From Chryseobacterium sp. PMSZPI (lineage in GTDB: Bacteria > Bacteroidota > Bacteroidia > Flavobacteriales > Weeksellaceae), in the NCBI RefSeq assembly GCF_002835665.1, contig NZ_PIZV01000040.1, forward strand, positions 1 to 33,204: a DNA stretch of 33,204 nucleotides, written 5' to 3'. The position numbers and the translations under genes were made by a program. The notes under the pieces were generated by a model, which saw nothing but the letters and a program-made list of their open reading frames with translations, was not told the DNA's origin and searched no databases. Shown one piece after another: positions 1 to 33,204 of this stretch (the first letter of the stretch is position 1; each line of letters starts with the position of its first letter).

Positions 1-99
1 AAATAAACCGACAACTATCTTATAATTTATTAATAATTTTATCCTATTAATCTGTAACGCTTATTTAGGACTAGTCAGATCTCAAAATGAGTGGATTTA

Positions 100-131
100 T
101 TTGTTATTGTGGATAACTTTTTGTATCTTTG
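100..131 (+). promoter_or_regulatory. Promoter for rpoBC
   Basis: TTTG at 100-103, a 20-bp spacer, and TATCTTTG at 124-131 match the Bacteroidota primary sigma consensus (TTTG about 19-20 bp before TAnnTTTG). The predicted start lies near 138. This would give rpoBC its own promoter in addition to any read-through from an upstream ribosomal operon. Confidence 0.7.
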
Positions 132-320
132 CCCCTCTTTTGGCGCGAAAAATTGTTTGTACATTTATAAAATACTGAAAATCAACTCTTTCATTGTGTA
201 AAGCATGGAAGGGATTTCCTGTTTATAAATATTGCGGTAATTCTGCCTCAAAAGTAAGAAAAATATTTTGCATTACGCTGTGAAAAGATATACCAGTGTT
301 GCAGTTAGGAATCAGACTGT

Positions 321-411
321 AAGAATAAAGAACAAAGAATAAAGACTATTTCTGATAGCGCCAAATATCTCCATGTCTTTTCTCTTTTCTCTTTTCTCTT
401 TTTTCTCTTCC
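321..411. repeat. Heptad inverted-repeat element before rpoB
   Basis: The left arm is four 7-bp units: AAGAATA (321-327), AAGAACA (328-334), AAGAATA (335-341), AAGACTA (342-348). The right arm is GTCTTTT (375-381), CTCTTTT three times (382-402), then TTCTCTT (403-409). The arms are broadly complementary, with an exact pairing of AAAGAC (341-346) to GTCTTT (375-380). It lies in the rpoB leader about 55 bases before the start codon. It shares the period and two-arm layout, but not the sequence, with the elements at 4284-4400 and 8683-8744. Confidence 0.7.
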
Positions 412-462
412 TGATATTTTTAAATGAATCAAAATATTTTTTAACCCTTTCTTAAAAGTTTT

Positions 463-3400
463 ATGAGTAAAACAAAATCAACAACTCAAGGAAATCCGAG
501 AATTAATTTCTCATCAGCGAAAGGAAAAATTGTTACTCCAGACTTCTTGGACATCCAAATTGAGTCTTTTAAAGAATTTTTCCAGCTTGATACACTTCCT
601 GAAGCCAGAAAGACAGAAGCTCTTTACAAGACTTTCCAAGAGAATTTCCCAATTACGGATTCAAGAAACCAATTCGTATTAGAATTCTTAGACTATCTGG
701 TAGATTCTCCACGTTATTCAATCGATGAGTGTGTGGAAAGAGGACTTACTTATTCAGTTCCTCTAAAAGCAAGACTTAAATTGTACTGTACTGACCCGGA
801 ACACGAAGATTTCCAAACAGTGGTTCAGGATGTATATTTAGGTCCGGTTCCTTATATGACTCCTTCTGGTTCATTCATTATCAATGGAGCAGAGCGTGTA
901 ATCGTAACTCAGTTACACAGATCTCCGGGTGTATTCTTCGGACAAACTTACCACGCTAACGGAACCAAACTTTACTATTCAAGAATTATCCCTTTCAAAG
1001 GATCTTGGATGGAATTTACAACGGATATCAACAGCGTAATGTACGCGTATATCGACCGTAAGAAAAAGTTACCATTAACAACTTTATTAAGAGCTATCGG
1101 TTACGAATCTGATAAGGATATCCTTCAGATCTTCGACCTTGCTGAAGAAGTGAAAGTTTCTAAAGCTGCCCTTAAAAAAGTGGAAGGGAGAACATTGGCT
1201 GCGAGAGTATTGAACACTTGGTTCGAAGACTTCGTAGACGAAGATACAGGTGAAGTAGTTTCTATCGAAAGAAACGAAATCATCTTAGATAGAGAGACTA
1301 TCCTTGAAAAAGAACACTTAGATCTTATCCTGGATGCTGGTGTGAAATCTATCCTGATTCACAAAGAAAACAGCAATGAATTCTCTATCATCCAGAATAC
1401 ATTACAAAAAGACCCTACAAACTCTGAAAAAGAAGCAGTAGAGTACATCTATCGTCAGTTAAGAAACGCAGATCCACCAGATGAGGAAACTGCAAGAGGA
1501 ATTATTGAAAAATTATTCTTCTCTGAGCAGAGATACTCTTTAGGTGAAGTAGGACGTTACAGACTAAACAAAAAGTTAGGTCTTAACATTCCAACTACAA
1601 CTGAAGTTCTTACAAAAGAAGATATTATTGCGATCGTAAGACACTTAATCGAGCTTGTAAACTCTAAAGCTGAGGTTGATGATATCGACCACTTATCAAA
1701 CAGAAGAATTAAAACTGTTGGTGAGCAATTAGCAGGACAGTTCGGAGTAGGTCTTTCAAGAATTGCAAGAACAATCAAGGAGAGAATGAACGTTAGAGAT
1801 AACGAAATCTTTACTCCACTTGACCTTGTTAACGCTAAGACTTTAACATCTGTAATCAACTCATTCTTCGGTACCAACCAGCTATCTCAGTTCATGGACC
1901 AAACCAACCCGCTTTCAGAAATTACGCACAAGCGTAGACTTTCTGCACTAGGGCCTGGAGGTTTATCAAGAGAAAGAGCAGGTTTCGAGGTTCGTGACGT
2001 TCACCATACTCACTACGGAAGAATTTGTCCGATTGAAACTCCGGAAGGACCAAACATCGGTTTGATTTCATCTTTAGGTATTTATGCAAAAATCAACAAC
2101 CTTGGTTTCATTGAAACTCCATATAGAAAAGTAGAAGATGGTAAGATTAATCTTAACGCTGATCCTATTTATCTGAATGCAGAAGATGAAGAAGACAAAG
2201 TAATTGCTCAGGCAAACGTTGAATTGAGTGATAATGGTGATTTCTTAACAGACAGAATTATTGCAAGATTAGATGGTGACTACCCAGTAGTTGAGCCAGC
2301 TCAGGTTAACCTTATCGACGTTGCACCTAACCAGATCTCTGGTATTTCTGCTTCATTGATTCCATTCTTGGAGCATGATGATGCGAACCGTGCATTGATG
2401 GGATCTAACATGATGCGTCAGGCCGTTCCTCTATTGAAGCCACAGGCTCCGGTTGTAGGTACAGGGCTTGAGCAGCAAGTTGCAAGAGACTCAAGAATCT
2501 TAATTAACGCAGAAGGTACAGGTACAGTACAGTACGTAGATGCTGATAAGATCACTATCAAATATGAAAGAAGTGAAGATGAGGATTTAGTACAATTCGA
2601 GTCTGCTACTAAAACATATAACCTTACTAAGTTTAGAAAAACTAACCAGAGTACAACCATTACCCTAAGACCAAACGTAAGAGTAGGTGATGTAGTGGAA
2701 AAAGGACAAGTACTTTGCGACGGTTATGCTACTGAAAAAGGAGAATTAGCTCTTGGTAGAAACTTAGTAGTAGCGTTCATGCCTTGGAAAGGATACAACT
2801 TTGAGGATGCAATCGTAATCAACGAAAAAGTTGTTCGTGAAGACTGGTTTACTTCAATCCACGTGGATGAATATTCACTGGAAGTTCGTGATACTAAATT
2901 AGGTATGGAAGAACTTACTGCTGATATTCCAAACGTTTCTGAAGAAGCTACTAAAGATCTTGACGAGAACGGTATGATCAGAATCGGTGCTGAAGTGAAG
3001 CCTGGAGATATCATGATTGGTAAAATTACTCCAAAAGGTGAATCTGACCCGACTCCTGAAGAAAAACTTCTTAGAGCAATCTTCGGTGATAAAGCTGGTG
3101 ATGTAAAAGATGCATCATTAAAAGCTGACTCTTCATTAAGAGGAGTTGTTATCAACAAGAAATTGTTCTCTAGAAACATTAAAGACAAAAAGAAAAGAAC
3201 TGAAGAAAAACTTAAACTTGAAGAAATTGAAAACACTTACAAGGCTAAGTTTGACGAGTTGAGAAACACTTTAATTGAAAAATTAAATACACTTGTAAGC
3301 GGGAAAACTTCTCAAGGGGTACAAAATGACCTTGATGAGGAAATCATCGGTAAAGGAGTGAAGTTCACTCACAAGTTATTAACTTCAGTTGAAGATTATG

Positions 3401-4284
3401 TAAACGTTAGCGGTTCAGACTGGACAGTAGACGCTGACAAGAATGAATTGATCAAACAATTGATTCACAATTACAAAATCAAATATAACGATATCCAGGG
3501 GGTTAAAAACCGTGAGAAATTCGCAATTTCAATCGGAGATGAGCTTCCGGCAGGTATCATGAAGTTGGCTAAAGTTTACATCGCTAAGAAACGTAAACTG
3601 AACGTAGGGGATAAAATGGCAGGACGTCACGGTAACAAAGGTATCGTATCAAGAATCGTTCGTGAAGAAGATATGCCATTCCTAGAAGACGGAACACCAG
3701 TAGATATCGTATTGAATCCACTAGGGGTACCTTCTCGTATGAACATCGGACAGATCTATGAAACAGTTCTTGGATGGGCTGGTCAGAAATTAGGAATGAA
3801 GTTCGCTACACCAATCTTCGACGGAGCAACTCTTGATCAGATTACTGAATACACTGAGAAAGCAGGTCTTCCTAAATTCGGTCACACTCACCTTTATGAT
3901 GGTGGTACCGGAGAAAGATTTACACAGGCAGCTACAGTGGGTGTTATCTACATGCTGAAACTAGGGCACATGGTTGATGATAAGATGCACGCACGTTCTA
4001 TTGGTCCTTACTCATTGATTACTCAACAGCCGTTAGGAGGTAAAGCTCAGTTCGGAGGTCAGAGATTCGGAGAGATGGAGGTTTGGGCACTTGAAGCATT
4101 CGGTGCATCGAATATCCTTAGAGAGATCCTTACTGTGAAATCGGATGACGTGATTGGTAGAGCAAAAACTTATGAAGCAATTGCTAAGGGTGAATCTATG
4201 CCTGAACCAGGTATTCCGGAATCATTCAACGTATTACTTCACGAGTTACAAGGTCTTGGATTAGACGTAAGATTGGAGGAGTAA
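463..4284 (+). CDS. rpoB: DNA-directed RNA polymerase subunit beta
   Basis: Beta subunit of the core RNA polymerase, which forms the catalytic cleft together with beta'. The protein has 1273 residues against 1342 in E. coli. The rifampicin-binding region is intact and wild type: FMDQ at 477-480 (D479 corresponds to E. coli D516), then HKRRLSALG with H489 and S494 (E. coli H526 and S531). The active-site segment [12 protein letters not shown] spans 1049-1060. A lysine/glutamate-rich, probably coiled-coil insertion (about 905-1000) sits just before the catalytic segment, as expected for the lineage-specific insertion there. The ATG at 463 gives the conserved N-terminus, and no Shine-Dalgarno sequence is present. 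rpoC follows after a 123-bp spacer that contains a heptad repeat element. Confidence 0.99.
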
Positions 4285-4400
4285 GATATCAGATGTCAGA
4301 CACAAGATGTCAGGCTACGACACTCTAAGAATTTTATAATCCTTGAATTTGGAATGATGATTTCGTCTGAAATCTGAAATCTGAAATCTAAAAATCTAAA
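4284..4400. repeat. Heptad inverted-repeat element between rpoB and rpoC
   Basis: The left arm starts on the last base of the rpoB stop codon and runs as 7-bp units: AGATATC, AGATGTC, AGACACA, AGATGTC, AGGCTAC (4284-4318). The right arm is TCTGAAA three times without interruption (4366-4386), followed by degenerate TCTAAAA-type units to 4400, eight bases before the rpoC ATG. Bases 4286-4301 and 4365-4380 are complementary at 14 of 16 positions, with a 63-nt loop. The stop and start codons closely bound the element, so it fills nearly the whole spacer. Confidence 0.85.
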
Positions 4401-4407
4401 AAAAATT

Positions 4408-7400
4408 ATGTCAAATAAAAATAAAACAAGTAGATTTAATAAAATAACCATCGGTTTAGCTTCACCGGAGTCTATTTTACAAGACTCGAGAGGGGAGGTT
4501 TTAAAACCGGAAACTATTAACTACAGAACTCACAAGCCTGAAAGAGATGGGCTATTTTGTGAGAAAATCTTTGGTCCTGTAAAGGATTACGAATGTGCTT
4601 GTGGTAAATACAAGAGAATTCGTTACAAAGGAATCGTTTGTGACCGTTGTGGAGTAGAAGTTACTGAGAAAAAAGTAAGAAGAGAGAGAATCGGGCACAT
4701 CAATCTTGTAGTTCCAATTGCTCACATTTGGTACTTCCGTTCTTTACCGAACAAAATCGGTTACCTTTTAGGTATCCCTTCCAAAAAGCTGGATATGATC
4801 ATCTACTACGAAAGATATGTAGTGATCCAGCAAGGTATTGCGAAAAAATTAGATGGTTCTGATTTTGAGCACATGGAATTCTTAACAGAAGAAGAGTATC
4901 TTGATATCATGGAAACTCTTCCTGTAGAAAACCAATATCTTGATGATTCTGATCCAAACAAATTCATCGCCAGAATGGGTGCTGAAGCTGTTGAAGATCT
5001 ATTAAAAAGAATTGATCTTGATGCATTATCTTTCGACTTGAGACACAAAGCTCACAACGAAGGTTCTAAGCAGAGAAGAACTGAGGCGTTAAAAAGATTG
5101 AACGTTGTAGAAGCATTAAGAGGTGCTAATACAAGAATGATCAACAAGCCTGAGTGGATGATCATGCGTGTACTTCCTGTTATCCCACCAGAATTAAGAC
5201 CATTAGTTCCATTGGATGGAGGACGTTTCGCAACTTCTGACTTGAATGACCTTTATAGAAGAGTTATCATCAGAAACAACCGTTTGAAAAGATTATTGGA
5301 GATCAAAGCTCCTGAAGTAATCTTGAGAAACGAGAAGCGTATGCTTCAGGAATCAGTAGATTCATTATTTGATAATACAAGAAAATCTTCTGCAGTAAAA
5401 TCTGAATCAAACAGACCATTGAAATCACTTTCTGATTCATTGAAAGGTAAGCAAGGTCGTTTCCGTCAGAACTTACTAGGGAAAAGGGTAGACTACTCTG
5501 CGCGTTCGGTAATTGTCGTAGGTCCAAACTTACAGCTTCACGAATGTGGTATCCCTAAAGATATGGCAGCTGAGCTTTACAAACCATTCATCATTAGAAA
5601 ACTAATCGAGAGAGGAATTGTAAAAACAGTAAAATCTGCGAAGAGAATTATTGATAGAAAAGAACCAGTAGTTTATGATATCCTGGAAAACGTGATGAAA
5701 GGTCACCCGGTACTATTGAACAGGGCACCTACGCTTCACAGATTGGGTATTCAGGCTTTCCAACCTAAAATGATCGAAGGTAAAGCTATCCAACTACACC
5801 CGTTAGTAACTACGGCCTTCAACGCCGATTTCGATGGTGACCAGATGGCGGTACACTTGCCGTTAGGACCGGAAGCGATCCTTGAAGCTCAGTTATTAAT
5901 GTTAGGTTCTCAAAACATTTTGAACCCAGCAAACGGTTCTCCAATTACGGTACCATCTCAGGACATGGTTCTTGGTCTTTATTTCATGACTAAAGAATTA
6001 AGCTCTACTGAGACGATGAAAGTAAAAGGAGAAGGTCTTGCTTTCTATTCTCCTGAAGAAGCGGAAATCGCTTATGCAGAAGGTAGAGTTTCATTAAATG
6101 CGAAGGTAAGATGTAGACTACCAATTAAAGAAGACGGACAAATCGTAACAAGATTGATCGAAACTTCTGTAGGTAGAATTCTATTCAACCAAATCGTACC
6201 TAAGCAAGTAGGATATATCAATGAACTTCTTACTAAGAAATCATTGAGAAACGTTATCGGTAAAATCCTTGCTGATACAGATTTCCCTACAACTGTGAAG
6301 TTCCTAGATGCAATGAAAGATCTAGGGTATTCAAATGCATTCAAAGGAGGTCTTTCGTTCTCATTAGGGGATATTGTAGTTCCTGTTGAGAAAAAGCAGA
6401 TGATTGCACAATCAATTGAAACTGTAGATGAAATTAGAGCTAACTATAACATGGGTCTAATTACAGATACAGAGCGTTATAACCAGGTAATCGACGTTTG
6501 GACAAACACCAACGCTGGATTAACTGAAATGATCATGAGCAGAATGAAAACTGACCAAGGTGGTTTCAACTCTGTATACATGATGCTTGACTCTGGAGCG
6601 AGGGGTTCTAAGGAACAGATCCGTCAGTTATCAGGGATGAGAGGTTTGATGGCGAAACCGCAAAAAGCTGGTTCTACCGGAGCGGAGATCATCGAAAACC
6701 CGATCCTTGCCAACTTTAAAGAAGGTCTTTCCATCCTAGAATACTTTATCTCTACCCACGGTGCTCGTAAAGGTCTTGCGGATACCGCTCTTAAAACTGC
6801 CGATGCTGGTTACCTAACCAGAAGATTGGTAGACGTTGCACAGGACGTTATCGTTACAGAAGATGACTGTGGAACTCTAAGAGGAACTGAAGTTACTGCA
6901 CTTAAGAAAAATGACGAGATCGTTGAAAGAATCTCTGAAAGAATCTTAGGTAGAGTATCTCTTCACAATGTTTACGATCCTGAAACTGATGAATTAATCA
7001 CTGAAGCAGATCAGGTAATCACTGAGCAACTAGCTAAGAGAATTGAAGAAGCAGGATTAGAAGCAGTTGAAGTACGTTCTCCACTTACTTGTGAAGCTAA
7101 GAAAGGTATCTGTGCGAAATGTTACGGTAGAAACTTAGCAACAGGTAAGATGATTCACATGGGTGAAGCGGTAGGTGTAATTGCAGCACAGTCAATTGGG
7201 GAGCCAGGTACTCAGCTTACGTTGAGAACCTTCCACCAAGGGGGTACTGCAGGTAACGTATCAGAAAACCCATCTATCGTTGCAAGAAGAGACGGTATCG
7301 TTGAAATGGATGAAGTAAGAACAATTACTTCTGAAGATGAAAATGGTAATACAGCTGAAGTTGTAGTTTCTCGTTCAACAGAATTTAGATTAGTTGCTGA

Positions 7401-8673
7401 TAACGATTCGAGAACTCCATTAATGGTAGCTAACGTACCTTACGGATCTATTCTATCTGTGAAACCAGGTGATAAAGTGAAGAAAGGGGATACGATCTGT
7501 AGATGGGATCCGTATAACGCGGTAATCATTGCTGAAACTTCAGGTAAGGTAGAATACGAGGATATCATCCAGGGTATTTCATTCCAACTTGAAATTGACG
7601 AACAAACAGGATTCGAAGAGAAAGTAATCTCTGAATCTAGAAATAAGAAAGCCGTACCTACCTTGAAGGTGGTAGACTCTAAAGGAGTTGAGCAAAAAGC
7701 TTACAACTTACCGGTAGGAGCCCACTTGATGGTTAACGATGGTGAGAAAATTAAGGCTGGTAAAGTCTTAATCAAAATCCCAAGAAAATCTGCAAAAGCA
7801 GGGGATATCACCGGAGGTCTTCCGAGAGTTACCGAATTATTTGAAGCAAGAAACCCTTCAAACCCAGCGGTTGTTACTGAAATCGACGGGGTAGTTTCTT
7901 ACGGAAAAATTAAGAGAGGTAACCGTGAACTTATTGTTGAGGCTAAAACTGGAGAAAGAAAAATTTATTTAGTTAAATTATCTAACCAGATCTTAGTACA
8001 GGAGAATGACTTCGTAAGAGCTGGTTCTCCACTTTCTGACGGTTCTATTACTCCGGAAGATATCTTAAGAATTAAAGGCCCAACAGCCGTTCAGGAATAC
8101 TTAGTAAATGAGATTCAGGAAGTTTACCGTCTACAAGGGGTAAAAATCGACGACAAGCACTTCGAAATCATCGTAAGACAGATGATGACAAAAGTATCTA
8201 TCGTGGATGGAGGTGATACTCAATTCCTTGAAGGAGCTCTTGAACACAAGTATGATTTCTTGGAAGAGAACAACAGAGTATTCGGTCTTAAAGTAGTAGT
8301 AGATGCTGGTGATTCTAAAGAATTCAAGCCAGGTCAGATGATTACTGCAAGAGAATTAAGAGATGAGAACTCTAAGTTGAGACGTGAAGATTTAGCTTTA
8401 GTAGATGTAAGAGAAGCTCTTCCAGCTACTGCAACTCCTGTATTACAAGGTATTACAAGAGCAGCACTTCAAACGAAGTCATTCATGTCTGCAGCATCAT
8501 TCCAGGAAACGACTAAGGTTCTTAACGAAGCTGCGGTTGCTGGTAAGATCGATGATCTTAATGGTCTTAAAGAAAATGTAATTGTAGGACACAGAATTCC
8601 TGCAGGTACAGGTCTTAAAGAGTATCAGAATGTTATCGTAGGTTCTAAGAAAGAATTCGAAGACCTTAACTAA
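4408..8673 (+). CDS. rpoC: DNA-directed RNA polymerase subunit beta'
   Basis: Catalytic beta' subunit of RNA polymerase, 1421 residues against 1407 in E. coli. The N-terminal zinc ribbon has C63, C65, C78 and C81. The magnesium-binding catalytic motif NADFDGDQ lies at 472-479, with aspartates 474, 476 and 478. The second zinc site is C821, C895, C902 and C905, just ahead of the [20 protein letters not shown] segment that leads into the trigger-loop region. All of these are offset by a constant seven residues from E. coli numbering up to that point, so the protein is collinear and complete. It is co-oriented with rpoB and probably co-transcribed. Confidence 0.99.
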
Positions 8674-8682
8674 AATTAATGA

Positions 8683-8744
8683 TTTGAAATTTGGGATTTG
8701 AAATTATTTTTATATTTTCACAATCTCAAATTTCGAATTTTAAA
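8683..8744. repeat. Heptad inverted-repeat element between rpoC and the DUF3467 gene
   Basis: The left arm is TTTGAAA, TTTGGGA, TTTGAAA (8683-8703). The right arm is TCTCAAA, TTTCGAA, TTTTAAA (8724-8744). Bases 8686-8698 pair with 8722-8734 in a 13-bp stem with one G-U pair and a 23-nt loop. There is no strong GC stem with a U-tract, so it does not look like an ordinary terminator. It is the third spacer in a row with this architecture. Confidence 0.8.
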
Positions 8745-8760
8745 AACATAATTTATAACA

Positions 8761-9066
8761 ATGGACAACAATCAAAATCCACAAGACGGAAACATCAACA
8801 TCGAATTAAACGAAATGGTAGCTGCTGGAATCTATGCTAACTTAGCATTGGTAAACCACTCTCCATCTGAATTTGTAGTAGACTTTATTCAGTTGATGCC
8901 AGGTGTTCAGCAAGCTAAAGTAAGATCAAGAGTAATTCTTGCTCCGCTTCACGCTAAAAGAGTATTAAACGCTCTTCAACAGAACATCGCTAACTACGAG
9001 CAACAGTTCGGAGAAATCAAAGAAGTTGAGCCTTTCGTATTAGGAGGAAACAACGTACAAGCTTAA
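8761..9066 (+). CDS. DUF3467 domain-containing protein
   Basis: A 101-residue cytosolic protein of the DUF3467 family, recognised by the central block YANLALVNHSPSEFVVDF followed by the LMPGVQQAKVRSRVIL and HAKRVLNAL segments. The family is widespread in Bacteroidota. I know of no established biochemical role. It lies 87 bp after rpoC, on the same strand and before the first strong terminator, so it is probably in the rpoBC transcript. This suggests a role connected with transcription or growth, but that is inference. No signal peptide or membrane segment is visible. Confidence 0.9.
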   Translation: MDNNQNPQDGNINIELNEMVAAGIYANLALVNHSPSEFVVDFIQLMPGVQQAKVRSRVILAPLHAKRVLNALQQNIANYEQQFGEIKEVEPFVLGGNNVQA

Positions 9067-9088
9067 GATTTTTCTTACAATAAATTAG

Positions 9089-9117
9089 AATGCCCTGGTT
9101 TTAACCAGGGCATTTTT
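9089..9117 (+). terminator. Rho-independent terminator of the rpoBC unit
   Basis: TGCCCTGG (9091-9098) pairs with CCAGGGCA (9105-9112), flanked by AA/TT pairs, and is followed by a run of six T. It lies 22 bases after the DUF3467 stop codon. Confidence 0.93.
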
Positions 9118-9334
9118 TATGATATGAAGTGTAATTTTAAATTTTTCATATTATTTGGGGCATATAAAAACTCACTAATGCGTTCATTTTTCGTTTCCTT
9201 TGCATATTTCGCAATTTGACATTTGATAAGTAAGCGGTAAATGTGATATGTGTAATTTTTGTATTTATAATGATTTTAATTATAAATTATCAATAATTTG
9301 TTTATTTTAATGAAAATTAATATTCTTTCTTGAT

Positions 9335-9342
9335 TACATTTG
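9335..9342 (+). promoter_or_regulatory. Promoter -7 element for first propeller gene
   Basis: TACATTTG fits TAnnTTTG and ends 19 bases before the ATG at 9362, so the leader would be only about 13 nt. No convincing -33 TTTG is found at the normal distance. The second paralog has a -7 element at nearly the same distance from its start, which supports both. Confidence 0.5.
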
Positions 9343-9361
9343 TGAAAAAAATTGAATGGAA

Positions 9362-12199
9362 ATGAAACTCTACCCAATCGCTGCGGTATTATTCTGCATG
9401 AATATGTATGCACAGCAGCAAAGCACCATTGAAACAAACCAAAAGCATCTGCAAGAGCTTTATGTTAAATATAATAAGGATCTTAAAAAAGTACATAAGA
9501 ATGCTAAAAAGGAGGGGATTCCACCTAATGCCTATAATGAAGAGGATTATAAAAGAACAATGGATCCTGTTACAGGAAGAACCAACTTTGAAGGACTTCT
9601 AAAAATAAATCAAGAGATTTTAGCAGGAAAGTACAAAGCCACCCAACCCATGTCTTTTATTTCTAATAATCAAGGGAGCTCTACAGGGAAAATAGTTAAC
9701 GAACCTTGGGTAGAAAGAGGGCCCTATAGTGTAGGAGGAAGAACAAGGGCTATTATGTATGATCCCAATGATGCGACGGGTAAAAGAGTTTTTGCAGGTG
9801 GAGTATCAGGAGGGTTATGGGTAAATCAGGATCCTTCAGTAGCTACCAATGAATGGATGCCTTTAAGTACATTCTGGGCGAATACTTCTGTTTCGTGTAT
9901 TACTTATGATCCCAATAACCCGCAAACTTTTTATGTAGGAACCGGAGAAGCTCCGACTACTGATGCAATAGGATCGGGTATTTGGAAAACAACAGACGGA
10001 GGAACAACATGGACACAAATTTTTACTATTCCGGTTACCTATTCTTCTAATGGGGTAAGAAATGGTAATTTCTATATTAATGATATTAAGGTTAGAAACA
10101 ATAATGGGGTTTCTGAAGTATATGCAGGAGTAAGTGGTTCCTATGTAGGAATTTCATTTAATGACGGATGGCAAGGATTAAGCCAGGCCGGATTATATAA
10201 ATCGACAGATGGAGGAGCAACCTTTACGAAAAACAGTAATTTACTGGCATTAAATACAACAACGAATACCACCAGTACTACAGGTTATTCTATTCAACAA
10301 ATAGAAATAGGAGCTGATAATTCTTTATGGGTTTCTACCAGAGCTTCAAGATTCTCCAATATTGATTCGGGAGGGAGGATCTTTAAATCTGCAGATGGAA
10401 ATACTTTCAATGAAGTATATAATGTATTAAATTCAGGTTCAAGAGTAAACTTTACACTTTCTAAGACAGATGCCAATAAAGTATATGCCTTTATGCAAGG
10501 AGCTGGGACAACTGAACCCATTAGAATTACAAAATCTACAGATGGCGGAGCAACATGGCAGGCAACTAATGATTCTTCACCAGTCATAACATTACCTACT
10601 GCTACAGATACAAGTATTCCTGCTAATGACTTTACAAGAGGGCAGTCTTTTTATGATCTTGTTATTAAAACTGATCCTTTGGATGACAATACTTTGTATA
10701 TTGGAGGTATTGATTTATTTAAGTCTACAAATGGCGGAGGAAGCTGGGCGCAAATTTCAAAATGGTCCAATAATAATAACATGGCAGCATTACAGGTTTC
10801 TACAGTACATGCAGATCAGCACGCGATAGTTTTCAATCCATATAATAATTATGCTACAGGCCAGATGCTATTTGGTAATGATGGTGGGATTTATTATGCC
10901 GCCAATAAAACGAATATTGGTTCTGTAGGTGGTTTTGCCGTAAGAAATACAAGGTATAATGTAACACAATTCTACAGTGCAACACTTAACCCTATAAAAA
11001 CACCCGCTAATGAAGAAATTTTAGCAGGAGCACAGGACAATGGTTCATGGTGGATGTATGGAGCACCTTTGGCCAGTAACTTTCTTCCAAATATTCAAAG
11101 TGCCAGTGGTGGAGACGGAATGATGACCGAATATGATGATCAGGATAACTATGAAATTGCAAGCTATGTTTATAATAGTCACTATTTACTGACTAACAAC
11201 ACTTATTATTTAATAAGCAGTGCTAACAGAAATTATGGACATTTTGTAAATGAAATAGCATTAGACAGAATAAACGATGTATTTTTCTCCTACCGTTCAG
11301 GATTATCTCTTTTCAGAACAAGTGGGCTTTCTGCAACGGCAACAAGTTTTACCAATAACACCGTTACAGTAGGAACAGCGCAAAATGGTGAACAAATTTC
11401 CTGGATGAAAGTTTCTCCGTATACAACTGCATCGTCAACTCTTTTTGTAGGAACAAACCTGGGAAGGTTCTTTAAAGTTACCAATGCAAATACGACCTCT
11501 TATTCTCCTACTTTACTGACATCACCGGCAGCAGGAACAATTTCTGATATCGAATTTGGAGCTAACGAAAATGAGATTCTTGTAACATTATCAAATTATA
11601 ATTTAACCAGTGTATTTTATTCTACAGATGGCGGAGCAACATGGCAAAACAAAGAAGGTAATCTTCCTGATATGCCTGTAAGAACTATTTTAAGAAATCC
11701 TGACGATCCCAATGAAGTATTGGTAGGAACAGAAATGGGAGTTTGGGGAACAACTGATTTCCTTTCCGCAGCACCTAATTGGTTTTCTGTAACAGGAAAT
11801 ATCGGAAATATAAAAATTACAAATTTGGATTACAGACCTTCTACTAAAACCGTATTAGCATGTTCTTATGGAAGGGGAGTGTGGACAACACAGAATACAA
11901 CAAGTTCTTTGTCTACAGTAGATACCAAATCCAGAAAGGATAAGAATATTATATATCCGAATCCTTCAAAAGGAATTTCACATTTGAAATTTGATACTGC
12001 TAAATACAGCAATGTAGATATTAGTATCGTTGATGGAGCAGGTAGACTGATATATACTAAGAAAAATGTAAAATCAGATGAAGAGTTTGGTCAAAGATTG
12101 GCGCCGGGAACTTATATACTAAAAGCCGAATCTAAAGGTGAAATAGTGTATAGTGGTAATTTCCTGGTATTAGGACGTGTTGGAGGTGATGATGATTAA
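9362..12199 (+). CDS. Secreted BNR/Asp-box beta-propeller protein, T9SS type A
   Basis: A 945-residue exported protein. I chose the ATG at 9362, six bases inside the longest frame, because it matches the start of the paralog and leaves a clean signal peptide (MKLYPIAAVLFCMNMYA, then Q). An N-terminal lysine-rich helical segment precedes GPYSVGGRTRAIMYDP, which opens a chain of BNR/Asp-box propeller repeats. At least six Asp boxes of the type STDGGATW are visible, plus the HADQHAIVFNP segment seen in sortilin- and GH74-like double propellers. The C-terminus has IIYPNPSKG and a beta-rich T9SS sorting domain ending near FLVLGR. The role is unknown; a glycan- or protein-binding propeller, or a hydrolase, is possible. 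It pairs with the paralog at 12558. Confidence 0.9.
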   Translation: MKLYPIAAVLFCMNMYAQQQSTIETNQKHLQELYVKYNKDLKKVHKNAKKEGIPPNAYNEEDYKRTMDPVTGRTNFEGLLKINQEILAGKYKATQPMSFISNNQGSSTGKIVNEPWVERGPYSVGGRTRAIMYDPNDATGKRVFAGGVSGGLWVNQDPSVATNEWMPLSTFWANTSVSCITYDPNNPQTFYVGTGEAPTTDAIGSGIWKTTDGGTTWTQIFTIPVTYSSNGVRNGNFYINDIKVRNNNGVSEVYAGVSGSYVGISFNDGWQGLSQAGLYKSTDGGATFTKNSNLLALNTTTNTTSTTGYSIQQIEIGADNSLWVSTRASRFSNIDSGGRIFKSADGNTFNEVYNVLNSGSRVNFTLSKTDANKVYAFMQGAGTTEPIRITKSTDGGATWQATNDSSPVITLPTATDTSIPANDFTRGQSFYDLVIKTDPLDDNTLYIGGIDLFKSTNGGGSWAQISKWSNNNNMAALQVSTVHADQHAIVFNPYNNYATGQMLFGNDGGIYYAANKTNIGSVGGFAVRNTRYNVTQFYSATLNPIKTPANEEILAGAQDNGSWWMYGAPLASNFLPNIQSASGGDGMMTEYDDQDNYEIASYVYNSHYLLTNNTYYLISSANRNYGHFVNEIALDRINDVFFSYRSGLSLFRTSGLSATATSFTNNTVTVGTAQNGEQISWMKVSPYTTASSTLFVGTNLGRFFKVTNANTTSYSPTLLTSPAAGTISDIEFGANENEILVTLSNYNLTSVFYSTDGGATWQNKEGNLPDMPVRTILRNPDDPNEVLVGTEMGVWGTTDFLSAAPNWFSVTGNIGNIKITNLDYRPSTKTVLACSYGRGVWTTQNTTSSLSTVDTKSRKDKNIIYPNPSKGISHLKFDTAKYSNVDISIVDGAGRLIYTKKNVKSDEEFGQRLAPGTYILKAESKGEIVYSGNFLVLGRVGGDDD

Positions 12200-12201
12200 G
12201 A

Positions 12202-12350
12202 ATGAATAATCAATTGTTTTTAATATTATTTTGGATACTGGCTTCCTGTGGAACGCCGGTATCCTCTTTATATCAGGATAAGTAGTTAGTGATTTTTGCA
12301 AGGAAAGGCAAAGTAACAGGAATAAAGCGAATGTAAAAGAAATGATCAAA
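12202..12350 (+). pseudogene. Decayed lipoprotein gene, first copy
   Basis: The sequence from 12202 reads MNNQLFLILFWILASC and on to SSLYQDK, with a stop at 12283-12285 after 27 codons. It is nearly identical to the start of the intact lipoprotein at 15408, including the lipobox LASC. Beyond the stop, DNA similarity to the intact gene continues with indels and further stops to about 12350, for example near GTGATTTTTGCA against GTGATCTCTGCA. It is therefore a frameshifted and truncated relic of a duplicated lipoprotein gene. It occupies the same position relative to the first propeller gene as the intact copy does to the second. A functional 27-residue peptide cannot be excluded. Confidence 0.8.
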
Positions 12351-12480
12351 AAATTTAACAAATGAGGTGTGTGGGTTGAAATATTTTCATAATATGAGTT
12401 TTTAATTTAAAATTTTAATTTTATTTTGACGAGAAATAAAAATTATTAATATCTTTTATTAAATTGTTTTAAAATATGAA

Positions 12481-12516
12481 AAATTAATAATAAAAATTAT
12501 AATTTATTATTAATTT
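12481..12516. repeat. Perfect 14-bp AT-only inverted repeat
   Basis: AAATTAATAATAAA (12481-12494) is exactly repeated in inverse orientation at 12503-12516, with an 8-bp spacer. It lies just upstream of the -7 element at 12532, so it could be an operator or a cruciform-prone site. The surrounding 12400-12520 is extremely AT-rich, which raises the odds of chance pairing. Together with the pseudogene and the promoter it accounts for most of the 12200-12557 gap. Confidence 0.45.
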
Positions 12517-12531
12517 GATATTTGTTTTGAG

Positions 12532-12539
12532 TAGATTTG
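12532..12539 (+). promoter_or_regulatory. Promoter -7 element for second propeller gene
   Basis: TAGATTTG fits TAnnTTTG, 18 bases before the ATG at 12558. A TTTG at 12514-12517 is only 14 bp upstream, shorter than the usual spacing. Confidence 0.5.
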
Positions 12540-12557
12540 CTAAAAAAACAAATTGAA

Positions 12558-15401
12558 ATGAAAATTTATTCTATCGCAGCTATACTATTCTGTATGAATG
12601 TATATGCACAAAAGCAAAGCACACTTCAAACTAATCAAAAACATTTACAAGAGCTTTATGCAAAGTATGAAAAGGACCTTAAAAAGGTTCGTAACAATAA
12701 TAAAGAGAGTGGGATACCTCCTAATTTGTATAATGAAGAAGATTACAAAAGGACCATGGATCCAATCACAGGAAGAACTAATTTTGCAGGATTGGTGAAA
12801 ATAAACAAGGATATCACACAGGGTAAATATCGACCTGAAAAGCCAATGTCTTTTATTTCTAATAAAGCCAATACTAATAACGGTTCTGCAGCAAGAATAA
12901 TTGATGAATCTTGGGTAGAAAGAGGTCCTTATAATGTAGGTGGAAGAACAAGAGCGATTATGTATGATCCTAATGATCTTACAGGTAGAAGAGTTTTTGC
13001 AGGAAGTGTTTCCGGTGGACTTTGGGTGAATCAGGATCCTTCAGTGAATACTAATGAGTGGACACCACTAAGTACATTTTGGGCTAATACTTCAGTGGTA
13101 TGTATGGCATATGATCCGAATAATTCCCAAGTTTTCTACGTAGGAACCGGAGAATCTTCAACCGGAGATGCTGTGGGGTCGGGAATATGGAAATCATCAG
13201 ATGGTGGAACAACCTGGACGCAAATTTTTACCATACCAGTAACCTATACTTCTAATGGAATTAGAAATGGGAATTTTTATATTAATGATATTAAAGTTAG
13301 AAATAATAACGGTGTTTCAGAAGTATATGCAGGAGTAAGTGGCAATTATGCGACAAATCCGACATTCTTATCGGGCTGGCAAGGACTAAACCAAGCAGGG
13401 TTATATAAATCTACAGATGGAGGTGTAACCTTTACCAAAAACAATAGTTTAATTGCCAATACAACAAGTAATACTGGGTATTCTATTCAGCAGATAGAAA
13501 TAGGAATAGATAATTCAGTATGGGTTTCTACCAGAAGATCACGGCTTGGTAATGTGAATTCAGGGGGTCGGATTTTTAGATCTATGGATGGAAATACTTT
13601 TAATCAGGTGTATAATGTAGGAAGTGAAAGTTCAAGAGTTAATTTTACACTTTCTAGAACTGATGCCAATAAAATATATGCTCTAATGCAGGGAGCAACC
13701 AGCGCAGAGCGTGTTAGAATTGCAAGATCTACAGATGGAGGTATAACATGGAATGCTACAAATGACCCTTCACCAGTCGTGCAGCTTCCGATAGGAGTGG
13801 ATACCAGTGTTCCAGCTGCAGATTTTACAAGAGGGCAGGCTTCCTATGATCTTGTTATTGCTGCGGATCCTCAAAATGATAATATAGTGTATACAGGAGG
13901 AATCAATATATTTAAATCAACAGATGGGGGAGCTAATTGGTCGCAGATTTCAAAATGGACGGATGGTTATGGAATGGCCAATCTTCAGGTTTCAAATGTG
14001 CATTCTGATCAACACGCTATAGTTTTTAATCCATTTAACAACTATGCAACCGGGCAGATGATGTTTGGTAATGATGGTGGAATTTATTTTGCTGCTAATA
14101 AAAACAATATTGCATCAACTACAGGTTTTGAAATGAGAAATACAAGGTATAACGTAACACAATTCTATAGTGCAATGCTTAATCCGACAAGAACTCCTGC
14201 TAATGAACAACTATTAGCCGGTGCTCAAGATAATGGTTCCTTGTGGTTACAGGGTACACCACAGGCCAATAATTTTCTTACCAGTGAAGTTGCTTCGGGA
14301 GGCGATGGAATGTACACGGAATATGATGACCAAAATAATTATAGAATTGCTAGCTATACCAATAATAATCATTATTTACTGACAGATGTGGACGATTATT
14401 ATCTGTTAAATATAACTCAAGCTCAAAGAGACGGAACCGGTCATTTTGTGAATGAATTAGCTTTAGATAGAATAAATGATGTGTTTTTCTCTTATCGTTC
14501 AGGGCTTATACTCTATAGAACAACGGGGCTTTCAGGTACACCAACCAGCTTATCAACTGATCAGATTACAGTAGGTACTGCCCAATCTGGTGAAGAAGTT
14601 TCATGGTTGAAAGTCTCTCCCCATACAGTAACTTCTACAACACTTTTCGTAGGAACCAATTTGGGAAGGATTTTTAGAGTTACCAATGCAAATACGGCCT
14701 CCTATACTCCTACTTTATTGACATCACCTGCTGCGGGAACTATTTCCGATATAGAATTTGGTGCTAATGAAAATGAAATTATTGTTACATTATCAAATTA
14801 TAACGTGGTAAATGTATTCTATTCTACTGATGGTGGAACGACATGGCAAAATAAAGAAGGTAATCTTCCTGATATGCCGGTAAGAACTGTGTTAAGAAAT
14901 CCTGATGATCCTAATGAAGTATTATTGGGAACAGAAATGGGCGTTTGGGGGACAACAAATTTCCTTTCTGCCTCACCAGTATGGGCATCAACAACAGGAA
15001 ATATTGGAAATGTAAAAATTACAAATCTTGATTACAGACCTTCTACCAGAACAGTATTGGCTTCTACTTATGGAAGAGGAGTGTGGACTACACAAAATAC
15101 CAATACCTTAGGAACAATAGAAGTTATATCTAAAAATAATATAATTAAGATATACCCGAATCCATCAAAAGGATTTTCGCATGTAAGGTTTGATAGCTCT
15201 AAATATAACACAGTAGATATAAGTATTTTTGATAAAGCAGGCAGATTGGTATATACAAAGAAAAATGTGAAGTCTGATGAAGAATTTGGACAGAAATTTT
15301 CCCCTGGAAGTTATGTATTAAAGGCAGAACATAAGGGTGAAAAAGTGTATAGTGGTAATTTTTTAGTAATAGGACGTTCATCAGGTAGTGATGAAGATTA
15401 A
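12558..15401 (+). CDS. Secreted BNR/Asp-box beta-propeller protein, T9SS type A (paralog)
   Basis: A 947-residue tandem paralog of the protein at 9362, closely similar along its whole length. The TTG at 12537 gives an in-frame extension, but the ATG at 12558 gives a proper signal peptide (MKIYSIAAILFCMNVYA, then Q). Propeller repeats start at GPYNVGGRTRAIMYDP; Asp boxes such as KSSDGGTTW, KSTDGGVTF, RSTDGGITW, KSTDGGANW and YSTDGGTTW are spread along the chain, and the HSDQHAIVFNP block is kept. The C-terminus carries IKIYPNPSKG and a T9SS sorting domain. Differences cluster in surface-type loops, for example the region after VYAGVSGNY. The intact lipoprotein gene starts six bases after its stop, so the two are probably co-expressed. 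Substrate or ligand is unknown. Confidence 0.9.
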   Translation: MKIYSIAAILFCMNVYAQKQSTLQTNQKHLQELYAKYEKDLKKVRNNNKESGIPPNLYNEEDYKRTMDPITGRTNFAGLVKINKDITQGKYRPEKPMSFISNKANTNNGSAARIIDESWVERGPYNVGGRTRAIMYDPNDLTGRRVFAGSVSGGLWVNQDPSVNTNEWTPLSTFWANTSVVCMAYDPNNSQVFYVGTGESSTGDAVGSGIWKSSDGGTTWTQIFTIPVTYTSNGIRNGNFYINDIKVRNNNGVSEVYAGVSGNYATNPTFLSGWQGLNQAGLYKSTDGGVTFTKNNSLIANTTSNTGYSIQQIEIGIDNSVWVSTRRSRLGNVNSGGRIFRSMDGNTFNQVYNVGSESSRVNFTLSRTDANKIYALMQGATSAERVRIARSTDGGITWNATNDPSPVVQLPIGVDTSVPAADFTRGQASYDLVIAADPQNDNIVYTGGINIFKSTDGGANWSQISKWTDGYGMANLQVSNVHSDQHAIVFNPFNNYATGQMMFGNDGGIYFAANKNNIASTTGFEMRNTRYNVTQFYSAMLNPTRTPANEQLLAGAQDNGSLWLQGTPQANNFLTSEVASGGDGMYTEYDDQNNYRIASYTNNNHYLLTDVDDYYLLNITQAQRDGTGHFVNELALDRINDVFFSYRSGLILYRTTGLSGTPTSLSTDQITVGTAQSGEEVSWLKVSPHTVTSTTLFVGTNLGRIFRVTNANTASYTPTLLTSPAAGTISDIEFGANENEIIVTLSNYNVVNVFYSTDGGTTWQNKEGNLPDMPVRTVLRNPDDPNEVLLGTEMGVWGTTNFLSASPVWASTTGNIGNVKITNLDYRPSTRTVLASTYGRGVWTTQNTNTLGTIEVISKNNIIKIYPNPSKGFSHVRFDSSKYNTVDISIFDKAGRLVYTKKNVKSDEEFGQKFSPGSYVLKAEHKGEKVYSGNFLVIGRSSGSDED

Positions 15402-15407
15402 GAAAAA

Positions 15408-15878
15408 ATGAATAATCAACTATTTTTAATATTATGTTGGGTACTGGCTTCCTGTGTGTCGCCAGTATCCTCTTTATATCAGAATGAAAAAATAGCTGTG
15501 ATCTCTGCAGAAAAGCATCAATGGACTGGAGGCAGAGCAGGAGTAAAAGGTATGATGTATATCGTAAAATTAAAAAAGAAAAGTAATGATAGCATTACTA
15601 TAAAAACCTTATGGGCTGAAGGTCATAACGTATCATTTAGGCAATCTGATGCGGGAAATACAATTACCATTATAGGTAACCTGCCTTATAAAAATACAGC
15701 AGAAGACGCGACTTTTGAAAATACGCAGGTAGGAGCACCGGTTGAGAAAAGTGTTTCTCTTAAGATTGATCCAAAAGATAATTGGATAGAATATACTGTA
15801 AAAGGATCTAAAGTTTCCAATAAAATAAACATATCAAAATTTACTTCAGCTAAAAGCTCAGGAGATTTTTTTCCTTAA
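15408..15878 (+). CDS. Small lipoprotein of unknown function
   Basis: A 156-residue protein with an N-terminal lipoprotein signal: MNNQLFLILCWVLASC, with the lipobox cysteine at residue 16. I do not recognise the mature part. It looks beta-rich, with alternating patterns such as ITIKTLWAEG and NTITIIGNLPY, and would be attached to the envelope. It starts six bases after the second propeller gene. A decayed copy follows the first propeller gene, so propeller and lipoprotein were duplicated as a unit, which suggests that they work together. A surface-anchoring or chaperone role for the propeller protein would be speculation. Confidence 0.8.
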   Translation: MNNQLFLILCWVLASCVSPVSSLYQNEKIAVISAEKHQWTGGRAGVKGMMYIVKLKKKSNDSITIKTLWAEGHNVSFRQSDAGNTITIIGNLPYKNTAEDATFENTQVGAPVEKSVSLKIDPKDNWIEYTVKGSKVSNKINISKFTSAKSSGDFFP

Positions 15879-15892
15879 AAAACTTTTACTTC

Positions 15893-16447
15893 TTGAATAA
15901 AAAACTATTTTTTATTTTTTTGTGTCTTCCCGTGATCATGTTGTTCAGCAATATGATCTACTCTGTGATTTCCCATGTAAAACAAGAATTGTATGAAAGT
16001 ACACAATATAATATTGAGAAGCATGGATTTAAAAACTCAGAAACGATTTGCTTTGCAGAAAAAGATTTAGAGAAAGCAGAATGGAGAGAAGAAAAAGAAT
16101 TTTCGCTCAATGGTTTTTCTTATGATATTATTAAAGTGAGTATTATCAATGGAAAGAAGTTCTTTTTCTGTTATATTGATAAAAAGGATATCATCATTAA
16201 TTCTTTATTGGATTTTTCTAAAAAATTCACTACAAAAAAAATGAATATACGAAGACAGATTGATCTCCCACTGCACGAAAAAAGCTTATTCAAAACATCC
16301 GGTTTTCTCGCCATTTTTGAACAGAAAGAGTTCAACTTTTTTAGAAATTCTTACTCACAAATAATTTTGAATTATGATCATCAACTAGAAAATACCCATT
16401 ATTTATCCATTATTATTCCTCCTCCTGAGATGATATTTACTTTATAA
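15893..16447 (+). CDS. Unknown membrane-anchored protein
   Basis: A 184-residue protein that I do not recognise. The likely start is a TTG at 15893, since no ATG lies between it and the preceding stop and the reading MNKKLFFIFLCLPVIMLF gives a convincing N-terminal membrane segment (about residues 4-24). The rest is polar and lysine/glutamate-rich, with a hydrophobic C-terminus around YLSIIIPPPE. It begins 14 bases after the lipoprotein stop and is probably in the same transcript. No equivalent is seen after the first propeller copy. Confidence 0.65.
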   Translation: MNKKLFFIFLCLPVIMLFSNMIYSVISHVKQELYESTQYNIEKHGFKNSETICFAEKDLEKAEWREEKEFSLNGFSYDIIKVSIINGKKFFFCYIDKKDIIINSLLDFSKKFTTKKMNIRRQIDLPLHEKSLFKTSGFLAIFEQKEFNFFRNSYSQIILNYDHQLENTHYLSIIIPPPEMIFTL

Positions 16448-16488
16448 TGAAGGTAAATATTTAATGACAATAAAATTTAAACTAAAAA

Positions 16489-18675
16489 ATGAAAAAATAT
16501 ATATGCATAGCAGCTGTGTTAGGCTGTACTATTGCGCATGCTCAACAAACACAGGATGGATCAATTGATGAAGTTAATATTCTTGGAAGGAAAAAAATTA
16601 AACAGGAACGAGCAGAATTTAAAAGACATGGACAATCTGTAGAAACACTTTCCGAAGAAGATCTTAACAGAAATAATCCTGCAGCAATTGATCAGACATT
16701 ATCAACAATGCCGGGACTTCAAGTGGATAAGCGAACTAATTTTGGAGGACAAAGACTTGTTTTAAGAGGTTATGGAAACGATCAAAAATTCAATAACTGG
16801 GGTGTAAAAGCCTATTGGAATAATATGCCATTAACATCAGCCGAAGGAGTTACGGTTCTGGATGACGTTGATTTTGCCTATGTAACGAATGTGGAAGTTA
16901 TTAAGGGACCTGCTGCAACGATGTATGGCGGCGGAGTAGGGGGAGCAGTACGTTTTTATACCCGACCGGATTTTACAAAAGGAGTGTCTGTTTCTGAAAA
17001 TGCCATGTTTGGGGCGTTTAAAACCTTTCAGTCGAGAACACAATTGAATGTTGCCGATGAAAATTACTCAGTAAGTGCTGCATACGGACATCTTGAAACA
17101 GATGGTTACAGACCCAATGGAAGTGGATTAAAAAATTTCTTCAATTTGAATGGTACCGTTAAATTAGGTAAAAAAGACCAATTAAGTTTCTTCGCAAGTC
17201 AGGCATATTCATACGAACATACTTCGGGGCAGATTTCATATGATGATTATTATGCAGGGGTTGATAATGGAAATCCGGCGTACATCCGTAAAAATTCAGG
17301 AACAAAAATAAAATCAACAAGAGTAGGATTAAGCAATACCATTGGGATTACTTCTAACTTAAGAAACTATACCACCCTGTTTTATTATAATGGAAATACA
17401 GAAAGTGTTTCAGCCGGAGCATATGGGATTACAAGTTCACCAAATGTAGGCTTGCGTTCGACTTTCACCCTAAAGAATGATTTTAAAAATTTTGAAAACC
17501 GACTGGATTTTGGTGCGGAAATACAAAATTCTGTATCCACTACTTCCAGTTATCGTTTTACAGGCTCGGAGACGAATCCTTTAGAAACAACAGGAATGAG
17601 TGGGGCTTCCTATTTTAAGTATAATAACAATCAATCCACGTACTTTGCCATTGATTATCTTACCTATAAACCTTGGGGGCTTACATTATTGGCAGGACTA
17701 AGTGCCAACAGAACCAATTATGACAGAAAAGACCTCTATGCATTACCTGGTTTGATTCCCGGCCGTAAAGACCAGTCATTTGAAAAAAAGTTTGAGACAG
17801 CATATACTCCCCATTTTGCTTTACAAAAAGAATGGAAACATCAGATCTTTAATTTGAGCTATAGTGAAGGATATAATTCTCCTACTGCAGCTTCATCTTT
17901 TATAACGGCAACTAATACCATGAATGATGATTTAAAACCTGAACGCGCAAGAATGTTTGATTTCAGTGTACATGGTCTTTTATTGAATACAAAATTAGAT
18001 TATCGTATTTCTGCATTCAGAATAGATTATTCCGATAAACTTACCCAATTGGTAATTCCTGGCAATACACTTAGCCAGACCTATTGGACCAATACGGGAA
18101 GTCAGAAAAATACAGGATTGGAATTTAGTGTAGGGTATCAGTACAGAACGGATAATTCATTTATAGAGAGAATCGTTCCGTTTGTCAACCTTTCTTATTA
18201 CGATACAAAGTATAAAGATTTTTCAGTTTATGATCCAAAATATCAAGACCCTACTACAGGAAAGACAGTAGGGAAATTAATGGTATATGACCACAAAACG
18301 GTGGTAGGAGTTCCAAGAAATAAATACGCAATTGGTTTGGATATTTATACAAAACCGGGATTCTATCTTGTGAATACTTATAACTATCTGGGAAATGTTT
18401 ATTCTGATTTTAACAATACGAATTTGGTGAAGGGTTTTGGATTGCTTAATTCAAAATTAGGGTTTAAAAAGTCATTCAATAAGCTGGATGTTGATGTATA
18501 TGTGATGGGGAATAATCTTACCAACCAGATCAATTATACATTTTTATTCTTAGGAAATAATATCAATGATTCCGACGTTGGAAGTGGTTATCCTAAAAAT
18601 GTGGCAACAGATCTTAATCCGGGACCTAATAAAGCCTATTTCTTTTACGGACTTAACATTAAATACAGATTCTAA
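16489..18675 (+). CDS. TonB-dependent outer-membrane receptor
   Basis: A 728-residue gated outer-membrane barrel that imports a ligand with energy from TonB/ExbBD. Signal peptide MKKYICIAAVLGCTIAHA; a TonB-box-like IDEVNILG at 26-33; a plug domain at about 45-160 with VLRGYGND and the conserved VEVIKGPAATMYGGGVGGAV; then a 22-strand-type barrel ending in the aromatic NIKYRF. There is no CarboxypepD_reg or STN extension, so it is neither the SusC type nor a surface-signalling type. Overall it resembles siderophore or metal-chelate receptors, but the ligand cannot be read from sequence. It is followed by its own terminator, and the Crp/Fnr-family gene lies next. Confidence 0.93.
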   Translation: MKKYICIAAVLGCTIAHAQQTQDGSIDEVNILGRKKIKQERAEFKRHGQSVETLSEEDLNRNNPAAIDQTLSTMPGLQVDKRTNFGGQRLVLRGYGNDQKFNNWGVKAYWNNMPLTSAEGVTVLDDVDFAYVTNVEVIKGPAATMYGGGVGGAVRFYTRPDFTKGVSVSENAMFGAFKTFQSRTQLNVADENYSVSAAYGHLETDGYRPNGSGLKNFFNLNGTVKLGKKDQLSFFASQAYSYEHTSGQISYDDYYAGVDNGNPAYIRKNSGTKIKSTRVGLSNTIGITSNLRNYTTLFYYNGNTESVSAGAYGITSSPNVGLRSTFTLKNDFKNFENRLDFGAEIQNSVSTTSSYRFTGSETNPLETTGMSGASYFKYNNNQSTYFAIDYLTYKPWGLTLLAGLSANRTNYDRKDLYALPGLIPGRKDQSFEKKFETAYTPHFALQKEWKHQIFNLSYSEGYNSPTAASSFITATNTMNDDLKPERARMFDFSVHGLLLNTKLDYRISAFRIDYSDKLTQLVIPGNTLSQTYWTNTGSQKNTGLEFSVGYQYRTDNSFIERIVPFVNLSYYDTKYKDFSVYDPKYQDPTTGKTVGKLMVYDHKTVVGVPRNKYAIGLDIYTKPGFYLVNTYNYLGNVYSDFNNTNLVKGFGLLNSKLGFKKSFNKLDVDVYVMGNNLTNQINYTFLFLGNNINDSDVGSGYPKNVATDLNPGPNKAYFFYGLNIKYRF

Positions 18676-18720
18676 AATATATTTTATAAACAGAAATAGT
18701 TTTTACAATTAAATAAAAAT

Positions 18721-18744
18721 GCCACGGTTTTTGCCGTGGTTTTT
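18721..18744 (+). terminator. Terminator after TonB-dependent receptor
   Basis: CCACGG (18722-18727), loop TTTTTG, CCGTGG (18734-18739), then five T. It separates the receptor from the regulator gene. Confidence 0.85.
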
Positions 18745-18816
18745 ATATTAAATCATAATTAAAATAGATGTTGAATTTGTTTTAATGGATAACTTTATTT
18801 AATGAAATAAAAAATA

Positions 18817-18832
18817 TGCTATCGATATAGCA
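18817..18832. promoter_or_regulatory. Palindrome in the Crp/Fnr-family gene promoter
   Basis: TGCTAT (18817-18822), CGAT, ATAGCA (18827-18832) is a perfect 6-bp inverted repeat with a 4-bp centre, the same layout as Fnr-type sites (N5-N4-N5). It ends six bases before the -7 element, so a bound protein would cover the -33 to -7 interval. Autoregulation is a plausible inference. Confidence 0.5.
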
Positions 18833-18838
18833 ATTTTA

Positions 18839-18846
18839 TATCTTTG
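18839..18846 (+). promoter_or_regulatory. Promoter -7 element for Crp/Fnr-family gene
   Basis: TATCTTTG fits TAnnTTTG, 20 bases before the ATG at 18867. No clear -33 element is present; the palindrome lies where it would be. Confidence 0.55.
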
Positions 18847-18866
18847 TTTTAGAAAAAATAGAAAAT

Positions 18867-19517
18867 ATGAATGATAGGTCTTTCGTTGTAAATAAATTTG
18901 GCTTCTTAGGTGCTGATTTTTTAGCTGAAATGGAAAAGCATGCTGTTATCATTGACATAAAAGCAAAAACGGAGATTATAAGAGAAGGGCAAAAGAATAA
19001 GTTTGTCCCCTTTTTGATAAAAGGCTCCATCAGAGTTTTTACACTTAATGATGGCAGAGAGCTGATTTATTATTATATTAAACCGAAAGACAGCTGTCTT
19101 ATGACATTCTCTTCCATTCTTACAGATTATATAAGCCGGGTATATGCTGTTGCAGAAGAAGATTCCAAAGCAATCCTGATTCCTGTATCCGTAATACATG
19201 AATGGCTGATCAGGTTTCCGGAAATCAATAAAGTTTTTTACCATGAATATGACCGTCGGTTCTCAGAAGTGATGAATATGGTAAATGATGCTGTATTTCA
19301 CAGACTAGACAAGAGGGTACTTAACTACATAAAACAACAGATTTCATTTACCGGAAAAAATCCTTTAAAAATTACACATCGTGAAATAGCCAATCATTTG
19401 GGAACTTCCAGAGAAGTGATTAGTAGAGTATTAAAAAAAATTGAAAATGAAGGGGAAATTAGACAAACTAAAGAAGGAATAAAAGTTTCTGAAAATGAAA
19501 ATGTTAGATCGTTCTAA
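18867..19517 (+). CDS. Crp/Fnr-family transcriptional regulator
   Basis: A 216-residue one-component regulator. The N-terminal cupin-type effector domain (about 15-125) includes the glycine-rich turn FLIKGSIRVF and the NDGRELIYYYIKP strand pair. A dimerisation helix follows (about 125-160). The C-terminal winged helix-turn-helix (168-200) has KITHREIANHLGTSREVISR as its core. There is only one cysteine (C77), so it is not an iron-sulfur Fnr. The arginine and glutamate expected of a classical cAMP pocket are not evident, and the effector is unknown. It lies directly upstream of the DUF5777-cytochrome operon, with a candidate palindromic operator in between, so it probably controls that operon. 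Confidence 0.9.
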   Translation: MNDRSFVVNKFGFLGADFLAEMEKHAVIIDIKAKTEIIREGQKNKFVPFLIKGSIRVFTLNDGRELIYYYIKPKDSCLMTFSSILTDYISRVYAVAEEDSKAILIPVSVIHEWLIRFPEINKVFYHEYDRRFSEVMNMVNDAVFHRLDKRVLNYIKQQISFTGKNPLKITHREIANHLGTSREVISRVLKKIENEGEIRQTKEGIKVSENENVRSF

Positions 19518-19567
19518 TTTGTATTGTTTTATGTATTTCTGTTTTATGATTGATAGAAATAATTTTT

Positions 19568-19587
19568 TTGGTGACTTTTATCACCAA
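19568..19587. promoter_or_regulatory. Candidate Crp/Fnr-family operator
   Basis: TTGGTGA-N6-TCACCAA is a perfect inverted repeat with 7-bp arms. Its core GGTGA-N6-TCACC differs from the E. coli CRP half-site TGTGA-N6-TCACA by one base per arm. Its centre (19577.5) lies about 44 bp upstream of the start predicted from the -7 element at 19608-19615, close to the -41.5 position of class II activators. Confidence 0.7.
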
Positions 19588-19607
19588 TTTTTGAATACGT
19601 AAGTCTA

Positions 19608-19615
19608 TAAGTTTG
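19608..19615 (+). promoter_or_regulatory. Promoter -7 element for the DUF5777 operon
   Basis: TAAGTTTG fits TAnnTTTG. The nearest TTTG (19590-19593) is only 14 bp upstream, too close for a normal -33 element, which fits a promoter that needs an activator. The predicted start near 19622 leaves a leader of about 22 nt. Confidence 0.55.
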
Positions 19616-19643
19616 TCATATCATAATTTAATTCAAATTGTAT

Positions 19644-20486
19644 ATGACAAAAGCTCTCTTATTTTTGTCAATATTATCATCAGGTTTTGCTTTTGCACAG
19701 GAAGACCTGCTGAAAGATATTGATACTGTTAAAACCAATACGGAAATTTCACAACCTGCTTTCAAAGCATTACAGATCGTTACAGGGCAATCTACAAAAC
19801 TGGCAGCCAAAAAAGAATGGTATATTGTGGTTGCTCATAGGTTTGGAGATATAAGCGCTGGATTTAAAGACTTTTTCGGCCTTGATCATGCTTCAACCAA
19901 ATTGGGAGTTATTTACGGTATTTCGGATGCCGTGTCTGTCAGTCTATCCAGAGAAACGAATATGAAGACGTTTGAAGGAGCAGTCAAATACAGGCTTATA
20001 AGACAAAATGAAAATTTCCCGGTTGATATTGTGGGTTATAATGTAATGGCAGCCAATACGGAACTGAAGAAAGATACCTACCCGAATCTGAAATTCAGTG
20101 ACAGGCTTTCTTATCTTACGCAGGCATTGATCTCAAGACGATTCAATGATAAGCTGTCCTTACAGCTTACTCCTTCTTTTATTCATAAAAACCTTTACGA
20201 ACCCGGTATTGAAAATAAGAATCAGTTGCTGGCCGGTTTGGGAGGACGTTATAAGATCTCAAAACGAATTTCTTTAAATGCAGAATACTTTGTGAATTTT
20301 GATGATCGCAGTTTTTATAAAAATCCACTGTCATTAGGGATGGATATAGAAACCGGGGGACATGTTTTCCAACTTTTACTGACGAATTCCCAGATCAATT
20401 CAGATATAGGATATCTTACCAATGCTACAGGAGCATGGGGAAAAGGACATATTTTCTTTGGGTTTAATCTTTATAGAGTTTTTTAA
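19644..20486 (+). CDS. DUF5777 family outer-membrane beta-barrel protein
   Basis: A 280-residue protein with signal peptide MTKALLFLSILSSGFAFA, then Q. I prefer the ATG at 19644 over the TTG six bases upstream because the signal peptide then starts normally. The VAHRFGDIS and FFGLDHASTKLG segments and the alternating strand pattern through to the terminal phenylalanine (FGFNLYRVF) match the DUF5777 family of predicted outer-membrane barrels. It is the first gene of a tight five-gene operon: the next ATG begins one base after its stop. Function is not established. The neighbouring cytochrome suggests a part in envelope redox chemistry or in delivering a cofactor; that is inference. Confidence 0.85.
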   Translation: MTKALLFLSILSSGFAFAQEDLLKDIDTVKTNTEISQPAFKALQIVTGQSTKLAAKKEWYIVVAHRFGDISAGFKDFFGLDHASTKLGVIYGISDAVSVSLSRETNMKTFEGAVKYRLIRQNENFPVDIVGYNVMAANTELKKDTYPNLKFSDRLSYLTQALISRRFNDKLSLQLTPSFIHKNLYEPGIENKNQLLAGLGGRYKISKRISLNAEYFVNFDDRSFYKNPLSLGMDIETGGHVFQLLLTNSQINSDIGYLTNATGAWGKGHIFFGFNLYRVF

Positions 20487-20487
20487 T

Positions 20488-20835
20488 ATGAAAAAACTAA
20501 CATCCTTATTGATATTGTCGTCACTAGTTATGATGACGGCTTGTGATAGCAGAACGTATGAAGAAATTTCTGTTAATACACCTATTACGGTACCTGTAAA
20601 ATATATGGCAGATGTAAAACCCATTGTAGACAACAGCTGTATAAGCTGTCATTCTGCAGGAAGTTTTAAACCTTTGGCTACCTATGATCAGGTAAAAAAT
20701 AATATAGACGGAATTTTGGACCGTATCCAAAGACCGAATGGAGCTCCTGGTAAAATGCCGCAGGGAGGGTCATTATCTGCGGCCCAGATCAATATTTTTA
20801 TTAAGTGGAAAGCGGACGGATTAAATGAAAATTAA
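20488..20835 (+). CDS. Lipoprotein c-type cytochrome
   Basis: A 115-residue protein. The start at 20488, one base after the upstream stop, gives a lipoprotein signal MKKLTSLLILSSLVMMTAC with the acylated cysteine at 19. The mature part has one haem c motif, CISCH at 51-55 (C51, C54, H55), and a plausible distal methionine, M90 in PGKMPQGG, which corresponds to the MPPG-type loop of small cytochromes c. It ends with the typical helix AAQINIFIKWKADG. It would be a membrane-tethered periplasmic electron carrier. A longer in-frame upstream extension overlaps the previous gene and has no signal, so I rejected it. Confidence 0.92.
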   Translation: MKKLTSLLILSSLVMMTACDSRTYEEISVNTPITVPVKYMADVKPIVDNSCISCHSAGSFKPLATYDQVKNNIDGILDRIQRPNGAPGKMPQGGSLSAAQINIFIKWKADGLNEN

Positions 20836-20845
20836 AAAAACTGAT

Positions 20846-21391
20846 ATGAAAAAATTAACATTAGTAAGCATATTGCTACTTTCTGCAGAGTATGTTTCAG
20901 CACAAAAATACAGTTCTAAAACAGGAAAAGTGACTTTTGAGGCCTCAGTGCCCCTGTTTGATGATATTTTTGCCCAGGATGACAGTAATGTTGTGATTCT
21001 GAACGCAGATAATGGTGAAATGGCATCCGTTTCAACGGTGAAAAACTTTCATTTTAAAACCAAATTAATGGAAGAGCATTTCAACGAGAGCTATGCTGAA
21101 TCTGCAAAATATCCTAAAACAACTTTCAAAGGAAAAATTGTCAATTTTGATAAAACAAAACTTTCTGCCAACCCACAAAAATATACAGTTCAGGGAACTC
21201 TTAATTTTCATGGAGTGGATAAAGCGATTACTTCAGCCGCTACATTATATGCCAAAGATGGTAAAGTATATATGCAGGGCGGTTTTACAGCAAAACCGGC
21301 AGACTATAAAGTTACCATCCCTAAAATGGTTACCAAAAAAGTTGCTGAAAATGTAAATATTGAATACAACTATGTCATGGTAAAACAATGA
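20846..21391 (+). CDS. YceI family periplasmic protein
   Basis: A 181-residue secreted protein of the YceI family, a lipocalin-like barrel that binds isoprenoid or other lipid ligands such as polyprenyl quinones. Signal peptide MKKLTLVSILLLSAEYVSA, then Q. Family features are KYSSKTGKVTFEASVP, the middle EHFNESYAESAKYPKTTFKG, and TVQGTLNFHGVDKAI. I chose the ATG at 20846; an in-frame ATG at 20825 overlaps the cytochrome gene and would spoil the signal peptide. Its stop overlaps the next start (ATGA). A quinone-binding YceI beside a cytochrome suggests electron transfer or quinone handling; that is inference. Confidence 0.88.
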   Translation: MKKLTLVSILLLSAEYVSAQKYSSKTGKVTFEASVPLFDDIFAQDDSNVVILNADNGEMASVSTVKNFHFKTKLMEEHFNESYAESAKYPKTTFKGKIVNFDKTKLSANPQKYTVQGTLNFHGVDKAITSAATLYAKDGKVYMQGGFTAKPADYKVTIPKMVTKKVAENVNIEYNYVMVKQ

Positions 21392-21912
21392 GAAGTATCA
21401 TTTTAATATTAGGATTTTTTTTGAGCATATGCTTATCTGCTCAGGAAAAAGCAAAATCAATATTTGATATTGCCAGAAGCGGAACAGTTGCTGAAGTTCA
21501 GGAATTGATGAAACAAAATCCGAACGTTATTAACGAGATTAATGAAAATGGATTTTCACCTCTTATTTTGGCGTGTTACAGAGGAAATATAAACGTTGCT
21601 GATTTTCTGATTGACAACGTAAAAGATGTAAATTATAAAAGCCGTGAGGGTACAGCTCTGGCAGGTCTTGCCATAAAATACAACAAGGATCTGGTAGAAC
21701 ATCTCTTAAAGAAAAAGGCAGACCCGAATATTGCAGATGCCACCGGATATACCCCTTTATTCTGGGCTGTAAAATTCGGAAATAAAGACTTGATTGAACA
21801 ACTGCTTAAGTATAAAGCCGATAAAACAAAGAAGGATTCAATGGGAATGACTCCCTTTGAATATGCATTACAAACTAATAATAAGGAAATTATTAATCTT
21901 TTAAAAAATTGA
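21388..21912 (+). CDS. Secreted ankyrin repeat protein
   Basis: A 174-residue protein with signal peptide MRSIILILGFFLSICLSA, then Q, followed by four to five ankyrin repeats. Recognisable repeat cores are NGFSPLILACYRGNINVADF, the degenerate EGTALAGLAIKYNKDLVEHL, TGYTPLFWAVKFGNKDLIEQ and MGMTPFEYALQTNNKEI. It would be a periplasmic protein-protein adaptor. Periplasmic ankyrin proteins next to redox enzymes are known in other bacteria (AnkB of Pseudomonas aeruginosa supports catalase KatB). Start and stop overlap or abut the neighbouring genes, so it is translationally coupled in the operon. Confidence 0.88.
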   Translation: MRSIILILGFFLSICLSAQEKAKSIFDIARSGTVAEVQELMKQNPNVINEINENGFSPLILACYRGNINVADFLIDNVKDVNYKSREGTALAGLAIKYNKDLVEHLLKKKADPNIADATGYTPLFWAVKFGNKDLIEQLLKYKADKTKKDSMGMTPFEYALQTNNKEIINLLKN

Positions 21913-21913
21913 T

Positions 21914-22663
21914 ATGAAAAAAATTTTACTCACATTTAGTATGGTCCTTGTCAATTTTGCATGGGCTCAGTTTTCGTCAGGAACGGTAACCCTTCCGGTA
22001 ACCGCTATGACGGTAAAATTAGACACAACCCCTACAGGAGTAACGATTACAGTGACAGGAGATAGTAACTCTATGCTTGGGATTGGCTTTGGAAGTGTAG
22101 GGATGGGAGCAGGTGCTGATGGATTTATTTATAACTCTTCGGCTAACCGGGATTATTCATTCAGTGGTGGAGTTAATCCTCCGACTGCTGATGCTTCCCA
22201 AGACTGGATTGAAACTTCGAATACTGTATCCGGGTCTACTAGAACCTTAGTAGCTACAAGATCGCTTTCAGGAGGTGCTGGGGATTTTGCCATTGCGAAT
22301 GCTGCGGGAACAATTAATATCTTCTACTCACGCAAAAGTGGAGGGACCTCTTTGGGCTATCACGATGCAGGAAGAGGGTATGCTGTATTAACGATGACTG
22401 CATCTACTTTATCAACCAATGAAACTGTAGTTAACAGTAAGAAGGTAAGCATTTACCCAAATCCTGCAACGTCATTAGTGAATTTTAAAAACTCAGATAA
22501 AATAAAGTCCGTTGATATTTATGAAACAAGTGGCAGAAAGGTAAAATCGGTAAAACCGGAAGGAGAAAATATCAGTGTTGAAGATCTTAGATCGGGAAGC
22601 TACTATTTTGAAATTCAGTTTAAAGATGGAAGCATATCGTATGAAAAATTGATTAAAGAATAA
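21914..22663 (+). CDS. DOMON-like domain protein with T9SS type A sorting domain
   Basis: A 249-residue exported protein. Signal peptide at about 1-18 (MKKILLTFSMVLVNFAWA). Residues 20-165 look like a DOMON domain: NSMLGIGFGSVGMGAGADGF with M54 and M64, and GYHDAGRGYAVL with H150. A methionine plus a late histidine is the haem b ligand pair in cellobiose-dehydrogenase-type DOMON domains, so haem binding is plausible. Residues 175-249 are a T9SS sorting domain (VSIYPNPATSLVNF, then SGRKVKSV and the SYYFEIQF strand). It is the last gene of the operon, one base after the ankyrin stop, and a terminator follows. It may be a surface-exposed electron carrier; sugar binding is the alternative DOMON function. 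Confidence 0.75.
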   Translation: MKKILLTFSMVLVNFAWAQFSSGTVTLPVTAMTVKLDTTPTGVTITVTGDSNSMLGIGFGSVGMGAGADGFIYNSSANRDYSFSGGVNPPTADASQDWIETSNTVSGSTRTLVATRSLSGGAGDFAIANAAGTINIFYSRKSGGTSLGYHDAGRGYAVLTMTASTLSTNETVVNSKKVSIYPNPATSLVNFKNSDKIKSVDIYETSGRKVKSVKPEGENISVEDLRSGSYYFEIQFKDGSISYEKLIKE

Positions 22664-22697
22664 TTTCAGAAAAAACATACCTAAATATTTTTATAAA

Positions 22698-22733
22698 AAT
22701 AATACCTCTGGTTTTTCAGGGGTATTATTATTT
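22698..22733 (+). terminator. Terminator of the DUF5777-DOMON operon
   Basis: AATAATACCTCTG (22698-22710) pairs with CAGGGGTATTATT (22717-22729) with one G-U pair across a GTTTTT loop, followed by ATTTT. Confidence 0.85.
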
Positions 22734-22774
22734 TAACTGAATTCGGGATAAGAACTTTTTATTTTAATCAGGAT

Positions 22775-22921
22775 GAAGCTGAGAGCTTGAAGAAGGAAGT
22801 TATTCAGGTTATAAAGAACAGTTTTTTCTGTATTTTCATCTTTTTTAAACAGTGATGCTAGTAATTTATGGTAACCATCTATAGATGATGGGACCGTACA
22901 TCCTCCCTCTTTCAGCTTCCA
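22775..22921. repeat. Probable heptad inverted-repeat element (fourth copy)
   Basis: The left arm is GAAGCTG, AGAGCTT, GAAGAAG, GAAGTTA (22775-22802). The right arm is CATCCTC, CCTCTTT, CAGCTTC, CA (22899-22921). Bases 22775-22785 pair with 22909-22919 (11 bp, one G-U). The minus strand is also open from about 22940 to 22737, for just under 70 codons, reading NYDLDYWKLKEGGC and ending in SYPEFS before a stop, with no good early start codon. It could instead be a gene remnant. The 22664-23043 gap otherwise holds only the terminator and a promoter. Confidence 0.5.
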
Positions 22922-23024
22922 ATAATCTAAATCATAATTTCTTTAACCCGAACTCCTATGTTTATTTTATATATTGTCTAAAGTATTAAAATCCTTTATT
23001 ACAAGGGGATTGGTAGATTTTTTA

Positions 23025-23032
23025 TATATTTG
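23025..23032 (+). promoter_or_regulatory. Promoter -7 element for the GrpB-CDA-GNAT genes
   Basis: TATATTTG fits TAnnTTTG. The predicted start near 23039 is only 5 to 11 bases before the possible start codons, so the message would be almost leaderless. No clear -33 is seen. Confidence 0.5.
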
Positions 23033-23049
23033 TATGTAAACCGATGCCA

Positions 23050-23649
23050 ATGAAAATCACTGTTGAACAATACAATCCTTCCTGGAAAATACAATTTGAT
23101 TCTATTAAAAATGAATTGGAAAAAAATATTGGTTTTTTAAGTCCAAGAATTGAACATATCGGAAGTACATCTGTAGAAGGACTATCTGCAAAGCCTATTA
23201 TTGATATTATGATCGGGATAAAGGATGAAGAAGAGTTAGATAAAATTCCAGTTTTACTACAAGGGCAAGATTATGTTTATTATGAAAAGTATAATAAAGA
23301 TATGCCGTATCGTCGTTTCTTTATTAAACTTATAGATCGGCCCCGGAAATTGGATCTTCCGGAAATTATTCATACTAACGATGAAATTCCTGAAAAAATT
23401 CACGATCATACACTTCGTATCGCTCATATCCATGTGATTCCTATTTCTTCTGAACATTGGACACGTCATATTGCATTTCGGGACTATTTGCGTACACACC
23501 GTGAAATAAAAGACGAATATCAGCACTTGAAAGAGTATCTGAGTCAAAAAGAATGGTATGACGGGAATGATTATAACGAAGGAAAAGATCCATTTATTAA
23601 AAGAGCAGAGCAAAAGGCTGTTCAATGGTATGTAGAACTTCAAAAATAA
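23050..23649 (+). CDS. GrpB family protein (UPF0157)
   Basis: A 199-residue protein of the GrpB/UPF0157 family, related to the nucleotidyltransferase fold. The family core is ITVEQYNPSWKIQFDSIKNE followed by RIEHIGSTSVEGLSAKPIID, where GSTSVEGL and the nearby DIM match the Gly-Ser...Asp pattern of that fold. The C-terminus ends with the usual YNEGKDPFIKRAEQKA helix. An ATG six bases upstream (23044) is possible and adds two residues. It is cytosolic and its biochemical role is unsettled. The deaminase gene starts nine bases after its stop. Confidence 0.92.
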   Translation: MKITVEQYNPSWKIQFDSIKNELEKNIGFLSPRIEHIGSTSVEGLSAKPIIDIMIGIKDEEELDKIPVLLQGQDYVYYEKYNKDMPYRRFFIKLIDRPRKLDLPEIIHTNDEIPEKIHDHTLRIAHIHVIPISSEHWTRHIAFRDYLRTHREIKDEYQHLKEYLSQKEWYDGNDYNEGKDPFIKRAEQKAVQWYVELQK

Positions 23650-23658
23650 TTTTGGCTT

Positions 23659-24054
23659 ATGAGAAAAGACTTAAAGGAAATAGCCAGTCAGTTTGCGAAA
23701 TCCAAAACGCTGAATGACTTTATAGAATATGGAGGTGTAGCAGCTGCTATTGAAACGGTCCGGGGGAATGTATATACCGGCATTAGTATAGATACAGCCT
23801 GTTCTATGGGATTTTGTGCCGAACATAGTGCTGTGGCTGAAATGTTGAAAAATGGAGAACATCATATTAAGGCAGTAGTTGCAGTAGGAAATGATGGTAG
23901 TGCTGTACCACCATGCGGACGATGCAGAGAATTGATGAGCCAATTGTCCAAAGAGAACCTTAATGCTGTCATAGAAGTGAAAAACGGAGTCTTTGTCACT
24001 TTAAAAGAACTGATGCCTTACGACTGGAAAGAAGATCTCAAAAACGAGTGGTAA
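23659..24054 (+). CDS. Cytidine deaminase-like zinc enzyme
   Basis: A 131-residue deaminase. The zinc site is C53 with catalytic E55 in FCAEHSA, and C86 with C89 in PPCGRCRELM, which is the same spacing and numbering as the tetrameric cytidine deaminase of Bacillus subtilis (three cysteines). Such enzymes convert cytidine and deoxycytidine to uridine forms in pyrimidine salvage. Length fits the family. Blasticidin S deaminase and related drug deaminases share the same motifs, so the substrate is uncertain; the company of a GrpB-like and an acetyltransferase gene could fit either salvage or detoxification. The C-terminus ELMPYDWKEDL is also typical of the drug-deaminase branch. Confidence 0.88.
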   Translation: MRKDLKEIASQFAKSKTLNDFIEYGGVAAAIETVRGNVYTGISIDTACSMGFCAEHSAVAEMLKNGEHHIKAVVAVGNDGSAVPPCGRCRELMSQLSKENLNAVIEVKNGVFVTLKELMPYDWKEDLKNEW

Positions 24055-24088
24055 TTTTTAATCTAATACTTTTTAATATAAACACCAA

Positions 24089-24937
24089 ATGGAATTCAAA
24101 ACATTAGCTCATGTCGCAATAGATGAACTTTTAGCAGTATTTAATCTTTCATTTTCCGACTACGTTATCCCTTTTCATTTAACAAAAGAAATGCTTACTT
24201 CAAAAATTGCAGCTGAAAAATTGGATATGAATTTATCAGTAGGAACCTTTGACGAAGGGCTGCTGGTAGGCTTCATCCTTCAAGCTGAAAAAATTGAGAA
24301 TGGGAAAAAAATTATCTATAATGGAGGAACAGGAGTAATTCCGGAAAGTAGAGGAAAAGGATTAGTGAGAAAGATGTACGATTTTATCATTCCTATATTG
24401 AAAGAAAGAGATGCTGATATTTTACTCCTTGAAGTGATTGAAGGGAATGAAAAGGCGATCAGAGCTTATGAAAATTTAGGATTCAATACCGTAAGAAGAT
24501 TGCTTTGTTTCAACGGAAATATTACTCAGGGAAAAAGGAATAATGATGTATCTGTAAAAGCATTGAAAGATTTTCAATGGAAAACACTATGTTCTTTCTG
24601 GGATATTGAGCCTTCATGGCAGGGGTCTGTGTATGCACTAGATCCAATGCCGGAAAGCTATACTGCTTTAGGAGCTTATGAAGGGGAGAAGCTTGTTGGG
24701 TATATCGTTTATAGCGCCACCGCAAAAAAGGTTTATCAAATTGCTGTAGATAAAAGCTATAGAAAACAAGGAATAGGGACAACACTTTTTAATGCCATTG
24801 GAGAACAAAATGAATGGCAATCCATCTCTCTGAATAATGTAGATGATTCGTCGGAAAATACGAGTACATTTCTCAGCGAAAAAATTGGTCTCAAAAATTG
24901 GTTATCACAGTTTGAAATGAAACGATTGCTTAACTAA
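24089..24937 (+). CDS. Double-GNAT-domain N-acetyltransferase
   Basis: A 282-residue protein with two Gcn5-related acetyltransferase domains. The first has the acetyl-CoA motif VIPESRGKGL at 83-92 and the ENLGF end at 128-132. The second has VDKSYRKQGIG at 220-230. In tandem GNATs often only one half is catalytic; both motifs look usable here. Substrate unknown. It begins 34 bases after the deaminase stop with no promoter of its own visible, and the terminator at 24966 closes the unit. Confidence 0.9.
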   Translation: MEFKTLAHVAIDELLAVFNLSFSDYVIPFHLTKEMLTSKIAAEKLDMNLSVGTFDEGLLVGFILQAEKIENGKKIIYNGGTGVIPESRGKGLVRKMYDFIIPILKERDADILLLEVIEGNEKAIRAYENLGFNTVRRLLCFNGNITQGKRNNDVSVKALKDFQWKTLCSFWDIEPSWQGSVYALDPMPESYTALGAYEGEKLVGYIVYSATAKKVYQIAVDKSYRKQGIGTTLFNAIGEQNEWQSISLNNVDDSSENTSTFLSEKIGLKNWLSQFEMKRLLN

Positions 24938-24965
24938 TTCTATTCATTCTGATTATATAAAATAA

Positions 24966-24990
24966 AAATGGCCGGAATTTCCGGCCATTT
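24966..24990. terminator. Bidirectional terminator between convergent genes
   Basis: AAATGGCCGG (24966-24975), loop AATTT, CCGGCCATTT (24981-24990). It is preceded by A-rich and followed by T-containing sequence, and lies between the GNAT gene and the convergent minus-strand gene. Confidence 0.85.
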
Positions 24991-25030
24991 CAAATTCTCA
25001 TTTAAAGAATTTAATAAAGGGATGATTTAA

Positions 25031-27433
25031 TTAATTTTTTAAAAATTTATAATCATGTTTTCCATTAGCATCTTCTATCGACATGATATAAATTCCTTGA
25101 GCTAATGTTGATACATCTACTGTAGTGTCTTCTGAAGCTGTACCACTGGTAATAGGTCTTCCCCCTGTATTAAAAATTTGATAAGATCCTTTTCCTTTCA
25201 ATCCTGAGATTTTAATATAATTACTGGCTGGATTCGGAAAAAGTTTTACTTTATCTTCTTGTTTTTTATCTACAGTAAGAGTTGTCGTATTTTTTTCCAG
25301 ATTGGATACTTTACTACTTTTGTTTGCTGATTTATTGAATGAATTACCATCATCACTTAACCATGCAATTGCATTGGCATATACTGCACTATTGTAAACA
25401 GGTGTATCCTGATAATACATTTTTGGCATAGGTCTTCCTATTGCATCAAATCCTGAAGGAAAACGAGTGTAATCAGTATTACCTTGGATTCCGGAAGCGA
25501 AACCTCCATCTCCCCAGAAGAATAATTTATATTTTTTGTGAGCGAAACCTACAATTCCACCTGGTGATGTAGCAAAGATATCAATATCATTATTACTGAT
25601 GGCACCGGTAAATCCGGTAGTGTCAGCAGCATCATCTCCTACAAATTTTCCTCTTATATCTCCAAATGGCCCGTTTAATACAGGGTGATCTACATCAAGA
25701 AGTCTTTTAAGAGCAAAAGTTTGTGAGTATTGTACACTTACATTACCAAAAAGTAAATTTAAAAATTTCTGAGGTGCCATACCTGCTTGTCCCAGTACTA
25801 TAGCTCTACCTCCTCCATCTAAATAATTGTATAAAGCAAATGCATCAGCATCAGTTAAAGTATAAGGCCAGGTAAGTACTACCATATAAGGTTTATAGCT
25901 TTCTATTAAATCGGCTAATTTATTATTGGCAACACCTGCATAATAGATCGAAAATTTATCTGTATTAACAGTACCATTTGGGCCAAAGTTACTTGGTGAT
26001 AATAAAATATTCGTTGCAGCTCCTGAATAACTATTATTAGGAACATATGGATCTCCTCCTAAAGAAAGAACAATTCTATTCTGCGAAGAGTTACTATCGG
26101 TTACTTTTACATTAAACGTACATGTTTTAGAACCTAATGTTACGGTAAATGAAGCGGTACCGGCACTACTAGGTGTTCCTGTAATTTTAAGTGTAATGCT
26201 TCCATTACCATTATTTAATTTTCCTGCATCAGCTGTAGCGGTTAACCCTGTGACTCCTGTTGATGGAATTGACATCGCCTTATAAGAACTGCCATTACCT
26301 CCTTGATAATTGATAACTTTAGTTCCGTTTGCAGGAGTATTTTTCTTATAAGTTCCGGTTAATGCCCCTCCTCCGCAATCTAGATTGGTAACAACAGCTA
26401 AACTACTATCTACATTGATTGTAAATGTACAGTTCTTATCACCTATTCTTGCTACAAAGGTTGCAGTACCTGCACTGGCTGGTACTCCTAAAATCTGATA
26501 GGTTACACTGCCATTACCCGCATTTAAAACTCCGGCAGGCAGTACAGCAGTTAAACCGGTTACTCCTGTAGATTCGACTATTTGTGCAGCATATGGTTTT
26601 CCATTACCAGATATATAATCTACTGTCTTTGTTCCATTGCTGTTGCTTCCTGCAGCAAATGTGCCTGTTGCCTCTGATGCCCCACAGTTTAAAGCAAGAA
26701 CTCTTCCGGCTGCATCGTTAACATCTACGGAAAATGCACAATTTTGGCCGCCAAAAACTACGGTGAAATAGGCTTTCCCTGCGCTGGCCGGTATTCCGGT
26801 AATTTGATAAGTCAGTTTTCCCTGTACTGTGTTACCCGAATTTAATGTTCCGGAATTGAGTACGGCGGTTAATCCCGTTACTCCAGTTGAAATAATTTTT
26901 TGAGGGAAATAAGGAAGCCCGTTACCTCCTGTATACAATACGTCTTTGCTTCCTACACTTGGGGTATTTGCTGAAAAATATCCGGTAGCGTTTATAGAAG
27001 AGCAATCTAAAGATGCCACTTTTGCATCACTTACAGCTTCTTTTACAGTTACCTGAAACTGAAGTGCCTGGTTATTGATGACCGTAAAAAAATAAGCCGT
27101 ACCTACTCCTGAAGCATATCCGCTTATATTGAACGTAATGTTCCCTCCACTTCCGGCTTGAGCTGTAGCAGTTAAGCCTGTTATACCTTGAGATGCTATA
27201 TTTAATGCAGGGTAGGCTCCTCCTGAAAAGGGAACAACTAAAGTTCCTGAAGAGTATACATATGCATAATATTCTGAGTCAAAAAATCTAATGCTTGAAG
27301 CAGAAACAGCAAAGGGACTAGTAAGTTTGTTGATACTTAATTTGGGAATATCCATCTCTTTATCAACATGAGCATAGCTGGCGGACACCATCGATTGTAT
27401 TGATGCCGCGAGCAAAATAATAATCTTTTTCAT
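25031..27433 (-). CDS. Secreted beta-repeat protein with GATase-like domain, T9SS type A
   Basis: An 800-residue exported protein. Signal peptide at about 1-21. Residues 52-132 are a divergent repeat, followed by three clear repeats at about 143-238, 250-342 and 352-445. Each of these opens with LDC or LNC, contains STGVTGLTA and an NG(N)GS strand and a (P)ASAGTA turn, and ends with C-x-F; the paired cysteines (143/232, 250/335, 353/438) suggest one disulfide per repeat. Residues 453-693 form a distinct alpha/beta-type domain (IVLSLGGDPY, YKPYMVVLTWPYTLTDADAF, GGGRAIVLGQAG, FFWGDGGF) resembling ThuA or class I glutamine-amidotransferase-like folds. Residues 725-800 are a T9SS sorting domain (VKLFPNPASNYIKISG). 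Function unknown; possibly an adhesin or sugar-active surface protein. The 300-residue protein upstream shares the repeats. Confidence 0.85.
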   Translation of the reverse strand: MKKIIILLAASIQSMVSASYAHVDKEMDIPKLSINKLTSPFAVSASSIRFFDSEYYAYVYSSGTLVVPFSGGAYPALNIASQGITGLTATAQAGSGGNITFNISGYASGVGTAYFFTVINNQALQFQVTVKEAVSDAKVASLDCSSINATGYFSANTPSVGSKDVLYTGGNGLPYFPQKIISTGVTGLTAVLNSGTLNSGNTVQGKLTYQITGIPASAGKAYFTVVFGGQNCAFSVDVNDAAGRVLALNCGASEATGTFAAGSNSNGTKTVDYISGNGKPYAAQIVESTGVTGLTAVLPAGVLNAGNGSVTYQILGVPASAGTATFVARIGDKNCTFTINVDSSLAVVTNLDCGGGALTGTYKKNTPANGTKVINYQGGNGSSYKAMSIPSTGVTGLTATADAGKLNNGNGSITLKITGTPSSAGTASFTVTLGSKTCTFNVKVTDSNSSQNRIVLSLGGDPYVPNNSYSGAATNILLSPSNFGPNGTVNTDKFSIYYAGVANNKLADLIESYKPYMVVLTWPYTLTDADAFALYNYLDGGGRAIVLGQAGMAPQKFLNLLFGNVSVQYSQTFALKRLLDVDHPVLNGPFGDIRGKFVGDDAADTTGFTGAISNNDIDIFATSPGGIVGFAHKKYKLFFWGDGGFASGIQGNTDYTRFPSGFDAIGRPMPKMYYQDTPVYNSAVYANAIAWLSDDGNSFNKSANKSSKVSNLEKNTTTLTVDKKQEDKVKLFPNPASNYIKISGLKGKGSYQIFNTGGRPITSGTASEDTTVDVSTLAQGIYIMSIEDANGKHDYKFLKN

Positions 27434-27680
27434 GATTTAAAATTTTAAATTAAAATTGCATAATGGTGTATTTCTATACAGTTTATTCATCTAGGTTTCT
27501 AGGATAATCAGACAAAAAGGAGAACTTCAATGTATACTTTGTGTTATTTTATCAAATGAGTTGTTATCCTTTTTGAAATTATACTGATGATCAGTGTAAT
27601 TTTAATCTATTATCCTACTTCCTTAGTATTGATCCTTTACAGATTAAAAATGATTGCATTTTTTATTTTTACAAAAGCGT

Positions 27681-28583
27681 TTAGTTATTTTGATTAGGAA
27701 CAATTATTTTAGCAACACACGTTGAGTTTAATACAGTTATATTAAAAACTGCATATCCTTGTGAAGAAGCTACTCCACTAATTGTAAAATCAAGAGGGCT
27801 ATTATTGTCAAGTACCGCAGGAAGAGATTCGGCAGTTAGGCCTGTAACTTGTGTAGATGTAAATGTTTGTCCGCCAGGGTAATTGGTGTTGTTTCCATTG
27901 ATATATGGAATCCTTAATTGTCCGGTAGATACACCTCCTATAGAAGTTATTCCAAAAAATTGTGCCTGATCACATTTAAATGCAAAGTTATTGCCTGAAC
28001 TCACCTGTACCTGGAAAGTACATGATGTTCCTCCTAAGTTGATGGTGAAATTGGCAATACCTGTTCCGCTTGGCACACCGGATATTGCAAGTGTAATAGA
28101 ACCATTGCCATTAGCCAGTGTACCGGCTGGTGCTGTAGCAGTGAGCCCTGTAATTCCTGTAGAAGTAATACTGATTGGTCCATACGATTGTCCTTGTCCT
28201 CCTGTATAGTTAATAACTTTACTTCCAGAGCTGCTAACACCCACAGTAAAAGTTCCTGTCAAAGTTCCGTTACAATCTAGTTGAAAGGCCGGAGCAGGTG
28301 TGTCATTCAAACAGTTAGACCAGCCTGTGGGTCTATAGAATCTGATACAACGTAAGGTAGAATCATACATTACGGTTCCTTCTGCTATATTGCCACCCAT
28401 TGGATTGATGAGGTTTTTAGGATCAGCATTAGTCGGAAGAACTAATCCTTTGTTGTTGGTGGTTGGGGAGTTAATGTCTAACGCTCCTCGAGGAGAGGTC
28501 GTGCTCATTCCTATTTGGGAATATGCAGATAGGCTTAATGTGACGAGTAAGATACCCATCATTTTCGAGGTTAAGTTTTTCAT
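27681..28583 (-). CDS. Secreted protein with two disulfide-type beta repeats
   Basis: A 300-residue exported protein. Signal peptide at 1-22 (MKNLTSKMMGILLVTLSLSA, YS, then Q). The mature N-terminus, QIGMSTTSPRGALDINSP through GLVLPTNADPKNL and GTVMYDSTLRCIRFY, is a segment common to many flavobacterial surface proteins. Two beta repeats follow (about 103-194 and 203-295), each with a cysteine at its start and one near its end (C104/C188, C204/C289), homologous to those of the 800-residue protein downstream. No T9SS sorting domain is present, so it may be retained or depend on a partner. Its own 5' end is reiterated four to five times just upstream (28640-29191). Confidence 0.82.
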   Translation of the reverse strand: MKNLTSKMMGILLVTLSLSAYSQIGMSTTSPRGALDINSPTTNNKGLVLPTNADPKNLINPMGGNIAEGTVMYDSTLRCIRFYRPTGWSNCLNDTPAPAFQLDCNGTLTGTFTVGVSSSGSKVINYTGGQGQSYGPISITSTGITGLTATAPAGTLANGNGSITLAISGVPSGTGIANFTINLGGTSCTFQVQVSSGNNFAFKCDQAQFFGITSIGGVSTGQLRIPYINGNNTNYPGGQTFTSTQVTGLTAESLPAVLDNNSPLDFTISGVASSQGYAVFNITVLNSTCVAKIIVPNQNN

Positions 28584-28639
28584 TTGTGCTGTTTTTAGAT
28601 TTGTTGATTTTTGTTGATTTTTAAATAGTTTTTCCTGAT

Positions 28640-28723
28640 CTAGGTTGTGTCTGCCTTTAAATATTTAGGCAAAGCCAAGTTGATGAGCAAAATGTTCATT
28701 GTTTTTGGATTTACGTTTTTCAT
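28640..28723 (-). pseudogene. Relic 5' end, copy 1 (27-codon open frame)
   Basis: Reads MKNVNPKTMNILLINLALPK, then YLKADTT and stop: 27 codons. It aligns with the signal-peptide region of the intact gene starting at 28583 and with copies 3 and 4. The ATG lies 140 bp upstream of the intact ATG. Confidence 0.75.
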
Positions 28724-28845
28724 TGTTTTATTTTTTATTAAACTGTTGTCTGTGTTATGATAAGATTCGTTTGTTCCAATCCCTATCTGATTACTTTGTT
28801 TCAGTCTGATAAACTGTAAGTTGTATGAGGTTACATTCTTGTATT
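28724..28845 (-). pseudogene. Degenerate relic between copies 1 and 2
   Basis: An open frame reads KNVTS, a diverged stretch of 12 residues, then QIGIGTNES. This resembles KNLTS...QIGMSTTS, the signal peptide end and mature start of the intact protein. There is no start codon and similarity is patchy, so it is the weakest member. It shows that at least one ancestral copy extended into the mature region. Confidence 0.45.
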
Positions 28846-28925
28846 AGGATTTGTTTTCCCAAGAACATATGGACATGTTTAGTACGATGAGTAAAATGCC
28901 CACCATGATTAATTCAAATCTTCAT
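28842..28925 (-). pseudogene. Relic 5' end, copy 2 (frameshifted)
   Basis: The ATG at 28925 meets a stop at the fourth codon. One frame later the sequence reads IMVGILLIVLNMSICS, matching the hydrophobic core of the other copies. DNA identity with copy 3 is high over the whole 84 bases apart from a small deletion near the start. Confidence 0.7.
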
Positions 28926-28974
28926 CTGTATTATTATAGATGATTAAGTCTTTGTCGTGAAAAGATATCTGAAA

Positions 28975-29058
28975 TTAGGTTGTATTTGCCCGAGAATATA
29001 TAGGCATGCTTGATACGATGAGTAAAATACTCATCATGATTGAGTTTAAATTTTTCAT
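28975..29058 (-). pseudogene. Relic 5' end, copy 3 (27-codon open frame)
   Basis: Reads MKNLNSIMMSILLIVSSMPI, then YSRANTT and stop: 27 codons. The leader before the ATG (AATCTAAAAATAACACAG) matches the leader of the intact gene (AATCTAAAAACAGCACAA). The ATG is 133 bp from that of copy 2 and 133 bp from that of copy 4. Confidence 0.8.
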
Positions 29059-29107
29059 CTGTGTTATTTTTAGATTATGTTGATTTTTGTTGTGGAACGT
29101 ACTTGGC

Positions 29108-29191
29108 TTAGGTTATGTTTGTCCGAAAATGGAGAGGCATGTTAGATATAATGAGTAAAAGACTCATTATTTTTGAGGTAAATTCTTTCAT
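29108..29191 (-). pseudogene. Relic 5' end, copy 4 (27-codon open frame)
   Basis: Reads MKEFTSKIMSLLLIISNMPL, then HFRTNIT and stop: 27 codons, the same length as copies 1 and 3. Its leader (AAAAACAACACAA before ATG) matches that of the intact gene. It is the outermost copy; nothing similar is seen beyond 29200. Confidence 0.8.
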
Positions 29192-29238
29192 TTGTGTTGT
29201 TTTTAAGTTATTGCTTTTGTGTGTGTTTTTTTCATCAT

Positions 29239-29280
29239 CTCAAATTTTTTTTTCGCGGGTAATTTCGAAAAATATTTGAG
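29239..29280. other. Imperfect AT-rich hairpin
   Basis: CTCAAATTTTTTTTTCG (29239-29255) faces CGAAAAATATTTGAG (29266-29280) across a 10-nt loop CGGGTAATTT; one arm is two bases longer. A TTTTTT tract follows on the plus strand. It may be a weak terminator or part of the minus-strand leader upstream of the relic array. Confidence 0.45.
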
Positions 29281-29561
29281 TTTTTTATGGGGAAATTTGT
29301 TTGTTTTTCTTCTAATGGAAACAGTTGTTTCGTTTCACATTATCGTGAATTACAATACTAATTTATAGATTATTTTTTATATATCCAAATATTTTTTTGA
29401 AAGTAAAGATTTGAATGATCATGTTGAAAATGCAATAAACTAAGATTTGCATAAGAAATTAAATTTATATTAGAAATGAGTAGAATTTTTTATTCCTAAA
29501 ATTGAATTTATATTTATAATCTATATATGTAAAATATTTTAATTTTTTTAACTTATAAAAC

Positions 29562-29592
29562 TTTCCTGTAAGCAGTACAGATACTAACTTTG
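29562..29592 (+). promoter_or_regulatory. Promoter for the phosphodiesterase gene
   Basis: TTTC (29562-29565), 19 bp, TAACTTTG (29585-29592); the -33 element is one base off TTTG. The predicted start near 29599 gives a leader of about 12 nt. Confidence 0.55.
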
Positions 29593-29610
29593 TCAAAATT
29601 TTTAAAATAA

Positions 29611-30894
29611 ATGAAGCGAGGAATATATTTTCTACTATTGCTTATATCCTTTACGGCTTTTGCTCAGCAACCTAATATTGATACCGCTCAGGTAGTTGTT
29701 TCGGGTAGGCAAAACAGTGTTGAAGCTCAAGCAAAACCTTATGTGATTATGATTTCAACGGATGGTTTTCGGTATGATTATGCCGGGAAATATAATGCAG
29801 AAAATCTTTTGAAACTATCTAGTGAAGGCATGAGGGCTGAAGCCATGATTCCGAGTTATCCAAGCATAACATTTCCTAATCACTGGAGCTTAATTACCGG
29901 GCTTTATCCTTCTCATCATGGTTTAATAGACAATTTTTTCTACGACTACAAGAGAAAAGAAACGTATGCCATGAGTAATAAAAAAAATGCTGAAGACGGA
30001 AGCTGGTATGGAGGAACTCCGCTTTGGGGATTAGCCGAAAAACAAGGTATGGTTTCAGCTTCTTTAATGTGGGTAGGTTCTGCTAGTGATGCGGGAGGTA
30101 TGAGACCTTCTTATTATTATCCATATCATGAAAAATTTACTCCTACTGAAAAAGTAGAGAAGGTGGTAGATTGGTTGAAATTACCTGAAGATAAAAGACC
30201 ACACTTTATATCATTATATTTCCCTGAAGTAGATGGAAGCGGCCATCATTACGGGCCGGATACCAAAGAAACCGAAGATGCTGTTCATTTGATTGATCAT
30301 GCCATTGGAGATTTGGTACAAAAAGTAAATGGGCTAGGTTTAAAAAATGTCAACTTTGTTTTTGTTTCAGACCATGGAATGATAAAAGTAGATGGAGGAA
30401 CTCCATTGGAAATTCCCGCGCTTCTTTTCGATAAAAACAGATTTGATTTTTATAATTCTCAAACATTGCTAAGAGTAGTTGTCAAAAATCCGGATGAGGT
30501 AAAAGCTGTTTATAAAGAATTAAAAGCCCATAAAACAGATGATTATGAAGTGTATTTGGACAAAAAACTGCCTAAATATCTGCACTTTGCCACGAGAGAC
30601 GATAAATACAACAGAATAGGACAGATTCTTTTACTTCCGAAAGCTCCAAAAATATTTTTAGAAAAAGGAAAGAAAACATCTGTCGGAAAACATGGTTACA
30701 ACCCTAGACTAGTACCGGAAATGAAAGCAACTTTCTATGCCTGGGGTCCTGAATTTAAAAACAATAAGGTCATCGGAGAGTTTTCGAACGTGAATGTATA
30801 TCCTCTTGTTGCAAAAATTTTAGGATTGAAAATTGATCAACCTATTGACGGAAAATTAAAAGTTTTAAAGAAAATACTAAAAGAAGAAAAGTAA
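29611..30894 (+). CDS. Ectonucleotide pyrophosphatase/phosphodiesterase-type enzyme
   Basis: A 427-residue secreted enzyme of the NPP branch of the alkaline phosphatase superfamily, which hydrolyses phosphodiester or pyrophosphate bonds with two zinc ions. Signal peptide MKRGIYFLLLLISFTAFA, then Q. The metal and catalytic residues are in place: D51 in STDGF, the nucleophile T87 in SITFPNHWSLITGLYP, D208 and H212 in DGSGHH, and D254 and H255 in SDHGM; a late GKHGY supplies the last histidine. Length is typical of the bacterial members (about 400). It would act in the periplasm or outside the cell on nucleotides or lipid phosphodiesters. It stands alone between its promoter and a strong terminator. 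Confidence 0.93.
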   Translation: MKRGIYFLLLLISFTAFAQQPNIDTAQVVVSGRQNSVEAQAKPYVIMISTDGFRYDYAGKYNAENLLKLSSEGMRAEAMIPSYPSITFPNHWSLITGLYPSHHGLIDNFFYDYKRKETYAMSNKKNAEDGSWYGGTPLWGLAEKQGMVSASLMWVGSASDAGGMRPSYYYPYHEKFTPTEKVEKVVDWLKLPEDKRPHFISLYFPEVDGSGHHYGPDTKETEDAVHLIDHAIGDLVQKVNGLGLKNVNFVFVSDHGMIKVDGGTPLEIPALLFDKNRFDFYNSQTLLRVVVKNPDEVKAVYKELKAHKTDDYEVYLDKKLPKYLHFATRDDKYNRIGQILLLPKAPKIFLEKGKKTSVGKHGYNPRLVPEMKATFYAWGPEFKNNKVIGEFSNVNVYPLVAKILGLKIDQPIDGKLKVLKKILKEEK

Positions 30895-30917
30895 TATAGA
30901 TTAAGATCAATATTTCA

Positions 30918-30960
30918 TAAAAAAGTTTCGGCGCACCAAAGGTGCGCCGAAACTTTTTTA
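30918..30960. terminator. Strong bidirectional terminator
   Basis: A perfect 20-bp stem: 30918-30937 pairs with 30941-30960 around the loop AAA, with GTTTCGGCGCACC as its GC-rich core and A and T tracts at the ends. It separates the phosphodiesterase gene from the convergent NmrA-like gene. Confidence 0.95.
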
Positions 30961-30970
30961 TGAAGAGCAA

Positions 30971-31849
30971 TTAGAATGCTGCAGAAAATTCTTTGGCAAA
31001 ATCCTCCAGTTTAATGTTTCCTGTAACAGGAGACCCGTGGTCAATAAAATCTTTTTGTACTGCTCCTGTTTTCATTCCTCGCCCCATTTCTACATAGAGC
31101 TCGGCCATATCCTGAGGAAGGCCGGCTTGTAACATTCCTTGTAATGCATCTTCATCGGAGAACTCTACCCAAGGCAATTCCGGTTGTTTTATTGCTGTTC
31201 CTAATATTTTTGCAAAATCAGAGGCATTTCGGATATCACTAACGATATATTTTACGCTTTTACCACTTTCGTTTTTTACGAGTTCTTCAGCTACTGCTTT
31301 AGCTATATCGATAGGATGTACTAATGGAATATTAGTATTCTCAGAATAATTTCCACCGATAATCCCTGCATTTTGGATTAATGGAATATCATTGTAAAAA
31401 TTAGTATAAAAATAACCTGCTCTTAAAAAAGTAAATGATGTGTTGACGACATTTTTATAGAGGTTTTCAATGTGGTGAAGCCCTTTAATGGGACCGTTTT
31501 CTACAGAAGAACCTGCTCCTACACTGCTTAGCATTACTGCTCTTTTTATTTGAGTTTTTTCTAATGCCTCAGCATAATTTTTCCCGGCATTAATGGTACT
31601 TTCTACAATACCGGTTTCCGTCATAGCCGGAGGAGTCATAACAAATACGGCATCTGCTCCCGCAAATGTTTTGGTTAAAAAATCAACATCAGTGATTGAT
31701 CCGATGGCAGGGCTGGCTCCTAATGATTCAATATCCTGCTTTCTTGCCTCGTTACTGCTTATTACAGTAATTTGATGTCCTTCTGTTACTAATTGTTGTG
31801 TTAATGGTTTAGCAACATTTCCTAGTGATCCTGTGATTACAATTTTCAT
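30971..31849 (-). CDS. NmrA-like NAD(P)-binding reductase
   Basis: A 292-residue cytosolic protein with an N-terminal Rossmann fold, MKIVITGSLGNVAKPLTQQL, whose glycine pattern (G-x-x-G-x-x-x) is that of atypical short-chain dehydrogenases of the NmrA / NAD(P)H-binding group. Further strands are GADAVFVMTPPA and RAVMLSSVGAGSS; the catalytic Tyr-x-x-x-Lys of classical SDRs is not evident, as in NmrA-like and quinone-reductase-like members. It is divergent from an HxlR-type regulator gene, an arrangement typical of electrophile- or quinone-responsive reductases. Substrate is not known. The stop lies just beyond a shared terminator. Confidence 0.88.
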   Translation of the reverse strand: MKIVITGSLGNVAKPLTQQLVTEGHQITVISSNEARKQDIESLGASPAIGSITDVDFLTKTFAGADAVFVMTPPAMTETGIVESTINAGKNYAEALEKTQIKRAVMLSSVGAGSSVENGPIKGLHHIENLYKNVVNTSFTFLRAGYFYTNFYNDIPLIQNAGIIGGNYSENTNIPLVHPIDIAKAVAEELVKNESGKSVKYIVSDIRNASDFAKILGTAIKQPELPWVEFSDEDALQGMLQAGLPQDMAELYVEMGRGMKTGAVQKDFIDHGSPVTGNIKLEDFAKEFSAAF

Positions 31850-31945
31850 ATATAAATTTTTATTGTTTTTGGATTATATGCAATCGCTGAATATGAATGA
31901 GTGAGAATTGAGATTCCATAATAAATATTTTTTTATTTCTGATAA

Positions 31946-31976
31946 CAAAGTTATATTTGTACTTACTTTTATACAA
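31946..31976 (-). promoter_or_regulatory. Minus-strand promoter for the NmrA-like gene
   Basis: On the minus strand, TTG (31976-31974), a 20-bp spacer and TAACTTTG (31953-31946). The predicted start near 31939 leaves a leader of about 90 nt. The -7 element overlaps that of the divergent promoter. Confidence 0.65.
31952..31959 (+). promoter_or_regulatory. Plus-strand promoter -7 element for the HxlR gene
   Basis: TATATTTG fits TAnnTTTG; the predicted start near 31966 gives a leader of about 37 nt. The -33 region has only T-rich sequence. Confidence 0.55.
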
Positions 31977-31984
31977 GTACTTAC
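31959..31984. promoter_or_regulatory. Candidate HxlR-type operator
   Basis: GTACTTAC occurs twice in direct orientation (31959-31966 and 31977-31984). Within it, GTACTT (31959-31964) and AAGTAC (31975-31980) form an inverted repeat with a 10-bp spacer. It overlaps the -33 region of the minus promoter and the start site of the plus promoter, so one dimer could repress both. Confidence 0.65.
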
Positions 31985-32002
31985 CCTAAAGTATGTGATA
32001 TT

Positions 32003-32416
32003 ATGACGGCAATCAAAGAAAGTTCAACCATTCAGGAAAATAAAAAAGTATTACAGGATTGTCCTGTGATGTATGTGATGGAAAGAATCGGTGGTTTCTG
32101 GAAACCAATCATTCTATTCAACCTATCCTCGGGAGAGAAAAGGTACAGCGAATTGAAAAGAGCAATTCCTGCAGTGACAGAAAAAATGTTGATTCAGCAT
32201 TTAAAACAATTAGAAGCAGATGGGTTAATTATCAGAACTGCAAAGCCGGTGGTTCCTCCTCATGTGACCTATCGATTGAGTGAAGCAGGAAGTGAACTTG
32301 GTTCAGTCATTGATGCAATGGCAGCATGGGCGTTCCAGGATATGGAAAGAAATGATATACAATGTAACAGTAGATATGATGTCGGTAGTTATGATAATGT
32401 AATAAAAAGTCAATGA
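32003..32416 (+). CDS. HxlR family transcriptional regulator
   Basis: A 137-residue winged helix-turn-helix protein of the HxlR family. The signature is QDCPVMYVMERIGGFWKPII, then RYSELKRAIPAVTEKMLIQH (the recognition region) and the wing around PPHVTYRLSEAG. C20 in the DCPV motif is the conserved cysteine that acts as an electrophile or oxidant sensor in YodB- and HypR-type members; a second cysteine (C121) lies near the C-terminus. It is divergent from the NmrA-like reductase gene with overlapping promoters, so it probably represses that gene and itself until C20 is modified. That mechanism is inference from the family. Confidence 0.92.
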   Translation: MTAIKESSTIQENKKVLQDCPVMYVMERIGGFWKPIILFNLSSGEKRYSELKRAIPAVTEKMLIQHLKQLEADGLIIRTAKPVVPPHVTYRLSEAGSELGSVIDAMAAWAFQDMERNDIQCNSRYDVGSYDNVIKSQ

Positions 32417-32500
32417 TTCAATTGGCTTTATCTAAAACTTAGAAACAACATTTTTTTGACTAAGATTTCAATACAATAATCAACACATTTTTGGCAAATT

Positions 32501-32533
32501 AAAAAAGACCATCTCATTGAGACAGTCTTTTTT
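32501..32533. terminator. Bidirectional terminator
   Basis: AAAAAAGAC (32501-32509) pairs with GTCTTTTTT (32525-32533); inside, TCTC (32512-32515) pairs with GAGA (32519-32522). It separates the HxlR gene from the convergent alcohol dehydrogenase gene. The bases 32417-32500 hold nothing further. Confidence 0.85.
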
Positions 32534-32549
32534 ATATTATAAGTAAGCA

Positions 32550-33204
32550 TTATAAGGTCTGCATATCAATCACAAAGCGATATCTTACATCACTTTTCAA
32601 CATTCTTTCATATGCTTCATTAATTTCCTCCATTTTAATCATTTCAATTTCTGAAACAATATTGTGTTCTCCACAGAAATCCAATAATTCCTGAGTTTCT
32701 GCAATACCTCCGATAACAGAGCCTGCCACAGATTTTCTTCCCAAAATTAGAGGAACAGTGTTTAGAATTGGTTCCAAACCTCCTAAATAGCCAACAAGAA
32801 CATGCGTTCCACTGATGTTTAAAGTAGTCACATATGGGTTAACATCATGGATATAAGGAACAGTATCGATAATCACATCAAATTTTCCTTTTACGGATTT
32901 CATTTGTTCCTCATCTGTAGAGATAATCACATGATCAGCGCCCAGTTGTTTAGCATCCTCAGTTTTTCCGGGAGTTCTGGAAAATAAAGTTACTTCTGCT
33001 CCCAGTCCTTTAGCTAATTTAATAGCCATGTGTCCTAATCCTCCTAATCCTACAACAGCCACCTTAGAGTTAGGGCCTACCTTCCAGTGTCTCAAAGGAG
33101 ACCATGTTGTAATTCCTGCACACAAAAGAGGAGCTACAGCTGCAGGATCAAGATTTTCAGGAACCTTTAATACATGATGGGAATCTACCACTACTTTTTG
33201 AGAA
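32550..33204 (-). CDS. Zinc-type alcohol dehydrogenase, C-terminal part (cut by window end)
   Basis: The visible 217 residues are the C-terminal part of an NAD(P)-dependent medium-chain alcohol dehydrogenase of the YahK / cinnamyl-alcohol type. The reading frame runs past the window end (SQKVVVDSHHV precedes any start), so the GTG inside it is not a start. Visible are the LLCAGITTWSPLRHW helix, the Rossmann motif VVGLGGLGHMA, the LGADHVI strand, and the family ending RYRFVIDMQTL. The N-terminal catalytic zinc ligands are outside the window. These enzymes reduce aldehydes to alcohols with NADPH. Confidence 0.93.
   Translation of the reverse strand, partial: SQKVVVDSHHVLKVPENLDPAAVAPLLCAGITTWSPLRHWKVGPNSKVAVVGLGGLGHMAIKLAKGLGAEVTLFSRTPGKTEDAKQLGADHVIISTDEEQMKSVKGKFDVIIDTVPYIHDVNPYVTTLNISGTHVLVGYLGGLEPILNTVPLILGRKSVAGSVIGGIAETQELLDFCGEHNIVSEIEMIKMEEINEAYERMLKSDVRYRFVIDMQTL

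Follow-up and report, generated by a model that had tools for sequence, protein, structure and literature searches.

In Chryseobacterium sp. PMSZPI the spacer that separates rpoB from rpoC and the one that separates rpoC from the DUF3467 gene are members of a genome-wide class of heptad elements that is present in other Bacteroidota too. The window, the whole stretch of 33,204 nucleotides of contig NZ_PIZV01000040.1 that was analysed, carries both spacers together with a heptad-bearing leader upstream of rpoB (Table 1). In each of the two elements, two arrays of a single degenerate 7-base unit, inverted relative to each other, flank a loop and likely make a predicted stem-loop between the genes. 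The combined explanation preferred here, in which both spacers are palindromic heptad elements that likely form register-tolerant stem-loops and the rpoB-rpoC spacer is likely an exchanged cassette, is given about an even chance of being right.

Table 1. Genes and heptad features at the rpoBC end of the window (positions of the window).
Feature	Position	Strand	Remarks
rpoB leader	124..462	+	conserved in Chryseobacterium/Epilithonimonas; heptad arm inside leader
5' heptad array, AAGAATA-like, variable arm of rpoB leader	321..345	+	pairing with 3' array not significant
3' heptad array, TCTTTTC, variable arm of rpoB leader	375..411	+	
rpoB	463..4284	+	
Whole rpoB-rpoC spacer, allele class A	4285..4407	+	read as a likely short cassette exchanged between species
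5' array of rpoB-rpoC spacer, AGATGTC/AGACACA-like units, purine-rich arm	4285..4313	+	abuts rpoB stop codon
Loop of rpoB-rpoC spacer	4314..4364	not assigned	class A unpaired columns more variable than paired
3' array of rpoB-rpoC spacer, TCTGAAA x3, TCTAAAA	4365..4393	+	inverse of 5' array; rpoC start 14 bp on
rpoC	4408..8673	+	
5' arm of rpoC-DUF3467 hairpin, ATTTGAA-like units	8682..8707	+	
3' arm of rpoC-DUF3467 hairpin	8712..8738	+	
DUF3467 gene	8761..9066	+	PF11950

A period of seven in all three spacers, as the initial annotation had described, stands against shuffled sequence and is weakest at rpoC-DUF3467. Lag-7 identity in the rpoB-rpoC spacer is 0.47 against 0.29 in dinucleotide shuffles, none of 500 reaching 0.47, and upstream of rpoB it is 0.57 against 0.29 (0/500 shuffles); the rpoC-DUF3467 spacer (8674-8760) gives 0.50 against 0.36 (p 0.010), with p 0.148 for its longest lag-7 segment. 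The claim that the arms are inverse copies of each other holds at two of the three sites. At rpoB-rpoC the inverted-repeat score is 11 against 7.1±1.2 in 60 shuffles (z 3.2), the best core pairing 4285-4301 with 4365-4381 by 15 of 17 Watson-Crick pairs, and the run of three TCTGAAA and one TCTAAAA occupying 4366-4393; at rpoC-DUF3467 the inverted repeat is strong (19 against 9.0±1.4, z 7.4), whereas the arms upstream of rpoB, with a complementarity of 9 against 7.7±1.2, do not exceed chance. Among 24 spacer versions tested, inverted-repeat z fell below 2 in two at rpoB-rpoC (L156, L174) and one at rpoC-DUF3467 (L172). Units of exactly 7 bp are found inside the arrays, but indels break the register; TCTAAAAATCT is an example from the window. 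Among the congeneric versions, part of class E and some of purM-purN have units of eight bases by eye.

The heptad arrays upstream of rpoB are a variable arm of an otherwise conserved leader. This leader includes TATCTTTG at 124-131, a promoter-like box, and TTTTGGCGC (138-146) is complementary to GCGCCAAA (358-365). No Rfam 15 covariance model matched at its gathering threshold in the whole window, and the sub-threshold matches within positions 1-9400 all lie in 9033-9220.

The possibility raised at the outset, that such signals are no commoner than in shuffled intergenic DNA, does not describe the data. A 433-kb sample of the own genome has 21 intergenic period-7 arrays in 16 spacers against 1.1 in shuffles, and 400 kb from 20 congeneric genomes have 10 against 0.5; at a score of at least 12 the own genome retains 13 lag-7 arrays against 0.1 and the 20 relatives six against 0.0. 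At the same score, the own-genome intergenic control yields 0-2 arrays at each of the other lags from 4 to 13 and five at lag 14, and coding DNA has just three lag-7 arrays in 687 kb. Lag-7 arms joined with an inverted repeat occur in 14/217 codirectional spacers of 40-200 bp against 1.25 per shuffled set; with other arm lags the count in these spacers is 1-2 (lags 4-6), five (lag 8) and three (lag 9). Codirectional spacers are not clearly preferred (14/217 vs 4/109), and among array-bearing spacers only 9/25 have a significant inverted partner, with a direct partner in 7/25. A period-7 feature is also seen in 15 of 47 rpoB-rpoC spacers from other Bacteroidota.

Similar spacers lie at nuoD-nuoE, purM-purN, serC-serA, sufA-sufB (gene names read from translations) and other genes, so the operon that makes RNA polymerase, emphasized in the initial annotation, is not a special setting. 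At nuoD-nuoE the build is alike with other units, lag-7 identity being significant at p<=0.007 in six of six versions; at purM-purN a significant period of seven is found in only two of nine groups. The units differ from spacer to spacer, as was first noted, and the own genome has no second close copy of the rpoB-rpoC spacer, the match that comes nearest to its full length being the nuoD-nuoE spacer, at 70% over positions 7-119 of 123. REP/BIME and other dispersed palindromes are short, lie between codirectional genes and consist of one family sequence in many copies, while the elements described here have only architecture and unit type in common. An element of that kind was rejected since the rpoB-rpoC spacer is present as one full copy, its other matches, apart from the nuoD-nuoE spacer, being of arm length (40/52 candidates scored, genome 90% complete).

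Despite their unlike units, 51 arrays align to a shared core, [AT]NARRTT, with a score of 137.7 against 110.8±3.9 (z 7.0), both arms of one spacer possibly being counted separately. Mean complementarity in 34 hairpins is 14.9, compared to 12.7 after the 7-base units of one arm are permuted and 7.9 in dinucleotide shuffles; permuted arms exceed shuffled ones in 32/34. About two thirds of the complementarity is thus kept under unit permutation, and the pairing is therefore register-tolerant. Observed values exceed the permuted mean in 30/34, a figure biased upward because the hairpins were chosen for high scores. The core with its free positions and the survival of complementarity under permutation would also suit arrays of a loose 7- to 8-base site, in direct and inverted orientation, for a DNA- or RNA-binding protein, with complementarity as a by-product, as would conserved arms with freer loops and the lack of preference for the sense strand. 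Ribbon-helix-helix repressors bind contiguous repeats, of 7 bp for omega and 8 bp for MetJ, and cold-shock domains bind about 7 nt. However, the very unlike units between loci of one genome would demand very relaxed specificity, and some arm pairing is order-specific (by the upwardly biased figure); binding-site arrays are considered unlikely.

The rpoB-rpoC junction was never empty in 64 genomes, 61 having spacers of 71-165 bp and three an inserted gene. On the rpoB+rpoC tree of 62 genomes the spacers fall into classes A (10), B (19), C (8), D (8) and E (14), with one INS and two other. Their distribution over this flanking-gene tree is scattered, with at least four classes unlike one another. 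A total of 31 class changes is needed, where the minimum is 6 and the shuffled mean 36.9; merging B and C, which have common ends, gives 26, 5 and 31.3. Whole spacers are replaced by unlike but similarly built versions. The proposal that units change while period and self-complementarity stay is borne out when the spacers of the window are compared, and still more strikingly when species are compared at this one spacer. Within a class, pairs are more alike chiefly over the final 60 bp of rpoB (distance ratio 0.55, 0/300 shuffles), the ratio being 1.05 at 60-120 bp away. This linkage, mainly to the last 60 bp, argues for a short exchangeable cassette, and the spacer likely passes between species in pieces of about 0.1-0.2 kb.

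Lengths are near constant within a class, namely A 120-123 bp (10 genomes), B 82-85 bp (19 genomes), C 80-83 bp, D 122-127 bp except for one of 71, and E 101-114 bp. A hypermutable phase-variable repeat was rejected on this constancy across species. Within classes the spacers also differ less (0.044-0.123) than do nearby third codon positions, taken up to 100 bp away (0.099-0.200). Paired columns are less variable than unpaired ones in 13/15 alignments (5/6 and 8/9 in two sets, the latter including one terminator-like hairpin and two with 8-base units), the exceptions being class E and one nuoD-nuoE group; in class A the variation is 0.015 in paired and 0.030 in unpaired columns.

Such constancy, slow change and conserved pairing speak against a purely mutational product, in which 7-base slippage and quasi-palindrome template switching would act where coding constraint is absent; this origin does not predict a core shared by unlike units either. 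Compensated changes are likewise few (6 of 181 variant types), and the hairpin-templated repair proposed in the initial annotation is hardly visible within classes. A mutational origin would account for the rarity of arrays in coding DNA, arrays that have no inverted partner, long perfect arrays of seemingly recent expansion (ATCTTTT x9, ATAGTTG x8-9) and mismatches with no strand preference favouring sense RNA. In the Xanthomonas study (PMC4692102), heptameric repeats are over-represented in bacteria and their explanation by polymerase slippage, tied to the polymerase footprint, is offered as conjecture only. A mutational product of no function is rated somewhat unlikely.

Selection on a sense-strand RNA structure, the other mechanism first suggested, is not supported as a general account and finds partial support at the rpoC-DUF3467 hairpin alone. 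The 181 variant types at paired positions comprise 39 G-T, 33 A-C, six compensated and 103 other, and in 28 codirectional spacers the heptad hairpins give 21 G-T against 41 A-C; with neither a general G-U excess nor much compensation, intercistronic selection for base pairs in sense RNA is not supported overall. The sense fold is the more stable in 12 of 28 cases and in none of 10 rpoB-rpoC representatives, where the antisense fold is stronger in 10/10. At rpoC-DUF3467 it is more stable in 10/11 representatives, including four from the main class; the stem is kept across 36 aligned sequences, one pair being G-C in 17, G-U in 11 and A-U in eight and a different pair having one broken cell, and the variant types in 55 rows include seven G-T against one A-C, yet of the 21 types there 12 are neither wobbles nor compensated changes. 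The reading as a sense-strand hairpin between cistrons that is kept by classical base-pair selection, such as an attenuator or RNA-processing site, is judged distinctly unlikely.

Under the preferred explanation of register-tolerant palindromic elements, arrays would lengthen by slippage, seven bases at a time, and a second, inverted array would provide the stem. A unit of one arm could pair with most of those in the opposite arm, which would let the stem survive unit gain, loss and reordering. Versions may be swapped by homologous recombination through the conserved ends of the adjoining genes, and the stem-loop may be retained because a structured junction spacer is useful, for example as punctuation between cistrons, with its sequence nearly free. 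A broader extension, possible but doubtful, is that these are exchangeable intercistronic cassettes found phylum-wide in Bacteroidota, selected for architecture alone with their letters free, the rpoBC versions being traded via tracts of about 0.1-0.2 kb; if true, one of the cell's most conserved operons would have a freely swappable joint. If selection acts on the fold rather than the sequence, a class of functional intergenic DNA in Bacteroidota would escape spacer alignments and motif searches; if the heptads are mutational, they would expose a step of seven bases in the replication machinery. As one spacer can be followed over 64 genomes in at least four unlike versions, with known flanks and clear controls, origin, exchange and function are all testable.

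The initial annotation knew of no named element of this kind in the Chryseobacterium group, which holds for that group only. A close parallel is the trnL (tRNA-Leu UAA) group I intron of Nostoc (PMC4476775), where the P6b stem combines degenerate units of seven bases, TDNGATT or NNTGAGT, with their complement, one of two very unlike classes has replaced the other out of step with phylogeny, and unit number is conserved within single-type lineages with variation mostly in unpaired loops. Mutually complementary arms of 7-base units are likewise found at rpoB-rpoC and rpoC-DUF3467, but not upstream of rpoB. Of the arrays here, 6/51 match TDNGATT (1.8 expected, p 0.001) and 0/51 NNTGAGT. As described there, P6b is a single site in a cyanobacterial self-splicing intron that must fold, whereas many protein-gene spacers of Bacteroidota are involved here, with many unit types per genome and no general base-pair selection at the RNA level. 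A group I intron location was rejected, given the lack of Rfam matches at gathering thresholds in the window and the position of the spacers between protein genes. For Xanthomonas, PMC4692102 describes GGGAATC/GGGANTN arrays, mostly intergenic and mostly between codirectional genes, with fixed and free unit positions and with convergent pairs forming potential stem-loops or cruciforms (70 in one genome and 75 in another). The intergenic location, the fixed and free positions and the paired inverted arrays are all shared; that system, however, is a single family of G-rich units that was studied for quadruplexes, with no exchange of versions between species in the portion seen, and membership in it was rejected as the listed arrays here are mostly AT-rich with locus-specific units. 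The TAACTGA direct repeats of Beggiatoaceae, Cyanobacteria and five Bacteroidetes (PMC4679880) are intergenic heptads too, most of them just upstream of start codons in one genome, and Elizabethkingia anophelis and Aequorivita are mentioned there with further heptamer repeats; that system has a single unit in direct orientation with one inverted case, and its unit occurs in 0/51 arrays here. Relative to these heptad systems, the unit diversity, the core-operon setting and the exchange between species appear to be new.

The initial annotation had placed, in each of the three spacers of the rpoBC transcription unit, a run of heptads (7-base units) followed by its approximate inverse complement, with the unit differing from spacer to spacer. 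In the window the contig begins upstream of rpoB and continues with rpoC and the DUF3467 gene. All three spacers exceed dinucleotide shuffles in period 7, measured as identity at lag 7, and their units do differ; inverted complementarity is significant in the two downstream spacers, not in the one upstream of rpoB. Two of the three elements thus match the description, and the observation is real for them; the third, being periodic only, bears it out by half. Terminators were rejected as an explanation, the three spacers having no GC-rich stem of the type found at two other places in the window, and a dispersed repeat copied between loci was rejected for the full spacer; where its TCTGAAA-type arm matches other loci, this is taken as a shared unit type. 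Known RNA families in Rfam gave no match.

Positions of the features discussed, with tests of period 7 and inversion for the three spacers
Feature	Positions	Lag-7 identity vs dinucleotide shuffles	Inverted complementarity vs shuffles
Conserved leader	124-462		
Heptad arrays upstream of rpoB	321-345, 375-411	0.57 vs 0.29 (0/500)	9 vs 7.7±1.2, not significant
rpoB	463-4284		
rpoB-rpoC spacer	4285-4407	0.47 vs 0.29 (0/500 as high)	z 3.2
rpoC	4408-8673		
rpoC-DUF3467 spacer	8674-8760	0.50 vs 0.36 (p 0.010)	z 7.4
DUF3467 gene	8761-9066		
GC-rich stem	~9089-9118		
Terminator-like GC-rich hairpin, 24-bp, between convergent genes	30914-30964		
ATCTTTT x9, locus L180	+14972		
ATAGTTG x8-9, locus L205	+17237		
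TTATCTT x6, locus L188	+540		
GGTTTAG array, locus L179	16583-16620		

The focus on rpoBC as a special setting did not hold and is an accident of the window, elements of this kind standing at many other gene junctions. The sample comprised 433 kb of the strain's own genome, with 241 intergenic stretches (54.7 kb), and 20 kb from each of 20 other Chryseobacterium genomes, in total 833 kb of the genus and 78 rpoB loci. Lag 7 has the largest excess among lags 2-30 in the 241 stretches (z 12.0), with lags 2, 3, 6 and 9 also raised (z 10.2, 9.4, 7.6 and 6.4). At an array score of at least 10, the own genome holds 21 lag-7 arrays against 1.1 in shuffles, in 16 spacers with four arrays in one, while other lags give 10 against 0.9 (lag 14), 4 against 1.1 (lag 8) and 1-4 for the remainder; the excess recurs in the 20 other genomes (10 against 0.5). 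At a score of at least 12, the 687 kb of coding DNA from the two samples yield 3 arrays, and the two intergenic samples 13 and 6. The conjunction of period 7 with inversion is likewise more frequent than in shuffles: among codirectional spacers of 40-200 bp, 14 of 217 contain inverted repeats with period-7 arms, as do 4 of 109 other spacers, each against 1.25 per shuffled set. Some of these spacers are flanked, as genes were read from translations, by nuoD/nuoE, nuoG/nuoH, purD/guaA, purM/purN, serC/serA, sufA/sufB, mazG/aroA and purC/purF. Long near-perfect arrays at three loci (L180, L205 and L188) look freshly expanded, and the GGTTTAG unit at another is that of the plant telomere repeat, a match presumably due to chance.

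Across relatives, the period-7 build of the rpoB-rpoC spacer is kept and the units are unlike between classes, a pattern that the initial annotation had described between the spacers of the window. An rpoC match was found in 172 congeneric genomes, 80 of which were hand-picked among the matches listed and 60 fetched; adding three named relatives and the window itself gives a set of 64. The spacers fall into class A (TCTGAAA; 10 genomes), B (ATCTAAA; 19), C (8), D (ATTTGAA/TCTCAAA; 8), E (AATCTTT, partly 8-base; 14) and two others, and as B and C have common ends, at least four classes are unlike. In the remaining three genomes (L010, L141 and L151) a gene is inserted between rpoB and rpoC; it is 311 or 516 codons long and is the same gene in L141 and L151. 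On a flanking-gene tree (62 of the 64 rows) the class changes 31 times, where the minimum is 6 and random labels give 36.9 (as few in 2 of 200 shuffles); treating B and C as one class leaves 26 changes (minimum 5, random labels 31.3, as few in 1 of 200). It follows that the spacer is almost unlinked from its adjoining genes. Likeness of same-class pairs, compared in 58 rows (classes A-E without L066), is concentrated at the 3' end of rpoB, where the final 60 bp give a ratio of 0.55 (0/300 shuffles); the ratio is 1.05 at 60-120 bp, 0.92 at 120-240 bp on both sides, a slight effect (1 and 7 of 300), and 1.07 over the opening 60 bp of rpoC, a region that hardly varies. A large transfer tract, sought by comparing third codon positions, was discarded: the effect within 100 bp was weak, and it narrowed to those final 60 bp of rpoB. 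The simplest reading of these alignments is that a short cassette may have been swapped by homologous recombination.

The nuoD-nuoE and purM-purN spacers change in the same manner: in 30 genomes the former has 6 unlike versions, period 7 being significant in all, and the latter has 9 groups, with period 7 at p<0.01 in 2 and several read as 8-base units. The purM-purN spacer of genome L266 and similar ones consist of inverted arrays of 8-base ACATTGNT-like units, and that of L266, 565 bp long, has an extra reading frame behind its hairpin. From the 78 rpoB loci fetched from the wider Bacteroidota (one Epilithonimonas), 71 rpoB-rpoC spacers were obtained, 24 of them no longer than 36 bp. For the 47 of 35-250 bp, lag 7 reaches p<0.05 in 15, an inverted repeat reaches z>=3 in 18, and both features (z>=2) occur together in 8. 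Clear cases, with unlike units, come from Mucilaginibacter, Pedobacter psychrotolerans, Avrilella and a Cyclobacteriaceae MAG, and Pedobacter ASV12 has units of 8 bases; period-7 arrays were not found in 11 loci, mostly Flavobacteriales MAGs (0 against 0.2).

When 51 arrays, among which two arms of one spacer may be counted separately, were aligned by strand and phase, a core [AT]NARRTT emerged, scoring 137.7 against 110.8±3.9 with unit letters permuted (top of 60, 118.9); the units share a hidden common frame. Arrays of protein sites are a rival explanation to be set beside this core. As a reader of heptads, the Bacteroides RNA-binding protein RbpB was kept as a lead only, the relevant part of the source giving a 41-nt motif and naming no heptad (PMC11697453). 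Mean complementarity in 34 hairpins is 14.9, falling to 12.7 when the 7-base units of one arm are permuted and to 7.9 in dinucleotide shuffles, so that about two thirds of the excess is kept under permutation; complementarity is modular, and a stem of such build would tolerate gain, loss and slipping of units. Significant partners among 25 array-bearing spacers were inverted in 9 and direct in 7, weaker than expected. That the 5' arm is rich in purines in 18 of 23 inverted repeats with period 7 was dropped as an argument, since this is also common in non-periodic ones (36 of 55).

A purely mutational origin of the arrays is to be weighed against measures of constraint. Within classes the spacer differs by 4-12% against 10-20% at third codon positions within 100 bp, and variation is lower in paired than in unpaired columns for 13 of the 15 class alignments, one of the 13 being a terminator-like purM-purN hairpin; the exceptions are class E and one nuoD-nuoE group. 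Of the two rpoC-DUF3467 alignments, one holds 36 of 64 spacers (near-duplicates and 9 unlike versions excluded) and the other 55. Selection on RNA structure, as the initial annotation had suggested, should leave a G-U excess at paired positions, and none is seen in general: 181 variant types comprise 39 G-T, 33 A-C, 6 compensated and 103 other, and mismatches in 28 single-genome heptad hairpins are A-C in 41 cases against G-T in 21. The sense fold is favoured by energy in 12 of these 28 and in 0 of 10 rpoB-rpoC versions. The absence of this excess made classical RNA hairpins, the first reading, less likely; rpoC-DUF3467 apart, paired positions do not change in the way that selection on RNA base pairs would leave. 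There the sense fold is favoured in 10 of 11 versions, variant types are G-T in 7 against A-C in 1, and one pair is seen as G-C 17, G-U 11 and A-U 8, for which reasons an RNA-level role for this spacer is likely.

Upstream of rpoB, the heptads form the variable arm of a leader of about 325 nt, the ~300-335 bases before the gene aligning as conserved in 60 of 64 genomes. The window's copy is headed by a TATCTTTG box, which fits the Bacteroidota promoter consensus. In the consensus fold, TTGGCGC near the start finds its partner, GCGCCAA, in the loop that separates the two heptad arrays; variation in two other helices is mostly G-U or compensated. Box conservation in this alignment is partly a product of row choice, as the TTTTGGC[GA]C box served to trim the rows and L009 and L163, without it, were excluded (L141 and L151 had too little upstream sequence). 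The long-range pairing is supported by the excluded genomes: L163 shows a compensated change (TTTGGCAC together with GTGCCAAA), and both boxes are lost from L009 (C. piscicola). No Rfam family matched the leader. Of 80 named Bacteroidota loci, 3 contain its core motif GTGAAAAGATATACCRGYGTTGCA (<=3 mismatches), and these belong to Chryseobacterium or Epilithonimonas; the structured leader with its long-range complement TTTTGGCGC/GCGCCAAA is confined to these genera in the present data. It stands as a candidate cis-regulatory RNA for the operon that encodes RNA polymerase.

On the favoured reading, the elements taken as a whole may be register-tolerant stem-loop spacers, swapped as short cassettes at rpoB-rpoC, with their architecture under selection, a reading that we consider evenly poised between right and wrong. 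The initial annotation's remark that no named element of this kind is known holds for this group only. No account was found for Chryseobacterium: the titles and abstracts listed, in which subscription journals are poorly covered, describe neither heptad hairpins of this genus nor an exchange of versions, and the matches listed describe no heptads as swappable core-operon spacers in Bacteroidota, each genome having many unit types. Heptad arrays, even inverted pairs, are nevertheless a known kind, given examples from Nostoc, Xanthomonas and Bacteroidetes. Convergent pairs of GGGANTN arrays number 70 and 75 in two genomes of Xanthomonas and lie for the most part between codirectional genes (PMC4692102), and TAACTGA arrays are reported in five Bacteroidetes (PMC4679880). 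In the Nostoc trnL P6b stem the heptads are TDNGATT or NNTGAGT; one class replaces another there without following the phylogeny, and loops vary more than stems (PMC4476775). Of the 51 arrays aligned above, 6 fit TDNGATT, where 1.8 are expected.
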